From Brachyspira suanatina (lineage in GTDB: Bacteria > Spirochaetota > Brachyspiria > Brachyspirales > Brachyspiraceae): a DNA stretch of 64,000 bases. The notes under the pieces were generated by a model. It did no database searches. It saw nothing but the letters and a program-made list of their open reading frames with translations, and was not told where the DNA came from. The stretch covers positions 1,444,995 to 1,508,994 of the forward strand of contig NZ_CVLB01000001.1 of assembly GCF_001049755.1 (NCBI RefSeq), given 5' to 3'. Within the stretch, counting starts at the first letter, position 1. Each line of letters opens with the position of its first letter. Below are positions 1 through 64,000 of the stretch, one piece after another. Made by a program: the position numbers and the translations under genes.

Positions 1-1
1 C

Positions 2-859
2 AAACTTAATATAGCATATCAAACTTTGATGGACAGCGGGGTTACATCAGGATTTTCATCAATATTGAACAGAATAGTTACAAGCTCAATATGGTCTATT
101 TTATATGCAAGAATAGCTATAGAGGAAAATATACATGCTGAAAGTTATTCTTACGGACTTTCTGAAGTATTCGGACATGAAGCAACAGATACATTAGATT
201 TAGTATACAATGATGAATTTGTCAAGCATAGAATGGAGAAAGAGGTAGAATTATTCGGAAATGTTGATGAACTATGTAATTTAGAAAATTCTCCGGCAAC
301 ATTAGATGAAAAAAAACAGGCAGTATTAAAATTACTTATGGGGATATATTTGCTTGAAAGTGTGAAGTTTCCATTCTCTTTTCTTGTAACTTTCACAATT
401 AATAATAATTATGACAATGCAATAGCAGGATTCACAAAGACTATTAAATTGATAGCACATGATGAATTAAATACACATGTACCTACTGGTAAAAATGTAA
501 TGAATATACTTAGAAAAGAAAATGATCAAGGTTTTACACATTTATTTAAAAGCGGTTGGTTTAATGATATGGCTAAAGCTATGACTGAATTTACTGTTAA
601 TGAAGAGATAAAATGGGCTAAATACCTTTTTGACGGATATGAGGTAGCAGGTATTAATTCTTCAGTAAGCGAACATTTTATTAAATATTGGGCAGGGGTT
701 AGATTAAGAGATTTAGGAGTTGAATCTCAATATAATGAGAAAAAATCAGATATCATAGACTGGTTTAATAGCTATAGAGATATAAACAAGCAAAATGCTG
801 CGTTACAGGAAACAACTAACACCTCTTATCAAAAAGGTGCTTTGAAAAACGATTTATAA
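2..859 (+). CDS. nrdB: Ribonucleoside-diphosphate reductase beta subunit, 5'-truncated by window
   Basis: Class I ribonucleotide reductase small (R2) subunit, which houses the metal cofactor that generates the radical used by NrdA. The frame is open to the window edge, so the true start lies upstream; an ATG at 29 is internal. Ferritin-like metal ligands are visible as EENIHAES (an ExxH pair) and, later, HDELNTHV (second E/H pair). The C-terminal tail after about codon 255 is polar and flexible, as expected for the segment that docks into the large subunit. Ends 47 nt before nrdA on the same strand, consistent with an nrdBA operon (beta gene first). The radical-tyrosine region lies upstream or cannot be assigned here, so the exact subclass (Fe-Fe or Mn-Fe) is not determined. 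Confidence 0.9.
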   Translation, partial: KLNIAYQTLMDSGVTSGFSSILNRIVTSSIWSILYARIAIEENIHAESYSYGLSEVFGHEATDTLDLVYNDEFVKHRMEKEVELFGNVDELCNLENSPATLDEKKQAVLKLLMGIYLLESVKFPFSFLVTFTINNNYDNAIAGFTKTIKLIAHDELNTHVPTGKNVMNILRKENDQGFTHLFKSGWFNDMAKAMTEFTVNEEIKWAKYLFDGYEVAGINSSVSEHFIKYWAGVRLRDLGVESQYNEKKSDIIDWFNSYRDINKQNAALQETTNTSYQKGALKNDL

Positions 860-906
860 TTTATGCTTAATTTTCAAAATAAAAAAATAATTATCAGGGT
901 TAAATT

Positions 907-3228
907 ATGATAGAACTTACAAAAGATAAAAAACATATAATCATTAAAAGGGACGGCAGAGAAGAGCCTTTTAATGAAGAAAAATTAAGAAAAGTTATAG
1001 ATTGGGCTACAGAAGGTAAAGAGGCTTTCACTAATCAGCTTCTTGAAGGGCTTAATATTAAAATAAATGATAAAATGAAAATAGAAGTATTATATGATGA
1101 ACTCATAAATACTGCTGTTAACATGATAAGTCCTTTATACCCTATGTATGATACAATAGCAGAAAAACTTTATTTAATGAAAATATATAAAGAAACATGC
1201 GGATTAAAAAAAATAGGTTCATATCCTCATATAAAAAATTTCTTAAAAAAAGGTATAAAATATAAAATATATGATAAGGATATAATTCAGCTTTTCACAG
1301 ATAAAGAATTAGATAAAATAAATTCTATGATAGATCCTAACAGAGATTTATTATTCACATATAAAGGACTTGCAATATTCTATAAAAAATATTGTAAAAA
1401 CATAGGAAACAAAAAATTAGAGCTTCCTCAAATAACATATATGGTAGCTGCTATGTTCTCATTCTATGATGATTATTATAAAGGCGAAAACAAAGATAAA
1501 TTAGAAATAAGCAAATCTGAAAGACTTAAATATATTAAGAGAACTTATGATATGCTTTCAAAACATGAAATTACTTTTGCAACACCTAGAATAGCAAATA
1601 GTATGACAATAAAAGCACAATTAGCTAGCTGTATATTAAACACCCCTGCTGATGATACTTGGAGCTTGAATCAAACAGATGGAAATATGGCATTATACTC
1701 AAAATTTTCAGGCGGTATAGCTTATGATGCTTCATATATAAGAGCTGCTGGTTCCACAATACAAACTAATAGAGGACGTTCCGACGGTCCTATACCTTTT
1801 ATAAAAAGAGTTGAGCAAACTATATCATCATTCAATCAGGGCGGAGTTCGTAAAGGCGCATGCGTTATTACTTTCCCTTGGTGGCATTTAGATGTACTTG
1901 ATTTGATTATGCTTAAAGATGCTGGCGGTACTGAAGATACCAGAGCTAGAAAATTAGTTTACTCTATTAGAATAAGCAATATATTCAGAGAAAGAGTTAA
2001 TAAAGACGGATATGTAACTCTATTTGATCCTAAAGAAACTCCTCTTTTAAATGAAGAATACGGAAAAAATTTTGATGTTGCTTATATGTATTATGAAAGT
2101 AAATCTTCTATAAGAAAAAAGAAAATAAAAGCTAAAGATTTATTATTCCAAATATTAAAAGTAAGACAGGAAACAGGAAATTTATATTTAACATTTGTAG
2201 ACAACATCAATGAGCAGAATATGGTTAATAGATTCGTAGGAGCTTCAAACCTCTGTCAGGAAATAGTAATACCTTCCTACCCTTCTAAACTCATAAAAGA
2301 AAAATATGTCATTAATGAAGACGGAGAATATGAAATCATACAGAGAAAGAAAAGCGGCGAGATAGGTATATGTAATTTGGTTTCTGTAAATTTAATGTCT
2401 TGGGTAAATTTCTCACCTGAAAAGAAAAAATCATTCTGTTACACTCTTTTAAGAGGATGCGACAATATTATAGATACTCAATTCTATCCTGTTAAAGAAG
2501 GTGAAATTGCAAACAAAAAGAATAGACCTATAGGAATAGGCGTTATCAATTATGCTAATTTACTTGCTTCAAATAAAATAAAATATACTGATAAAGAAGC
2601 TTTGGAATTTACAAATAAAGTTTTCGATGATTTATATTATCATATATACGAAGCATCTAATATATTAGCAAGAGAGAGAGGACCTTATAAAACTTTCAAT
2701 GAATCAAAATGGAAAGAAGGATTAACTCCATTTCATATATCATTATTAAATAACAACAAAAAGAATAATCTTAATGTAAGTGTAGATAAAGAGAAATGGG
2801 ATAAGCTTGCAGAAAATATAAAAAATAATGGTGTGAGATTTTCATTCCATGGAGCAATAGCCCCTACTGCTACATCAGGAAAAAGTGTATCTGCAACAGA
2901 AAGTATAGAACCTATAGTAGATTTATTTTTCATAGAAGAAGGAATACAAACACTTCCTAGCTTGGTACCTAATATCAAAAAAAATAGAGAGTACTATGAA
3001 AGATGCTGGAATATTCCTGCAAAAACTATAATAGAGCTTGCTGCTGTAAGACAGAGATATATAGATCAGTCTCAGTCATTGAATTTATATTATGTAAAAC
3101 CTGATTCTGCTAAAGAGCTTTGGGACGATATTCAGTACGCTATGGATTTGGGATTAAAAACTCTTTATTACATGAAAACCCCTAAATCTAATTTCGAACT
3201 TGAAGAAGTTTGCGAATCCTGCACATAA
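907..3228 (+). CDS. nrdA: Ribonucleoside-diphosphate reductase alpha subunit
   Basis: Large catalytic subunit that reduces ribonucleotides to deoxyribonucleotides; 773 residues, normal for NrdA. An ATP-cone allosteric domain opens the protein (IIIKRDGREEPFNEEKL, about residues 11-27). Active-site residues are recognisable: C242 in ASCILNTPADD and C489 in GEIGICNLVSVN form the substrate-reducing pair, N448/C450/E452 sit in SNLCQEIVIP, and Y728-Y729 in LNLYYVKPD continue the radical path. The last residues EVCESCT carry the shuttle cysteines C769 and C772. ATG start preceded by CAGGG at suitable spacing. A strong hairpin terminator follows, so nrdA closes the operon. Confidence 0.95.
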   Translation: MIELTKDKKHIIIKRDGREEPFNEEKLRKVIDWATEGKEAFTNQLLEGLNIKINDKMKIEVLYDELINTAVNMISPLYPMYDTIAEKLYLMKIYKETCGLKKIGSYPHIKNFLKKGIKYKIYDKDIIQLFTDKELDKINSMIDPNRDLLFTYKGLAIFYKKYCKNIGNKKLELPQITYMVAAMFSFYDDYYKGENKDKLEISKSERLKYIKRTYDMLSKHEITFATPRIANSMTIKAQLASCILNTPADDTWSLNQTDGNMALYSKFSGGIAYDASYIRAAGSTIQTNRGRSDGPIPFIKRVEQTISSFNQGGVRKGACVITFPWWHLDVLDLIMLKDAGGTEDTRARKLVYSIRISNIFRERVNKDGYVTLFDPKETPLLNEEYGKNFDVAYMYYESKSSIRKKKIKAKDLLFQILKVRQETGNLYLTFVDNINEQNMVNRFVGASNLCQEIVIPSYPSKLIKEKYVINEDGEYEIIQRKKSGEIGICNLVSVNLMSWVNFSPEKKKSFCYTLLRGCDNIIDTQFYPVKEGEIANKKNRPIGIGVINYANLLASNKIKYTDKEALEFTNKVFDDLYYHIYEASNILARERGPYKTFNESKWKEGLTPFHISLLNNNKKNNLNVSVDKEKWDKLAENIKNNGVRFSFHGAIAPTATSGKSVSATESIEPIVDLFFIEEGIQTLPSLVPNIKKNREYYERCWNIPAKTIIELAAVRQRYIDQSQSLNLYYVKPDSAKELWDDIQYAMDLGLKTLYYMKTPKSNFELEEVCESCT

Positions 3229-3233
3229 AAAGT

Positions 3234-3286
3234 AAACATAATTAAGTTAACATATCAACAAAATATGTTAACTTAATATGTTTTTA
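3234..3286 (+). terminator. Rho-independent terminator after nrdA
   Basis: Perfect 15-bp inverted repeat ATTAAGTTAACATAT / ATATGTTAACTTAAT around a 7-nt loop, extended by AAACAT/ATGTTT arms and followed by a T run. It starts within 10 nt of the nrdA stop codon. The stem is AT-rich, as usual in this genome. Confidence 0.8.
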
Positions 3287-3364
3287 TAATATTCTTCTAT
3301 AATATATATCCCAGTATAGTTTATAAAAAAATATCAAAATTTAAATTAAATTTCAATTTTTGTA

Positions 3365-3393
3365 TTGACATAATGTTTTTTTTAGTATATAAG
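3365..3393 (+). promoter_or_regulatory. Sigma-70-type promoter for the pst operon
   Basis: TTGACA (3365-3370), 17-nt spacer, TATAAG (3388-3393), about 55 nt upstream of the pstS start codon. The consensus -35 box is rare in this window. No Pho box could be recognised with confidence. Confidence 0.7.
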
Positions 3394-3447
3394 GTGTGCG
3401 TTAATTTTCACAATTAACAAAAAATTATTTCGGAGTGAATCAATATT

Positions 3448-4254
3448 ATGAAAAAAATTTTGATTTTCTTAAGCCTTATAAGTATGTTAATACTTATTTC
3501 TTGCGGAGGCGGTGCTTCAAGTGCTACTGATATAGTTATAACAGGTTCCTCTTCAGTTTCTCCATTGATGTTCAAATTGGCAGCAAAATTTGAAGAGCTT
3601 AATCCTGATTACACTGTAACAGTAGAAACATCAGATTCTACTATTGGAGTTCAAGACACTATAAACGGCAACAACAATATAGGTATGGCTTCAAGAAATT
3701 TGAAAGAAGATGAGTTAACTGGTTTGGACAGCTATTTATTATGTCAAGATGGTATAGTAATAATCGCTAACAAAGATTCTGAAATTACTCAAATAAGCGA
3801 AGAAGAATTATACAATCTTTATATGAATAATACTGCAATAGGCAATATAACTAAATCTATTTCAAGAGAAGACGGATCAGGTACTAGAAGTGCATTCACT
3901 GATTTAACTTCTGTGGGAAAAGAAAATCCATTACCTTCTACTGTTGAAATATTGGATGGAACAGGAAAGGTAAAAACTTCAGTTATGAGCGATGCTTCAA
4001 AAATAGGTTATATCTCTTTAGGTTCTATTGATGATACAATAAAGCCTTTAGCTTATAAAGCAAAAGGACAAAATGAATATGTATCTGCTTCAGTAGAAAA
4101 TATACAAAGTGATACCTACAAACTTTATCGTCCCTTTTACATATTCACAAAAAAAGGAATTGAACTTGATGAAGGAACTAAGGCATTTTTAGACTTCATT
4201 AATAGTGAAGCAGGGAAAACGGTTATAAATGAAAATGGCTATGTGGCTAGCTAA
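3448..4254 (+). CDS. pstS: Phosphate-binding lipoprotein PstS
   Basis: Periplasmic phosphate-binding component of the high-affinity Pst ABC importer. The N-terminus is a lipoprotein signal with cysteine at residue 19 (LILISCGGG), so the mature protein is lipid-anchored. The phosphate-binding loops typical of PstS are visible: GSSSVSP near the mature N-terminus and SREDGSGTRSAF in the middle. Length 268 aa is normal for the short PstS form. First gene of pstS-pstCA-pstB-phoU with its own promoter, and followed by a terminator hairpin that probably lets only part of the transcripts continue. Confidence 0.93.
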   Translation: MKKILIFLSLISMLILISCGGGASSATDIVITGSSSVSPLMFKLAAKFEELNPDYTVTVETSDSTIGVQDTINGNNNIGMASRNLKEDELTGLDSYLLCQDGIVIIANKDSEITQISEEELYNLYMNNTAIGNITKSISREDGSGTRSAFTDLTSVGKENPLPSTVEILDGTGKVKTSVMSDASKIGYISLGSIDDTIKPLAYKAKGQNEYVSASVENIQSDTYKLYRPFYIFTKKGIELDEGTKAFLDFINSEAGKTVINENGYVAS

Positions 4255-4267
4255 TTAGAAAATTAAT

Positions 4268-4307
4268 AAGTCGATGTACAATGATTTTGTATATCGGCTT
4301 TTTTTAT
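4268..4307 (+). terminator. Intra-operon terminator/attenuator between pstS and the permease
   Basis: Stem AAGTCGATGTACAA (4268-4281) pairs with TTGTATATCGGCTT (4287-4300), with two G-U pairs and a short loop, followed by seven T residues. It lies 14 nt after pstS and 50 nt before the permease on the same strand. The likely effect is more binding protein than permease through partial read-through (inference). Confidence 0.75.
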
Positions 4308-4359
4308 TTTCTATCAACAAATCAAGAAAAAATAAAAAATCAATAATTAGGATATAATT

Positions 4360-6150
4360 TTGAATAATAATATTAATAAACATATACGAAATGAAATAAT
4401 AGATAATATTATGAAATATATATTTTTTATATGTTCTATATTTTCAGTTATAGTTGTATTTTCAATATGTATTTTTATATTTATCTATAGTCTTCCAATA
4501 TTCAAAGAAACAGGATTTTTAAAATTCGTTTTTGGAATGGATTGGTCGCCTTCATCAAAACATTTTGGTATATTTCCAATGATAGTAGGCTCTGTATATA
4601 TAACTATTCTATCTACCCTATTAGGAGGAGGATTCGGTTTCTTTACAGCAGTTTATATATCGATGTTTGCACCAAGTAAATTAAAAGTGATACTATCTCA
4701 GGTAATAGATTTGCTTGCAGGAATTCCATCAATAGTTTATGGTTTTTTTGGAATGTCTGTATTAGTACCATTTCTAAAAAATATTTCTCCAAACGATATA
4801 GGCGAAGGAGTATTAGCTAGTTCTATAATACTTGCAGTGATGATACTTCCAACAATAACATCGATTACAAAATATAATTTAGAAGCGGTTTATAAATATT
4901 ACTATGACGGTGCAAGAGCTTTAGGAAATACACATTCTCAAGCTGTTTTTGGTGTTATAGTAAAAGCTGCCAAATCCGGTATATTCTCGGCTATAGTTCT
5001 AGGTATGGGAAGGGCTATAGGAGAAACTATGGCGGTTATGATGGTAGCTGGAAATGCTCCTTTTATACCTCAGGATTTATTCTCATATTTCAGAACTATG
5101 ACTATTAATATAGCTTTAGAAATGGGATATGCTACAGGTATACATAGATCCGCATTGATTGGAACTGCTTTTGTATTACTTTTATTTATACTTATAATAA
5201 ATATAATATTATCTCTTTTGAAAAGAAATAATTTATATTTTTCATTTTCATTTACTAGCCTTTTTAAAAAGAATAAAGAATTAAAAACTGATATTAATAA
5301 CTTTTCTTTTAAAAATTATGAAATGAAAATGCAGACAATAAAAGGTGATATGCTCAAATATATTTCAATATTTGCAACTCTAGTATCAACTTTATTTCTA
5401 GTATTTATAGTAGTATTTATACTTGTAAGAGGACTTCCTCATATAACATTAAATCTTTTGTTTGGAAAGAGTAACAATTCACAGATGACGCTTCTTCCTG
5501 CAATAGTATCAACTTCTATGATGCTTTTTATGTCATTAATTATAGCAATTCCATTAGGAGTATTTGCTGCTATTTATTTGACTGAATATTCAAAAGCAAA
5601 AAGTAAATTAATAGCTTTAATAAGAATATTTACCGACAGCTTATCAGGAATTCCATCAATAGTGTTCGGGCTTTTTGGTATGCTTGTATTTGCTAATTTG
5701 TTGGGTATAGGAAGAAGTATATTAGCAGGTTCTTTGACATTAGTTTTAATAATACTGCCATCTATAATAAGACAGACAGAAGAAACTCTGATGTCAATTC
5801 CTGCAAGTTTAAGAGAAGGAAGTTTGGCACTTGGAGCATCTAAAGTGAGGACTATATTTCAAATAGTTCTTCCATGCGGATTTTCAGGAATCATGACTTC
5901 TGTTATTTTAAGCATAGGAAGGATAGTAGGAGAAAGTGCCGCTTTGATATATACAGCCGGTGCAGTACGATATATGCCTAAAGGTTATTTGAGTTCAGGA
6001 AGTTCATTTTCAGTTATGATGTGGATGTTCTCAAGTGAAGGACTATATATCAATCAAACTTTCGCTACAGCTAGTATATTACTTATTATGATTATAGTTC
6101 TTAATGCTTTATTATTCTTTGTAAATAAAAAGTTAAAAAAGGATTATTAA
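4360..6150 (+). CDS. pstCA: Phosphate ABC transporter permease, PstC-PstA fusion
   Basis: Transmembrane channel of the phosphate importer. Normally PstC and PstA are two proteins of about 300 residues; here one uninterrupted 596-residue frame carries both. The PstC half (residues 1 to about 300) has the cytoplasmic coupling motif GRAIGETMAVMMVAG at about 217; the PstA half (about 330 to 596) has GRIVGESAALIYTAGA at about 520. Each half contains its own set of membrane helices, joined by a hydrophilic linker at about 300-330. The start is TTG with an upstream TTAGGAT ribosome site; the next in-frame ATG (4411) has no such site and would cut into the N-terminal arm. Followed closely by pstB. 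Confidence 0.88.
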   Translation: MNNNINKHIRNEIIDNIMKYIFFICSIFSVIVVFSICIFIFIYSLPIFKETGFLKFVFGMDWSPSSKHFGIFPMIVGSVYITILSTLLGGGFGFFTAVYISMFAPSKLKVILSQVIDLLAGIPSIVYGFFGMSVLVPFLKNISPNDIGEGVLASSIILAVMILPTITSITKYNLEAVYKYYYDGARALGNTHSQAVFGVIVKAAKSGIFSAIVLGMGRAIGETMAVMMVAGNAPFIPQDLFSYFRTMTINIALEMGYATGIHRSALIGTAFVLLLFILIINIILSLLKRNNLYFSFSFTSLFKKNKELKTDINNFSFKNYEMKMQTIKGDMLKYISIFATLVSTLFLVFIVVFILVRGLPHITLNLLFGKSNNSQMTLLPAIVSTSMMLFMSLIIAIPLGVFAAIYLTEYSKAKSKLIALIRIFTDSLSGIPSIVFGLFGMLVFANLLGIGRSILAGSLTLVLIILPSIIRQTEETLMSIPASLREGSLALGASKVRTIFQIVLPCGFSGIMTSVILSIGRIVGESAALIYTAGAVRYMPKGYLSSGSSFSVMMWMFSSEGLYINQTFATASILLIMIIVLNALLFFVNKKLKKDY

Positions 6151-6178
6151 TTTTAAGACTATATAAAAAGGATAAAAA

Positions 6179-6976
6179 ATGAATAATGAAATAAATAACG
6201 AAATAAACTTTGATTTTGATACGGATAAAATTATTAAAGTTAAAGATTTAGATTTATATTATGAATCTTTTCAGGCTTTGAAAAAAATAAATATAGACAT
6301 AGATAAAAACAGCGTAACAGCTTTTATAGGACCTTCAGGCTGCGGAAAATCTACTCTTTTAAAAACTTTCAATAGAATGAATGATCTCGTACCAAAATGC
6401 AGAGTTGAAGGAAATATAGAAATAGCAGGAGTTGATATATACAATAAACATATAAATGTATCATACTTAAGAAAAAATGTTGGAATGGTATTTCAGAAAT
6501 CAAATCTATTTGCTATGAGCGTTTATGATAATATAGCTTACGGACCTAGAACATTCGGAATCAAAAAGAAATCTCAATTAGATGAAATAGTTGAATACAG
6601 TTTAACAAAGGCAGCAATTTGGGATGATATAAAAGACAGATTAAATAAAAATGCTTTAGGACTTTCAGGAGGACAGCAGCAAAGATTATGCATCGCAAGA
6701 GCTTTATCTGTTAATCCTAAAATACTTCTTATGGACGAGCCTACAAGTGCATTAGACCCTATAAGTACTGGTAAAATAGAAGACCTTATAAATGAACTTA
6801 AAAATGAATATACTATAGTAATAGTAACTCATAATATGCAGCAGGCTATGAGAGTATCGGATAAAACTGCTTTCTTCCTATTCGGTGAAATTGTAGAATA
6901 CACTGATACAGAAGAAATATTCTCTAAACCTAAAGATGAAAGAACTGAAAAATATATTACAGGAAGATTCGGTTAA
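6179..6976 (+). CDS. pstB: Phosphate ABC transporter ATP-binding protein PstB
   Basis: ATPase that powers phosphate import through the PstCA channel at the inner membrane face. Walker [10 protein letters not shown] at residues 51-59, ABC signature [15 protein letters not shown], Walker [13 protein letters not shown] and the switch histidine in VTHNMQQA are all present. The stretch [15 protein letters not shown] is typical of PstB rather than other ABC ATPases. 265 aa, normal length, AAGGA ribosome site. Lies 28 nt after the permease gene. Confidence 0.95.
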
Positions 6977-7058
6977 TTAATAATTTATTATCATTGCTGA
7001 ATATAAGCTTTTATTTTTTAATTAGGCAATTATAAAACAATAAAAAATGGAGATAAAA

Positions 7059-7703
7059 ATGAAAAAATTTGAAGAAGAATTAAATAAATTGATAGAACAT
7101 GTTAGTGAAGCAGGCGACATGATATTAGAGGCTTTAAGAAACTCTACTAAAGCATTAACTAATGGAGACATTGAACTTGCAAATCAAGTAATAGAAAATG
7201 ACAGAAACATAAATAGAATATCATACAAAATAGAAAGTTCATCTTTAAAAATGCTTTTATTAGAACACCCTGTTGCAACTGATTTAAGAATAGTTTCAGC
7301 AGCATTAAAGATAGCTACAGATTTAGAGAGAATCGGAGATCAGGCGAAAGATATATGTGATTTGCTTAGATTCTTATTGGAAGGAAATATATATAAAGAG
7401 AATCTTGATATTATAATAGAGATGTCAAACATAATAGAATATATGATAACTAATTGTCTAAATGCTTTCAAAGAAAAAAATGCTGAACTTTCAAAAAATG
7501 TTATAGCAAAAGATGATGAGGTTGACAAGCTATTCTATAAAATGCGTGATTCTATGGTTGAGCTTATTAAAAGCGGTGCTGAAAATGCTGATCAGGCAAT
7601 ATACTTAATGATGATAGCTAAATATTTTGAGAAGATGGGGGATCATGCAGAAAATATAGCTAAATGGGTTTACTATTACAGTACAGGCGAGAGATTTAAA
7701 TAA
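7059..7703 (+). CDS. phoU: Phosphate transport regulator PhoU
   Basis: PhoU-type helical-bundle protein that couples the Pst transporter to phosphate signalling and limits phosphate uptake. Two repeats of the PhoU fold are seen, with the metal-binding E/DxxxD-type motifs in RIVSAALKIATDLERIGDQ and again in IAKYFEKMGDHAENI. The start chosen is the ATG at 7059, which has GGAGATA six bases upstream; an in-frame ATG at 7047 lies inside that ribosome site region and is less likely. Last gene of the pst operon, ended by a hairpin shared with the convergent ABC operon. No phoB/phoR genes are in the window. Confidence 0.9.
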   Translation: MKKFEEELNKLIEHVSEAGDMILEALRNSTKALTNGDIELANQVIENDRNINRISYKIESSSLKMLLLEHPVATDLRIVSAALKIATDLERIGDQAKDICDLLRFLLEGNIYKENLDIIIEMSNIIEYMITNCLNAFKEKNAELSKNVIAKDDEVDKLFYKMRDSMVELIKSGAENADQAIYLMMIAKYFEKMGDHAENIAKWVYYYSTGERFK

Positions 7704-7719
7704 TAATTATTTATAAAAA

Positions 7720-7757
7720 AACTCCTAACTTCATATAGTTGTTAGGAGTTATTTTTT
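7720..7757. terminator. Bidirectional terminator between phoU and ABC operon
   Basis: Perfect 10-bp stem AACTCCTAAC (7720-7729) / GTTAGGAGTT (7741-7750) with A runs on the left and T runs on the right, placed between two convergent operons, so it can stop both. Confidence 0.85.
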
Positions 7758-7782
7758 ATATTTTTATTTAATTATATTTTGA

Positions 7783-8571
7783 TCATGATAATAATAATTT
7801 ATCGCTTAAAGAACCATCAGCAGTTTCAAATTTCTTGAGTAAGTCAGCTATCTCTAAAGATTTTTTCTCTTCACCTGAAACATCATATATAATATTACCA
7901 TCATTCATCATTATAAGTCTGTTTCCGTAATGAATAGCATCTTTAATATTGTGAGTAACCATAAATGCTGTTAGCTTATCTTCTCTGATGATTTCTTCTG
8001 TTAAATCTAATACTCTTTTAGCTGTTTTTGGGTCAAGTGCCGCAGTATGTTCATCTAATAATAAAAGTCTTGGTTTTTTTAAAGTAGCCATAAGCAAAGT
8101 TAATGCCTGTCTTTGTCCACCTGATAAAAGCCCTACTTTTGACTGCAACCTTGTTTCAAGCCCTAAATCAAGTCTCTTTAATTTTTCCACATACTCTTCC
8201 CTTTCGGCTCTTGTTATACCCCATTTTAAAGTTCTTCTTTTACCTTTTCTTTTAGCAAGTGCCAAATTCTCTTCTATACCCATATTAGAAGCAGTACCAA
8301 CCATAGGATCTTGGAAAACTCTGCCGAAAAGTCCTGCCCTTGCATACTCTTTCTTATCTGTAATATCTACTCCGTCAACTGATATTGTACCATAATCAAC
8401 TTCATAAACTCCGGCAATCAAATTGAGAAGAGTGGATTTCCCTGCTCCGTTTCCGCCTATAACTGTTACAAAATCCCCGTCATTTAATTTAAGATTAACA
8501 CCTTTAATGGCTTTTTTCTCTGTGATAGTGCCTCTATTAAATGTTTTATAAACTTCTTTTAATTCTAACAT
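7783..8571 (-). CDS. ABC transporter ATP-binding protein (ABC_sub_bind-type importer)
   Basis: Cytoplasmic ATPase of a three-gene importer. Walker A GGNGAGKST at residues 39-47, signature LLSGGQRQALTL, and Walker B LLLLDEHTAALD, where His replaces the usual Pro; DEHTAALD is a form I associate with the ATPases paired with ABC_sub_bind proteins. 262 aa. Preceded by a GGGGGG ribosome site and 16 nt after the permease gene. Relatives in streptococci (TrpXYZ type) have been linked to tryptophan/tyrosine, but the substrate here cannot be read from sequence. Confidence 0.88.
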   Translation of the reverse strand: MLELKEVYKTFNRGTITEKKAIKGVNLKLNDGDFVTVIGGNGAGKSTLLNLIAGVYEVDYGTISVDGVDITDKKEYARAGLFGRVFQDPMVGTASNMGIEENLALAKRKGKRRTLKWGITRAEREEYVEKLKRLDLGLETRLQSKVGLLSGGQRQALTLLMATLKKPRLLLLDEHTAALDPKTAKRVLDLTEEIIREDKLTAFMVTHNIKDAIHYGNRLIMMNDGNIIYDVSGEEKKSLEIADLLKKFETADGSLSDKLLLS

Positions 8572-8587
8572 AAATGCCCCCCAAATA

Positions 8588-9493
8588 TCATTTTCTTTTT
8601 CCGCCTACTACTCTTGTAACTTTTCTATTAATTACAGGCACTGAAAGAGCAATTGCAACTATTATAGCAGTAAGAAGTTTTAAATCTGTAGCCTTTAATC
8701 CCAACTGAAGAACTATAGCTATTATTATTCTGTATATTATAGAACCCATTACAACAGAAGCCAATTTGTACCAGAATGAGAATCTATTACCGAATACAAC
8801 CTCCCCTATTATAACAGAGGCAAGACCTATAACTATAGTACCAGTTCCCATACCTACATCAGCATATCCCTGACTCTGAGTAACCAAAGCACCGGATAAA
8901 GCAACCAAAGCATTTGATATCATAAGTCCTATTATTTTCATAACATTAGTATCAACACCTAATGCTCTAATCATTCTTTCATTATTACCGGTAGCCCTTA
9001 TAGCACAGCCCATTTCTGTACCGAAAAACCAATACATCAAAGCTATGATTATTACAGAGAATATAAATCCTACAAGTAAATCTGATAATACTTTACTTAA
9101 TGAAAGTATATTTTGAATTATAGTTAAAGAAGTATCCATTCCCAAAAGAGGTATATTAGGTCTGTTTCCCATAACTCTAATGTTAATAGAATATAATGCA
9201 ATCATTGTAAGAATACCCGCTAATATTCCAGGTATTTGAAGCTTAGTATTTAAAAAACCTGTTGCAAATCCAGCCAAAGAACCTGCCAAAAAAGCAAAAA
9301 ACAAAGTTATAAAAGGATTCATACCATTCGATATAAGTATTGCACTTACAGCACCGCCTAAAGCAAAACTTCCATCAACAGTCAAATCTGGGAAATCCAA
9401 AACCTTAAATGTAATATAAACACCTAGAGTCATTATTCCCCAAATGATACCCTGAGATGCTGCACCTTCTATTGCCAAAAAAATCCCTTCCAT
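8588..9493 (-). CDS. ABC transporter permease (branched-chain-type fold)
   Basis: Integral membrane permease of the importer, 301 aa with eight to nine hydrophobic segments. N-terminal motif TLGVYITFKVLDFPDLTVDG and the later GCAIRATGNNERMIRALGVD are typical of permeases of the BPD_transp_2 family that pair with ABC_sub_bind lipoproteins. The latter segment is the cytoplasmic coupling loop. GAGGT ribosome site before the ATG. Separated from the upstream binding-protein gene by 120 nt containing a terminator-like hairpin, so it is probably expressed by read-through. Confidence 0.87.
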   Translation of the reverse strand: MEGIFLAIEGAASQGIIWGIMTLGVYITFKVLDFPDLTVDGSFALGGAVSAILISNGMNPFITLFFAFLAGSLAGFATGFLNTKLQIPGILAGILTMIALYSINIRVMGNRPNIPLLGMDTSLTIIQNILSLSKVLSDLLVGFIFSVIIIALMYWFFGTEMGCAIRATGNNERMIRALGVDTNVMKIIGLMISNALVALSGALVTQSQGYADVGMGTGTIVIGLASVIIGEVVFGNRFSFWYKLASVVMGSIIYRIIIAIVLQLGLKATDLKLLTAIIVAIALSVPVINRKVTRVVGGKRK

Positions 9494-9544
9494 TATACAA
9501 ACCTCTATTATTGCTGATTAAAATATATGATAATTATTATAACA

Positions 9545-9588
9545 AAAATTGGGGGCAGAATCCTTATTAAATATTAAAGATTCTCCCT
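9545..9588 (-). terminator. Intra-operon terminator between binding protein and permease
   Basis: On the minus strand GGGAGAATC pairs with GATTCTGCCC (one bulged base) around an AT-rich loop, and is followed by a T-rich run. It sits just after the binding-protein stop codon and before the permease, mirroring the hairpin after pstS, and should give excess binding protein over permease (inference). Confidence 0.65.
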
Positions 9589-9613
9589 CAATTCTTATAT
9601 TTTATTTAATATT

Positions 9614-10585
9614 TTACTTATTATATAATGATTCTGGTATTGTTATGCCAATGCTATTAACCATATTAGTATTAACTACCAAATCAAAAGTTTTTAATGT
9701 TTCTATAGGCATAGTTGCAGGCTTTTTTTCTCCTTTTAATATAGCAACTGCCTGAGTAGCTGTCAATTTTCCAAGTTCATAATAGCTTATAGCATAAGTA
9801 GCAGTACCGCCAAGCATAGTCATACCACCTTCTCCGCAAACTACTGGAAGTTTAGCAGGCTCTGCAACTAAAGCAACTGTAGCCATACCAGCAGCTATCA
9901 TATTATCAGTTGGGGTATAGATAGCTTCTACTTTTCCAACTAAACTCTGAACAACCTGCTGTATTTCATTAGCGGATGTCACTGTTGCATCTATATATTT
10001 TATTCCCATAGAATCTAATTTCTTTTTTGCTATATCCATTTGAAATACGGAGTTCTGTTCGCTTGAACAATATAAAAGTCCTACTGTTTTTAAGTTAGGA
10101 GTGATTTCATTTAATAATTCAATTTGTGCTTCTACAGGAGTTAAATCAGAAGTACCTGAAACATTTCCTCCAGGAGCATTATTATCAGCAACAAGTTTTG
10201 CTGCTGCAGGATCTGTAACAGCTGTAACAAGTATAGGTATATCTTTTGTCATATTAGCTACTGCTTGTGCTGCAGGTGTTGCTATTGCCAAAATCAAATC
10301 GCTTTTATCATTAACGAACTTTTGTCCTATAGTTACACAGTTTGCCTGTTCGCCTTGAGCATTCTGATAATCTATAATAATATTTTTTCCGTCTTCATAT
10401 CCTGCTTCTTTAAGTCCGTCAACAAAACCTCTGTAAGAAGCATCTAATGCATCATGCTCTATTAACTGAAGAATTCCTATTTTAAATACTTTATCTCCTG
10501 CTGCATTAGAATTAGAACTTCCTGAAGAACATGAAATAAATATCATTGATGTTATGATAAATAAAGAATATAAATATCTTTTCAT
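9614..10585 (-). CDS. ABC transporter substrate-binding lipoprotein, ABC_sub_bind family
   Basis: Periplasmic substrate-binding lipoprotein of the importer. Signal peptide with lipobox cysteine at residue 19 (SMIFISCSSG). The mature protein shows the two-lobed ABC_sub_bind pattern: FKIGILQLIEHDALD start, then GTSDLTPVEAQIELL in the middle and IYTPTDNMIAAGM in the second lobe. The ATG at 10585 is preferred over an upstream TTG (10591) because AGGAG lies seven bases before it. First gene of a minus-strand operon running to 7783; divergent from the B12-riboswitch operon. The ligand is unknown. Confidence 0.88.
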   Translation of the reverse strand: MKRYLYSLFIITSMIFISCSSGSSNSNAAGDKVFKIGILQLIEHDALDASYRGFVDGLKEAGYEDGKNIIIDYQNAQGEQANCVTIGQKFVNDKSDLILAIATPAAQAVANMTKDIPILVTAVTDPAAAKLVADNNAPGGNVSGTSDLTPVEAQIELLNEITPNLKTVGLLYCSSEQNSVFQMDIAKKKLDSMGIKYIDATVTSANEIQQVVQSLVGKVEAIYTPTDNMIAAGMATVALVAEPAKLPVVCGEGGMTMLGGTATYAISYYELGKLTATQAVAILKGEKKPATMPIETLKTFDLVVNTNMVNSIGITIPESLYNK

Positions 10586-10845
10586 AATCAAACTCCTATT
10601 TTTAATAGAAAAAAATTTAAGAAACTATATACAGTAATTATACTACATATAATAATAATGTCAATTAATAATTATCACATTATTAATATATCAAAATAGT
10701 TTTTCAAAAACTAAAATATTTTACCATAATGTATAATATAATTTTGGTAACATAAATATGAATTTAATTTTTTAATGAAAATATTAATTTTTAAGTTTTT
10801 TATAAAAAATAATATAATATTTTTATGCTTTAAATATAAAATAAC

Positions 10846-10873
10846 TTGATATAAAAAAAATATTATATATAAT
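10846..10873 (+). promoter_or_regulatory. Promoter of the B12 operon
   Basis: TTGATA (10846-10851), 16-nt spacer, TATAAT (10868-10873), immediately upstream of the cobalamin riboswitch, so that transcription would start at about 10880 and include the whole aptamer. The roughly 250 bases between here and the divergent lipoprotein gene at 10585 are very AT-rich and show no gene. Confidence 0.6.
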
Positions 10874-10877
10874 TTGC

Positions 10878-11018
10878 TGTCAAAGAATATGGGAATGAGG
10901 GTGAAAATCCTTCGCTGGCACGCAACCGTAAAGTTTAGTTTTTTATATAAATAAAATAACTAACGAAGTCGGATACCATTAAAATAGGCGAGTGCACTGA
11001 AAAATTCTTTAAGCACTC
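10878..11018 (+). ncRNA. Cobalamin (B12) riboswitch
   Basis: The conserved core is readable in order: GGGAATGAGGGTGAAAATCC, then GGCACGCAACCGTAAAG, then an AT-rich variable stem, then the B12-box-like AGTCGGATACC (10967-10977). This matches the adenosyl/methylcobalamin riboswitch consensus closely. After the aptamer comes a hairpin GAGTGC (10990-10995) / GCACTC (11013-11018), which may be the expression platform; it has no strong T run, so control could be on translation rather than termination. It directly precedes a lipoprotein-lipoprotein-lipoprotein-TonB-receptor operon, implying repression of that operon when B12 is plentiful. Confidence 0.9.
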
Positions 11019-11067
11019 ATTTATTAAATACTCAGTAATATTTAATTTAAATAAAGGAGCATCTATT

Positions 11068-11634
11068 ATGCAAAAACAAATCAAATTTTTTTTAACACTT
11101 TTAACGGTGTTAATTTTAGCCGTATCATGTGCTAAAAACAATCCAAATGACCCTAATAATAATAACGGATCTGGAATAATCACTACAGTATATTATGGCA
11201 GTAAATCTATTGTTGTTAATACTGCAGATCAAGACAAATTAAAAGAATTATGGATAGGATTAGTTAAGAATCAATTTATTTATTATGCAACAGATTATGC
11301 ATATAAATCAGGAAAGTTTGACTCTGAAGGAAATTATCATGATATTAGCAGTGATTATCAAAATCCTAAACCTGAAATTAGAACTAAATATATAAAAAAT
11401 ATCGCTTATCAATACAATGGAAAATTTTATCTTGCAGGCATATATTGGGATAATGAAAATCAAGGTATGCCTAATGCTTATCGTCTAATCGCTTTCGATG
11501 ATAAAGGTGCAGAATTAGCATGGTTTGGTGGCGGAAGCAATCCTAATAACATACCAAATGAAAATACTGTATGGACTAGATATAAAGATGGTTCTGGAAA
11601 AGATGCTATATGGGGATATATAGAAAAATTCTAA
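11068..11634 (+). CDS. Small lipoprotein, first gene after B12 riboswitch; candidate cobalamin-capture protein
   Basis: 188-residue lipoprotein with a clear signal peptide and lipobox cysteine at residue 21 (LILAVSCAKN), followed by an Asn/Pro-rich tether of about 15 residues. No family recognised. The folded part (about 40-188) contains TTVYYGSKSI, then LAGIYWDNENQ, YRLIAFDDKGAELAWFGGGS and a Trp/Tyr-rich end; the same domain recurs in the lipoprotein at 12365. AAAGGAG ribosome site. Control by the cobalamin riboswitch and co-direction with a TonB-dependent receptor suggest a role in B12 binding at the outer membrane; this is inference, not a recognised function. It could instead be an accessory or scavenger of another corrinoid-related compound. 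Confidence 0.85.
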   Translation: MQKQIKFFLTLLTVLILAVSCAKNNPNDPNNNNGSGIITTVYYGSKSIVVNTADQDKLKELWIGLVKNQFIYYATDYAYKSGKFDSEGNYHDISSDYQNPKPEIRTKYIKNIAYQYNGKFYLAGIYWDNENQGMPNAYRLIAFDDKGAELAWFGGGSNPNNIPNENTVWTRYKDGSGKDAIWGYIEKF

Positions 11635-11796
11635 TATATTAATTTCAATTTTTTCTATAAAAATAATTAGTATAAAATTTATAATATACTGCAATATTAA
11701 AATTTAGTATTTCATAAAATAGTATAGCATTTGAAATAGTAAGTACACTAACATTCACATTTATTAAAATTCATAAAAAATAAAGGAGCATTTATT

Positions 11797-12333
11797 ATGC
11801 AAAAACAAATTAAAATTTTTTTAACACTTTTAACAGTGATAACTTTAGCAATATCATGTGCTGGAAACAATCCAAATAATCCGACAGCAGGAACATCTTT
11901 ATGGAAAAACAATATAAATTACAACTTATTAATCAAAGATTGGTATAATCCAAATTATCAAACAGAAATTTATAAAATAGAAGAAAGTGGAAACAATAAA
12001 ATAGACTTTAATGTACTTAATCCTCAGGGAGATATTAGCTACTCTATTTCTGTATCAGAAATAATTTGGAATAATGATAATACATCTGGTATTATGTACG
12101 GAATATATACAAAGATAGACGAATCTTTTCAAGCTGGGGCTCTTAATAAATGGTATGCTATATCATTTAAAAATTTAACTAAATCTTCTTTATCCATATC
12201 TCAAGCTTGGGTTCAAGATGGAACTCCTTCTGGTATTTTTTATACTGAAACTCTTGAAGAAGCAAAAACTAAATTTACAGAAGAAAATAAGGCATTTTCA
12301 GTTTATTCAGATTTAGTACCTAAAACAAAATAA
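11797..12333 (+). CDS. Small lipoprotein, second in B12 operon
   Basis: 178-residue lipoprotein, lipobox cysteine at residue 21 (ITLAISCAGN). Its signal peptide, its ribosome site (AAAGGAGCAT) and some 40 bases of leader are nearly the same as those of the gene at 11068, so its 5' part arose by duplication. The mature domain is different: no GIYWDN or AWFGGG motif, instead alternating beta-rich segments such as YSISVSEIIWNNDN and ISQAWVQDGTPSGIFY. No family recognised. It is 162 nt after the first gene, a gap that could hold a secondary promoter, and 31 nt before the third lipoprotein gene. Predicted surface or periplasmic, function unknown, linked to B12 only by position. Confidence 0.82.
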   Translation: MQKQIKIFLTLLTVITLAISCAGNNPNNPTAGTSLWKNNINYNLLIKDWYNPNYQTEIYKIEESGNNKIDFNVLNPQGDISYSISVSEIIWNNDNTSGIMYGIYTKIDESFQAGALNKWYAISFKNLTKSSLSISQAWVQDGTPSGIFYTETLEEAKTKFTEENKAFSVYSDLVPKTK

Positions 12334-12364
12334 ACAATAAATTAATAATCAAGGTATAATCATC

Positions 12365-12949
12365 ATGAAAAATAAAATCAAAATTTTAATAAACATATTT
12401 ATAATATTAATTATATCTATTTCATGTGCTCCTAAATCTGTAACTGATCCTAGACAAGAAACAATCAATGAAAATTCAAAAGTAAATGTATCAGCTGTAG
12501 AAATTGGAAATGGATATAATGGAACTATTTATTATGGTAACAAAGCTTATACAGGTGAAATAACTCAGTCAAAAATTGAAGAGATATGGAAAACTATGGT
12601 TAATAATAAAAATATATATGAAACATCATCATATAGTACAGTAACAGGACAATTCAAAGATGATGCTAATTATTATGAAGATAAATGGAATAATGGAACA
12701 AGCCCTAGAACTGTTTTTAAAAGATGTATGGTATGTACATATAATGGTAAAAATTATATAGCCGGAGTATATTGGGATAATAAAACAGGCATCGGAATGC
12801 AGATAAGATATAGACTTATAATAGTTGATGAAGAAGGAGCTGAACAAGCTTGGTATGGCGGCGGAAGCGATCAAAATACTATACCAAATGAAAAAACAAG
12901 CGATTGGGTAAAGTATTGGTGGCCTTTTGGTTATATAAAACTTCAATAA
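12365..12949 (+). CDS. Small lipoprotein, third in B12 operon, paralogue of the first
   Basis: 194-residue lipoprotein, lipobox cysteine at residue 21 (IISISCAPKS). The domain from about residue 55 is clearly homologous to that of the gene at 11068: GTIYYGNKAY, IAGVYWDNKTG, YRLIIVDEEGAEQAWYGGGS and a final aromatic strand line up in the same order. Signal peptides differ in sequence. Start ATG with AAGG upstream. Ends 23 nt before the TonB-dependent receptor gene, the tightest coupling in this operon. The conserved aromatic residues and GGGS loop are the best candidates for a ligand-binding face (inference). Confidence 0.83.
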   Translation: MKNKIKILINIFIILIISISCAPKSVTDPRQETINENSKVNVSAVEIGNGYNGTIYYGNKAYTGEITQSKIEEIWKTMVNNKNIYETSSYSTVTGQFKDDANYYEDKWNNGTSPRTVFKRCMVCTYNGKNYIAGVYWDNKTGIGMQIRYRLIIVDEEGAEQAWYGGGSDQNTIPNEKTSDWVKYWWPFGYIKLQ

Positions 12950-12972
12950 AATAAAATTAAAAGTGTATTCAT

Positions 12973-14919
12973 ATGAAAAAGTATATCATAGTATTATTTA
13001 TATTCACAAATTTATTATATTCACAAAGTTATTTGATAAGAGAATTAAAAGGCGGTATTTGGGTTACTTCTCAAGTGGAAATAACAAATGCATCTCAAAC
13101 TAATCAGACTAATAATATTTCTGATCCCAAAACTCCTATCAAAGCAAATAATCGTATAATAACATCTGAAGAAATAGACAGAATGGGATATAAAAATGCT
13201 CAGGAAGTATTAGCTAATCAGCCGGGATTCATTAACAAAGGCAATTATATGGGAAATGAAGTTGTTGATCCTGCTGGTGCAAATGGAGATAATATAAAAA
13301 TATATATTAATGGCATACTTATGAATACAGCTAAAGGAAATGCTGATGCCGGAGTTGATTTAAGAAGAATACCATCGAATTTGATAGAATCCATTGAAAT
13401 AATAGGCAATTCTATATATATAACAACTAAAAGTCCTGTTCAGGATATACTTTTAATATCATTATGTTATGGCGCTTATAATACAGTAAGACCATCTATA
13501 CTATTTTCAAAGAACATTGATGAACATCAGGTATTTACTTTTACTGCTGATTCTTATTATAGTGATGCAAATTATCATTATGATTTTATTAATTCTTCAG
13601 GAGACAGAGTACAAGGAAATTTTAGAGATAATAGACAATTTATAGTTAATTCATCTGCCAACTATAAATATACATTTGATAATAAAGATCATATAAATGT
13701 ATTTGCTAATATATCTTATTCAAGCTCTGCTGCCCAATATCAAATACCGCCTATAAATAAAACTGATTCTTGGTTTACTTTTACTACTCTAGCTTCTTCA
13801 ATATCATATAATGGATTTTCAGATATTTTAAATTATAATGTTACTTTATCATATTTATTTGATTCATTTGTAGACAGACCTTATTTTCAGAATGGTAAAT
13901 TTGTATCAGATTATAAATCGCATGCTATAGCTTTAAATACAACTTTAGAAAGAATGGACGAATTTTTACCAAACACTATTACAATGTATAATAAATTAAC
14001 CCCTGAATACAGATATGATATTTTAACAGAAGATACAAATGCTATAGAAACTAATTTTTATTATTATCCTCAAAGACATTCTATTTCAATAAAATATGAT
14101 ATGCAATTATCTTTCGGATATTGGGATAATAATACACCTATATTTACATTGCTTCCTAGCATAAAGTATGAATATCAAAATGAAATATTTACTAATCAAA
14201 AAAATAATAATTATTTAGCATACAATGTAGGATTTAATTTAAATTTTTATAAAGGCTACTCATTGTATTTTGGCTATATGAGTGATTATACCTCACCTAC
14301 TTTTAATGATCTTTATTACGGCACTTTCAGTAATCCTAAATTATTGCCTGAAAGCTATAATCAACTGCTCACTAAATTAACATTAGAACCTATAACAAAT
14401 TTAAAAATAGAAGCCTCTTATGCTTATACAACATATACAAATAAAATAATTTGGCTGTATGCAGTTCCTGAAAATGTAGATACAGCAACTTCACATATAT
14501 TTACTTCAAGTATAGGATATGATATACCATTTGCTCAGTATCATAAGATAAAAACAAAAATAGGTTATTCTTATCAGCTTGCCTATATGGGAGAAAATCA
14601 GCTCCCTAAAATAGGTTTGCCGGAACATGTTGTTACAGCATTACTCGGTTATGATTTTATACCTAAAAATAAAGTATTAAGTTCATTATCTTTAAATATT
14701 TACTATACCTACTCTGCTCCAAGACCTTTAACAGATTATAAACCAATAAAATATTCTGAAGTATTTCATGATTTTGATATATCATTCTACTCTATATGGT
14801 TTAATCATTTGATATTCTCTATGCATTTTAAAAATATTTTTAATAAAACTCCTATACTTTCTACATACTCTGTTGCCAAACCTTTTACTTGGGAATTTGA
14901 AATAGGATATAATTTTTAA
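12973..14919 (+). CDS. TonB-dependent outer-membrane receptor, likely cobalamin (BtuB-like)
   Basis: Outer-membrane beta-barrel receptor, 648 aa. Signal peptide MKKYIIVLFIFTNLLYSQ, then a plug domain at about 60-152 with RIITSEEIDRMGYKNAQEVL, a GDNIKIYINGILMN strand and IPSNLIESIEIIGNSIYI, the standard TonB-plug pattern. The rest is a run of amphipathic beta strands ending in EIGYNF with C-terminal phenylalanine, as expected for barrel assembly. It is shorter than most siderophore receptors and close to BtuB in size. The upstream cobalamin riboswitch is the main reason for proposing B12 as substrate. No clear TonB box is seen between residues 19 and 60. TonB/ExbBD and an inner-membrane BtuCDF system are not in the window. 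Confidence 0.88.
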   Translation: MKKYIIVLFIFTNLLYSQSYLIRELKGGIWVTSQVEITNASQTNQTNNISDPKTPIKANNRIITSEEIDRMGYKNAQEVLANQPGFINKGNYMGNEVVDPAGANGDNIKIYINGILMNTAKGNADAGVDLRRIPSNLIESIEIIGNSIYITTKSPVQDILLISLCYGAYNTVRPSILFSKNIDEHQVFTFTADSYYSDANYHYDFINSSGDRVQGNFRDNRQFIVNSSANYKYTFDNKDHINVFANISYSSSAAQYQIPPINKTDSWFTFTTLASSISYNGFSDILNYNVTLSYLFDSFVDRPYFQNGKFVSDYKSHAIALNTTLERMDEFLPNTITMYNKLTPEYRYDILTEDTNAIETNFYYYPQRHSISIKYDMQLSFGYWDNNTPIFTLLPSIKYEYQNEIFTNQKNNNYLAYNVGFNLNFYKGYSLYFGYMSDYTSPTFNDLYYGTFSNPKLLPESYNQLLTKLTLEPITNLKIEASYAYTTYTNKIIWLYAVPENVDTATSHIFTSSIGYDIPFAQYHKIKTKIGYSYQLAYMGENQLPKIGLPEHVVTALLGYDFIPKNKVLSSLSLNIYYTYSAPRPLTDYKPIKYSEVFHDFDISFYSIWFNHLIFSMHFKNIFNKTPILSTYSVAKPFTWEFEIGYNF

Positions 14920-14929
14920 TAAAAATATT

Positions 14930-14957
14930 TTGCAATTTTAATTTACTTTAGTATAAT
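14930..14957 (+). promoter_or_regulatory. Promoter of channel gene
   Basis: TTGCAA (14930-14935), 16-nt spacer, TATAAT (14952-14957), 32 nt before the ATG at 14990. Suggests the channel gene is transcribed separately from the B12 operon. Confidence 0.55.
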
Positions 14958-14989
14958 CTTTTATATATAAAAAATATAATGAGTTTCTT

Positions 14990-16759
14990 ATGTTAAAAGA
15001 TATATCTAATTATATAAAATACAGAATTGACAGAATGCTTAATAAAGGGCTTTTCTATCAATTAATGCTTTTAGTATTTGCAATAATAATTCTCCTTTTA
15101 ATAGTATCAATATTTATCATAGTATTTTTTCAGTATCCTCCTAAAGATGCATTTTGGGATAGCTTGATGCAGTTTATAGATACGGGAAATATATCTTCTG
15201 TAGAAGGCAATACTGGTGTAGTAATAACTTTTTTAATGGTAACTTTTGTAGGCGTATGCGGCTGGGGTTCTCTTATAGCTATGATCAATAAAGCTTTGCA
15301 AGATAGAATAAATAATCTAAGCAAAGGTAATGCATTTATAATGGAAAAAAATCATGCTATTATTTTAGGGTACGGAGAAGAAGCTCTCACTATAGTAGAA
15401 GAATTTATAAAAGCAAAAGTTAAAACCATTGTAATACTATCTGAACATAATGTTGATGTTATAAGGAAAAGAGTTTCATTTATAAAAGGATATAAAAAAA
15501 CTAATATAATAATAAGAGAAGGAACTACAAGCAGAATAGAAAATATAAAATTATTAAATATTTCTAAATCATCAAGCATATCAATAATAAATAATGATGA
15601 TACAGAATCTCTGAATATACTTTTAGCTTTGAAAAAAATTATAGAAGAAATAGAAGAAGATAAAATTGATAACAAAATTAATATATGCGTATTGGTTCAT
15701 GAAGAAGATACTATTGAGATAATAAAATCCATTGAAAATAAAAACTTTGTAATTCATGTAATTTATAAATATGAAATTCTTTATAAACTTATAGCACAAA
15801 GTATAATTTATACAGGCTTAAGCAATGTTTATGAGGATTTATTTTCTAATGATGGTAATATATTTTATATAGAAAATGATCATGATTTTGATAATTGGAA
15901 ATTTGAAGATGCTGCTTCAAAATATTTTGACAAGGGAATGATATTGCTTGGAATAACAAAAGAAGATAGAAGTCAGATTTTAATACCTAATTATGATTAT
16001 GTAATAAAAAAAGAAAATAGACTAATAGTATTATCAAAAAATAATTACGATAACCCTATTAAAGAATATCCTGATATAAAACCAAATATTATTAAATATA
16101 AAAATAACATTCTATTAATATGTGAAGAAAAAAGATACACTGAAATAATAAAAGAAATTTCAGAATATATAGAAAATAATAATATAGTTATGCTAAGTTA
16201 TGATTTAATAAAATCTCAAAAAAATAAATATAAGTTTATGTTGGAAAAATTAAATAAAGAAAATACAACAAAAATAGTATTAATATCTGAAGATAATATC
16301 ACAGACATAAAAAGCATTAATATACTTTTGATTATAAGAGAAATAATAAAAAAAGAAAAATTAAATATAGCAATATTATCATTATTAAATTCTATACAAA
16401 AAAGGAATTTGATATATTCAGATGATGTAAGAGACTTTATAGTGAGCGGTAAACTTATAGGTATGCTTATGGCACAGGCTTCTATAAGTTCAAATATATT
16501 ATATATTTTCTACGGACTTCTAAGCAGAAATGGAAAAGATATTATAATGTCTCCATATTCTGATTATTTTAATGAATCTAGAAGTTTTAAAGATGTATAC
16601 TTTAATTTACTAAAGAAAAAAATAATTTTAATAGGCATCAAAAGATACAATGATATTATTTTAAATCCTAATTCTGAATGTATGCTTGATAATAAGGATG
16701 AAATTGTAATTATAACTAATTATGTATTAGAAGAAGAAAATGAAGAGTTAATTTTTTAA
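14990..16759 (+). CDS. CASTOR/POLLUX (DMI1)-like ion channel with RCK-type domains
   Basis: Predicted inner-membrane ion channel of 589 aa. Two membrane helices near residues 22-45 and 75-100 flank a pore-like region (FWDSLMQFIDTGNISSVEGN). The long cytoplasmic part has a Rossmann-like RCK/TrkA-N start, HAIILGYGEEALTIVEEFI at about residue 121, and a second related half later (NNILLICEEKRYTEII). The sequence KGNAFIMEKNHAIILGYGE resembles the CASTOR/POLLUX family of plants and bacteria rather than KtrA/TrkA. Ion selectivity (K+ or Ca2+) cannot be told. It has its own promoter and stands alone between the B12 operon and a convergent ankyrin gene. Confidence 0.8.
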   Translation: MLKDISNYIKYRIDRMLNKGLFYQLMLLVFAIIILLLIVSIFIIVFFQYPPKDAFWDSLMQFIDTGNISSVEGNTGVVITFLMVTFVGVCGWGSLIAMINKALQDRINNLSKGNAFIMEKNHAIILGYGEEALTIVEEFIKAKVKTIVILSEHNVDVIRKRVSFIKGYKKTNIIIREGTTSRIENIKLLNISKSSSISIINNDDTESLNILLALKKIIEEIEEDKIDNKINICVLVHEEDTIEIIKSIENKNFVIHVIYKYEILYKLIAQSIIYTGLSNVYEDLFSNDGNIFYIENDHDFDNWKFEDAASKYFDKGMILLGITKEDRSQILIPNYDYVIKKENRLIVLSKNNYDNPIKEYPDIKPNIIKYKNNILLICEEKRYTEIIKEISEYIENNNIVMLSYDLIKSQKNKYKFMLEKLNKENTTKIVLISEDNITDIKSINILLIIREIIKKEKLNIAILSLLNSIQKRNLIYSDDVRDFIVSGKLIGMLMAQASISSNILYIFYGLLSRNGKDIIMSPYSDYFNESRSFKDVYFNLLKKKIILIGIKRYNDIILNPNSECMLDNKDEIVIITNYVLEEENEELIF

Positions 16760-16808
16760 CCTACTTCATTGCAATAAAGTAGATTAAAAAATTGAAATAT
16801 AAAAAATT

Positions 16809-17153
16809 TTATTCAAGAAGTTTTATTATATCATTATAATTGTTCATCTTAGCATAATATAAAGCATCATTTCCATGTTTATTTACTATAGATTTATCAG
16901 CACTTGCTTTGATTAATAATTCTACAACTTTAATATGACCTTCCATACATGCCAATATAAGTGCAGTATTTCCTACATCATCTTGTATATTAACATTGAT
17001 ATTTTTAGCAATAATTGCTTTTATAACATCCTCATCTCCGAATATTGCAGCATCTAAGAATGTTTCTTCATCTTGATTTAATGGATAAAGTTGATTAAAT
17101 GAAATTAAAGTTATAGATATAATCATTAATGGTATAAGTATAATATTTTTCAT
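16809..17153 (-). CDS. Small secreted ankyrin-repeat protein
   Basis: 114 aa: a signal-peptide-like N-terminus (about 1-24, hydrophobic, no lipobox cysteine) followed by roughly three ankyrin repeats. The repeats are recognisable as FLDAAIFGDEDVIKAIIAK, VGNTALILACMEGHIKVVEL and HGNDALYYAKMNNYNDIIKL. Ankyrin repeats mediate protein-protein contacts; partner unknown. Strong AAAGGAGG ribosome site. A second, larger exported ankyrin protein is encoded at 48590, so this organism uses the module repeatedly. Confidence 0.82.
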   Translation of the reverse strand: MKNIILIPLMIISITLISFNQLYPLNQDEETFLDAAIFGDEDVIKAIIAKNINVNIQDDVGNTALILACMEGHIKVVELLIKASADKSIVNKHGNDALYYAKMNNYNDIIKLLE

Positions 17154-17253
17154 TATAAATATCCTCCTTTTTTATTATCGGAGAAAAACTATTTATAGTT
17201 AAAAAATAAAAACTATTCTCAAATAATATTTAAGAATAGTTTTATAAAAGATG

Positions 17254-17327
17254 TGGAGGTTATGGGGATCGAACCCACGACCTACTGCGTGCAAGGCAGT
17301 CGCTCTCCCAAACTGAGCTAAACCCCC
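17254..17327 (-). tRNA. tRNA-Ala (anticodon TGC)
   Basis: 74-nt cloverleaf on the minus strand with a 7-bp acceptor stem GGGGGTT/AACCTCC that includes the G3-U70 pair identifying alanine tRNAs, D arm AGCTCAGTTTGGGAGAGC, anticodon loop CTTGCAC and T arm GTGGGTTCGATCCCCAT. CCA is not encoded. Lies 29 nt from tRNA-Ile on the same strand. Confidence 0.96.
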
Positions 17328-17356
17328 GATTATATATTTTAAAGAACCTGAGCGTG

Positions 17357-17430
17357 TGGGCCTGGGAGGAATTGAACCACCGACCTTTCGATTATCAGTC
17401 GAACGCTCTAGCCATCTGAGCTACAGGCCC
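17357..17430 (-). tRNA. tRNA-Ile (anticodon GAT)
   Basis: 74-nt cloverleaf on the minus strand: acceptor GGGCCTG/CAGGCCC, D arm AGCTCAGATGGCTAGAGC, anticodon loop CTGATAA and T arm GGTGGTTCAATTCCTCC. CCA not encoded. Transcribed before tRNA-Ala, the Ile-Ala order normally found in 16S-23S spacers, but no rRNA is nearby. Confidence 0.96.
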
Positions 17431-17537
17431 TTTAATTTATTCATCAACGATATGTATTAGATTATAGCATAATTAAAAAAAATAGCAAGTGCTTTTTTAT
17501 ATTTTTTTTTATAATTAATAAAACTTTATAAAAAATG

Positions 17538-17565
17538 TTGTAAAAAAAACTATTTATATTATACT
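17538..17565 (+). promoter_or_regulatory. Promoter, possibly giving a leaderless mRNA
   Basis: TTGTAA (17538-17543), 16-nt spacer, TATACT (17560-17565). The downstream ATG begins at 17574, only 8 bases past the -10 box, and no purine-rich ribosome site precedes it, so transcription could start at or next to the start codon. Confidence 0.5.
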
Positions 17566-17573
17566 ATACAAAT

Positions 17574-18881
17574 ATGATTAATAAAAATAATTTTTTTTCT
17601 AGAGATAATAATTCTTTAACACACAATAAAATTTTAGTTATTGGCGGAGAAATACTATTAATTGCTATAGTATTTACTGCTTTTTTCTATTTTTGTTATT
17701 TAATTAGAGATATAATAAATCCTATTATATTATTTATTATACTTATAGTAGCTCTAATACCGTTTTGGAAATATATATGGGCTAAAACTTCAATAGTATT
17801 AATATTAGCCTTATTTACACTATGGGTCATTAAAGAAGCCGGATATTTAGTTGCACCATTTATTTGGGGAATTTTTATTGCATATATGTTTGATCCTTTA
17901 ATAACAAAAATGCAGACTAAAATTCCTAGAATAACCGCCGTATTACTAATATATATACCATTATTATTATTGGCTATAATATTTATAATATTTATTCTTC
18001 CCAGAACTATAGAACAAATTGAAGTAATATTTAAAACATTGCCTCAATATGTGGATAAAATATATAACTCCATATCTGATATGCTTATAACATTATCTGA
18101 AAAATTAAACAGAACAATAGGAAAAAGTTTTGATATCAATTTAGAAATAGACTCAAATGCTATAAATGATTTTTTATTTGGTAATAGCGGCGTTGTAACT
18201 TTAATGTATAGAAAAATTATAGATTTCAGATTCCAGAATATAAACAGCATAACTACAATATTCAGCATAATATTTTCATACTTTGTAATACTTCCTTTTG
18301 TTACTTTTTATCTAATGTTGGACTTTCAAAATATAAAAGATAGAATCATAAAAATAATACCTATGAGATGGCAAAGTTCTGTAAGTAATATAATAAAAAA
18401 TTCAAATTATATAATAAATAGTTATGTAGTTGGAATGACAATATTAGCTGTATCATTTTTTATCATATGTTATATAATGCTATCCGTAACAAATACTAAA
18501 TATGCATTTATATTAGCTTTACTTAGAGGGCTTTTAAATTATATACCATTTATAGGACCATTTGCAGCATTTATATCAGCATTATTTATAGGTATAATTA
18601 CAGAACCTGTATGGTGGCATGGCGCTTTAAAAATGTGTATAATATACGGCATCATACAAATATTGGATTCAGGAATAATGGCGCCTAAAATATTGGGAAA
18701 ATCAGTAAAAATTCACCCTATAGCTGTAATGTTCAGTACTATTATAGGAGGAGTACTTTTTGGTTTCCTAGGAGTATTATTTGCTGTACCATTCTGCGGA
18801 ATTATAATAATAACAATAAAAAACTTTTTTAATAAATATTATCATTCAAAATTTTATACTTTAACGAAAAGAGGCGAATAG
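17574..18881 (+). CDS. AI-2E family transporter (putative permease)
   Basis: 435-aa polytopic membrane protein of the AI-2E/PerM family, whose members include Na+/H+ antiporters and proposed AI-2 exporters. Eight or so helices; the family pattern is seen in AGYLVAPFIWGIFIAYMFDP, the extended amphipathic middle segment, FVTFYLMLDFQNIKDRI and the C-terminal LRGLLNYIPFIGPFAAFISA followed by GVLFGFLGVLFAVPFCGI. Substrate cannot be predicted. The stop codon abuts the ATG of the next gene, so they are translationally coupled. Confidence 0.85.
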   Translation: MINKNNFFSRDNNSLTHNKILVIGGEILLIAIVFTAFFYFCYLIRDIINPIILFIILIVALIPFWKYIWAKTSIVLILALFTLWVIKEAGYLVAPFIWGIFIAYMFDPLITKMQTKIPRITAVLLIYIPLLLLAIIFIIFILPRTIEQIEVIFKTLPQYVDKIYNSISDMLITLSEKLNRTIGKSFDINLEIDSNAINDFLFGNSGVVTLMYRKIIDFRFQNINSITTIFSIIFSYFVILPFVTFYLMLDFQNIKDRIIKIIPMRWQSSVSNIIKNSNYIINSYVVGMTILAVSFFIICYIMLSVTNTKYAFILALLRGLLNYIPFIGPFAAFISALFIGIITEPVWWHGALKMCIIYGIIQILDSGIMAPKILGKSVKIHPIAVMFSTIIGGVLFGFLGVLFAVPFCGIIIITIKNFFNKYYHSKFYTLTKRGE

Positions 18882-19412
18882 ATGTTAGTTTACTTAGTAC
18901 CAATATTTATAATACTTCCATTATTTTTAATGGCTATTATGATATTTCTACCAACGTTCATAGGAAAGAGAATACCTCCTGCTTTCTCAAAAGAAAAAAC
19001 TCAAGTATTTAATATTAATAGAAATGAATTATACAATCTCATCATAGATTATGAAAACTACCCTGCTTGGTTAAAATACATATCAATAGTTCGTACAGAA
19101 AAATTAGATAATGATAAATTAAAAATAATGCAAACATATTCAAATAGAAGGACATATCAGGAATTAATAGAAGTAAGAAGAATAGAAAACAGTGAAATAT
19201 CAATAGTAAAAACAGAAAATGAATACACAGCTCTTTGGACATATATATTAGAAGATACAGAAAATGGAAGAACTAGACTTACAATAAAAGAAACTATGTA
19301 TGTATATCATCCTTATTTGAGATTCATGCTTAAATATGTACTTATAGATGAAAACGGTAAAAGCGACTTTTTCAGAAGAGTAAGAGCTTTTATAAACAAA
19401 CATAAACAATAA
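18882..19412 (+). CDS. Membrane-anchored SRPBCC-type (START-like) protein
   Basis: 176 aa. One N-terminal membrane helix (LVYLVPIFIILPLFLMAIMI) followed by a soluble domain that reads like a polyketide-cyclase/START-like fold: FNINRNELYNLIIDYENYPAWLKYI is the usual helix-grip opening with the WLKYI segment, then a series of beta strands. Such domains bind hydrophobic ligands; ligand unknown. Starts directly at the end of the AI-2E transporter gene with no gap, with GAGGCGAATAG just upstream as ribosome site. Family assignment is by pattern only. Confidence 0.65.
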   Translation: MLVYLVPIFIILPLFLMAIMIFLPTFIGKRIPPAFSKEKTQVFNINRNELYNLIIDYENYPAWLKYISIVRTEKLDNDKLKIMQTYSNRRTYQELIEVRRIENSEISIVKTENEYTALWTYILEDTENGRTRLTIKETMYVYHPYLRFMLKYVLIDENGKSDFFRRVRAFINKHKQ

Positions 19413-19418
19413 TTTTTT

Positions 19419-19670
19419 ATTATTGTTATGCTCGCCCACCTGTAAAGGTGCCTACTTGGTTCACTAAAGGCTTAACTTAATAAATTAAGTTACGTGCCTG
19501 TGTCCCTATTGGAAGGGCTTGGACTCGCTTTTATATTTTAATTCTAATATTTAAAAACTATTATTTTTTATTATTGCTAATAAAAATTGTTCCTCTCGCT
19601 ATGCGTGCCTACAGCAAAGGCTCTGTCAAGTAAACTTGCCAGAGGCGAACAATTTTTATAATTAGCTTTA
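19419..19670. repeat. Dispersed intergenic repeat element, copy A
   Basis: Opens with TATTGTTATGCTCGCCCACC and GTAAAGGTGCCTACTTGG, contains small GC-rich hairpins such as the AACTTAATAAATTAAGTT palindrome, and closes with the pair AAAAATTGTTC ... GAACAATTTTT. The same opening and closing modules recur at 48218-48472. No coding frame of note. GC is clearly above the surrounding DNA. Confidence 0.7.
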
Positions 19671-19686
19671 CAATATTTAAAAATTA

Positions 19687-20025
19687 CTATTTTCTATTCT
19701 TTTTACCCCATACACATATAGCATCTAATATTGGTATTAAAGATTTACCTCTTTTAGATAAGCTATATTCTACTTTGGGTGGTATTTGAGGGTATTCTTT
19801 TCTAGTAATTAAATCATCTTTTTCTAATTCTTTCAAAGTTAAACTCAATGTTTTATGAGAGATATTAGATATTATTCTTTTTAATTCATTATATCTCACA
19901 ACATTTAATTCTGACAATATATATAATATTATCATTTTATATTTACCTGATATTAATGACATAGTATAGGCAAAACCTGTATCTTCCATATATTTTTCTT
20001 TAAGTTTGTTATTATCTTTTTTCAT
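19687..20025 (-). CDS. HxlR-family transcriptional regulator
   Basis: 112-aa winged-helix regulator. The family signature is visible: LISGKYKMIILYILSELNVVRYNELKRII, then SHKTLSLTLKELEKDDLITRKEY and PPKVEYSLSKRGKSLIPIL. HxlR proteins commonly sense electrophiles, redox state or aldehydes and repress neighbouring reductase genes. The usual N-terminal sensing cysteine is absent: the only cysteine is near the C-terminus (ICVWGKK). Divergently transcribed from a flavodoxin-like reductase gene, which is its likely target. Confidence 0.88.
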   Translation of the reverse strand: MKKDNNKLKEKYMEDTGFAYTMSLISGKYKMIILYILSELNVVRYNELKRIISNISHKTLSLTLKELEKDDLITRKEYPQIPPKVEYSLSKRGKSLIPILDAICVWGKKNRK

Positions 20026-20049
20026 ATATTATCCTTTATTATCATTTTA

Positions 20050-20093
20050 TACTTTACTTTTAGTTAGTATATAATATTTTTGTTAGTACTTGA
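20050..20093. promoter_or_regulatory. Possible HxlR operator region
   Basis: Between the divergent regulator and reductase genes, TACTTTACTTTTAGTTAGTA (20050-20069) is an imperfect palindrome with TACT and AGTA ends, and TTAGTACTTGA follows at 20083. HxlR-type regulators often bind TACT/AGTA-like palindromes. The assignment is tentative. Confidence 0.35.
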
Positions 20094-20156
20094 TAAATAT
20101 AATATATAATACTAAAATAATAATATCAATAATAATTTACTATACAGGAGTAAAAA

Positions 20157-20714
20157 ATGAAAAAAATATTAGTTTTAAATGGAAGCCCAAGATTAAATGG
20201 CAACACTTCTGTTTTGATAGAAGAATTTACTAAAGGGGCAAAACTTAACGGAAATGATATAATAAAATTCAATTTAGACAGAATGAATATACATTGCTGT
20301 AAAGGCTGTTTAAAAGGAGGTAAAAATCCTGATAGTCCATGCTCTCAAAAAGACGATATGGATAAAATATATCCGCATTATAAAGAAGCAGACATACTGG
20401 TATTGGCATCTCCTATGTATTATTGGGCCTTCTCTGCTCAATTAAAAATCTTTATAGACAGAATATTTGCTGTTACTGAAATAGATCCTAATTATAAAAC
20501 ACCATATAAAGAATGCATTATGCTTATGGCAGCAGAAGGAAATGATGATAATAATTCTAAGCCTGTTATAGAATATTATCAATCTTTATTGAATTATTTA
20601 GGCTGGAAAGATTTAGGATATTTAATTGCAGGGGGAGTATTTAATATAGGAGATATTAAAGGAAAAGAAGAATTTTTAAATAAAGCATTTGAAATAGGAA
20701 AAGCTATAATTTAA
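20157..20714 (+). CDS. Flavodoxin-fold NAD(P)H-dependent reductase
   Basis: 185-aa flavodoxin-like FMN reductase. The FMN phosphate loop LVLNGSPRLNGNTSVL is near the N-terminus, and LASPMYYWAFSAQLKIFIDR is the second flavin-contact segment. A cysteine cluster (HCCKGCLKGGKNPDSPCSQ, about residues 43-61) resembles that of iron-sulfur-flavoprotein-like and multimeric flavodoxin relatives. Probably a cytosolic reductase for quinones, nitro compounds or oxidised thiols. Divergent HxlR regulator suggests induction by electrophilic or oxidative stress (inference). Confidence 0.85.
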   Translation: MKKILVLNGSPRLNGNTSVLIEEFTKGAKLNGNDIIKFNLDRMNIHCCKGCLKGGKNPDSPCSQKDDMDKIYPHYKEADILVLASPMYYWAFSAQLKIFIDRIFAVTEIDPNYKTPYKECIMLMAAEGNDDNNSKPVIEYYQSLLNYLGWKDLGYLIAGGVFNIGDIKGKEEFLNKAFEIGKAII

Positions 20715-20786
20715 ATCCATTTACATTAATTCATTTTAATATATAATTTATAGTCAATAAATTTAAAAAATAAGGATTTTTAATAC

Positions 20787-21749
20787 ATGATTAATTTTGA
20801 ACCTATTTCATTAGAAAAACAGGAACTTTATCATAAATATTTTTCTATGACTCCAGAGCAATCTGCTGATTATACATTTATGAATTTGTTAGGATTAAAG
20901 GATATATATATGCTTGAATGGGCATTTACAGAAAAGCTAGTTTGGATAAGACAGAAATCTCCTTATACTATATATTGGGCTCCTGTAGGCGATTGGTTTA
21001 ATACTAACTTCTGCACTGATTTTAGCCCTTGTGAAATTTCAGGTGAAACTATAATAAGAATACCTAAGGAACTAGCTTTATTTTGGGAGAAAACTACTAA
21101 AATAAAAGTTAAAGAAACTAGAGATGAATGGGAATATATATATGATCTCAATGAACTAACTACACTACCGGGGAAAAAATTCCATAACAAAAAGAATTTA
21201 TATAATCAATTTCTTAAAAATGAATTTAAATATGTTCCAATAGATAATAAAACTGTAATAAAGGATATACTTGATTTCGAAGCTAAATGGGAAGAAGAAG
21301 AGAAAAAAAACAATGCTGCTTTAAATGAAAATAATGCTGAAGAATGCGAAACTTTTGACAGCAGTAAATTATTAACTCATGAAGTAAGAGCGGAAGCAGA
21401 CACTATAATGATAAAAACTTTACTTGGTAATTGGGATATAATAAATAATATATCAGGAGGAGCTATTTATATAGATAATAAAATAGTAGCATATACTATA
21501 GCTGATTTAAGTATGAGAGATACTATTGTAGTTCATTCAGAAAGAGGTGATAGAAATTACAAAGGCACATATCAGGCAATAAACAGAATGTTCTTAGAAA
21601 ATTTAAAAAATTATATAAATGATTATGAAAGATTTAAATTTGTTAATAGAGAGCAGGATGTTGGAGATTTAGGACTTAGAAAAGCAAAAATGTCATATAA
21701 TCCTGTAGGATATATAGAAAAATATAAAGGTTTCTGTACAGAATTCTAA
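20787..21749 (+). CDS. DUF2156 (phosphatidylglycerol lysyltransferase C-terminal-like) protein
   Basis: 320 aa, soluble, with two GNAT-like lobes. The family pattern is seen at MTPEQSADYTFMNLLGLKDI near the start, and in the second half at ISGGAIYIDNKIVAYTIADL and NRMFLENLKNYINDYERF, ending FVNREQDVGDLGLRKAKMSY, the acyl-CoA/tRNA-acyl-like site of DUF2156 proteins. Free-standing DUF2156 proteins lack the membrane part of MprF; some are thought to be aminoacyl transferases, but function is not established. Single gene, terminated by a hairpin shared with oadB. Confidence 0.85.
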   Translation: MINFEPISLEKQELYHKYFSMTPEQSADYTFMNLLGLKDIYMLEWAFTEKLVWIRQKSPYTIYWAPVGDWFNTNFCTDFSPCEISGETIIRIPKELALFWEKTTKIKVKETRDEWEYIYDLNELTTLPGKKFHNKKNLYNQFLKNEFKYVPIDNKTVIKDILDFEAKWEEEEKKNNAALNENNAEECETFDSSKLLTHEVRAEADTIMIKTLLGNWDIINNISGGAIYIDNKIVAYTIADLSMRDTIVVHSERGDRNYKGTYQAINRMFLENLKNYINDYERFKFVNREQDVGDLGLRKAKMSYNPVGYIEKYKGFCTEF

Positions 21750-21785
21750 TAAAAATATAAACTCAATTTAAATTTTTCAATAAAA

Positions 21786-21817
21786 AAGGAAGCCCAATTC
21801 TTTGAGCTTCCTTTCAT
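21786..21817. terminator. Bidirectional terminator between DUF2156 gene and oadB
   Basis: Stem AAGGAAGC (21786-21793) / GCTTCCTT (21806-21813) flanked by an A run on the left and T-rich DNA on the right, between convergent genes. Confidence 0.75.
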
Positions 21818-21834
21818 ATTATCTTATTTACTCA

Positions 21835-23211
21835 TTAACCTAATATAGCTAAAAGTACTCCGGCAGCAACAGCAGAACCAATTACTCCTGATACATTCGG
21901 ACCCATAGCATGCATAAGTAAGAAGTTATGAGGATTAGATTCCTGTCCAACTTTATTAGCAACTCTTGCAGCCATAGGAACAGCTGATACTCCAGCAGCT
22001 CCGATAAGAGGATTGATTTTATCTTTACTAAATATATTCATTAATTTAGCAAGAAGTACTCCGCCTGCTGTACCCATAGAGAATGCTACTAAACCTAATA
22101 CTAATATACCCAATGTTTCAAAACGTAAGAATTTATCAGCAGCCAATTTACTGCCAACAGATAATCCTAACATTATTGTAACTATGTTAATTAATTCATT
22201 TTGAGCAGTTTTAGAAAGTCTGTCTGTAACACCAGATTCTTTGATTAAATTACCAAACATCAAAGCACCAATTAAAGGAGCAGCATCTGGTAAAAGTAAA
22301 GCAACAAGTATTATAACAGTAAGAGGGAAAATAATTTTTTCTCTTTTACTAACAGGACGAAGCTGTTTCATCTCTATTTTTCTTTCATTTTCTGTAGTAA
22401 GCCATTTCATAATAGGAGGCTGTATTATAGGTACTAAAGCCATATATGAATAAGCAGCAACCGCAATAGCACCTAATAAACCAGGTGAAAGTCTTGAAGC
22501 TGTAAATATAGCAGTAGGACCATCAGCACCTCCGATAATACCTATTGAAGCAGCATCTTTTAATGTGAAAGAAATAACTGGTATATATGTAGATATTATC
22601 ATAGCACCAAGTAAAGTACCAAATATACCTATCTGAGCAGCAGCACCTAATAAAGCAGTTTTAGGGTTAGCAATAAGCGGACCAAAGTCTGTCATAGCAC
22701 CAACACCAATGAATATGAATAGTGGGAATAATCCTGATTCAATACCAAAAGTATATATTTGACCTAAAAAACCTCCGCTGCTTATAGTAACAGGTATACC
22801 ATTCATAATTTCTACTACAGGCAAAGCAGCAATATTTGCTATAGGAATATTAGCTAAAATTCCGCCCATACCTATAGGAATAAGAAGAAGTGGTTCAAAA
22901 CCTTTAGCTATAGCAAGATAAACTAAAAGTAAACCAACACAAATCATTATAGCATTCTGCCATAATGGAGCAGATTTTACTTTAATATCATTTAATTTAG
23001 TTTGATATTTTTCTTCTTTACTCTTTTCAGCTTTAGCTTGAGCTTCTGCTATTTCTTTTTCGCTTCTAGGAAATAAACCTCCGAAAGCAGTATTTCTCAC
23101 CAAAGAAATAAGCGAATCTTTTATATTAAGAGGTTCCTGATCACTTTCTTGAGGCAACACCACAGATGCTGTCATAAAGATAAGTGCAAATACTAAAAAT
23201 ATTTTTCTCAT
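21835..23211 (-). CDS. oadB: Oxaloacetate decarboxylase beta subunit (Na+ pump)
   Basis: Membrane subunit that decarboxylates carboxybiotin and exports Na+ across the inner membrane. 458 aa, with the family core from about residue 80: [15 protein letters not shown], the conserved [17 protein letters not shown], and [15 protein letters not shown], which holds the Asp of the Na+ site. The N-terminus adds about 80 residues beyond usual OadB: a signal-like helix ([19 protein letters not shown]) and a charged Glu/Lys-rich segment. GGAG ribosome site. Last gene of oadG-oadA-oadB. Confidence 0.93.
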
Positions 23212-23244
23212 TATTTTTATCTCCTTAAAATCAGCATCTATATA

Positions 23245-25044
23245 TTAGCCAACTATAGCCAATTCCTGACCTGCAACAACAGCATCACCTGGTTTTACTT
23301 TTACTTCTTTAACTACACCGCTAGCAGAAGATTTAATTTCAACTTCCATTTTCATAGCTTCTACTATTAATATAGTAGTTCCGTCTTGAACTTGAGTTCC
23401 AACAGGAGCAACTATTTTTAATACTGTACCAGGTAAACCAGCAGTAACAGGAGTAGCAGAACCTGATGAAGCAGGAGCAGCAGATTGAGCAGCACCAGCA
23501 ACTATACCATCTTTAATACTATAATCATAGCTTACACCATCAACTATAGCTTTACCATTTTCTATTTTTATACCATAGCTTGATCCGCCAACTGTAATAG
23601 TAACTTCATTGCTTGTAGCTTTAACATCAGAAGTACCGCCTGCATTCTTTCTAATACCAAGTTTAGCTTCGCCTTTAAGGAATTGAATACCTTTTTCTTT
23701 ACAAGCAGCAGCAATAAATACATTCTCATCAGAAAGATCAGTTATGCCAGCATCTTTTAAAGCCTGTTCAGCAGCTTTTCTACCTTTTTTAGGGTTTTTA
23801 TCATCTATATCCATGGCAAGTTCAGTAGTAGGCTGTAAACCTAACTGTTCGCTAGCTATTTTTACGATTTCTGGGTCTGGAGTAGAAGGTGTTTTACCAA
23901 AATAACCTAATACCATTTTTCCATAACCGTCAGCAATTTTTTTCCATTCACCTTGCATTACATTATTGAATGCTTGTTGGAAATAGAACTGAGATACAGG
24001 AGTTACTGAAGTACCAAAACCGCCTTTTTTAACTACCTCTGTCATAGCTTTAATAACTTCAGGGAATCTATTCATTACGTTAATATCTCTCATCATTTGA
24101 GTATTAGCTGTTAAAGCACCACCAGGCATTGGAGCGAATGGAATCATTGGCTCTACTGTTCTACTTTCAGGTGGTAAGAAGTAATCTTTCATACATTCTT
24201 TGAATACTTCTTCAGCTTCTCTGATTTTATCTATATCTACATTAAGAGTATATTCAGTGCCTCTTAAAGCATGCCACATAACTATTAAGTCTGTTTGACA
24301 AGTACCACCTGATACAGGAGCAGCTGAAAGGTCTATACAATCAGCACCAGCATCTAAAGCAGCTCTATACTGAACAGCACCTATACCTGCTGTTTCATGG
24401 CTATGCATTTGTATATGTACATCTTTACCTAATATTCTTCTAGCCTCTTTAATAGTATCATAAACTACCTGAGGAGTTGTAGTACCTGAAGCATCTTTAA
24501 AACATACAGAATCAAAATCTACTTTATCTTTAATTTGAGTTAATACTTTTCCATAGAATTCAGCATCATGTGCACCTTCACATCCAGGAGGAAGTGCCAT
24601 CATACTAACACATACCTGGTGTTTAAGTCCTGCTTCTTTAATACATTTACCGCTAAAAATAAGGTTATTAACATCATTTAAAGCGTCAAAGTTTCTAATA
24701 GTTGTAACACCATGTTTTTTGAATAAATCAGCATGAAGTTTAATCATTTCTCTAGGCTGAGATTCCAAACCTACAACATTAACGCCTCTTGCTAAAGTTT
24801 GTAAGTTTACATTAGGTCCTACTGTTTTTCTAAAAGTATCCATAACATCAAAAGCATTTTCATTATTATAGAAAAATGCACTTTGGAATGTTGCACCGCC
24901 GCCTGACTCAAAATATGTAACTCCGGCTTTAACAAAAGCCTCTACAGCAGGCATAAAATCTTTAGATAATACTCTAGCACCATAAACAGATTGGAAACCA
25001 TCTCTGAATGCTGTTAGCATAAATTTTATTTCTTTTTTAGCCAT
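23245..25044 (-). CDS. oadA: Oxaloacetate decarboxylase alpha subunit, biotin carboxyl carrier
   Basis: Carboxyltransferase that moves the C4 carboxyl of oxaloacetate to biotin. 599 aa. The N-terminal TIM barrel starts TAFRDGFQSVYGARVLSKDF and shows the catalytic VCFKDASGTTTPQVV and metal-binding HIQMHSHETAGIGA. An Ala/Pro-rich linker (about 510-530) leads to the C-terminal biotinyl domain with the biotin attachment lysine at residue 565 in VEAMKMEVEI. With OadG and OadB it forms the Na+-translocating pump used in anaerobic oxaloacetate/pyruvate metabolism. A pyruvate carboxylase or methylmalonyl-CoA decarboxylase role is less likely given the three-gene set. Confidence 0.95.
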   Translation of the reverse strand: MAKKEIKFMLTAFRDGFQSVYGARVLSKDFMPAVEAFVKAGVTYFESGGGATFQSAFFYNNENAFDVMDTFRKTVGPNVNLQTLARGVNVVGLESQPREMIKLHADLFKKHGVTTIRNFDALNDVNNLIFSGKCIKEAGLKHQVCVSMMALPPGCEGAHDAEFYGKVLTQIKDKVDFDSVCFKDASGTTTPQVVYDTIKEARRILGKDVHIQMHSHETAGIGAVQYRAALDAGADCIDLSAAPVSGGTCQTDLIVMWHALRGTEYTLNVDIDKIREAEEVFKECMKDYFLPPESRTVEPMIPFAPMPGGALTANTQMMRDINVMNRFPEVIKAMTEVVKKGGFGTSVTPVSQFYFQQAFNNVMQGEWKKIADGYGKMVLGYFGKTPSTPDPEIVKIASEQLGLQPTTELAMDIDDKNPKKGRKAAEQALKDAGITDLSDENVFIAAACKEKGIQFLKGEAKLGIRKNAGGTSDVKATSNEVTITVGGSSYGIKIENGKAIVDGVSYDYSIKDGIVAGAAQSAAPASSGSATPVTAGLPGTVLKIVAPVGTQVQDGTTILIVEAMKMEVEIKSSASGVVKEVKVKPGDAVVAGQELAIVG

Positions 25045-25086
25045 TATTATTTCTCCTTATAACTTGATAAAAAAATTACAATTTAA

Positions 25087-25332
25087 TTATTTAGATTTAC
25101 TGCTATGAACATGTGCTAAAGCAATAGCAATAGCAACCATTTTGTCATTGCTTGATGATATAACTGGAGGAGCAGCAGATATTTCTTCCTTAGGAGGAGG
25201 CATTAATTTATCTACTTGTGCTACTATACCAGCGACAAACTTCATAACGAAAACTAATATAATTAAAAACAATACAACAACACCCATACCTATGAGCATT
25301 ATTTGCAAAGCTTCTATAATACTACTATTCAT
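25087..25332 (-). CDS. oadG: Oxaloacetate decarboxylase gamma subunit
   Basis: 81 aa: one membrane helix (IMLIGMGVVVLFLIILVFVM) with the OadG-type GMGVVVLFL motif, followed by a short Pro-rich cytoplasmic tail and HVHSSK near the end, which may provide metal ligands. The ATG at 25332 is preferred over an adjacent upstream TTG because AGGAG is seven bases before it. Assembles OadA onto OadB. First gene of the operon. Confidence 0.88.
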   Translation of the reverse strand: MNSSIIEALQIMLIGMGVVVLFLIILVFVMKFVAGIVAQVDKLMPPPKEEISAAPPVISSSNDKMVAIAIALAHVHSSKSK

Positions 25333-25439
25333 CAAAACACTCCTATTATTAATAAATTTTAACTGCTTAATTATACATTATTTTTTACTTATATACAAGT
25401 AAATTTATTACAAAATATAGATCTAATATCACAATATAT

Positions 25440-25467
25440 TTGACTTTATAGAAATACTATATATAAT
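25440..25467 (+). promoter_or_regulatory. Promoter of murI
   Basis: TTGACT (25440-25445), 16-nt spacer, TATAAT (25462-25467), 38 nt before the murI start. It is divergent from the oad operon. Confidence 0.6.
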
Positions 25468-25504
25468 AATTATAATTTAGTTAATAAATTTTTGGGATAA
25501 AATT

Positions 25505-26344
25505 ATGAATACTAATTCACTTTCAGCTAATATGCCAATAGCAGTTTTTGATTCAGGATTAGGAGGTTTAACTGTTTTAAAAAAATTAATTGAAATACTT
25601 CCTAATGAAAATTACGTATATATAGGTGATAACGCTAATATACCATACGGTGATAAATCTAAAGAAGAAATAATAAATCTAACATTAAAAATGACTGATT
25701 TTTTAGTTGAGCAAAAATGCAAAATGATTATTATCGCATGCAATACTATAACAGCTTGCTCTTATGATATTTTAAAACAAAGATATAATATACCTATAAT
25801 TGAAGTTATATCAAATGCTGTAATAGATGCATTGGATAAAACAAAAAATAATAATATATCAATAATGGCTACAGAGTTTACAGTTAATTCTAATATATAT
25901 AAAAACAGAATAATAAAATTTAATAAACAAGCAAAAGTTACTCAAATAGCATGCAAAGACTTATGCCCTATGATAGAAAATGGCTGGTATAGTTATGAAA
26001 ACAGATTAGAAATATTAAAAAACTATTTAGAAAGCATAGATACAAATTCAGATACTTTAATATTAGGATGCACCCATTATCCTCATATAATTAATGATAT
26101 AAAAAATTTATTAGAAAATGATATTAGAAATTCTATAAATAATATAATAGATCCTTCGTATCATACAGCAATATCAGCTAAAGAATATTTAAAAAATAAT
26201 AATTTATTATCTGATAATATAATAGAAGATTATAAAACAACCATATTTTCTACAGAGAAATCAGAAAAAATTAATAAATTGATAAATATATTAATTCCAA
26301 AAGATATTTATAAAAACTATAACATAAAATATGTAAATTTATAA
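25505..26344 (+). CDS. murI: Glutamate racemase
   Basis: Converts L- to D-glutamate for peptidoglycan. 279 aa, normal length. Catalytic cysteines are C79 in IIIACNTITACS and C189 in LILGCTHYPHI; the N-terminal PIAVFDSGLGGLTVLKKL and YIGDNANIPYGDKS motifs are standard. ATG start preceded by GGGATAAAATT. The extra eight or so residues before PIAVF are slightly longer than usual. Monocistronic or weakly linked to the following gene. Confidence 0.95.
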   Translation: MNTNSLSANMPIAVFDSGLGGLTVLKKLIEILPNENYVYIGDNANIPYGDKSKEEIINLTLKMTDFLVEQKCKMIIIACNTITACSYDILKQRYNIPIIEVISNAVIDALDKTKNNNISIMATEFTVNSNIYKNRIIKFNKQAKVTQIACKDLCPMIENGWYSYENRLEILKNYLESIDTNSDTLILGCTHYPHIINDIKNLLENDIRNSINNIIDPSYHTAISAKEYLKNNNLLSDNIIEDYKTTIFSTEKSEKINKLINILIPKDIYKNYNIKYVNL

Positions 26345-26478
26345 TTATTGACTTTATTTTATATTATGATAGTATTATAATATGAATTGTTTAATCACAA
26401 ATCTGAAAAGTATATTCTATTTTTCATTTACAAAAATATCACAAATTCAAAAAAAATTATTTTTTGTGGAGTATTGTG

Positions 26479-29259
26479 ATGTTTTCTGATATACTTTACA
26501 GTTTAACAATATACCCTATTGAATTTATATTAGAAACAATATTCTATTACTTTAAAGTAGAAACACAAAGCAGCTATACGGTTAGTGTCATTCTAGTTAG
26601 TTTGATTATTAATATATTATCACTTCCTCTATACAATATAGCTGAAAAATGGCAGCAGAAAGAAAGAGATATGCAGGCGAAAATGAAGCCTACTATAGAT
26701 AATATTAAAGCTGTATATAAAGGAGATCAGGCTTATTTATTAATTAGAACTTGTCAAAGAATCAATGGATACAAAACGATATATGCATTCAGAGGAGTAT
26801 TAGGATTATTAATACAAATACCTTTCTTTTTAGCAGGATATAATTTTTTTACAAGTCTTACAGGAGCTGAAACAGAGAGTTTTTTTCTAATTAAAAGTTT
26901 AGGGGATCCAGATAAAATAATTCATATTGGAAATTATTATATCAATTTACTCCCATTTATAATGACTGCTTTTTCATTGGCATCAACATTTGTATACTCA
27001 AAAAAATTAACATTTAAAGAATCAATACCTATATTTTTAATGAGTTTATTCTTTTTAGTATTTTTATATAATTCTCCTGCTATACTTTTATTATATTGGA
27101 CTATAAACTGTGCATTTTCATTTTTTAAAAATATAGTTTTAGTAAATATAAAAAAAATAAAAACTATTATAAATAATATATCAAATAATAAAATATTTAT
27201 TTTAGCTTCTAAGATAATATATTCTCTATATACTATTTTAATACTAATAATGACTATTCTATATTTTTTAAGAAATACATTGATAAATAAATCATCTATT
27301 GGATACCCATTTTTAAAAATATTTATAATACATGTTAAAACTTACATGGATTTATCATTAATATGGTTATTAATTTCAATTATAGCATTATTAATATTTT
27401 TAAATAAAAAAAATATATTAAATTTTATACAAATAGAAAGCAAATTGAGATTAAAAATATTCATATCATCATTGATAACTATAACAACATTATCTGGTTT
27501 ATTTATTATAACTTCATTGATAGCATCTTCCGGACAAGAATTTGAAAATCCATTTAATACAATATTTGCTGTATTTTTTAAATATGTTGGTATATTTATA
27601 GTCTATCCAATATTTATATATTTTCTATTCTCTGAAAAAATTAAAAATAATATAACTCTTATTTATATATTTATAGCATTAATATCATTAGTTAACACTT
27701 TTATAATGGTAATGGACTATGGTTATATATCTAATAATTTTAAATTTGAATTAGAATATTTACTTATACCAAGTTTAAAACAAACAATTATAAATATCAT
27801 TTTGATATTATTAGTATTATTTTTAACGTTAATAATAATAAAAAAGAAATTAATAAATTTAATGTTTAATATATTTATAATTATAACAATAAGTTTATTG
27901 GCTATATCATTATTTGATTTTGTAAAAATAAATAATGAACAAAAAAAATTATTAGAAATATCTTCTTTAAACAAGACAATAAATAAAAATGACAATATAT
28001 TTAATTTTTCTAAAACAGGGACTAACATATTCATTATAATATTAGATAGAGGAAATCCTGAATTTGGAAACATAGCGTTTGAAAGATTTAAAGATATAAA
28101 AGATGAATTTGATGGTTTTATATGGTATCCTAATACTACCGCTTTAGGAGGCGGTACATTTGGAAGCATACAGGCATTATATGGGGGATACGAATATGCT
28201 CCATTTGAATTAAATGGAAAATATAATCTTAAAGATAAACATAATGAAGCACTTCTTATGATGCCCCAATTATTCTATAATGCAAATTATAGTTCTGTAA
28301 CATTTGATCCATGTTTTGCAAATTTTTCATGGATTCCCGATTTAACTATATTTAAGAATTATACAAATATAAAAGCATATAATCAAAATAATAATATGAT
28401 GGAAAAAGAATTGAATAATTTGATTAATGATAATTATACTAATAATTTTAATACAAATAATATAATAAAAAATAATGAAAACAGAGCTGTAAGATTCTCA
28501 TTATTTAGAATACTTCCCGTTTTCTTGAGGAATCAATTATATGCGCAAAATGATTGGTTTATACCTAATTCTGGAAGAAATTTAGCCATTGTTGGTAAAA
28601 GTATACAAGAATATGCTCTATTACAAGCCTTAACAAATTTAACGAAAATAAATGAAAATGGTAATTATTTCAATATTATACATAGCGATACAACACATGA
28701 ACCATTCAATTATAATAGCAATTTTATACCTTCATCAAAGATTGAAAATGTTCCAGATGAAGATATGAAATATTTTGGAAGTGATTTTTCTGCAAGAAGT
28801 TATTATTCCACAGTTGCTTCTTTAAGAGAACTTGCAAATTTTTTCAAATATCTAAAAGAAAATAATGTATATGATAATACAAAAATTATAATAGTTTCCG
28901 ATCATTCTGGATATTTTTCTCCATCTATATTTGATAAAAATGATATGCATATATTTAAAGTATTCAATTCTATGCTTTATTTTAAAGATTTAAACTCAAA
29001 AGGAAATATTATATCTAATAATACATTTATGACTGTGGCAGATGTACCATATTTAGCTTCTAAGCATTTAGATAATCCTACAAATCCATTTACAGGAAAA
29101 ATCATAACTAATGATTATAAAAATATTAATGGAATTGATGTTATTGTAACAGCAGATGGAGATCCTAATGCTAATTTTGAAAAAAGCTTTAATTATGTTG
29201 CTAGTTATAATGTAAAAGATAATATTTTTATAAAAACTAATTGGACACAAATAAAATGA
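26479..29259 (+). CDS. YidC/Oxa1-like domain fused to membrane sulfatase (LtaS/alkaline phosphatase superfamily)
   Basis: 926-residue membrane protein with two unlike modules. Residues about 30-220 read as a YidC/Oxa1 insertase domain: LPLYNIAEKWQQKERDMQAK, a coiled cytoplasmic loop, then FRGVLGLLIQIPFFLAGYNF and LLLYWTINCAFSFFKNIV. The groove arginine of YidC appears to be Asn here (SLIINILSLPLYN). Several more helices follow to about 480. The C-terminal part looks like a metal-dependent phospho/sulfo-transferase: Asp at about 523 (IILDRGN), candidate nucleophile Thr at about 560 (GGGTFGSIQA), His in HSDTTHEPF (about 740) and metal pair DH in VSDHSGYF (about 808). Start at the ATG at 26479 with GTGGAG seven bases upstream, not the earlier TTG. 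Substrate unknown; modification of an envelope glycolipid is plausible. Confidence 0.75.
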   Translation: MFSDILYSLTIYPIEFILETIFYYFKVETQSSYTVSVILVSLIINILSLPLYNIAEKWQQKERDMQAKMKPTIDNIKAVYKGDQAYLLIRTCQRINGYKTIYAFRGVLGLLIQIPFFLAGYNFFTSLTGAETESFFLIKSLGDPDKIIHIGNYYINLLPFIMTAFSLASTFVYSKKLTFKESIPIFLMSLFFLVFLYNSPAILLLYWTINCAFSFFKNIVLVNIKKIKTIINNISNNKIFILASKIIYSLYTILILIMTILYFLRNTLINKSSIGYPFLKIFIIHVKTYMDLSLIWLLISIIALLIFLNKKNILNFIQIESKLRLKIFISSLITITTLSGLFIITSLIASSGQEFENPFNTIFAVFFKYVGIFIVYPIFIYFLFSEKIKNNITLIYIFIALISLVNTFIMVMDYGYISNNFKFELEYLLIPSLKQTIINIILILLVLFLTLIIIKKKLINLMFNIFIIITISLLAISLFDFVKINNEQKKLLEISSLNKTINKNDNIFNFSKTGTNIFIIILDRGNPEFGNIAFERFKDIKDEFDGFIWYPNTTALGGGTFGSIQALYGGYEYAPFELNGKYNLKDKHNEALLMMPQLFYNANYSSVTFDPCFANFSWIPDLTIFKNYTNIKAYNQNNNMMEKELNNLINDNYTNNFNTNNIIKNNENRAVRFSLFRILPVFLRNQLYAQNDWFIPNSGRNLAIVGKSIQEYALLQALTNLTKINENGNYFNIIHSDTTHEPFNYNSNFIPSSKIENVPDEDMKYFGSDFSARSYYSTVASLRELANFFKYLKENNVYDNTKIIIVSDHSGYFSPSIFDKNDMHIFKVFNSMLYFKDLNSKGNIISNNTFMTVADVPYLASKHLDNPTNPFTGKIITNDYKNINGIDVIVTADGDPNANFEKSFNYVASYNVKDNIFIKTNWTQIK

Positions 29260-29262
29260 TTT

Positions 29263-30660
29263 TTAATATATAGATTTTAATCCTGTGTCTATATCGAATA
29301 TCCAATGTTTATTAAATACTTTTCTATATGAATAACCGAATGGAAATTTTCCTATAGATACAGCAAAATATTTATTGCCGTTATTTTTTTGTTTGCTGCA
29401 CATAGTTACTAAATTATTAGGCATATCCTCCATTATAAAATCGGATAACACTAACACATCAGCATTTCTAAAACTAGATGTATTCATCATTCTGTTTGCC
29501 TCATAAAGAGCCTTGTATATATCAGAACCTCCATGATAGCTTAGCTTCAAAAATTTTATTAAATCTTCAATGCTATTTTCTTTAGTAAATTTGCATGTAT
29601 ATATCTCGGTGCTGAAATTAATAAGATAAGCATTTCTATTTTCTGACAGAGCCTGCATAACCATTTTAAACATAGTAGCTTTGGCAATATATTCATTAAT
29701 CCCTTTCATAGAACCGCTTGTGTCTATGCATATAATCATATCGCCTCTGCCTTCTCTGTAGCCTGCTCTTACTAAATGCTCCATATCATCATTAAACACA
29801 TAAGCACTTTTATCAAAGCACATAAGCCTATTTTCTATATATTTTAATTTGAATAATTTTTCACTTTCTTCATTGCATAATAAAGAAAGTTCTTCAGGTA
29901 TAACATTTTCTATATCTTTAGCAAAGTATATTCCAACTATCTCTTCTTTGGAACTTATCTTTTTATTGGTATTACTGTAAGTATTTTTAAACTCAACATT
30001 CTTCAATGATTTTTCTATATCGATTCTTCTGCCTATACTATCGCAAATGACTTCTATATCTTTATATTCATTTATAAAATCAACCCATCTTTTAAGTAAA
30101 GATATATCTTCTTCTTCAAGTTCCCCTACTCTAAAATCCCATAATACGCCTGTCTTTATTCTCAATATATTTGACATATACTTTAATTTTTTAAGCAAAT
30201 TAATCCAAGATTCTATGTCAGCAATAAATTTATCCCTTCTTTCTTTTACTGTAGAAACAAGCCAATCATTATTTTTTTTATTATAAGTTTTTTTCCATAC
30301 TGAAATGATATTCTTTTTTAAGATATTTAAATCATCTGAATTTGATAATTTTTCTCTCCAGAAATTTGTATCAATAGACAAAGCATTCAAACTATTTAAA
30401 TCATTAAATATATCTTCTTTACTAGTATTTTTTAATTTTTTTAATGCTATATCCAATTCTGTTTTATTATCTTGATACGGATTATTATCATTTATAAAGA
30501 CATTTAAATCTTTTTTCCATTTAGTAATTTTTATTTCTAATTCTTCAGTTAATCTTTCATCATTATAAAGATTATTAAAAGCACTATTAAAGACTCCTTT
30601 AGCCATTACTTCTGTTTTTTTTATTTCATCTTTATAAGAATCATTATCAAATTGTTTCAT
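29263..30660 (-). CDS. viaA: VWA-domain protein, ViaA-like partner of RavA
   Basis: 465 aa. The C-terminal von Willebrand A domain has an intact MIDAS motif, DTSGSMKG at about residues 315-322, preceded by RGDMIICI, and further metal residues in LSYHGGSDIYKAL and VLVLSDFIMEDM. The N-terminal 250 residues are helical and charged, as in ViaA. Its start overlaps the end of the ravA-like gene by 14 nt, a coupled arrangement found for ravA-viaA in enterobacteria. In E. coli the pair acts on respiratory complexes and membrane lipids and influences aminoglycoside sensitivity under low energy; whether that holds here is inference. Confidence 0.82.
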   Translation of the reverse strand: MKQFDNDSYKDEIKKTEVMAKGVFNSAFNNLYNDERLTEELEIKITKWKKDLNVFINDNNPYQDNKTELDIALKKLKNTSKEDIFNDLNSLNALSIDTNFWREKLSNSDDLNILKKNIISVWKKTYNKKNNDWLVSTVKERRDKFIADIESWINLLKKLKYMSNILRIKTGVLWDFRVGELEEEDISLLKRWVDFINEYKDIEVICDSIGRRIDIEKSLKNVEFKNTYSNTNKKISSKEEIVGIYFAKDIENVIPEELSLLCNEESEKLFKLKYIENRLMCFDKSAYVFNDDMEHLVRAGYREGRGDMIICIDTSGSMKGINEYIAKATMFKMVMQALSENRNAYLINFSTEIYTCKFTKENSIEDLIKFLKLSYHGGSDIYKALYEANRMMNTSSFRNADVLVLSDFIMEDMPNNLVTMCSKQKNNGNKYFAVSIGKFPFGYSYRKVFNKHWIFDIDTGLKSIY

Positions 30661-32233
30661 GATGTTCTATTTCACTTTTTAATCTTTCTGCATCCAATTT
30701 TTCACTTTCAAGATTTTCTATATAAGAATTAAACATATCTGTGAAAAAATTGAAACTTTCATCTGATACAAATATGCTTTTATTTGTATATTTATTTTTA
30801 TTAAAGTCATTTTTAAAATTAACTATAATATTTTCAATACTAGATATTAAAGACTTTATCAATTTCAAATAGGCATCTTTTTTTTCTTTTTCAAGCTTTT
30901 TAGGACTAACCTTTTTCATATAAAAATCAGGCTCTGCTTCACAAAGAAACTCATAATTTTTAGAAAGCATGCCAGATACAAAACCGTTTGCCGCAGTAGC
31001 AGAATTTATTTCAACAGTACATTTTTCAGTGCCGTTAAAATTGCACCTGAATTTTCTTGTTTGATTTCTTCCTATATCTAAAGGATAAAAATAACCTTTT
31101 TTGCCTAATTGTTTTATTGGTATATAAATAATAGTTTCACCTTTATTGCCGTATTCATCAATATTGATAGATAAAGTTTTTGCCATATGAGGCTTATCAT
31201 CAATATTTTCTGTATCATAAGTCTTTTCTAAATTATAAAACTCATCATCTATATTTTTCTGAACACTCTTAAAACTTTCTCTCCACTCATTAATATTCTG
31301 ATTATTCAAATCATAGCATAAGCTTATAGCATTCTCTACTATTTTTTTTACTGCTTCAATATGCTCTTCCAAACTCCATAAACAATTATAAATTAAAATA
31401 GTTTCATAAATATCAACTTCATTTTTATCATTTAAATATGCAGCTGTTTTAAGTAAATATGAAATATGCTGCCATCTTCTATCTGAGACATATATTGCTA
31501 TATCTCTATTATCCTCATTAAATTTTTCTATAGAAAGTTTTATATTATGAATTATATCAATAACCGATTTTGAAAGTTTTATATTATTTACCTCTTTTCT
31601 TATATTTACCCATTCATCAGTTGAAATTTTTAATTCATCATCTATATTTATATATGAATCTAATTGAGTATTTTCAAGTATCTTTTCAAAATTATCTTTA
31701 TTTTTTATATTATTAACTATTAAACGTACAATGAATCTGTCATATAATGCCTCAAGTCCCTGACCTTCAGGAGGAGTTTCATTACTTGCTGAAATCAATG
31801 CTTTCAATGGTACTTTTATTTCTTCACTTCCATTTTTGAAAACTCTTTCATTTATTATGCTTAAAAGTGTATTAAGTATTGCAGGCGTGCTTTTCCATAT
31901 TTCATCTAAAAATGCAAAATCAGCATCAGGCAAATATCCATCAATTTTTCTTATATATTTATCATTCTTTAACTCTTCCAAACTAATAGGACCGAATATG
32001 TCTTCCGGAGTAGAAAATCTCTGCATTAAATATCCGAAATATTTTGAGTCTTTAAATGCATAAGATACTCTTTTGGCTATAAAACTTTTTGCAGTTCCAG
32101 GAGGGCCGTATAAAAATATTGGCTTTCCTGCTATTGCACTAAGAAAAGTTAAAGATACAATTTCTTCTCTTTCATAAAGCCCTTCGGAAAGAAGTTTTAT
32201 TATTTTTTCAATTCTTGATTTTGTATTTTTCAT
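30647..32233 (-). CDS. ravA: MoxR-type AAA+ ATPase, RavA-like
   Basis: 528 aa. AAA+ core: Walker A GPPGTAKS at residues 43-50, Walker B FAFLDE at 106-111 followed by TPAILNTLLSIINER, sensor 1 in ALISASNETP, and arginine-rich YDRFIVRLIV. The opening SEGLYEREEIVSLTFLSAIA and the SDRRWQHISYLLKTAAYL helix are typical of RavA within the MoxR family. The C-terminal third should hold the LARA-type insertion and triple helix. Directly upstream of and overlapping the VWA gene, which completes the chaperone-like pair. About 30 residues longer than E. coli RavA. Confidence 0.87.
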   Translation of the reverse strand: MKNTKSRIEKIIKLLSEGLYEREEIVSLTFLSAIAGKPIFLYGPPGTAKSFIAKRVSYAFKDSKYFGYLMQRFSTPEDIFGPISLEELKNDKYIRKIDGYLPDADFAFLDEIWKSTPAILNTLLSIINERVFKNGSEEIKVPLKALISASNETPPEGQGLEALYDRFIVRLIVNNIKNKDNFEKILENTQLDSYINIDDELKISTDEWVNIRKEVNNIKLSKSVIDIIHNIKLSIEKFNEDNRDIAIYVSDRRWQHISYLLKTAAYLNDKNEVDIYETILIYNCLWSLEEHIEAVKKIVENAISLCYDLNNQNINEWRESFKSVQKNIDDEFYNLEKTYDTENIDDKPHMAKTLSINIDEYGNKGETIIYIPIKQLGKKGYFYPLDIGRNQTRKFRCNFNGTEKCTVEINSATAANGFVSGMLSKNYEFLCEAEPDFYMKKVSPKKLEKEKKDAYLKLIKSLISSIENIIVNFKNDFNKNKYTNKSIFVSDESFNFFTDMFNSYIENLESEKLDAERLKSEIEHHETI

Positions 32234-32375
32234 AAATATATATTTCTCTTAAAATTACTTTATCCTTACTTTTAGTAGTAAACTTGTAAAAATATTATAT
32301 CATTTTTAATATAAATTGGAATTCCTTATTTTATATGTTATAATAAAAAATATAAAATATAGTAATGGAGTAAAA

Positions 32376-32993
32376 ATGCTTAATTCAAACAATATAAAAT
32401 TATTAATATTCGATATGGACGGCACATTAATAGATAGCGCATATTTAAATTACTATTCCTATTACAATGCATTTAAAAAATTTAATATAGAATTAGATAC
32501 GGACTATTATTATAAAAAATGTTTCGGACTTCATTATAAAGTATTTACAAAAAACATTTTAGAATTAAATGATAAACTAACAAACGATGAAAATAAAAAT
32601 AATGAATTAATAGAATCTATACATAATTTAAAAGAAAAAATATATTTAGAAAATCTTAATCTAGTTAAAATCCATCCATTTATGTTTGAAACTTTAATAG
32701 ACAATTACAATAGAAAAGAAAACAAAAAATATACAGCATTAGCAACAACAGCATCACCTAATGGAGTTTATGCCATATTAAAAACATTTCAACTAGAACA
32801 TTTATTTGATTTAGTTTTAACAGGCAATGATATAGAAAAAAAGAAACCTGATCCTGAAGTATTTTATAAATGCATGGAACATTTTAATATAAAAGAAGAA
32901 GAAAGCATTATATTTGAAGACAGTGAAGTGGGACTTGAGGCTGCTAATCAAACTAATGCTTGGGTTATAAAAATAGAAAAATGGGTAAAATAA
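32376..32993 (+). CDS. HAD-superfamily hydrolase (beta-phosphoglucomutase/phosphatase type)
   Basis: 205 aa. HAD motifs: I in LLIFDMDGTLIDS, II in ALATTASPNG, III/IV in KKKPDPEVFYKCM and IIFEDSEVGLEAANQ. The alpha-helical cap between motifs I and II and the GLEAA ending fit the beta-phosphoglucomutase/phosphoglycolate phosphatase group. The ATG at 32376 is chosen because TGGAG lies five bases upstream; an in-frame ATG at 32316 would place about 20 unrelated residues ahead of the domain. Substrate unknown. Confidence 0.88.
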   Translation: MLNSNNIKLLIFDMDGTLIDSAYLNYYSYYNAFKKFNIELDTDYYYKKCFGLHYKVFTKNILELNDKLTNDENKNNELIESIHNLKEKIYLENLNLVKIHPFMFETLIDNYNRKENKKYTALATTASPNGVYAILKTFQLEHLFDLVLTGNDIEKKKPDPEVFYKCMEHFNIKEEESIIFEDSEVGLEAANQTNAWVIKIEKWVK

Positions 32994-33012
32994 TAAGACA
33001 ATATTTCATAAT

Positions 33013-33050
33013 AAAAAAGTGCTGATATTTATTCTTATCAACACTTTTAA
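33013..33050. terminator. Bidirectional terminator between HAD and esterase genes
   Basis: AAAAAGTGCTGATA pairs with TATCAACACTTTT with one mismatch around an 8-nt loop; the A/T tracts on either side serve both converging genes. Confidence 0.7.
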
Positions 33051-33058
33051 TTATATTT

Positions 33059-34003
33059 TTATTTTTTATATTTATTTATAAAATTTTCAACTAAATCAAA
33101 CATATCTCTAGTCCAAAACTGCCAATCACTATGATCAGCATCTTTTACAGCATAAAATTCATAAACTCTATTTTCTTCTTTTAATTTATCAGCTAAAATT
33201 TTACTTTGATTGAAAGGCACTAATTTATCACCTGTACCATGCGCCAAAAATATAGGCGGTAAGTTTGCAGCTTTTGAAATCTCATAATAAGGACTTATTC
33301 TTTTAGCTTCTTCAGGATAATCATAAACATTTTTTCTTCCTATCAAAATTCCTTCAGGACTTTCAGCATCTCCTGTAGTTGAACCTAAAGGATCATTTCT
33401 CATTTCAAGCAAATCTGTAGGAGGATAATAAGAAATTATTGCATTTATATTCGGTATTGTATTGTCATTATCATTTAATGGTATCGCTGTAAATAATGCA
33501 GTATGTCCTCCGGAAGAATCTCCCCAAACAAATACATTATTTGTATCAGCATTATATTTATCTGCATTTTCAATCATAAATTTAATAGCATCTCTTGTAT
33601 CCTCTATTTGAGCTGGAAAAACTGCTGTATCACTTGGTCTATATTCCACTATAGCTACAACATATCCCCTTCTAGCAAAATCTCCAAGAGCAACTAAATT
33701 TTTATATACATCCTGCTTTCGCCATGCAGAACCTTGTATATAAACTATTAAAGGATATTTTGCATTTGTATCCACAAATAATGATCTTGGAATCATTATT
33801 TGAAGTGTTAAATCTGTATTATCTTTATTAGCATAAACAACATTAGGTTTATACTCAATATTATAAACAATATCCTTTTGCTCAAAAACTATACTTCCAT
33901 CTTCATTTGTAGATATAGTTACATTAGAATTATTAGCAGTGTTTGTATTACTGCATGAAACAAATAAAACTAAAAAACTGAGAATGATTAATATATTTCT
34001 CAT
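33059..34003 (-). CDS. Secreted alpha/beta-hydrolase lipoprotein (esterase-like)
   Basis: 314 aa with signal peptide and lipobox (LFVSCSNTN), so exported and lipid-anchored. The fold is an acyl esterase/lipase type: oxyanion-region PLIVYIQGSAWRKQD, nucleophile Ser in VFVWGDSSGGHTALF, Asp in IFLAHGTGDKLVPF and His in KDADHSDWQFW. This resembles carbohydrate/feruloyl esterases of the BD-FAE group. The ATG at 34003 has AGGAGG six bases upstream, whereas the longer frame from 34030 would place nine extra residues before the signal. Substrate unknown. Confidence 0.85.
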   Translation of the reverse strand: MRNILIILSFLVLFVSCSNTNTANNSNVTISTNEDGSIVFEQKDIVYNIEYKPNVVYANKDNTDLTLQIMIPRSLFVDTNAKYPLIVYIQGSAWRKQDVYKNLVALGDFARRGYVVAIVEYRPSDTAVFPAQIEDTRDAIKFMIENADKYNADTNNVFVWGDSSGGHTALFTAIPLNDNDNTIPNINAIISYYPPTDLLEMRNDPLGSTTGDAESPEGILIGRKNVYDYPEEAKRISPYYEISKAANLPPIFLAHGTGDKLVPFNQSKILADKLKEENRVYEFYAVKDADHSDWQFWTRDMFDLVENFINKYKK

Positions 34004-34132
34004 TTCAAACCTCCTTATATGTATATACAAACATGTATTTATTTACATACTAAATCATTAATACAAAAAAATCAATAATAAAACAAATATTTTTTATATA
34101 ATATTTATTATTATAAAATAAAACTTTAATAA

Positions 34133-34161
34133 TTGTACTAAAATCAAATAAATTGTATAAT
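34133..34161 (+). promoter_or_regulatory. Promoter upstream of the 34192 gene
   Basis: TTGTAC (34133-34138), 17-nt spacer, TATAAT (34156-34161), 31 nt before the ATG. Confidence 0.55.
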
Positions 34162-34191
34162 ACATAAGGATACTATATAATCGGAGATATT

Positions 34192-35685
34192 ATGGATTTT
34201 ACTATACCTTATGAAAATGAAATAGATGAAAAAGATAAAACTATAATACAAGAATATATACTCAATAATATAAAGGATTATGAAAACAATTCAACTAAAT
34301 TAACAGAACTTATTATAGAAGCTGTATCATCTTTGAGTGCGGGAAAATCCAGAACAGAATATTTAGCAAAACAAGGTTTTTTAGAAAATATAATCAATTC
34401 TATAACAGGACAAAATAGAAAAATAAGAGGTGAAATTGATTATAATTACGCTGTAGTAAAAAATGCCTCATTGAAAATGATAGAATATTTAGCAAATCAG
34501 AATAAAATCACTTATGAAGGTCTTATATATTTAAATAATAAATTAAACAATATAGAAAAAAATATTGAAGAAGAATTAATTGCAATATGCAATAATGTAA
34601 GAGAATCATTTAATGTAATACTAAATAAAATTAATAAAGAATCAAACAGAATAGATTCATTAGAAAAAAAAGTTCAATTACTTGAGTTTAAAGCTGCATC
34701 TAATATTCTAGAATTTGATAATATTAAATACATTGATATGGATAATATAGAAAAAATTATATGTTTAAGCAATGATCTATTTACAAAAATATCAAATGTA
34801 AATAATTCAGACAATAATATACCAAAAGAAAATATCTATATGATAAAATCTATATTATTTGATTTTAATGTTGATATGAATCAGAAAATAAAAGTAAATG
34901 ATATATACTACAAATTAATAGAAAAACCTAATTTCATAAATAAACTTTTTTTGAATACGCAAAATAATATTAATACTTATGAATATATTATACCTATATT
35001 AAGCGGAATTAAAAAGATAGAAAAATTGGATAAAGAAGAAAGTTATATAATCAACTCAATAACTAAAATCAATCCTAATATAAATATAAAAGATATAAAA
35101 ATCGACTTAGTAAATGAATATGGAATAAATATATCCAATTTTGATTATAATGCTGAGATTACAAATTATGATATTATTGTACTAATTATAAATGAACTAA
35201 AAATGATATCCAAAACATTTAATCCGCCTATAAAGTACACTGATTCAAAAAAATCCATAGAATTAGCTAGAGAATATTTTGATAATAAAAAATATAAAAA
35301 GGCAATGGCAGAATGCGATTCTATACTATTTCATGATAAAGAAAATAAAGAAGCAAGACATATAAAGATAGAAAGTTTATACAAACTGCTAATCAAAGAA
35401 GTAAGAAATTTTGAATCGCCTTTATGTTATAAAGAGATAGCTAAAATATATTTAATAAAAAAAGACTATGAGAACACATTAAAATATTTAAATAAATACT
35501 TTGATTCATATTCCTCAAATAAAGAAATATTTAAATACAAAGAAAAACTTCAATTTCAATATAAAAAAATAATGGAATATGAAGAAAAAACTAATAAGAA
35601 ACTTGAAAAAATTACGGATAAAAACAAGAGAGATTATTTAGAATTTATAAATGATTTCTGGGGAGTATATTTAAGTAAAATTTGA
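34192..35685 (+). CDS. Coiled-coil/TPR-like cytosolic protein of uncertain function
   Basis: 497 aa, no signal or membrane helix. The N-terminal part (about 40-130) with LSAGKSRTEYLAKQGFLEN, INSITGQNRKIRGEID and IYLNNKLNNIE resembles from memory the E. coli YjcZ-type proteins described as diguanylate cyclase regulators (RdcB family); this is low confidence. A coiled coil follows (about 120-170), then a helical region, and near 360-470 two or three tetratricopeptide-like helices (SIELAREYFDNKKYKKAMAE, KIYLIKKDYENTLKYLNKYF). Followed 21 nt later by a patatin gene, suggesting a two-gene operon from the promoter at 34133. Confidence 0.6.
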   Translation: MDFTIPYENEIDEKDKTIIQEYILNNIKDYENNSTKLTELIIEAVSSLSAGKSRTEYLAKQGFLENIINSITGQNRKIRGEIDYNYAVVKNASLKMIEYLANQNKITYEGLIYLNNKLNNIEKNIEEELIAICNNVRESFNVILNKINKESNRIDSLEKKVQLLEFKAASNILEFDNIKYIDMDNIEKIICLSNDLFTKISNVNNSDNNIPKENIYMIKSILFDFNVDMNQKIKVNDIYYKLIEKPNFINKLFLNTQNNINTYEYIIPILSGIKKIEKLDKEESYIINSITKINPNINIKDIKIDLVNEYGINISNFDYNAEITNYDIIVLIINELKMISKTFNPPIKYTDSKKSIELAREYFDNKKYKKAMAECDSILFHDKENKEARHIKIESLYKLLIKEVRNFESPLCYKEIAKIYLIKKDYENTLKYLNKYFDSYSSNKEIFKYKEKLQFQYKKIMEYEEKTNKKLEKITDKNKRDYLEFINDFWGVYLSKI

Positions 35686-35706
35686 TTTTTATATTTTGGA
35701 GATTAT

Positions 35707-36603
35707 ATGAAAAAATTAGGTTTAGTTTTAGGCGGCGGAGGCGGACTTGGAAGCTATCAAATAGGAGTATGGAAAGCTTTAAGAGAATACGAAGTAGATA
35801 AAATGATTAAAGCAATATCCGGTACTTCTGTAGGCGTTCTTAATGCATGTTTGATAGCACAGAATAATTATGACATAGCCGAATATATTTGGACTAATGA
35901 AATAGAAGATAAAATACTCTCAAAAAAGAAAATGGATAAAAATAATAATTATATATCTTCAAATGGAATTTTCAGTAGAAAAGGATTAATAGAGATAATA
36001 GAAAAATATTTAAATATTGACATCATTATCAATTATGAATATCCAATATATGCCACAGCTGTAAATTTAAAAAACATTGATGCTGAATATTTCAAATTAA
36101 ATAACAAATCAGCAAAAGAAATAAAAGAAATAATGATGGCAACAAGTGCAATACCGGTAATATTCGGAAGGCAGACAATAGAAGGAGTTGATTATATAGA
36201 CGGCGGTGTTGAATTATTAAAAGGAAACAATCTGCCTTTAAAGCCTCTTTATGAAGAAAAATGCGATGAAATAATAGCCATTAATTTATACAAAGAAAGC
36301 ACAAGAGAAAAATTCAATAATTGCAAAGTTTATGAGATAGTACCAAGTAATGATATAGGAAACTTCTTTAATGGGGCTATGGATTTTTCACTTGAAGGTG
36401 CTAAAATGCGTATTAAAGAAGGATACAATGATGCAAAGAATATGCTTAAAGAAATATTTAAAATGGGTAAAACACAATTAGAGAATTTAGAAAATAATAA
36501 TATGCTTTATATGTATGAAAATGATAATGCTGCAGAAAGAAAAAAATTAAAAAAGAAACTTAATAAAGCAATAGATAGTTTAAAAATAGATGATAATAAC
36601 TAA
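35707..36603 (+). CDS. Patatin-like phospholipase
   Basis: 298 aa, soluble. Full patatin signature: glycine-rich oxyanion loop LVLGGGGGLGSYQIGVWKAL at the start, nucleophile Ser in AISGTSVGVLNA (G-x-S-x-G), and catalytic Asp in DYIDGGVELL. A conserved MMATSAIPVIFG segment lies between. Predicted intracellular Ser-Asp lipid acyl hydrolase; no secretion signal. TGGAG ribosome site. The second half beyond 200 is Lys-rich and ends in a charged helix. Co-transcribed with the preceding gene. Confidence 0.9.
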   Translation: MKKLGLVLGGGGGLGSYQIGVWKALREYEVDKMIKAISGTSVGVLNACLIAQNNYDIAEYIWTNEIEDKILSKKKMDKNNNYISSNGIFSRKGLIEIIEKYLNIDIIINYEYPIYATAVNLKNIDAEYFKLNNKSAKEIKEIMMATSAIPVIFGRQTIEGVDYIDGGVELLKGNNLPLKPLYEEKCDEIIAINLYKESTREKFNNCKVYEIVPSNDIGNFFNGAMDFSLEGAKMRIKEGYNDAKNMLKEIFKMGKTQLENLENNNMLYMYENDNAAERKKLKKKLNKAIDSLKIDDNN

Positions 36604-36924
36604 TACAAAATAAATTTTACTTTATAATAAGAAATATTTAGCATACGCAGAGTAAAGTAAAAAAACAAAGATGAATCATATTATAAAAATAGCCATAAAA
36701 ATAATGCCCATTCACCGCGTGTTAATTAAGCTCTAACTCTACAAAAAGCAAGGGATGGATATTAACAATTCTACTAAAAGCTTTAAAAAATAAAATAATA
36801 AAAATTCATATTAAAGCTATAAAGTAAAAGGGCGGGCAAACGTAATGGATTTTTTAAACTTTACAAATTAAATATTTTGAATATAATACTTCGCATAAAA
36901 TTAATTTAATATTAAAGGAATAAT
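36604..36924. repeat. Gene-free stretch with GGGCGGG-type repeat remnants
   Basis: No gene seen. Contains TTCACCGCGTGTTAATTAAG near 36712 and AAAGGGCGGGCAAACG at 36827-36842, motifs that stand out from AT-rich DNA and resemble pieces of the 51.4-51.75 kb gap (GGGCGGG and a GTGCGTTAA word). Probably the remains of a dispersed intergenic repeat. Confidence 0.45.
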
Positions 36925-37425
36925 ATGTATATAGATAAATTATGGGGAGAATATTTTGGTGATTGTGATGACTCATTAGTATTATTAGAGTATTTTGATG
37001 AGAATGATAATACTCAATATAGCGTTAAAAAAATATTTACTGACTTTAATGTATACAATGAATATTCTACAATAAAAGTTGATTCATTTAGAAAAAGTAA
37101 AGATATAAAATATATTTGTAATGGTATTGAACATAATATAGATATAGTAATAGATTTAATATTAGATTTATCAGTATTAATTTTAGAATGTCTTCATAAC
37201 AAAAAAATATATTTAAAAGATTTATATAGTAATTCTGAAAAAGATAAATATATATCAATAAATGCTGATAAGGAAGATATAGAATTATTTATAAATATAT
37301 TAAATGACTTTTCTGTTAATGGTTCTAAGTATGATTTAGCCGATATGTGTGATGATGAAACTATTAATAATATTGCTGAAAAGACAAAATATATAGCAAA
37401 TGAAATGTCAAAATTTATATATTAA
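36925..37425 (+). CDS. Hypothetical acidic protein
   Basis: 166 aa, no recognised family, no signal peptide or membrane helix. Strongly acidic with many Asp/Tyr/Asn, opening with IDKLWGEYFGDCDDSLVLLE. Two hydrophobic helices (DIVIDLILDLSVLILECLH; DIELFINILNDFSV) suggest a compact alpha/beta fold. ATTAAAGGAATAAT provides a ribosome site. Isolated between repeat DNA and a gene with its own promoter; it may be a small immunity-type or stress protein, but nothing in the sequence shows this. Confidence 0.7.
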   Translation: MYIDKLWGEYFGDCDDSLVLLEYFDENDNTQYSVKKIFTDFNVYNEYSTIKVDSFRKSKDIKYICNGIEHNIDIVIDLILDLSVLILECLHNKKIYLKDLYSNSEKDKYISINADKEDIELFINILNDFSVNGSKYDLADMCDDETINNIAEKTKYIANEMSKFIY

Positions 37426-37487
37426 TAAATAAAAAAAATATTAATAACTTTACATAATTTTTTTATTAAAGTTTTAGTTAAAATATA

Positions 37488-37516
37488 TTGAGATTTTTAC
37501 ATTATAAATATACAAT
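37488..37516 (+). promoter_or_regulatory. Promoter of the TPR-M23 gene group
   Basis: TTGAGA (37488-37493), 17-nt spacer, TACAAT (37511-37516), 32 nt before the TPR gene. Confidence 0.5.
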
Positions 37517-37548
37517 ATAGCAACAATCAAATATATGAGGGATTATAT

Positions 37549-38238
37549 ATGAGTATAGGCTCTAGCAGAAGTAAATTAGAAGACGGAATAAAATTTTTTA
37601 GAAATGAAAACTATAAAGAAGCAATAGACTCTTTGGAAAAAATATTCTCAGAAAAAAATGATGTTGAATCCGGATACCATCTAGCATTAGCCTATGCACA
37701 AATTCAAGATTATGATAATACTCTTCAGGTATTTGATAAAATAATGAGAAGACTTGATAATCCTCTTAGACTTATGCAGGCCCATATAATAGTAGGATAC
37801 ATATACGCTGTTAAAGAAATGTATGATCTAGCTGAATTTGAACTTCTAGATGCTTTATCTTCTGGAGTTGAAAATACTCAAATACATGCAGCTTTGGGTT
37901 ATGTTTATTATAAGAAAGGAAATATCAGAAAAGCTATAGAGCATTTGAGAAAAGCTGTTAATCTTGATCCAAAAAGTGCAAATGCTAGAAATTCTTTAGG
38001 ATTTATTTTGGCAGATACAGAAACTAATATAGAAGAAGGAATAGAAGAAATTAGAAAAGCATTGGCGATAGATCCTAATAATCCGGCTTATTTAGATTCA
38101 TTAGGCTGGGCTTTCCTTAAGAAAAATGATTTTGAAAGAGCTAAAGAATTTTTAACAAAAGCTTTTGAACTTGCTCCTACAAACAGAGATATAAAAGAAC
38201 ATTTATTAAAATTAGATAAGTCTTCATATAAAAGATAA
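37549..38238 (+). CDS. Tetratricopeptide-repeat protein
   Basis: 229 aa composed of about five TPR units, e.g. GIKFFRNENYKEAIDSLEKI, LGYVYYKKGNIRKAIEHLRK and LGWAFLKKNDFERAKEFLTK, each with the expected small/aromatic spacing. No signal peptide, so cytosolic. GAGGG ribosome site before the ATG. It heads a same-strand run of envelope genes (two M23 peptidases and a membrane propeller-like protein), so it may scaffold a cell-wall or divisome complex (inference). Confidence 0.88.
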   Translation: MSIGSSRSKLEDGIKFFRNENYKEAIDSLEKIFSEKNDVESGYHLALAYAQIQDYDNTLQVFDKIMRRLDNPLRLMQAHIIVGYIYAVKEMYDLAEFELLDALSSGVENTQIHAALGYVYYKKGNIRKAIEHLRKAVNLDPKSANARNSLGFILADTETNIEEGIEEIRKALAIDPNNPAYLDSLGWAFLKKNDFERAKEFLTKAFELAPTNRDIKEHLLKLDKSSYKR

Positions 38239-38286
38239 CTGTATAAAATAAATAATTTAATATAAAATAATAATTTCGGAGGTTTT

Positions 38287-39468
38287 ATGAAATATATTAT
38301 CAGCATTATATTTTTAATTTCATTATCTTTATATTCTCAAAATAATATTCAATATTTAGGCAATACTTCTCTAAACAGAGGCGGAAAAAATATTGATATA
38401 AAAACTTCTAATGAAATATTAGCAAATGATATTATAGAAACTGAAAAAAATGCTTTTGCTGAAATAAAAATAGGAAATAAATATTATTATCTTGCTCCAA
38501 ATACAAAAATAAAAGTAAGCAATAATAATGCTGTTTTAATAACTGGAGCTATGTATACTAGAAATAAAGCCTTTAATTCTTTAGAAGATTTCAAAAAATA
38601 TGATAATGATATAAAAATATATGCAGATCCTTTCCCATTCTATGCCGGTAAAGTATCAACTATATTCATAGCTTCCAAAGATGAAGTAAAAATAGAAAAC
38701 TCAAAACTTATGGGAAGTGCAAGACCTATAGTAAAATTTTTTGAAGTAAAAAATGCTGATAGAAACATGAAAGTTTATAAAAGTGTATTCGGTATATATG
38801 TAGGTGCTCAGGATAAAAAATATCAATTTATATCTGATATAAAATTAAAAGATAATACAATATTAAATGTGGCAATAGATATAAAATTAGACTTTACTCC
38901 TCCACCACCAAAACCAAAACAAATACCTGGTGTAACTGCTACTATGAAAAATATTATAAGCAATCCTCAAAAATCAAAAGAAGAAAAAGAATTATTAAAT
39001 GGAAAAGTTTATATAAGTTATACTCCTACTAATTATGCAGATAAAGTTTATATAATGCCTTCTCAAGGAAGATACTCATCAGGATTCGGTGCTTTCAGAG
39101 GATACACTAAAGACTATGCAAGATATCATCAAGGATTTGATATAGCCAACACAAACGGTACTCCTATAATAGCAGCAAATAATGGAGTGGTAAGAGTATC
39201 AAGAGAATTATTTGTTAGAGGAAACTGCGTAGTTATAGATCATGGCGAAGGAGTATACAGTTCATATTTCCATATGTCCAAATTAATAGCAAAAGAAGGA
39301 CAGTATGTTAAAAAAGGCGAAGTAATAGGATTAATAGGTTCTACAGGAATGTCTACAGGACCTCATTGTCATTGGGAAATGAGAGCAGGAAATATGACAT
39401 TTGATCCTTTAAGTATTTTAGAAAAGCCTGTTTCATTTAATACTAAAACTCTTACTCAAATAAAATAA
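38287..39468 (+). CDS. Exported M23-family metallopeptidase
   Basis: 393 aa with signal peptide MKYIISIIFLISLSLYSQ. The middle (about 20-230) is a non-catalytic beta-rich region. The C-terminal LytM/M23 domain keeps all zinc ligands: YHQGFDIANTNG (HxxxD) and GPHCHWEMRAG (HxH), so it should be an active peptidoglycan endopeptidase in the periplasm. Ribosome site GGAGG. A second M23 protein lies just downstream. Also possible that it activates an amidase, but intact ligands argue for hydrolysis. Confidence 0.9.
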   Translation: MKYIISIIFLISLSLYSQNNIQYLGNTSLNRGGKNIDIKTSNEILANDIIETEKNAFAEIKIGNKYYYLAPNTKIKVSNNNAVLITGAMYTRNKAFNSLEDFKKYDNDIKIYADPFPFYAGKVSTIFIASKDEVKIENSKLMGSARPIVKFFEVKNADRNMKVYKSVFGIYVGAQDKKYQFISDIKLKDNTILNVAIDIKLDFTPPPPKPKQIPGVTATMKNIISNPQKSKEEKELLNGKVYISYTPTNYADKVYIMPSQGRYSSGFGAFRGYTKDYARYHQGFDIANTNGTPIIAANNGVVRVSRELFVRGNCVVIDHGEGVYSSYFHMSKLIAKEGQYVKKGEVIGLIGSTGMSTGPHCHWEMRAGNMTFDPLSILEKPVSFNTKTLTQIK

Positions 39469-39504
39469 AAATCGTAATTTATAATTAGAGAGCTGATGCA
39501 GTAA

Positions 39505-40680
39505 ATGAAAATAAAAGAGAAATCCATAATAGAATCAGAAAATATACATAAAATAGAACCTTTACTCATTAGGTATTTAACTATAATAACCGCTTTAGTT
39601 TTGATAGTTTTGTTTATATTTTTCTTCGGTACCAATAGGCTTAATGAAGAATATAATACTGTAAATGTTTGGAGTAAAAAAACAGATTCATTAGATCCAC
39701 CATCTCATGATGAAAATTTTTATATAAATGGCATATTCAAACACAACTTTTTCACAAAGCCTGAAGGTATAATACACTATTTTGATTTTAATGGAGATAC
39801 GATATACAGTACAAATCTATCAAGAGGAGAATTAGCAACTTTAAACAATCAGAATTTTATTATATATAAAAGATATGGAAATTATATAGATGCCTATAAT
39901 AATATGGGGGGAATTATATGGCGTACTAATACTTCTATTTATCCAGAAATAGCTCCTTATGCAGAAAGAATAGTATACCATTCAAGCGACAACTCAAAAA
40001 TACAAATGTTTGACTTTAATAATAACCCTTTAAGCAAACATATACAATATGGTGAAATAATAACTGACGGAGCCTTTGCTTTGTATACGGGTGATTATAT
40101 TGCAGGTTTTTCAAGCGGAGATATAGCATATATAAATAGAAACGGTGAATTATCTTTTGCAATATCAACTATTCTAAGCGAAATAAATATAGTAAAATCT
40201 GTAGCAATAAGCGAATACGGAAGTTTTGCATTGGCTGTTAGCGGAATAAGACCTGAATATATTACGCTTTATGATGCTAATGGAAATACTATGTGGTATT
40301 CAGATACAGGACTTAACAGAAGAAGACATGTATCTAGTTATATAAGTGAAAAATCAATGACAGCATTTATGCTTGCTGACAGAGATATTATATTATACTC
40401 ATTAAATAAAGGTAATGAAATAAAAAGAATAAATTTAGAAAAATATAATATGCAAAATGCTATCAACATGAAATTAAATGGCGAAACTAATACTACAATT
40501 ATGAGCGTTTCAAAAGATGCTAGAAGTGTAGTTTTAATATATGATAATCATACAAAAGAAATTGTATTTGAAAAATATTTAGATGGTTGGGTATACAATC
40601 TTGATATATCAAATTTAGAAAATGAATATATGATTGTAACAGACAAGATGATTTATACGTATAAGAGGGTTAAACTATGA
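39505..40680 (+). CDS. Single-pass membrane protein with extracytoplasmic propeller-like domain
   Basis: 391 aa. One membrane helix at about 25-47 (LLIRYLTIITALVLIVLFIF), positive-inside, followed by a large periplasmic region made of repeating beta segments (e.g. IIHYFDFNGDTIYSTNLS, ITLYDANGNTMWYSDTG, IILYSLNKGNEIKRINLE), which read like blades of a PQQ/WD-type propeller. No catalytic motif. The last four bases overlap the next gene (ATGA), so it is translationally coupled with the M23 peptidase and probably works with it at the cell wall. Confidence 0.75.
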   Translation: MKIKEKSIIESENIHKIEPLLIRYLTIITALVLIVLFIFFFGTNRLNEEYNTVNVWSKKTDSLDPPSHDENFYINGIFKHNFFTKPEGIIHYFDFNGDTIYSTNLSRGELATLNNQNFIIYKRYGNYIDAYNNMGGIIWRTNTSIYPEIAPYAERIVYHSSDNSKIQMFDFNNNPLSKHIQYGEIITDGAFALYTGDYIAGFSSGDIAYINRNGELSFAISTILSEINIVKSVAISEYGSFALAVSGIRPEYITLYDANGNTMWYSDTGLNRRRHVSSYISEKSMTAFMLADRDIILYSLNKGNEIKRINLEKYNMQNAINMKLNGETNTTIMSVSKDARSVVLIYDNHTKEIVFEKYLDGWVYNLDISNLENEYMIVTDKMIYTYKRVKL

Positions 40681-41531
40681 AAAAATATATATTATTATTA
40701 TTTATAATATCTTCGTTCTTATTTGCAAGGGTTCCTATTGATCCAAACAGAATAAGAGTAACAAGCACATTCGGAGAGTTTAGAACAGACCATTTTCATA
40801 ACGGAGTTGATTTCGGCGGACATAAAATGGAAATATATCCTGTAAAAGACGGTGAAATAGTTTATTATGTTGATGAAGATGAAGACCCTACTAGACCTCT
40901 TTATGGTGTAGGAAATGTACTTATGATAGAACATCCAGATAATTTAAGAAGCTATTATTATCATATAGAACCAGGCACTATAGAAAAATCTTATGCCAAA
41001 GTTACAGAAAAAGATGTAATAGCACTTACAGGAAATAGCGGAAGATCTGGAGGAGCACATTTACATTTAACTATAGAAAATATGAAAGAGGGATTAGTTG
41101 TCGATCCATTAGAATATTTAAGTATAGATAAAGGCTCAACCCAAGCACCATTGATTCATGGTATATATTTGAGAACAGAAAACAGGCTCATACAAATAAA
41201 AGATAAAATGCCTATGAGTTATAATGGAGAAATAAAATTATTTATCAAAGCCTATGACTTATTAGGCGGAATACCTATGGGGCTTAAAAGAGTAAAAATA
41301 TTTATGAATGATGATTTAGTGAGAGATTATGATTTCACATACTTCATCAAAAGAGATAACGTATATTATATATCTCCAAATTATACCTTTGAAGAAGTGT
41401 ACGGAGTAGATTCGCATTTCTATAGAGGTGGAGTATTCGTTCCTAAAAGAGGAAAATACACATTTAAGGCAGAAGTTACAGATTTTGATAATAAAAGCGT
41501 AGTGTTAACAAGAACTGTTAATTTTTATTAA
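40677..41531 (+). CDS. Exported M23-family metallopeptidase, second copy
   Basis: 284 aa with signal peptide (KKYILLLFIISSFLFA). The M23 domain is N-terminal here: TDHFHNGVDFGGHK (HxxxD) and SGGAHLHLTIENM (HxH) keep the zinc site. The C-terminal 120 residues form a beta-sandwich-like domain (MPMSYNGEIKLFIKAYDL...). Domain order is opposite to that of the protein at 38287. Overlaps the upstream membrane gene by ATGA. Predicted periplasmic peptidoglycan hydrolase. Confidence 0.9.
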   Translation: MKKYILLLFIISSFLFARVPIDPNRIRVTSTFGEFRTDHFHNGVDFGGHKMEIYPVKDGEIVYYVDEDEDPTRPLYGVGNVLMIEHPDNLRSYYYHIEPGTIEKSYAKVTEKDVIALTGNSGRSGGAHLHLTIENMKEGLVVDPLEYLSIDKGSTQAPLIHGIYLRTENRLIQIKDKMPMSYNGEIKLFIKAYDLLGGIPMGLKRVKIFMNDDLVRDYDFTYFIKRDNVYYISPNYTFEEVYGVDSHFYRGGVFVPKRGKYTFKAEVTDFDNKSVVLTRTVNFY

Positions 41532-41541
41532 TAATTAAAAT

Positions 41542-43590
41542 ATGGATTTTAAATTAGAATCAAATTTCAAGCCTTCAGGGGATCAAGTAACAGCAATAGA
41601 CTCTTTGGTAAAAGGACTTGAAAATAAAAATAAATATCAAACTCTTCTTGGAGTTACAGCAAGCGGAAAAACTTTTACTATAGCAAATGTTATAGAAAAA
41701 GCTAATCGACCTACTCTAGTAATGTCTCATAACAAAACTTTAGCAGCACAGCTTTATAGAGAATTAAAAGACTTCTTTCCGAACAATGCTGTTGAATATT
41801 TCGTTTCATATTATGATTATTATCAGCCTGAAGCCTATGTTCCGGCAAAAGATTTATATATAGACAAAGATGCTTCTGTTAATGATGAAATTGACAGATT
41901 AAGACTTAAAGCAACTACATCGCTTCTTGAAAGGAGAGATGTTATAATAGTGGCTTCTGTTTCTTGTATATACGGTTTGGGTTCTCCTGAAGATTACAGA
42001 AAATTATATATTGCTATAGAAAAAAATGGAGAATATGACAGAGATGAAATAATTGAAAAATTAGTGTCTATACAATATGAGCGTGTTAAAGATGTACTTG
42101 AAAGAGCAAGATTCAAAGTTATAGGCGATACTATAGAAATAATGAGTGCCTATTCTGACGAGGTTATTAGAGTAGAATTTTTCGGTGATACAGTTGAGCG
42201 TATAATAAAAATCAATCCTATAACAAGACAAAAATTAGCAGAACAAGACAGAGTTGTAATATATCCAGCAAAGCACTTCGTTACAGGAGGCGATAAATTA
42301 GCTACTGGTATAAAATTAATAGAAGAAGAACTTGAAGAGCAATACAATAAATTTAAATCCGAAGGAAAATTAGTAGAAGCAGAAAGAATATACGGAAGAA
42401 CAAAATATGATTTAGAAATGCTTAGAGAGGTTGGATATTGTGCAGGAATAGAAAATTATTCTCGTCCATTATCAGGAAGAAAAGAAGGAGACAGACCTGC
42501 TTGTTTAATAGACTATTTTCCGGATGATTTTCTCACTATAATTGACGAGTCGCATGTTAGTGTGCCTCAAATTAGAGGAATGTTTTTTGGAGACAGAAGC
42601 AGAAAAGAGACTTTAGTAAAGTACGGTTTCAGACTTCCTTCAGCTCTTGATAACAGACCTTTATACTTTGAAGAATTTGAAAAACTCACTCATGATACAA
42701 TATATATTAGTGCCACACCTGCAGAATATGAATTAAAGAAAAGCTCTCAGGTTGTAGAGCAGATAATTCGTCCTACAGGCTTGCTTGATCCTATAATCGA
42801 AGTATACCCTATTGACGGGCAGATAGACAGGATACTTGAAGAAATAAAAAAGACTGTATCAAACAATGAAAGAATATTCATAACAACACTTACAAAAAAA
42901 ATGGCTGAAGACCTTACAAAATATTTAAATGAAAATGGAGTAAGAACTCGTTATCTTCATTCAGACATTCAAACCGTAGAACGTGTTGAAATAATAAGAG
43001 ATTTAAGACTTGGTGCTTTCGATGTACTTGTTGGAATTAACCTTTTAAGAGAGGGGCTTGATGTACCGGAAGTATCACTTATATTAATACTTGATGCTGA
43101 TAAAACAGGATTTTTAAGAAATACTACTACCCTAATACAGACTATAGGACGTGCAGCAAGAAATGCAAACGGCAGAGTTATAATGTTTGCCGACTCTATA
43201 AGCGATGCTATGAAAGTAGCCATTGATGAAACAGAGAGAAGAAGAACAATACAGATGGAGTATAACAAAGAACATAATATCACTCCTAAAACAATCATCA
43301 AAAAGATACAGGATATCATTGAACGTGAGGAGAAAGTTGAAACATCTTATGAGCTTCATTTCGATTTCAGACGCTTCAATGAAAGAGTGAAAATTGATCC
43401 TGAACAGAAAAGCGATGATTATATAAAAGAGCTTGAAAAAGAAATGAAAAAAGCATCAGATAGCTTAGAATTTGAAAAGGCTATTGAAATAAGAGAAAAA
43501 ATAAATCAGCTTAAACAATTAAAGCCTCAAAAGAAAAATGTTCATAAAAATGTAACTTCCAAAAATCCAAATGGAAAATCTAAAAAATAA
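41542..43590 (+). CDS. uvrB: Excinuclease ABC subunit B
   Basis: DNA-damage recognition helicase of nucleotide excision repair, 682 aa. Walker A GVTASGKTF, the DNA-clamping beta hairpin YYDYYQPEAYVPAKDLYIDK, DESH box in IIDESHVSVPQIRGM, motif VI QTIGRAARNANGRV, and a C-terminal UVR domain (EKEMKKASDSLEFEKAIEIR) for UvrC/UvrA contact are all present. It begins only 10 nt after the M23 gene and has no obvious ribosome site, so translation may depend on coupling or weak initiation. Codon use includes slightly more G/C than its neighbours. Confidence 0.97.
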   Translation: MDFKLESNFKPSGDQVTAIDSLVKGLENKNKYQTLLGVTASGKTFTIANVIEKANRPTLVMSHNKTLAAQLYRELKDFFPNNAVEYFVSYYDYYQPEAYVPAKDLYIDKDASVNDEIDRLRLKATTSLLERRDVIIVASVSCIYGLGSPEDYRKLYIAIEKNGEYDRDEIIEKLVSIQYERVKDVLERARFKVIGDTIEIMSAYSDEVIRVEFFGDTVERIIKINPITRQKLAEQDRVVIYPAKHFVTGGDKLATGIKLIEEELEEQYNKFKSEGKLVEAERIYGRTKYDLEMLREVGYCAGIENYSRPLSGRKEGDRPACLIDYFPDDFLTIIDESHVSVPQIRGMFFGDRSRKETLVKYGFRLPSALDNRPLYFEEFEKLTHDTIYISATPAEYELKKSSQVVEQIIRPTGLLDPIIEVYPIDGQIDRILEEIKKTVSNNERIFITTLTKKMAEDLTKYLNENGVRTRYLHSDIQTVERVEIIRDLRLGAFDVLVGINLLREGLDVPEVSLILILDADKTGFLRNTTTLIQTIGRAARNANGRVIMFADSISDAMKVAIDETERRRTIQMEYNKEHNITPKTIIKKIQDIIEREEKVETSYELHFDFRRFNERVKIDPEQKSDDYIKELEKEMKKASDSLEFEKAIEIREKINQLKQLKPQKKNVHKNVTSKNPNGKSKK

Positions 43591-44089
43591 TTTTTATATA
43601 CTAAAAATTTCTAACTTTGTTAATTTTATTGTTGTTCTTTTCCCGCCGCACACCGCAGGTGGACTTCGTCAAAGTTGCTGCCGTAGGCATGCTTTGCGAA
43701 AGTGCAAGTATAAAATTAGTATTAAATCATACTAAAATTGTTTTACATGTAATATAAATTATCAGTTTAAACTGAAATATAGCCCTTCGCGAAGCGTATC
43801 CGAGCTTGTCGAGGATATAGCTTCTCGCCTGCCGTAGGCACACTTTGTGAGGCGGGCTGCGCCTGTGGCAATACCATACCTGAAGGTACTCCCTTCAGTC
43901 ACAGGCACTTCCTTCGGTCGCAAAAGAAGTGGGGTGCGCGTTAAAGCCATGCATATCTTTAAAATTTAAAAAATTATTTCTTACAAAATATAGTTATTTA
44001 GGTATATACAAACTAAATAATAATAAAGTATAAAATTTTTCATCATAATAGTAAAAAATTTTATACTTAATTTTTATAAAAAATTTAAA
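43591..44089. repeat. GC-rich mosaic hairpin repeat between uvrB and the TPR gene
   Basis: No gene. From about 43634 to 43945 the GC content rises sharply and the DNA is a string of short hairpin words: GCCGTAGGC, CTTTGCGAAAG, CTTCGCGAAG, TATCCGAGCTTGTCGAGGATA split as TATCC/GGATA, GCCGTAGGC again and CCTTCGG. It ends with CAAAAGAAGTGGGGT (43921-43935), which recurs inverted at 45793-45807. A 62-codon minus-strand frame here is just repeat sequence. Confidence 0.7.
43921..43935. repeat. Left arm of inverted repeat flanking TPR gene
   Basis: CAAAAGAAGTGGGGT, exact reverse complement of 45793-45807. The two arms lie on either side of the gene at 44090-45694. Confidence 0.75.
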
Positions 44090-45694
44090 TCAAATAGAAA
44101 AATCTGTGCTGTCATCTGATGAATATATTAAAGTAAAGTCTTCTCCATTATCTATATATGGAACATAAGCCATTTTTATATGATCGCAATTTATATCATC
44201 TTTAATTTCTTCTACAACTTCATTTAATATGAGTCTGAATGCAATATCCACATCCACAACTACAGAAAAGAAATTAATAACATATTTTTCTTTTATATTT
44301 TCAGTTTCGCCGGCATTCCAAGAATCTAAAGAACCAAGACCATTCCAGCTCAAAACTGAATTTAAAACATTTCCTATTTTATTTAAAACATTAGCATATT
44401 TTTCTGGTAATTCATTTTCAAAAGGTTCTACTTCAAATTGCAAAATCAAATAAGATAAATCTTCATTATCAATTACTTTATAATCATCATACTCTTTATA
44501 AAAATCATCTAAAAAATTTTTATATTCTCTTGGATTACTGCATTCATATTCTTTAACATCTCCGCTGCTTCCAACTATTCCAGTATGCTTTACTATATTA
44601 TCTTCATTTATCCAGCATTCAGCATAATATAAAAATCCATATTCTTTTTTATACAAAGTAACAATATTAGGAAGCTCCTCTAAATAAGGTTCTAAAGGCA
44701 TACCATAAGAATCAAAAATTTCATCAGCAACTTTTTTATATTCTGAATCTTTATTAAACATTTTTCTAATTGAAAAAGTTTTATCTGTTTCTTCGTTTTT
44801 AAATTCTGCATCAATAGTATAATCAATATTAAATTTTACAAATGTTAATTTTGCATTTTCTTCATTTTTTATTTTTTCTTTTACATCTTTTAATTCTTCT
44901 ATGGATTCTTTTATCAATTCTTTATCCAATTTTGATATAGCAGCTTCATTCATTAAAAATACACCATCCACCAAATCATCAGCAACATAAAATTTAAAAG
45001 TACAATAAGGATGATCAGCTTCCCAATCTATAGGATTAATAATATCTTTAATAGCCTGCAATTTTTCTTCATCGCATAATATATAGGCTATAGCATTTAA
45101 TTTGTCTTCGCCGTAATCAAGACCTCTAAGTAAATTTTTATCGCTCTCTTCATTGATGTAATGATATTCTAATGCTTCTATAGAATAATAATTTTCTATT
45201 TCTTCAGCCTGTCTTAAAAACTCATAATCACCCGGTACAAGCTCCAATCCCTTATTATTAGCTTCGACAGCTCCTTCTTTATTTCCGAAATGAAGTCTTA
45301 ATTTAGCAAGCTCAAGCCATCCCCAAGGATAATCAGGCTCTTCAATAACACCTTGTTCAGAATATTTTAATGCTTCTTCCAATTTTCCGCAGTAAATTAA
45401 TGCCACAGCATACCTATAATACCAAGTTCCGCATCCTTTAGCATTTTTCTCAGAGTATTTCATAAACTCTTTAGACATATAATAATGCTCATAATCACCT
45501 ATATTATTACAGGCATAAGAATACCATAAAGCAATATCTAAATCTTCCCTAGCCTCTTCTAATCTAAATTTATTTTCTTTTATACCATTCTCAATAAACT
45601 CTTGCAAATAATTCAGCATTTTATAAAAATATCCGCCGCCGTCTGTATTAAATGATTGTAATGTTTCAATATCTTCTCTATTAAGTAAGCCCAT
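44090..45694 (-). CDS. TPR-containing protein, Brachyspira-type, function unknown
   Basis: 534 aa, soluble, acidic. The N-terminal half has TPR-like helices (YRYAVALIYCGKLEEALKYS; WLELAKLRLHFGNKEGAVEA) followed by EYHYINEESDKNLLRGLDYG. The C-terminal half is an alpha/beta region with two similar stretches (YCTFKFYVADDLVDGVFLMN; FFSVVVDVDIAFRLILNEVV), which read as paired suppressor-of-fused-like or DUF domains; no firm family. Flanked on both sides by GC-rich repeats carrying the same 15-base word in inverted orientation. Convergent with uvrB. Confidence 0.75.
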   Translation of the reverse strand: MGLLNREDIETLQSFNTDGGGYFYKMLNYLQEFIENGIKENKFRLEEAREDLDIALWYSYACNNIGDYEHYYMSKEFMKYSEKNAKGCGTWYYRYAVALIYCGKLEEALKYSEQGVIEEPDYPWGWLELAKLRLHFGNKEGAVEANNKGLELVPGDYEFLRQAEEIENYYSIEALEYHYINEESDKNLLRGLDYGEDKLNAIAYILCDEEKLQAIKDIINPIDWEADHPYCTFKFYVADDLVDGVFLMNEAAISKLDKELIKESIEELKDVKEKIKNEENAKLTFVKFNIDYTIDAEFKNEETDKTFSIRKMFNKDSEYKKVADEIFDSYGMPLEPYLEELPNIVTLYKKEYGFLYYAECWINEDNIVKHTGIVGSSGDVKEYECSNPREYKNFLDDFYKEYDDYKVIDNEDLSYLILQFEVEPFENELPEKYANVLNKIGNVLNSVLSWNGLGSLDSWNAGETENIKEKYVINFFSVVVDVDIAFRLILNEVVEEIKDDINCDHIKMAYVPYIDNGEDFTLIYSSDDSTDFSI

Positions 45695-45774
45695 ATATAT
45701 TCTCCGTATTATAATTTATATATACCTAAACGACTATATTTTGTCAAAAATAAATTTATATTTTTGTTTTTATA

Positions 45775-45885
45775 TTTGGGGCTTTGCCCCAAACCCCACT
45801 TCTTTTGCCGATTAGGCACCTACTCGGTGTTGCCCCATACGCAGTACGCCTTCGGCGAGAAGCAAAAAGGCTACATTTGAACTTG
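45775..45885. repeat. GC-rich hairpin repeat upstream of the TPR gene
   Basis: GGGGCTTTGCCCC hairpin, then ACCCCACTTCTTTTG (45793-45807), then GCCTTCGGC-type palindromes near 45850. The middle word is the reverse complement of 43921-43935. No gene. Confidence 0.7.
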
Positions 45886-45933
45886 AATTTAATAAATTAT
45901 CTTATATGTAAGACAATTTTAGTATAAACAATA

Positions 45934-46290
45934 TTATCCTATAACCGTACCGTTTTCACATTCTTCTTTTGTAGTTAATAATACAACTTCTCCATTATCT
46001 TTTACAGCACCTAAAACTAAACACTCCGAAAAAAAGTTAGCTATCTGTTTTTTTGGAAAATTAACTACAGCAATTATGCGTCTTCCTATCAAATCTTCTT
46101 TTTTATATAATTTAGTTATTTGTGCTGATGAAACCTTTATGCCCAATTTACCAAAATCAATTTTTAATTTGTATGCCGGTCTTTTAGCTTTTGGAAAATC
46201 TTCCGCTTCTATTATAGTACCTGTTCTAATATCTAATGCCAAAAAATTATCAAAACTAGATTCAGGCTTTATTTCATCTTTAATATCCAT
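45934..46290 (-). CDS. csaA: CsaA-like tRNA-binding-domain protein
   Basis: 118 aa, a free-standing tRNA-binding OB-fold like that at the C-terminus of MetRS. The family pattern is clear: FLALDIRTGTIIEAEDFPKA, YKLKIDFGKLGIKVSSAQIT and GRRIIAVVNFPKKQIANFFS, ending with VLGAVKDNGEVVLLTT. CsaA is described as a secretion-related chaperone in Bacillus and as a tRNA-binding protein elsewhere; which applies here is open. Own ribosome site (GGAG). Lies downstream of selB on the same strand with about 100 nt between. Confidence 0.9.
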   Translation of the reverse strand: MDIKDEIKPESSFDNFLALDIRTGTIIEAEDFPKAKRPAYKLKIDFGKLGIKVSSAQITKLYKKEDLIGRRIIAVVNFPKKQIANFFSECLVLGAVKDNGEVVLLTTKEECENGTVIG

Positions 46291-46389
46291 TTTAATCTCC
46301 GAAATATTTTTATATATTTTATGTCATTAGAAAAAATTTTTAAAGTACATTTCAATAACTTTTAATATAAAGCATTAGTAAAATAAATA

Positions 46390-48204
46390 TCAAAGCACTA
46401 TTCTTTCGCTTCCTTCTCTTCTCACTAATTTTTCTCTTTCAAATGCATTTAATATAGGAAGTACATATTTTCTAGATAGTCCTGTTTTATCACGCACAGA
46501 AGCTATTGTAATAATATCATTAGTTTTTGTATTTTGCAAAATAAGTTTTTTTATTCTATTATAAACATCTATATGATAATATATACCCTCATCAAGATAC
46601 ACAGCCTTTTTTGATGCTGATAATACTTTTATATCTTTCATACCATTAGTAAATGTTCTTATAGTTTTTTCATCTAATCCGTTTAAATCTTCTTTTTTTA
46701 ATTTTTCTAATAATATTTTTTGAGAATTATTTAAAGTAATTTCTTCATTATATTTTTTGTATATATTATTAAATGGCATTAATATTTGATTTTCAACTGA
46801 ATAATCTATAAACACTTTTGTAAATGCATTATTAATATTTAAATAATTTCTTATGTCTTCAAAACTTATGCCTTCTTTTTTATTTTCTATTAGATTTTTT
46901 AATCTTTCTAATAAAGTATTTAAATAATCTTTTTTAACAAAGAAATTTGCAACTTTAATGGCATAATCAGGAATATCTTCGCTTGCTTCGGTATAACCAT
47001 TCACTGACATAAATAAATCATTATATTTTTCTCTTTTTATTTCTCCCAAAAACTTGCCGGCATTATCAATTATTCTTTTTCTTATGAAAGGATTAGTTTT
47101 TTCTCCCCAAAATACATTGCCTGCTGCTATTATACTGCTTCCGCCATGGCTTATTAATATACCGCGTTCTTTCCAAAACACTGATATAGGCTCATCAAAT
47201 TTTAATCTTATGAATCTATTATCTATTTCTTTATTATTTTTATTATCTTTATCAGATTTATCATTTGAATATGTTTTGTTTTTGTAAATAGGAAGTATTT
47301 GAGCAATTAAGCATTCTGTACCTACAGCAAATTCAGCATTCTTTATTTTTTTAAGATATTCAACATCATTTTTATTTATAAGCTCTAATATTATTTCATC
47401 TGTTGAAAATACTTTTTCTTCCTTACAGCATAATAAATGCCCTCTTCTTATTTCTTCTTTCTTTATATTTTTTATATTAATAGCTATTCTTGAAGCAGAG
47501 TAAACAATTTCTTTATCTTCATGGTAAGATTGAATATTTCTTATTGAAATTTCTTTTTTGCTTGGATAATGTATCAAAGTATCATCTTTTTTTATATTAC
47601 CACCTCTAAGACTTCCTGTAATAGTAAGTCCAGCACCTTTTATAGAAAATACTCTGTCTACATAAATATGAGTTTTTATATCATCTTCATATTTTTCATT
47701 TGATAATATATCAGTTATTCTATCTTTCAAAAAGTCTATATTAGTACCATTTAAAGCTGACACTTTTACTATTTCTATATCTTTATTGAATATTCTATAC
47801 AGATTTTTTTTAATATCTTCTTCGCTTTCTTTTAATTTATCATCATCAACTAAATCAATTTTATTAATTACGCATATTATATTTCTTATGCCAAGAGATA
47901 AAGCCACTTTAGCATGCTCTTCCGTCATATTCATCCAGCCTTCATTAGCACAAACTACAAGCATAACTAAATCCAAGCTCCACATACCAGCAACCATATT
48001 TCTTATAAATCTCTCATGTCCGGGTACATCTATTACACCTATTGTAATATCATCATTAGGCTTGAAAAAACCGAATCCCAAATCAATAGTCATTTCTCTT
48101 TTCTGTTCTTCAGGAAGCCTCATCATAGAAATTCCAGTTAAAGCCTTTATTAATTCTGATTTACCATGATCAACATGCCCAGCAGTTCCTATTATTTTAT
48201 TCAT
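46390..48204 (-). CDS. selB: Selenocysteine-specific elongation factor SelB
   Basis: Delivers Sec-tRNA to UGA codons followed by a SECIS hairpin. 604 aa. GTPase motifs: G1 GTAGHVDHGKS at residues 6-16, G3 DVPGHERFIRNM, G4 INKIDLV. The EF-Tu-like domains II-III follow, then C-terminal winged helices that bind SECIS RNA (KYVLPILNAFEREKLVRREG at the end). The opening GTAGHVDHGKSELIKALTGI is characteristic of SelB rather than EF-Tu. With selA and selC nearby this shows the strain can make selenoproteins. Confidence 0.95.
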   Translation of the reverse strand: MNKIIGTAGHVDHGKSELIKALTGISMMRLPEEQKREMTIDLGFGFFKPNDDITIGVIDVPGHERFIRNMVAGMWSLDLVMLVVCANEGWMNMTEEHAKVALSLGIRNIICVINKIDLVDDDKLKESEEDIKKNLYRIFNKDIEIVKVSALNGTNIDFLKDRITDILSNEKYEDDIKTHIYVDRVFSIKGAGLTITGSLRGGNIKKDDTLIHYPSKKEISIRNIQSYHEDKEIVYSASRIAINIKNIKKEEIRRGHLLCCKEEKVFSTDEIILELINKNDVEYLKKIKNAEFAVGTECLIAQILPIYKNKTYSNDKSDKDNKNNKEIDNRFIRLKFDEPISVFWKERGILISHGGSSIIAAGNVFWGEKTNPFIRKRIIDNAGKFLGEIKREKYNDLFMSVNGYTEASEDIPDYAIKVANFFVKKDYLNTLLERLKNLIENKKEGISFEDIRNYLNINNAFTKVFIDYSVENQILMPFNNIYKKYNEEITLNNSQKILLEKLKKEDLNGLDEKTIRTFTNGMKDIKVLSASKKAVYLDEGIYYHIDVYNRIKKLILQNTKTNDIITIASVRDKTGLSRKYVLPILNAFEREKLVRREGSERIVL

Positions 48205-48217
48205 AATATAATTCCTA

Positions 48218-48472
48218 TTATTGTTATATTCGCCACCCGTAAGGGTGCCTACTTGGCTAGCCTATAATCAGGAATAAATAAATTTATTCACTGGCTAGAC
48301 TAACTTTTATTGTTATATTAACCACCCGTAAGGGTTCCTATAATCAGTGAATAAATAAATTTATTCACTGGCTTGGCTCACTTTTTATTGCTATATTCTC
48401 ATTTTATTGTTATTAATAAAAATTGTTCACTATTTATTGTCTAGACGCTCACAATTTTTATATTTAGCATTC
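48218..48472. repeat. Dispersed intergenic repeat element, copy B, with internal tandem duplication
   Basis: This fills most of the 385-base gap between selB and the ankyrin gene; no coding frame is seen. TTATTGTTATATT plus CACCCGTAAGGGT and CCTATAATCA occur twice in tandem (48218-48306 and 48307-48384). The second copy holds a perfect 12-bp palindrome, CAGTGAATAAAT/ATTTATTCACTG, at 48345-48370. The end module AAAAATTGTTC ... ACAATTTTTATATTTAGC matches the end of copy A at 19670. Confidence 0.75.
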
Positions 48473-48589
48473 TAATATAAAAAATTATTTATTATTGATA
48501 ATGGAAAAAATCACATATAATATAGATAAAAACTTACTTCATCAGTTATAAGCTAATAATTTATAACTTAGAAACAATTCTTATTTTTA

Positions 48590-49747
48590 CTATTTTTTAA
48601 GCTGCTCTATTTCATTATAACCTTTTTCTTTAGCTATATCAAAAATAGTTTTACCTTCTTTGTTTACTGCTGAAGTATCTGCTCCATATTCTATAAGTAA
48701 TTTTACCAATTCTATATTATCTTCTTCAATAGCGGTAAATATTAAGTTTTGAGTTTCTTTGCTGTAAGGATCCATTGTACTTTGAGAATTTACATCCGCT
48801 CCATTCTTTATTAAATATTCAGCTATATCAGTAGTTTTATTATTAAATGTTTCATTAAGCAATGAAAATTCTATATTTCTATAATCCGTATAATTCATAG
48901 CAGGATCAATACCTTTAGATACTAAATATTTTACTATATCAATACAATCCTTTTGAACAGCCATAGCTATTACTGGTATACCATAATAAGAGTTTTCAAT
49001 ATCAGCACCAGCCTCTGCAAGAAGTTTAAACTTTTCTGCATCACAACTATAATCAAAGAACTTATCTATTATAGTTACTGTTTCATCTTCGCTATCTGGA
49101 ATGGGATAATCTCTGTAAGCAACAGCACCAGCATTTAGCAATTCCTCAACTATTTTTGTACTGTTTTTATTAGTAGAAAGTACCGCACATGATAAAGCAT
49201 CATCTTGTTCATAGCGCATTATATTAACATCAGCACCATTTTTTATTAATTCTTTTACAAGTTTTAAATATCCTCTAGAAGAAGCCTCCATTAATGGAGT
49301 ATATCCATAATCAGCACGTTCATCTATATCTGCTCCGTAAGAAATCAATTCAATGGCCTTTTCTTCTGTAGGAAAATATTGACATGCAAATATTAATGGC
49401 GATTCCTTAGTATATTCTGACTGCCAAGCATCTAAAGAAGCTGTATCTTTTACAGATTCAAGTTCTTCAATAGCAAGTAATTCATATTCATTTAATTTTG
49501 TAAGTAATTCATATATGTCATTTTCATTAGATGCATATCCGTCATAAATATCATCTGTATATAAATTATTAGTTTCTAAAATATTTTTATTATCATTAGA
49601 AGTATTATCAATGATATAATTGGTTTCCATATTGTTAGTTACCGAATTATTAATTTCTGAACTATACACATCTTTTTTATTTTTACTGTCATTACAGCTA
49701 ATGATATTAATAAATATCAAAGTTATTAAAATAAATCTCTTTTTCAT
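48590..49747 (-). CDS. Ankyrin-repeat lipoprotein
   Basis: 385 aa. Lipoprotein signal MKKRFILITLIFINIISC with cysteine at residue 18, then an Asn/Ser-rich linker to about residue 90, then six or so ankyrin repeats, e.g. YGYTPLMEASSRGYLKLVKE, GIPVIAMAVQKDCIDIVKYL and NLIFTAIEEDNIELVKLLIE. Anchored to a membrane with a protein-binding solenoid; partner unknown. It sits between selA and selB on the same strand, splitting the selenocysteine genes, but has no obvious connection to selenium. Confidence 0.87.
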   Translation of the reverse strand: MKKRFILITLIFINIISCNDSKNKKDVYSSEINNSVTNNMETNYIIDNTSNDNKNILETNNLYTDDIYDGYASNENDIYELLTKLNEYELLAIEELESVKDTASLDAWQSEYTKESPLIFACQYFPTEEKAIELISYGADIDERADYGYTPLMEASSRGYLKLVKELIKNGADVNIMRYEQDDALSCAVLSTNKNSTKIVEELLNAGAVAYRDYPIPDSEDETVTIIDKFFDYSCDAEKFKLLAEAGADIENSYYGIPVIAMAVQKDCIDIVKYLVSKGIDPAMNYTDYRNIEFSLLNETFNNKTTDIAEYLIKNGADVNSQSTMDPYSKETQNLIFTAIEEDNIELVKLLIEYGADTSAVNKEGKTIFDIAKEKGYNEIEQLKK

Positions 49748-49846
49748 ATATCTCTTTTATATCCTTATTATAAATAATCAGCAAACACATATGTACTTTA
49801 TACTAAGAATTATATTAGTTTTTTATTTATTACTAGCTAACTCACT

Positions 49847-51193
49847 TTAAAAATAATTATCTTTTATTTGTATTAAAACTTCTTTTATGTAATTTATATC
49901 TTCATCATTTATAGTTATTACATACATAAGCACTGAATCCTTTTTTACTTTTGGTATAATAGGTACATCTAAATTATGCATAAACTTAATTACAGACTTT
50001 ATATCTTTAGGCCTAAAACTTATTGCATAAGACGGATAAAAAGTATCAGGCATAGCACCGCCTCCTGTTTCTATATCTTCTTCAACAACTTCAAAGCCTT
50101 CAATATTTTCTATAATCTTTAAAGCCTTTTGTTTTATTATTTCCTTATCTATACTCAATAAAGTTTCACAGTATCCTTTGAAATTGCCTTCAGTATTCAA
50201 TCTTTTTATGATACTTTTTTCTAATATTGACAGTACTGTTTTTCCGCATCTGAAAGCTCTCATTAAAGGATGTTTGTATATTTTTTCTATATATTTTTTC
50301 TTTCCTACTATGATTCCAGCCTGTACACTTGAAAACATTTTATCACCAGAAAAACACACTAAATCAGCACCGCTTTTTAATGCATATTTTATATGTTCTT
50401 CTTCGCTCATACTTTCATCAAATATTCCGGCTCCCTCATCATAAACTAATGCTATATTATCAGGTATAGTTTCTCTTAACTTTTTTAATGAAGGAGATTT
50501 AACAAAGCCTCTTATTTTAAAATTGGAAGTATGCACTTTAAGTATCATGGCTGTATTTTCTGTTATAGCTTCTTCATAATCTTTAATATCAACTATATTA
50601 GTAGTACCGACTTCTATAAGTTTAGCTGATGCTTCTTTTAATATATCAGGTATTCTAAATCCTCCGCCTATTTGTACCTGCTCTCCTCTTGATACTATTA
50701 CTTCTTTATTACTTGCTAAAGTTTTTAATATTAAAAATACAGCAGCCGCATTATTATTAACTACCAAAGCGTCTTCAGCACATGTTAATTTACTTAAAAG
50801 TGAATATACAAATTCTCCTCTTATCCCTCTTGATTCATTATTAATATTATATTCAAGATTATTACTGTTAATATTTAATTCTCTTACACTATCCCAAACT
50901 TCTGAATCTATTGGCGATCTTCCCAAATTTGTATGCATTATAGTTCCAGTGGCATTTATAACTTTTTTTATTGGAAGATTTGCTTTATTTTTTATTTCAA
51001 TTTCGCATAATTTGATTATATCTTCTTTACTGTAACTAAGATTATCATTATTTTTTAATTGAGTTCTTAATTTTTCTAATGTTTCTCTTATAATATCTGC
51101 TGCAATTGGGCGAGAAATAATTTTATGATATGGTTTTATAGATTCATCTTCTAATACTGCATTAGTTTGTATTAGATTAAATTTATTGTTCAT
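49847..51193 (-). CDS. selA: L-seryl-tRNA(Sec) selenium transferase
   Basis: PLP enzyme that turns Ser-tRNA(Sec) into Sec-tRNA(Sec). 448 aa from the ATG at 51193. Family markers: PIKKVINATGTIMHTNLGRSP near the N-terminal third, LVVNNNAAAVFLIL, and the PLP lysine in DLVCFSGDKMFSSVQAGIIV. The frame stays open another 40 codons upstream, but those codons are the selC tRNA gene read in frame, so the longer start is rejected. selC lies 29 nt upstream on the same strand, so tRNA and mRNA may share a transcript. Confidence 0.94.
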   Translation of the reverse strand: MNNKFNLIQTNAVLEDESIKPYHKIISRPIAADIIRETLEKLRTQLKNNDNLSYSKEDIIKLCEIEIKNKANLPIKKVINATGTIMHTNLGRSPIDSEVWDSVRELNINSNNLEYNINNESRGIRGEFVYSLLSKLTCAEDALVVNNNAAAVFLILKTLASNKEVIVSRGEQVQIGGGFRIPDILKEASAKLIEVGTTNIVDIKDYEEAITENTAMILKVHTSNFKIRGFVKSPSLKKLRETIPDNIALVYDEGAGIFDESMSEEEHIKYALKSGADLVCFSGDKMFSSVQAGIIVGKKKYIEKIYKHPLMRAFRCGKTVLSILEKSIIKRLNTEGNFKGYCETLLSIDKEIIKQKALKIIENIEGFEVVEEDIETGGGAMPDTFYPSYAISFRPKDIKSVIKFMHNLDVPIIPKVKKDSVLMYVITINDEDINYIKEVLIQIKDNYF

Positions 51194-51222
51194 AATTGTT
51201 CCGAAATGCTTTGTAATTTTAT

Positions 51223-51311
51223 CGGAAGAGGCAGGAGTTGAACCTGCCGACGTTGTTATAACGTCCAACGCTTTTGAAGAGCGCGGAGCCCACCGGGACT
51301 CATCTGCCTCC
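51223..51311 (-). tRNA. selC: tRNA-Sec (anticodon TCA), acceptor stem one base short
   Basis: 89 nt on the minus strand. Selenocysteine-tRNA hallmarks: 6-bp D stem GAGTCC/GGGCTC closed by the tetraloop CGGT, anticodon loop CTTCAAA (anticodon TCA), long variable arm GACGTT/AACGTC, T loop TTCAACT. The 5' acceptor strand GGAGGCAG would pair perfectly (with one G-U) with CTGCTTCC, but the sequence has CTCTTCC, i.e. one G missing, leaving C6 bulged. Discriminator G at 51223; CCA not encoded. Directly upstream of selA. Confidence 0.9.
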
Positions 51312-51829
51312 ATATATTTTGATATGATATATTAGTTTTTGTTTTATGTCAATAATTTCAAAAACCCTATATAAGTATATAGAAATAAACTAAAATAACT
51401 TTTTATTAAATTTTTCTATAAATTCCCACCCTATAGGCTTTCTATTATATCATGTCATTTTAACATTATTTTTCTTTTAAATTTCAAATTCGTATTTTAA
51501 CTGCCCACCCAATTTTTTTAACTTCATTACTTTTATCACCGCACGGTGAGCAAAATTATAAATATAAATCAATCAATAATTGCAATTTAAATTATAAATA
51601 ATGATTCACTAAACGTGCGTTAAAAAGATTAAAAATATAATAAGAATTTGGGCGGGTATTCTTTTTATAAATAAAATAAAAAAACAATGAAAAATTATAT
51701 ATTCTATTAAAAAGCAAAAAATATAAAGGGCGGGATTTTAAAAAGAATCTTTAAAAATAAAAAACAAATAATGCATATATAAAGAATAATTATATATTAC
51801 ATTATTTGTTTATTAATATTATTTTTTAA
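51312..51829. repeat. Gene-free stretch with GGGCGGG/CCCACCC repeat remnants
   Basis: 518 bases between selC and hom with no gene. Contains CCCACCC words near 51426 and 51503, CACCGCACGGTGAGC near 51538, a GTGCGTTAA word near 51616, and GGGCGGG at 51650-51656 and 51728-51734. The arrangement is reminiscent of 36604-36924. An AT-rich palindromic segment at 51775-51830 (AATAATG...CATTATT) could be the hom terminator. Confidence 0.5.
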
Positions 51830-53083
51830 TTATTTTATTTTTGCTATAAATATATCATCTATTTTTTCTACTTTTTCTATAGACTCAATTATAGAATTAA
51901 TATTAACATCTTTAAGTACGAACATGAAATTTCCATTTCGTTCCATACTTTTATCAATATTAATATCATAAAAAGCCTCATTGAATGCAAGCAAGTTATT
52001 ATTATTTGACTTGAATCTTACATAGAAATTTTCATTCTTTTCTCTAAAATCTTTTACTTGAAGCTCTTTATTTTCTTCTACGAATCCAAGTATAGGTATT
52101 CTAAGCTCATCTGTAATTAAACTATTCCTAGCTAAAGTAACAGCATCAGAAACTATAGCACTGCTTGTAGGTCTTCCGCCAGCACCAGAACCATAGAAAA
52201 CAGTATCTCCAGAACGATCCCCTACCACAGTTATCGCATTAAAAGCATAATCAACTTTAGAAAGCATATTATCATCATTAAGTAATGTAGGTATAACGTA
52301 TATATAGGCATTATTATTTTCATCCAAAGCAGCCTCAGCTATTAATTTGATAGTAAGTCCCATCTCTGAAGCAAATACAATATCATCTAATATAATATTT
52401 CTTATACCTCTTATAAATATTTTATCAAAACTTATAACATTACAGAAAGCTATAGATGAAAGTATGCATAATTTATGCGCTGTATCTATTCCGTCAATAT
52501 CAAATGTAGGATCAGCCTCAGCATATCCTTTATCCTGAGCATCTTTAAGAACATCTTTAAAATCTAAATTGTTCTTAGTCATATTAGTTAAAATATAATT
52601 ACAAGTTCCATTTAATATTCCGTAAACATTCTCCATTCTATCAGAAACTAAACTCTCTTTCATTGCCTTTATTATAGGTATAGCACCAGCAACAGAAGCC
52701 TCAAAAGCTATATCAGTTTTTCTATTCTTTATAAGTTCACCAAAACAATTAGCTAGCAATGCTTTATTAGCTGTAACAACTGGTTTTTTTGTTTTTATAA
52801 GAAGCTCTTTTGCTGTATCCATTCCTCCAAGTACTTCTATTACAATATCAATATCATCATCATTTAATATATCATTTAAATCTTTAGTTTTTATTTCTAT
52901 TTTATCTAAAAATTTATCATCTTTTACCTTATCAATATTTCTGCTAAAAATGGTTTTAATGGTTAATTTTATTCCGGTTCTTTTTTCCATTATAGCATTA
53001 TTCTCTATAATAGTTTTTACTGTGTCTTTACCAACATGTCCATATCCGGCAACTGCAACTTTAAATTCTTTTTTCTTTTCCAT
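51830..53083 (-). CDS. hom: Homoserine dehydrogenase
   Basis: Reduces aspartate semialdehyde to homoserine on the path to threonine and methionine. 417 aa. NAD(P)-binding VAVAGYGHVGKDTVKTIIEN at the start, KPVVTANKALLANCFGELI, the family signature GILNGTCNYILTNM, and the catalytic-site DPTFDIDGIDTAHKLCILSS. The C-terminal 80 residues look like a regulatory ACT domain (YDINIDKSMERNGNFMFVLK). Single gene; AAGGAG ribosome site. The 300 bases upstream (to 53398) are AT-rich with no other gene. Confidence 0.94.
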   Translation of the reverse strand: MEKKKEFKVAVAGYGHVGKDTVKTIIENNAIMEKRTGIKLTIKTIFSRNIDKVKDDKFLDKIEIKTKDLNDILNDDDIDIVIEVLGGMDTAKELLIKTKKPVVTANKALLANCFGELIKNRKTDIAFEASVAGAIPIIKAMKESLVSDRMENVYGILNGTCNYILTNMTKNNLDFKDVLKDAQDKGYAEADPTFDIDGIDTAHKLCILSSIAFCNVISFDKIFIRGIRNIILDDIVFASEMGLTIKLIAEAALDENNNAYIYVIPTLLNDDNMLSKVDYAFNAITVVGDRSGDTVFYGSGAGGRPTSSAIVSDAVTLARNSLITDELRIPILGFVEENKELQVKDFREKNENFYVRFKSNNNNLLAFNEAFYDINIDKSMERNGNFMFVLKDVNINSIIESIEKVEKIDDIFIAKIK

Positions 53084-53337
53084 TTTTAACTCCTTAAAAT
53101 TTAATTGAATATAAATTTGTTTTAATAAAATTAACCTTAAAATTATTACAAAAGCTAGTAATATTGTAGTTTTATTTTATATGAATTTCTAAATACGATA
53201 TTACTGTATTAAGTTATATTATAACATCTATTTAAAATTTTTACAATACATACTAAGAATTTTAATTAATATAAAAAAACAGTATAAATAATAGAAAAAT
53301 ATAGTATTTTTTATAACTTTTTAGTAAATAATAGATA
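53084..53337. other. AT-rich intergenic DNA between hom and ferredoxin genes
   Basis: No gene or RNA recognised. It must hold the minus-strand hom promoter; I could not choose a single pair of boxes with confidence. Confidence 0.5.
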
Positions 53338-53366
53338 TTGATTTCATTATTCATTTATGTTATAAT
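53338..53366 (+). promoter_or_regulatory. Promoter of ferredoxin gene
   Basis: TTGATT (53338-53343), 17-nt spacer, TATAAT (53361-53366), about 30 nt before the start codon. Confidence 0.65.
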
Positions 53367-53398
53367 AATAGAACAGTTTAATTTTTTGGAGGTAAATT

Positions 53399-53566
53399 AT
53401 GCCACGTGTTATAAATAACGATTGTGTAGCTTGCGGATCATGCGTTCCTGAGTGTGCATTCGATGCTATTAGTGAAGGAAATATCTATGTGATTGATCCA
53501 AACAAATGCACTGATTGTGCTGCTTGTGAAGCTGTTTGTCCAAGCAACGCTATAAATCCAGCTTAA
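53399..53566 (+). CDS. 2[4Fe-4S] ferredoxin (55 aa)
   Basis: Short electron carrier of clostridial type. Translation from the ATG at 53399 gives 55 residues with both cluster motifs complete: CVACGSCVPEC (C9, C12, C15, C19) and CTDCAACEAVCP (C37, C40, C43, C47). Strong GGAGG ribosome site. It has its own promoter and terminator, so it is probably expressed strongly as a single gene, serving anaerobic enzymes such as pyruvate:ferredoxin oxidoreductase (inference from the family). Confidence 0.96.
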   Translation: MPRVINNDCVACGSCVPECAFDAISEGNIYVIDPNKCTDCAACEAVCPSNAINPA

Positions 53567-53587
53567 TTGCTGCTGATGGCATAGCAG

Positions 53588-53625
53588 GGGTGGGTTTTAA
53601 TTATATTAAAGCCTACCCTATTTTT
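53588..53625 (+). terminator. Terminator after ferredoxin gene
   Basis: GGGTGGGTTTTAA pairs with TTAAAGCCTACCC (two G-U pairs) over a short loop, followed by ATTTTTA. Lies 22 nt after the ferredoxin stop. Confidence 0.8.
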
Positions 53626-53642
53626 ATATATAAGGAATAATA

Positions 53643-54422
53643 TTGATAAAAAATACTGAAGCATTTATACTATCATATAATGCATATAAAACTTCATCTA
53701 TAATAGCATCTTTTCTTACAAATAATTCTATAATGCAGGCTATATGCCATAAAGCAAAAAATAATTCAAAAGCATTCGGATCCGATTTAGAAAGCATATC
53801 AAAATTAAATATAAACATATACGAAAAAAAAGAAAATCAGCTATCAATATTAAAAGAATCTTCTATTGTTAAAAATTATAAAATATTAGAAAAATCTATA
53901 TACTCTTCTTTATCTGTTTTCTATATCAGAGAAGTATTATTATATTGTGCCAAAGATTCTGATAATAGATATTTTATTCTAATGGAAAAAACATTAGATG
54001 CTTTAGAAAATTTGGAAGAGAATAATAATAATAATATAAAAAAGATGTATATCAATATTTTAATGAGAGCATTTGAAATGAAAACTTTGCATATAGCAGG
54101 GATATCACCTCATTTGGATAAATGTACTATATGCGAAAACAATAATGATTTATTATATTATTCTACACTAGAAGGCGGATTAATATGCCAAAAATGCAGA
54201 AATCTAATCAAAGACCCTATAAATATAAATGAATATGATATAGCGTTTATGAGAATTATAAAACATACATCTCTTATAGAAATAATAAAAAATGAAAATC
54301 TAAAACAAATATATAATAAGTCTATAGATAATGTAAAAGACATCATGAATAAATCAATATTCAATCATATAAACAAAACAATAAAAAGTCAGAAAGTATT
54401 AGAAGAAATTTTACTTACTTAA
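53643..54422 (+). CDS. recO: DNA repair protein RecO
   Basis: Mediator that loads RecA in the RecFOR pathway. 259 aa. N-terminal OB-fold starts MIKNTEAFILSYNAYKTSSI, matching the usual RecO opening, which supports the TTG start at 53643 with AAGGAA upstream. A zinc-finger-like pair of motifs CTIC and CQKC (about residues 161 and 184) is conserved in many RecO proteins. Contains a short Asn run encoded by AAT repeats (about residue 124). Overlaps the convergent HAD gene by 12 nt at the 3' end. Confidence 0.88.
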   Translation: MIKNTEAFILSYNAYKTSSIIASFLTNNSIMQAICHKAKNNSKAFGSDLESISKLNINIYEKKENQLSILKESSIVKNYKILEKSIYSSLSVFYIREVLLYCAKDSDNRYFILMEKTLDALENLEENNNNNIKKMYINILMRAFEMKTLHIAGISPHLDKCTICENNNDLLYYSTLEGGLICQKCRNLIKDPININEYDIAFMRIIKHTSLIEIIKNENLKQIYNKSIDNVKDIMNKSIFNHINKTIKSQKVLEEILLT

Positions 54423-55076
54423 TATATCAAATATTTCTTTTGTATTATTAGCTATATAAGTAGCATTTTTGAACTCTTCATCATTTCCAAAACCATATTT
54501 AACAGCAATAGAATCAATACCTATATTTTTTGCTGCATCTATGTCATCTATTCTATCACCTATCATTATAGTTTTATCTTTAGCGAAATTCTCTTTTTCT
54601 AATGCTTCTTTTAATACATCTAATTTATTTTTAATTTTTCCTCCAAGTATAGGAGCATAAAAATTAGTAAAAAATTTTGTCATAGAAAAATGTTCTATTA
54701 TTCTTAAGGCCGATTCTTTAGGCTTAGCAGTGGCTAGAAAAACTTTATAATTATTTTCAGAAAGGGTTTTAATCAAATCATATATACCATCATAAAGTGT
54801 ACAATTAAATAAACCATCATTACCATTATAATCTTCTCTATAAAATTTTATAAAATCAAAAGATAATTTTTCATCATCTAAGCAATATTTTCTGAAACTA
54901 ACATCAAGAGGAGGACCAATAAATTTTCTTAAAATAGTATAATCTGGAATATATATATTTAAATTGTATACTTCATTTATTTTCTTTATTCCATATAAAA
55001 CAGCATTTGTTATACCAGGTGCTGAATCTGTAATTGTACCATCAAGATCAAATAATACATTAATATATCTCGGCAT
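54411..55076 (-). CDS. HAD-superfamily phosphatase (phosphoglycolate phosphatase-like)
   Basis: 221 aa. HAD motif I NVLFDLDGTITDSAPGITNA, cap domain with YTILRKFIGPPLDVSFRKY, motif II VFLATAKP, motif III Lys in GKIKNKLDVLKEAL, and motif IV MIGDRIDDIDAAKNIGIDSI. The FIGPPL cap segment is typical of the Gph/PpaX-like group. Might act on phosphoglycolate or pyrophosphate; not resolved. The minus-strand neighbour upstream is the NIF3-like gene, 25 nt away, so the two are probably co-transcribed at the end of the flagellar region. Confidence 0.88.
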   Translation of the reverse strand: MPRYINVLFDLDGTITDSAPGITNAVLYGIKKINEVYNLNIYIPDYTILRKFIGPPLDVSFRKYCLDDEKLSFDFIKFYREDYNGNDGLFNCTLYDGIYDLIKTLSENNYKVFLATAKPKESALRIIEHFSMTKFFTNFYAPILGGKIKNKLDVLKEALEKENFAKDKTIMIGDRIDDIDAAKNIGIDSIAVKYGFGNDEEFKNATYIANNTKEIFDILSK

Positions 55077-55101
55077 AATGACTCGCTTTATAATATAGAA
55101 T

Positions 55102-56067
55102 CTATCGCTCTACAAAAATATATCCTGAAGCGGGTATAATTTCAAAATTTTCTTTAGTTTTATTTTTTATGGCTTTGAATAATAAATTGATTCCCAAACT
55201 ATCGCTTGATATATGACCGGCACATACAATATTAATATAATATTTTTTACATTCATCTAAAAGCCTATCTGATATATTCATCATAACAATAGTACTCACT
55301 CCAGCTTTTGATAAAGCCTCAATCATTCCAACATCAAAAGAAGCTCCACCTGTCATATCAACTATAAATTTTCCTACTTTAGATTTACCAGAACCATTGA
55401 ATATTTTAGGAGGATTAAATCTTTTAGCAGATATTTTATATTCATCTATTGTGTATAATAAATCAATAATATCTGATAATGTATATGGATTTTCTTTTTT
55501 AATATTTTCAGTTAAAAAAGATTCAACAAAATTATCAGCAACGGTATGCATACACATATAATTTAATTTAAGCAGTTTAGCAGAATCAACATCTCTATAA
55601 TGATTAGAAGCAAAAACAGAACGGCTTACTTCATTAAGTCTTTTATTTGTTAAACCTTCAGAAATATTTATAGCTACATTATGCAAAGCATTTTTATCAG
55701 CCTGCATAAATATAACATCATAAAAATTAACAAAACCGTATCCATTTGGATGATGTGTTATAACTAAATCTATATTGTAGTTTTTTTCATTCAATCTATC
55801 TACAAGTAATAATTCAGATGTCTGCATATCTATACCACAGATAATTTTCTTTATATCTTTATCTTCTGCAATATTTAAAATCCTAGTATCTGAATAAGGA
55901 TTAAAAAGTGTATCTTTATCAAAATATTCTTTCTTTTTATCATCTAATTTATCATAATATTTTTTTATGTTCCTAAGCTCTTTTTCTACAGTATCTCTTC
56001 CCCTAGGATCAGTATCAATTGCACAATCTATAGCAGTTCTGTAAAAATCATTTATTTTTAAAGCCAT
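55102..56067 (-). CDS. NIF3-like (DUF34) metal-binding protein
   Basis: 321 aa. The NIF3 family metal sites are seen in the first half at DLVITHHPNGYGFVNF and near the end at NIVCAGHISSDSLGINLL (His and Asp ligands). Between them is a longer central insert than in short bacterial NIF3 proteins. The family is widely conserved but its biochemical role is unsettled (a GTP cyclohydrolase-like or metal-chaperone function has been suggested). Located 15 nt downstream of fapA on the same strand, so expressed with flagellar genes. Confidence 0.8.
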   Translation of the reverse strand: MALKINDFYRTAIDCAIDTDPRGRDTVEKELRNIKKYYDKLDDKKKEYFDKDTLFNPYSDTRILNIAEDKDIKKIICGIDMQTSELLLVDRLNEKNYNIDLVITHHPNGYGFVNFYDVIFMQADKNALHNVAINISEGLTNKRLNEVSRSVFASNHYRDVDSAKLLKLNYMCMHTVADNFVESFLTENIKKENPYTLSDIIDLLYTIDEYKISAKRFNPPKIFNGSGKSKVGKFIVDMTGGASFDVGMIEALSKAGVSTIVMMNISDRLLDECKKYYINIVCAGHISSDSLGINLLFKAIKNKTKENFEIIPASGYIFVER

Positions 56068-56082
56068 ATTATATCCTATTTA

Positions 56083-58062
56083 TCATTCATCATTATCAAT
56101 CTTTCTTTCATTTTTAGGTTCGCCTCTATACTTCTCAGTTTGTATCATTCCATCTTGTTCAAAGAATGTTATAGCTTTATAACTTTGTCTTATAGAAAAT
56201 TCTGCACTACCTATAACAAGCTCTACACCTGGGAGCATTTCTTTACCGGCGCTTACTGTAGAATCAACTTTTTCTATTTCCATTTCTTGAATTAATGCTT
56301 CTCTATTTAATACTATTTCTTCTCTTCTAGTATTAGCTTGTTCTAACTGCTCTTTATAACTTTGAAGCTGTTCTTTTTTTTCATCATCAAGTTTTTTAAG
56401 TTTTCCAGCCTGTTCAAGAGATTTTATATTTCTCTCTGTTTCTTCTATAGAAAGATCTAATTCTTCTTTTTCTTTATCCAAATCATCTATTGCACGTCTT
56501 TTTGCTGGGCTTATTCCTGTTTCTATGAATGTTTTAGCTCCTGCCTGAGAACCTAATACTTTACCATTAACTTCTCTTAAAGCTCTTAATCTTCCTCCGC
56601 TTGCTGAAGCTCTCTTACCTATAAGTATTATTCTATTATCAGCATCAATATTAGAGTTAAGTATAGCCTCAGTAACTACAACATTATTTCCAGCTTCAAT
56701 ATTTGAGAACTGTATAAACTTAGCAATAACATCTCCGCCAGCTTTTACATGGCTGTTTTCATTTCCTTGAATACCAAGCTTAACCATAATATCACCTTTA
56801 GCTTCAAGATCACATTTTCCAACAGTTCCATGTACATCGATATTACCTTCAGCTTTAATAGAATAGTTATCACTTACACTTCCTTTAACAACAACACTTC
56901 CTATAAAGTTAATATTTCCTGTTTCAGGTCCTACATCTCCTGACACTTCAAATATCGGTTCTACACTTAATAGTTTACCTTTAAGTACAACCTGTCCACT
57001 TATAGATGCTATTATTGATTCTCCGTCTTCTGACATCTCAACATTATCACCTACTACCTCTTTTATATCGATGTCTTTTCCGCTCTTAGTTTCTATCTTC
57101 ACACCTAATACAGTTCTTCCAACTTCTCCATCTGTAGCAGGAGTTTTTCTAGCCAATTTCTGACCTTGCTCTACATTCTCAACTATAGTCAAATCTTTAT
57201 AATCTATACTTTGATCTTCACCTATAAATTTAGGTATAACTTTTTTATTAACATTTACTAAATATTCTATTTTAGCATTCTGTCCGTTTACAGGCTGACG
57301 TCCTTCTGCTGCTAGTATAGGAATATTAAAAGTACCTTCTTCTAAGCATTTTGTAACATTCTCTTCCTGAAAGCCAAACGTTACACCACTATTCTCGAGA
57401 AGCTCTTTAACATCTTGTAAATCCATTTCTCTTCCACCTTTATTAGGATTAGTAACCGTAACATAAGCACGCATTTTATCTTCTGTTATTGTATAACTAA
57501 TTTTAGCATTATTTGCAGATTTACTTATATCCCATTCAGCAATTTTTTCATATTGACCTGTCTGTTCCTGAAGCATTTTTCTAGCTAAATGAGAATCATA
57601 TTCTTTTATACCTGCATCTATTAATTTTTCTTCTAATACAGTTATGTCTTCTATTCTTTTACCATCTCCAACAGGGGGATTAACTTTCAAAAATACTCCG
57701 TCTCTCTTTACTCTTACAATTATTTCTGTATCTTTATTAATTACAACTTTTTGTTGAACATTTCCTTCTGAATATATATCTTCATAAGTATTAGTACTAG
57801 CAACAGCTATATTAGACTTGTCATAAGTAATATGAGTATATCTCACCAAAAAAGGCTTAGCTCCTATATTAAAAAATCCCTTATTTCCGTCCTCAAGAAC
57901 TTTATAACTTAATTCATAAATAGGACACTGGAATATAGCAGCTGCTTCCTGCATCCCCCTCTCCAAAGAAGCAACTGATAATTCCACTGAACGAGTATTT
58001 TTATTATTATAAATCTTTTTATAAAAATCACTTTGCAATATTTTTTTCTTTAATTCATTCAT
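56083..58062 (-). CDS. FapA/DUF342-family polymerisation-like protein
   Basis: 659 aa DUF342 protein. A N-terminal part with VASLERGMQEAAAIFQCP, which looks like the FlhF/Jag-type N domain, leads into the DUF342 region, with the right-handed beta-helix core GNINFIGSVVVKGSVSDNYS, IKAEGNIDVHGTVGKCDLEA and KLGIQGNENSHVKAGGDVIA. A coiled coil (about 530-600) follows. Related proteins are placed next to whiG/flhF in many spirochaetes and affect flagellar assembly; precise role unknown. 15 nt downstream of the sigma factor gene. Confidence 0.85.
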   Translation of the reverse strand: MNELKKKILQSDFYKKIYNNKNTRSVELSVASLERGMQEAAAIFQCPIYELSYKVLEDGNKGFFNIGAKPFLVRYTHITYDKSNIAVASTNTYEDIYSEGNVQQKVVINKDTEIIVRVKRDGVFLKVNPPVGDGKRIEDITVLEEKLIDAGIKEYDSHLARKMLQEQTGQYEKIAEWDISKSANNAKISYTITEDKMRAYVTVTNPNKGGREMDLQDVKELLENSGVTFGFQEENVTKCLEEGTFNIPILAAEGRQPVNGQNAKIEYLVNVNKKVIPKFIGEDQSIDYKDLTIVENVEQGQKLARKTPATDGEVGRTVLGVKIETKSGKDIDIKEVVGDNVEMSEDGESIIASISGQVVLKGKLLSVEPIFEVSGDVGPETGNINFIGSVVVKGSVSDNYSIKAEGNIDVHGTVGKCDLEAKGDIMVKLGIQGNENSHVKAGGDVIAKFIQFSNIEAGNNVVVTEAILNSNIDADNRIILIGKRASASGGRLRALREVNGKVLGSQAGAKTFIETGISPAKRRAIDDLDKEKEELDLSIEETERNIKSLEQAGKLKKLDDEKKEQLQSYKEQLEQANTRREEIVLNREALIQEMEIEKVDSTVSAGKEMLPGVELVIGSAEFSIRQSYKAITFFEQDGMIQTEKYRGEPKNERKIDNDE

Positions 58063-58077
58063 AAAAAATCACCTATT

Positions 58078-58896
58078 TTATAATAATTGTTTTTTTATCT
58101 CAGAAAGACTATATCTTAACTGCTGTATTGCTTTTGTATGAAGCTGAGATATTCTGCTTTCTGACACGTCTAATACCTTACCTATCTCTTTTAAAGTAAG
58201 GTCATCATAATAATATAATATAAGAACTTGCTGCTCTTTTTCAGGAAGTTTTTTCAAAGCAGCTATTATTTTATTTTTAACATCTTCCCTCTCTGCTAAA
58301 TATTCAGGATTGGTTTTATCATTTGATTTCAATGTATCTATTACAGATATTTCATCAGAATCATCACCTACATACCAAACATCGCTTAATGAAGTAGGAG
58401 AAGCCTCTATATATCTTTTCATAGTTTCATTATATTTACTTATTGGTATTCCAAGCATATCCGCTATTTCCTGAGGCTTTATATTTCTGCTTAATCTAGC
58501 TTCTAATATTTCTCTTGCCTTTTCTATCTCTTTTACATCTTTACGAATAGATCTAGGAAGATAATCCAATTTTCTAAGCTCATCATATATTGCACCTCTG
58601 ATTCTAGTAACAGCATAAGTTTTAAACTTAATATCTCTATTGGGATTATATTTATCAATAGCATCCATAAGTCCAAAAGAGCCGAATCCTACTAAATCTT
58701 GAAATTCAATATGTTTATGAGATCCCATATTAACGGATATCTTGCTTGCCACATACTTTACTAAAGGAGAATATTTAATAATTAGAGCTTCTCTTATATA
58801 AGGCGAAAGAGTCTTTTTAAACTCAAGCCAATATTCCTGCTCATTCTCATTAGTAATATTTGGTATTTTATCTTTGTCTTTTTTATTCATCTTCAT
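58078..58896 (-). CDS. whiG: Flagellar sigma factor (FliA/WhiG, sigma-28)
   Basis: 272-aa RNA polymerase sigma factor for late flagellar genes. Region 2 is clear (YSPLVKYVASKISVNMGSH, FQDLVGFGSFGLMDAIDKYN, FKTYAVTRIRGAIYDELRKL), followed by region 3 (LDYLPRSIRKDVKEIEKARE) and region 4 with its helix-turn-helix (LTLKEIGKVLDVSESRISQL). I take the ATG at 58896 rather than a GTG three codons earlier: the truncated copy at 58961 keeps this ATG and the bases before it but not the GTG. Belongs to the flhA-flhF-flhG-whiG-fapA block. Confidence 0.93.
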   Translation of the reverse strand: MKMNKKDKDKIPNITNENEQEYWLEFKKTLSPYIREALIIKYSPLVKYVASKISVNMGSHKHIEFQDLVGFGSFGLMDAIDKYNPNRDIKFKTYAVTRIRGAIYDELRKLDYLPRSIRKDVKEIEKAREILEARLSRNIKPQEIADMLGIPISKYNETMKRYIEASPTSLSDVWYVGDDSDEISVIDTLKSNDKTNPEYLAEREDVKNKIIAALKKLPEKEQQVLILYYYDDLTLKEIGKVLDVSESRISQLHTKAIQQLRYSLSEIKKQLL

Positions 58897-58960
58897 AATG
58901 TTCACTCTAACTATTAAATTTTTATTTTTATTATATATTTTTACTTATTACATTATATTT

Positions 58961-59284
58961 TTAATCTAATCTTCTAAGCTCTTGTCTTATTATATCTTTG
59001 ATTCTAGCAATAGCATAAGTTTTAAAGTTAATATCTATATTAGGATTATATTTATCAATAGCATCCATAAATGCGAAAGAAACAAATCCAACCAAATCTT
59101 GAAATTCAATATGTTTATAAAATTCCATATTAACATATATCTTACTTGCCACATATTTTACTAAAGGAGAATATTTAATAATTAGAGCTGTTCTTATACA
59201 AGGCGAAAGAGTCTTTTTAAACTCAAGCCAATATTCCTGCTCATTCTCACTAGTAATATTTGGTATTTTATCTTTATCTTTCAT
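58961..59284 (-). pseudogene. Truncated duplicate of the flagellar sigma factor (region 2 only)
   Basis: 107-residue frame, nearly the same as the first part of the neighbouring WhiG, ending at QELRRLD with a stop where WhiG continues DYLPRS. Regions 3 and 4 are missing, so it cannot recognise promoters fully. The copy includes the 5' leader (TTAGAG and following bases), showing a tandem duplication. Differences are mostly amino-acid changing and hit conserved sites (GFGSFGLMD became GFVSFAFMD), which points to decay. A dominant-negative or decoy role is possible but less likely. Confidence 0.8.
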
Positions 59285-59339
59285 AATATTAACTCTAAAT
59301 ATTAATTTTTTATTTTTTAAATATATTACTTAATATATT

Positions 59340-59999
<660 letters not shown>

Positions 60000-60021
60000 A
60001 AATTACCTCTGCAAACATTTA

Positions 60022-60885
60022 TCATTTCTTACTAACAAAAGATAATAAAGATTCCATAAATCCTCCGAAACCCTTTACCTCTCTGCCATCATCATACTCC
60101 ATATCAATTATTCTTTTAGCTATATTATATATTGACATAGAAGCCTGACATTTATTATCATATTGATAGAATGGAAGCTGCTGAGACACCGCATAAGGAA
60201 TTGTTTTATCTTCCATAACATGTCCCAAATATTTAACATCCATATCCAAATACTTTTTACTTGTCATAATAATTTTATCACTTACTTCTTTACCTTCAGA
60301 AGCCTTAATAACTCTATTAACTAATATTTTTATATCAGCATTAGCATTTTCAGGAGCTATTGATTTTATTACACCATAAGCATCTAATATAGCTGTAAGT
60401 TCAGGAGTTGTAACTACTATACTTTCATCAGAAGAAAGCAAGAAATACAAAACATTATCTGAAATTCCAGCACCTGTATCAACTATTATTATATCAGCAT
60501 CATTCAAAGAATCCATGCTATTAACTAATTTAGTCAAAGCTCTTCCAGATAAATTAGCCAAAGAAGAAAATCCGGAAGCTCCTGCTATATATCTTATTCC
60601 ATAATCTGTTTCAATTATAATTTCATGTATCTTTTTTACACCTTTAATAACATGATACAAATTATATTCAGGCATATTTCCAAGTATAACATTAACATTA
60701 CCAAGTCCAAGATCTGCATCAACTAAAATCACATTCTGTCCAAGCTGCTGCAATGCTATGGATAAATTAATTGCTATATTAGTTTTACCTACCCCGCCCT
60801 TACCGCTAGCTATACTTATTATACGCTGAGGACGTTTATCTTTCATACTCATCATTTTTCTTAATTCATCAGCTTGATCTTTCAT
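60022..60885 (-). CDS. flhG: MinD-like flagellar number regulator FlhG
   Basis: 287-aa ParA/MinD-type ATPase that controls flagellar number and placement with FlhF. Deviant Walker A ASGKGGVGKTNIAINLSIAL near residues 26-45, ILVDADLGLGNVNVILG (Walker A' region), and DIIIVDTGAGISDNVLYFL (Walker B). The C-terminal membrane-targeting part is short. Position directly after flhF fixes the identification versus MinD. In spirochaetes this pair sets the polar periplasmic flagella. Confidence 0.93.
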   Translation of the reverse strand: MKDQADELRKMMSMKDKRPQRIISIASGKGGVGKTNIAINLSIALQQLGQNVILVDADLGLGNVNVILGNMPEYNLYHVIKGVKKIHEIIIETDYGIRYIAGASGFSSLANLSGRALTKLVNSMDSLNDADIIIVDTGAGISDNVLYFLLSSDESIVVTTPELTAILDAYGVIKSIAPENANADIKILVNRVIKASEGKEVSDKIIMTSKKYLDMDVKYLGHVMEDKTIPYAVSQQLPFYQYDNKCQASMSIYNIAKRIIDMEYDDGREVKGFGGFMESLLSFVSKK

Positions 60886-60935
60886 AATATTTTATAAATT
60901 TCCTAAATTATTTTTTATTTTTTGTAAAACTTTAT

Positions 60936-62969
60936 TTAATGTCCAAATAACCCTTCCATTATTTTATAACCATATTTCTTGGCAGTAGATATATCCTTAG
61001 GAACACCCTGTCCATGAGTTATATAAGTAATAGGAAGTTTTTTCTTTGTAATTGCACAAATTGAAGAAGCCAAATAGTCTGTTTCATCAACTTTTGTAAG
61101 TATCACACCTTTATAATTTGTAGGCTTAAATCCATTTAATATTTTCAAAGCATCTTTATATTTTGCAGTAGCACTCATAACAAGCTGAATATCCATATCA
61201 AATCTTCCAACTGTTGTGAAATATTTTGACATAGCGACTATATCTTCAGCACCTTTAGGAGAACGGCCCATAGTATCTATGAATAATAATGAAGAATTAT
61301 CCATCTTTCTAATCTCAGCTCTCAAAGCTTCAGGAGTGCTGGCACTATTAAATGGTACTTTCATTATACTGGCATATCTTTGAAGCTGATCTACTGCTGC
61401 TATTCTGTAATTATCTATAGTTACAAAAGAAACTTTTTTACCAGACTTCATATACTGAGCGGCTATTTTAGGTATTGTAGTTGTTTTTCCTACACCAGTA
61501 GGTCCTACAAACACTATTATTTTTTTCTTTGTTCCTACCTCTATACCATTAGAAAGTATTAACCTTTCAGCAAAATATTTTTCTACTTCTTCTCTTATAA
61601 CATCTTTAGATTGGAAGAATCTAGCATTGCTTGAAGTAAGTAAATATTCTCTTAACTCAAGTAATATTTCTTCAGGAAATTCTCTGTCTCTTAAATAATT
61701 GAAACTCTCTTCCATTCCATCAGCAACATTAGCATCAGAAGTATTTTCAATATCATCATTTGAATCTTCATAATCTATATCTTTACTTTCATCTTCAAAG
61801 TAATCTCTAATGTTATTTTTTCTTTCTCTTACACTATTTTCTTCTCTATTGTATTTATGTGCTCTATTATCTAAATACTCTCCGTATTCTCTTCTTGATT
61901 CTTTTATTTCTTCTATAGCATTTTTTATTTCATCTTCAGAATCAGACACATAAGAAGCCTTATTTTGATATTTTGAATCTTCATTTATATTAGAATTACT
62001 GGAGTTATTTTTATTTAAATTTATATTAGGAATATTAGTCTCTAAATATTCTTTTATAATATCTCTTATCTGTTCCTGAACTAATTTTTTTACATTATCA
62101 TCTACAGAATTATTAGAATTATTTTGATTATTATTATTTGAAGAGTTAGTATGATTATACATAACATTATTATTGAAGTTATTCATACCACTATTCATAA
62201 AGCTATTATTATTGTTATTATTATTAGGAACACTATTATTAAGAATATTATTATTGGCAAAATTACTGTAATTGTTGATAGGAGAAAAACTGTTATTATT
62301 AGAATAATCTGAAAGCATAGGATTTCTCATATTAGCAAATGTTGAGCCTTGAAAATTAGAATATTGATTATTACTAAAATTAGGCAATGGAATAAAATTA
62401 TCAACACTTTTTTCTCTGGTATTATTATCTTCTGTTTTTTCTTCAATAACATTAACCTTTGAATTATTATTATTATTATTATTATTGCTACTGTCATTAA
62501 GCAATTCTTCAGGAATATCTTCATTTTCACTGTTATAAGAATTTTCTTGAACATTAGAACGAGATGCATTATTAGTATTATTAGAAAAACTATTATTTCT
62601 ATTTGCACTCTTTTCTTTTAAAGCTTTAGTAATAGAAACTATTCTATCAGCCATTTCACTTGCATCTATAGTTTCAGATGAATGTTTTTTCATTTCTATT
62701 CTATCGCTTAAAAGTTTAGTTCTATGCATATCATCATCTTCTTCTGAATAAGAATCTCTATCTTCATTCATAGAATTATTCTTTCTATCATAAATAGAAT
62801 TATTAAGCATGATTCTAAGTTCATGTTCAGTTTTCATTCCAAGTCCTAGAAAACCGCCCACTTTTACATCTTTACTAGTTAAAATAACAAAGTTACCACC
62901 GTATTCAACTCTGGCTTTAGCGAAAGCGTCTGTCTTATCCTTCCCTCTAATAGTGCGTATATCTACCAT
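60936..62969 (-). CDS. flhF: Flagellar SRP-type GTPase FlhF, with long Asn-rich linker
   Basis: 677 aa, much longer than the usual 360-450. N-terminal B domain VDIRTIRGKDKTDAFAKARV ... FVILTSKDVKVGGFLGLG; a long Asn/Ser-rich, disordered linker from about residue 60 to 400; then the NG domain with GTP loop FVGPTGVGKTTTIPKIAAQY, VTIDNYRIAAVDQLQRYASI, DTMGRSPKG and LTKVDETDYLASSI. FlhF targets flagellar assembly to the poles. GAGGAG ribosome site. The linker holds AAT microsatellites, so its length probably differs between strains. Confidence 0.94.
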   Translation of the reverse strand: MVDIRTIRGKDKTDAFAKARVEYGGNFVILTSKDVKVGGFLGLGMKTEHELRIMLNNSIYDRKNNSMNEDRDSYSEEDDDMHRTKLLSDRIEMKKHSSETIDASEMADRIVSITKALKEKSANRNNSFSNNTNNASRSNVQENSYNSENEDIPEELLNDSSNNNNNNNNSKVNVIEEKTEDNNTREKSVDNFIPLPNFSNNQYSNFQGSTFANMRNPMLSDYSNNNSFSPINNYSNFANNNILNNSVPNNNNNNNSFMNSGMNNFNNNVMYNHTNSSNNNNQNNSNNSVDDNVKKLVQEQIRDIIKEYLETNIPNINLNKNNSSNSNINEDSKYQNKASYVSDSEDEIKNAIEEIKESRREYGEYLDNRAHKYNREENSVRERKNNIRDYFEDESKDIDYEDSNDDIENTSDANVADGMEESFNYLRDREFPEEILLELREYLLTSSNARFFQSKDVIREEVEKYFAERLILSNGIEVGTKKKIIVFVGPTGVGKTTTIPKIAAQYMKSGKKVSFVTIDNYRIAAVDQLQRYASIMKVPFNSASTPEALRAEIRKMDNSSLLFIDTMGRSPKGAEDIVAMSKYFTTVGRFDMDIQLVMSATAKYKDALKILNGFKPTNYKGVILTKVDETDYLASSICAITKKKLPITYITHGQGVPKDISTAKKYGYKIMEGLFGH
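62464..62486. repeat. ATT microsatellite in the flhF linker
   Basis: Uninterrupted ATT/TAT register of about 23 nt encoding an Asn run in the linker of FlhF. Confidence 0.85.
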
Positions 62970-63002
62970 TTTATAACTCCTCTCTTCTTCTTTAAATCAC
63001 TA

Positions 63003-63176
63003 TTAATATTGTTCTAATATACCGATAGAAACTTCAAACTCTTTTTTAATCATTCCAAATATGTTTTTTCTTTTGCTCTCTCTCACACTAATAATAAAAT
63101 AGCTTTCACCATACTTATCTCTAGCCTGTTTTTCAATTTCTTCTCTGTTTTTTCCAAAAATTTTTATTGTTTTCAT
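63003..63176 (-). CDS. 57-residue protein similar to the FlhF N-terminal domain
   Basis: Short frame between flhA and flhF: starts MKTIKIFGKNREEIEKQARD, continues with YGESYFIISVRESKRKNIFG and ends FEVSIGILEQY. It lines up along its whole length with residues 1-52 of FlhF (IRGKDKTDAFAKARVEYG, FVILTSKD, GGFLGLGMKTEHELRI) and with the general Jag-N/FlhF-B pattern. Its ATG at 63176 has AGTTACAAG upstream (weak site). The short gaps to flhA and flhF and shared strand argue that it is a real gene of the operon. Function unknown; it may bind an FlhF partner. Confidence 0.75.
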   Translation of the reverse strand: MKTIKIFGKNREEIEKQARDKYGESYFIISVRESKRKNIFGMIKKEFEVSIGILEQY

Positions 63177-63241
63177 CTTGTAACTCCAAGTAATATATTA
63201 TTATTTATATCTTAATTGCCCAATAAGGCATTCATCATTCA

Positions 63242-64000
63242 TTATTTTATACTAGCAATACCCTGTACATTGTATCCTTGCGCTATTTCAGTAGTAGCTA
63301 TAACCTTGTACTTACCAATATTCTTAGCTATAAACTGATACAAAGGTCTTCTAATAATAGGAGAAGTTAAAAATACTATATCATCAACTCCTGAATCACT
63401 TACAAGTTTAACAGCATCTTTTATATTTTTAATTAAGTTCTGCATACTTTCAAAACTCATAGCTATCATCTGAGAACCTTGTAAATTACCTGTATTAGCA
63501 AGATTCTGAGCTATATTGTTTTGAAGCTGCTGACTTAAAGTAATAACTCTTATATTTCTATCCTGATCAGCAACCATCTGCGATATTTGAGATGCTAATC
63601 TGCTTCTTACCAATTCAGTAGCCTGTTCGCTTCCCATAATTGATATAGCATCAGCAACACCTTCTAATATAGCAACACTGTTTCTGATAGGTACTTCCTC
63701 CTGAAGAAGATTCTGCAATACTTTCTGTATATATCCAAGAGGACTTTCATTATGAGGCTTAGCTGCAAGTACTTCAGATACAAGAGCTTTATGATCATCT
63801 TTAATAAGATCAAGCATATTCTGTACTTCTTCACGTCCGATAAGAAGATTAGCATTTCTCTTAATAGTTTCGCTGAAGTGAGTAGCAATAACTGAAGTAG
63901 GCTGAAATAACATAAAGCCTTTTTTCTCAGCCATATCTTTTTCATCAACCTTAATCCAATAAGCAGGAAGTCCAAATGCAGGCTCTCTTACTTTCTCACA
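63242..64000 (-). CDS. flhA: Flagellar export protein FlhA, C-terminal part (cut by window edge)
   Basis: The last 253 codons of FlhA, the export-gate component of the flagellar type III secretion system. The frame is open to the window edge; an ATG at 63934 is internal. The part seen is the cytoplasmic domain: FGLPAYWIKVDEKDMAEKKG, SVIATHFSETIKRNANLLIG, LLQEEVPIRNSVAILEGVAD and TSPIIRRPLYQFIAKN are typical FlhA segments. It heads the visible part of the minus-strand flagellar operon. Confidence 0.95.
   Translation of the reverse strand, partial: CEKVREPAFGLPAYWIKVDEKDMAEKKGFMLFQPTSVIATHFSETIKRNANLLIGREEVQNMLDLIKDDHKALVSEVLAAKPHNESPLGYIQKVLQNLLQEEVPIRNSVAILEGVADAISIMGSEQATELVRSRLASQISQMVADQDRNIRVITLSQQLQNNIAQNLANTGNLQGSQMIAMSFESMQNLIKNIKDAVKLVSDSGVDDIVFLTSPIIRRPLYQFIAKNIGKYKVIATTEIAQGYNVQGIASIK

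Follow-up and report, generated by a model that had tools for sequence, protein, structure and literature searches.

Organization of the locus

The window, a 64,000-nucleotide stretch of the Brachyspira suanatina genome, harbors on its forward strand a leader region followed by three small lipoprotein genes and the gene for a BtuB-like TonB-dependent receptor. The locus starts with a promoter-like site, TTGATA-16-TATAAT (10846-10873, +), which is a consensus match only (11/12) and of a quality that is common in the AT-rich DNA found here. The genes for lipoprotein 1 (11068-11634, +), lipoprotein 2 (11797-12333, +), lipoprotein 3 (12365-12949, +), and the 648-aa receptor (12973-14919, +) are separated by gaps of 162, 31, and 23 bases. 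All three lipoproteins carry the signal peptide and the lipobox that characterize bacterial lipoproteins, with the cysteine at residue 21 in each case. The elements described in an earlier note on this DNA, namely promoter and riboswitch boxes, three genes for lipoproteins, and a receptor gene, were all found in place on the + strand.

A divergent cobalamin riboswitch precedes the lipoprotein genes

The Rfam cobalamin riboswitch model RF00174 matched positions 10855-10998 (+) with a score of 23.4 bits and an E-value of 5.8e-4 in a search of 521 bases, or 8.5e-4 in a whole-genome search. The cobalamin riboswitch proposed in the earlier note is thus backed by a significant match, though one below the curated Rfam gathering score of 31.5, which is a search threshold and not a biological trait; a default Rfam scan therefore misses the window riboswitch. 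Given this score, we term the aptamer, which has a shortened periphery, divergent and cobalamin-riboswitch-like. Its core consists of the boxes GGTGAAAATCC (10900-10910, +), GCACGCAACCGTAA (10918-10931, +), and AGTCGGATACC (10967-10977, +). The match below the cut-off is taken as real on three grounds. First, RF00174 matches occur in 25 of the 26 Brachyspira genomes and recur at the homologous locus across the genus. Second, the aptamer core is nearly invariant among 26 aligned array copies. Third, the stems of these 26 Brachyspira copies covary: 35 cells with both sides changed were counted against a shuffled mean of 9.5, a value reached by 0 of 500 shuffles, and the covariation also exceeded all slid controls. 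The shuffles ignore relatedness, and the pair-count and type-count measures, which are the more robust ones according to the tool, were likewise reached in 0 of 500. A kissing-loop partner (L5-L13) was sought by eye; no covariation was found for it and no claim is made.

The predicted expression platform comprises two helices. The first is formed by the complementary arms GAGTGC (10990-10995) and GCACTC (11013-11018), spans 10990-11018 (+), and is present in the window and in most relatives. The second involves CTCCTTTATT, which overlaps GCACTC and is able to pair with the Shine-Dalgarno sequence AATAAAGGAG; in the window this anti-Shine-Dalgarno pairing (11016-11059, +) joins CTCATTTATT (11016-11025) to AATAAAGGAG (11050-11059) with one mismatch in 10. 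Among 28 copies, 21 have the two helices with an overlap that allows only one of them to form at a time; the window copy lies outside the 21 owing to its mismatch. No intrinsic terminator was found, which fits translational control, and we infer from these sequence features that the leader is a translational switch. At low cellular B12, the GAGTGC/GCACTC helix would sequester the anti-Shine-Dalgarno sequence and translation would go ahead. Binding of B12 to the aptamer would disrupt this helix, allowing the anti-Shine-Dalgarno sequence to cover the ribosome site.

The receptor is BtuB-like

The window receptor contains the Plug (Pfam, 1.2e-11) and TonB barrel (5.9e-7) domains, an architecture that it has in common with BtuB. 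Its only NCBIfam matches are the BtuB models PRK10641 (37.2 bits) and TIGR01779 (33.3 bits), both far under the respective equivalog cut-offs of 836 and 599.7; it is therefore not a BtuB equivalog and is filed only as BtuB-like. One full-length copy of the receptor is present in 24 of the 26 Brachyspira genomes, with 74-99% identity across the genus.

The lipoproteins belong to two families

Family A is made up of lipoproteins 1 and 3, which are homologs with 42% identity, while the likeness of lipoprotein 2 to lipoprotein 1 is limited to the signal-peptide end (23 of 29 residues), and no homology between family A and family B was detected (hhalign probability 3.8). The genes thus represent two families, not three. 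Of the "three unrecognised lipoproteins" in the earlier note, the gene number and the absence of a known family stand, with the refinement that genes 1 and 3 are family A and gene 2 is family B: neither family has a match in Pfam, and a PDB sequence search gave nothing meaningful for either. Matches of family A to the MAG5150 and Borrelia lipoprotein models in NCBIfam were N-terminal and far under cut-off, and were rejected. The mature parts of the three window lipoproteins are 158-174 aa long.

When lipoproteins 1 and 2 were used as single queries, weak matches were numerous at other places in the genomes and often fell on the signal peptide, and a contig scan with lipoprotein 1 alone gave no match; the useful Brachyspira loci came from alignment of the receptor. 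Profiles built from the mature domains removed these weak matches and assigned the lipoproteins encoded in the arrays at the fetched loci to A or B; one B-A fusion (L123/L156) was among them. Among 393 genomes of the phylum, the family A profile identified 23 Brachyspira genomes, with the matches located in array loci. A match outside the genus (G180, E 6e-4) was rejected as a long frame without lipoprotein character. By these profile searches, family A is confined to Brachyspira, where it occurs in the riboswitch-receptor arrays.

Lipoprotein arrays in Brachyspira

The locus is also present in B. pilosicoli, B. hampsonii, B. innocens, B. alvinipulli, and B. catarrhinii. In the receptor-bearing genomes, one or more riboswitches are followed by zero to six or more lipoprotein genes and then by a single receptor gene, and such arrays occupy at least three chromosomal settings. 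Two riboswitches lie within one array at five loci (L119, L120, L125, L132, and L137). At L135, the riboswitch directly precedes the receptor gene with no lipoprotein gene between them, and a gene for a periplasmic binding protein follows. One genome (G005) has an array apart from the receptor (L141) and another adjoining it (L140). The receptor is kept without any lipoprotein in genomes such as G003, and the lipoproteins are therefore not essential for the receptor. Relatives of lipoprotein 1 across the genus are mostly 38-50% identical.

The start of the array genes appears to have a history distinct from that of their mature parts. Among genes positioned first behind a riboswitch, the signal peptides of A and B proteins have a median identity of 62%, compared with 24% for the mature domains; first and non-first genes within one family are only 39% identical in their signal peptides. 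At L132, two riboswitches are followed by one A gene and one B gene whose signal peptides are identical. In the window, the gap before lipoprotein 2 (11635-11796, +) matches lipoprotein 1 in its Shine-Dalgarno sequence and start region, without an intact aptamer in the alignment, and looks like a decayed copy of the leader. Together, these patterns suggest cassette shuffling, in which the riboswitch and signal peptide were repeatedly copied and the mature domain exchanged. Brachyspira arrays would then grow and diverge by copying of the riboswitch-plus-signal-peptide leader before either mature domain, with family B as the older part, common to spirochaetes, and family A as a Brachyspira addition.

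Family B at B12-related loci in other spirochaete genera

The family B profile was built from Brachyspira sequences only and is blind to genomic context. It matched 46 of the 393 phylum genomes in 14 genera, 13 of them besides Brachyspira, with 29 genomes outside Brachyspira. All non-Brachyspira family B loci were fetched as 30 stretches (~440 kb), which are not fully independent since some genomes are close relatives, and which still include one match (G083, E 0.0025) treated as false because it was lost with a wider profile and has no B12 context. A cobalamin-family riboswitch above the Rfam cut-off adjoins the family B gene in 20 of the 30 stretches, and no further above-cut-off riboswitch of this family was found in the ~440 kb. 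Three loci (L196, L195, and L192) have matches at or just under the cut-off; at L204 the receptor gene lies between the riboswitch and the family B gene. No riboswitch was found in the searched stretches of L188, L190, L213, and L217, nor in that of L216, which is truncated.

A receptor-sized gene is located on the same strand within 2 kb of the family B gene in 25 of the 30 stretches; no receptor was found at L213 and L218. Pfam detected the Plug domain in each of the 10 neighboring receptors tested first, in one case slightly below cut-off. Among NCBIfam models, TIGR01779 ranks first for 16 of 18 neighboring receptors outside the genus (tied in L195), at scores always under the equivalog cut-off. 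Overall, nearly all of the neighboring receptors tested had a match to Plug or to a B12-receptor model. Genes of the BtuF, BtuC, and BtuD types lie directly downstream at L203 (Pfam), and genes of the btuF and btuC types were read from the sequence downstream at L211, L212, and L214. EutA is among the neighbors in G022. The neighborhoods otherwise differ, which indicates that the linkage itself is what is conserved. We consider it probable that family B is a hitherto undescribed group of proteins that assist B12 uptake. The earlier note had asked whether homologues lie beside B12 genes, and the surveys answer in the affirmative, with family A only in Brachyspira arrays and family B near riboswitches of the cobalamin type and near TonB receptors in genera across the phylum.

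These neighborhoods bear on two alternatives. The receptor and lipoproteins may import something other than a corrinoid, such as a cobalt chelate, haem, or a siderophore, under B12 control; the receptors do fall well short of the cut-offs of the B12-receptor models, and they have additional matches to models of haem and siderophore receptors. However, the B12-receptor model ranks first for nearly all neighboring receptors, B12-receptor models are the sole NCBIfam matches of the window receptor, and the neighbors include the BtuF/BtuC-type genes and EutA, so that we regard this as the least probable reading. The lipoproteins might otherwise be surface antigens or adhesins that take no part in transport and are switched by B12 as a cue to the host niche. 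Their fast divergence, variable copy number and shared leaders resemble those of variable surface-protein families, but family B holds its position next to a cobalamin riboswitch and a receptor in other genera with unrelated neighborhoods, which is not what one would expect of a passenger antigen, and we consider this explanation very unlikely.

Predicted folds and comparison with known B12-binding lipoproteins

The family B model is a barrel with a pLDDT of 87 and a pTM of 0.81. Its nearest solved folds are Tp0751, a Treponema pallidum lipoprotein (5jk2; Z 10.5, rmsd 3.2 over 102 residues), and the Bacteroides lipocalin-like protein 4gzv (Z 9.5, rmsd 2.7 over 103). Bacteroides lipocalin-like proteins scored Z 9.2-9.5 and the next rows 7.5 or less. 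These top rows exceed the background of which the aligner warns, so that a lipocalin-like barrel is likely for family B. For neither family did the model have a Foldseek match at E <= 0.001, the best family B value being 0.058. The family A model (pLDDT 85) is a small beta structure with only a weak best alignment (Z 5.4, rmsd 4.5 over 107), and Tp0751 and 4gzv resemble it weakly. These two proteins are 5-8% identical to the families described here, and no common function is known. Lipocalin-like folds bind many ligands, and some members bind none.

The capture of B12 with the aid of lipoproteins has been elucidated in Bacteroidota. Like the proteins inferred here, Bacteroides BtuG is a lipoprotein whose gene adjoins btuB and is controlled by a B12 riboswitch, with a proposed role in capture and handover; it forms complexes with BtuB (PMC10404256). 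BtuG folds, however, as a seven-bladed beta-propeller and has been reported from Bacteroidetes only (PMC6143338), whereas the spirochaete lipoproteins are small, are modelled as small beta structures, and have no relevant PDB sequence match. BtuJ/DUF4465 proteins, with an augmented beta-jelly-roll, are riboswitch-controlled B12-binding lipoproteins with paralogous copies per genome, resembling the arrays described here, and some members are listed from Spirochaetota (PMC12751083, PMC13398666). The Pfam DUF4465 profile matched neither of our families (27 and 21 members), and a beta-jelly-roll is absent from the fold rows of the family models, rows that cannot exclude a jelly-roll. BtuH and BtuK are accessory B12 lipoproteins encoded in btuB operons, a setting like the present one (PMC8941943, PMC12751083); BtuH differs in having Ig-like domains and a C-terminal ligand domain (PMC8941943), with no relevant PDB sequence match for families A and B. 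By inference from these analogies, families A and B may act like BtuG, BtuJ, and BtuH, but the searches placed neither family within any of these groups. No paper on the spirochaete families was found among open-licence papers.

A candidate corrinoid uptake pathway

The genome of B. suanatina also encodes, in a row, ExbB, BtuF-, BtuC-, and BtuD-type proteins and a cobalamin adenosyltransferase, as well as a MetH-like protein with a B12-binding domain. In relatives, these transport genes adjoin a B12-dependent dehydratase operon that is preceded by a stronger riboswitch. The TonB C-terminal domain (PF03544) was not found in the B. suanatina genome. We consider it probable that the locus is a B12-repressed operon for outer-membrane corrinoid uptake, in which the lipoproteins capture corrinoids or hand them to the BtuB-like receptor. 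Anchored in the outer membrane, the lipoproteins would use a beta-barrel pocket to bind corrinoids, or carriers of corrinoids, which they would then pass to the receptor, and import would be completed by the BtuF-, BtuC-, and BtuD-type proteins and the adenosyltransferase, encoded elsewhere behind the ExbB gene.

The lipoproteins could instead face the periplasm, passing corrinoids from the receptor to BtuF or stabilizing the receptor plug rather than capturing from outside. The pairing with receptor and btuF-type genes fits either side of the membrane. Surface exposure accords better with the variable number of lipoproteins and with a divergence (mostly 38-50% identity for A and B) that far exceeds that of the receptor (74-99%), and the E. 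coli-type handover from BtuB to BtuF requires no additional lipoprotein; we therefore judge the periplasmic placement unlikely. The B12-capture hypothesis of the earlier note is thus still standing after computational tests that could have refuted it, and these sequence-level comparisons support it in a strengthened form.

A broader proposal, which we advance tentatively and at somewhat under even confidence, is that family B is a phylum-wide, lipocalin-like, B12-binding lipoprotein independent of the Bacteroides proteins, and that Brachyspira swaps mature domains behind a copied cassette. Such small proteins should be easy to purify and would suit direct binding tests. If the capture role is true, an unrelated family at spirochaete B12 receptors would mean that lipoprotein-assisted capture arose more than once, and many hypothetical spirochaete lipoproteins would gain a function.

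Genes and lipoproteins around the receptor

Immediately 3' of the BtuB-like receptor gene, the window encodes a Castor/Pollux-type ion channel (14990-16759), which showed no sign of membership in the B12 system. The gene directly 3' of the receptor in genome G022 (locus L125:9-1445) encodes EutA, a protein of ethanolamine utilization, which is a B12-dependent pathway; in several relatives, an iron-containing alcohol dehydrogenase gene occupies this downstream position. Two further lipoprotein architectures were observed at other loci: an 836-aa lipoprotein with an N-terminal family B domain, encoded next to a receptor gene (L190:7314-9824), and a natural fusion of family B and family A domains in one lipoprotein (L123:4672-5601). 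A search of the whole B. suanatina genome found no match to the TonB C-terminal domain (PF03544), although genes for ExbB and for a TonB-dependent receptor are both present. Elsewhere in the window, a tRNA for selenocysteine is encoded on the minus strand (51224-51311).

Other cobalamin riboswitches and weak riboswitch matches in Brachyspira

Another weak match to the cobalamin riboswitch model RF00174 (21.6 bits) is present in the B. suanatina genome (G000:C3:302526-302676; L002, L142), flanked by symporter-like and radical-SAM-like genes and antisense to both. Several relatives (L149, L150, L151, L154) have comparable weak matches in this gene context. A further weak match precedes a metE-like gene, encoding a B12-independent methionine synthase, at L152 (G001:C1:1157331). 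In many Brachyspira, cobalamin riboswitches scoring above the cut-off are located upstream of microcompartment-type operons, either pdu-like ones for a B12-dependent dehydratase or others, which adjoin btuFCD-type genes (L143-L148). The placement of a B12 riboswitch ahead of enzymes that use B12 is an unusual arrangement.
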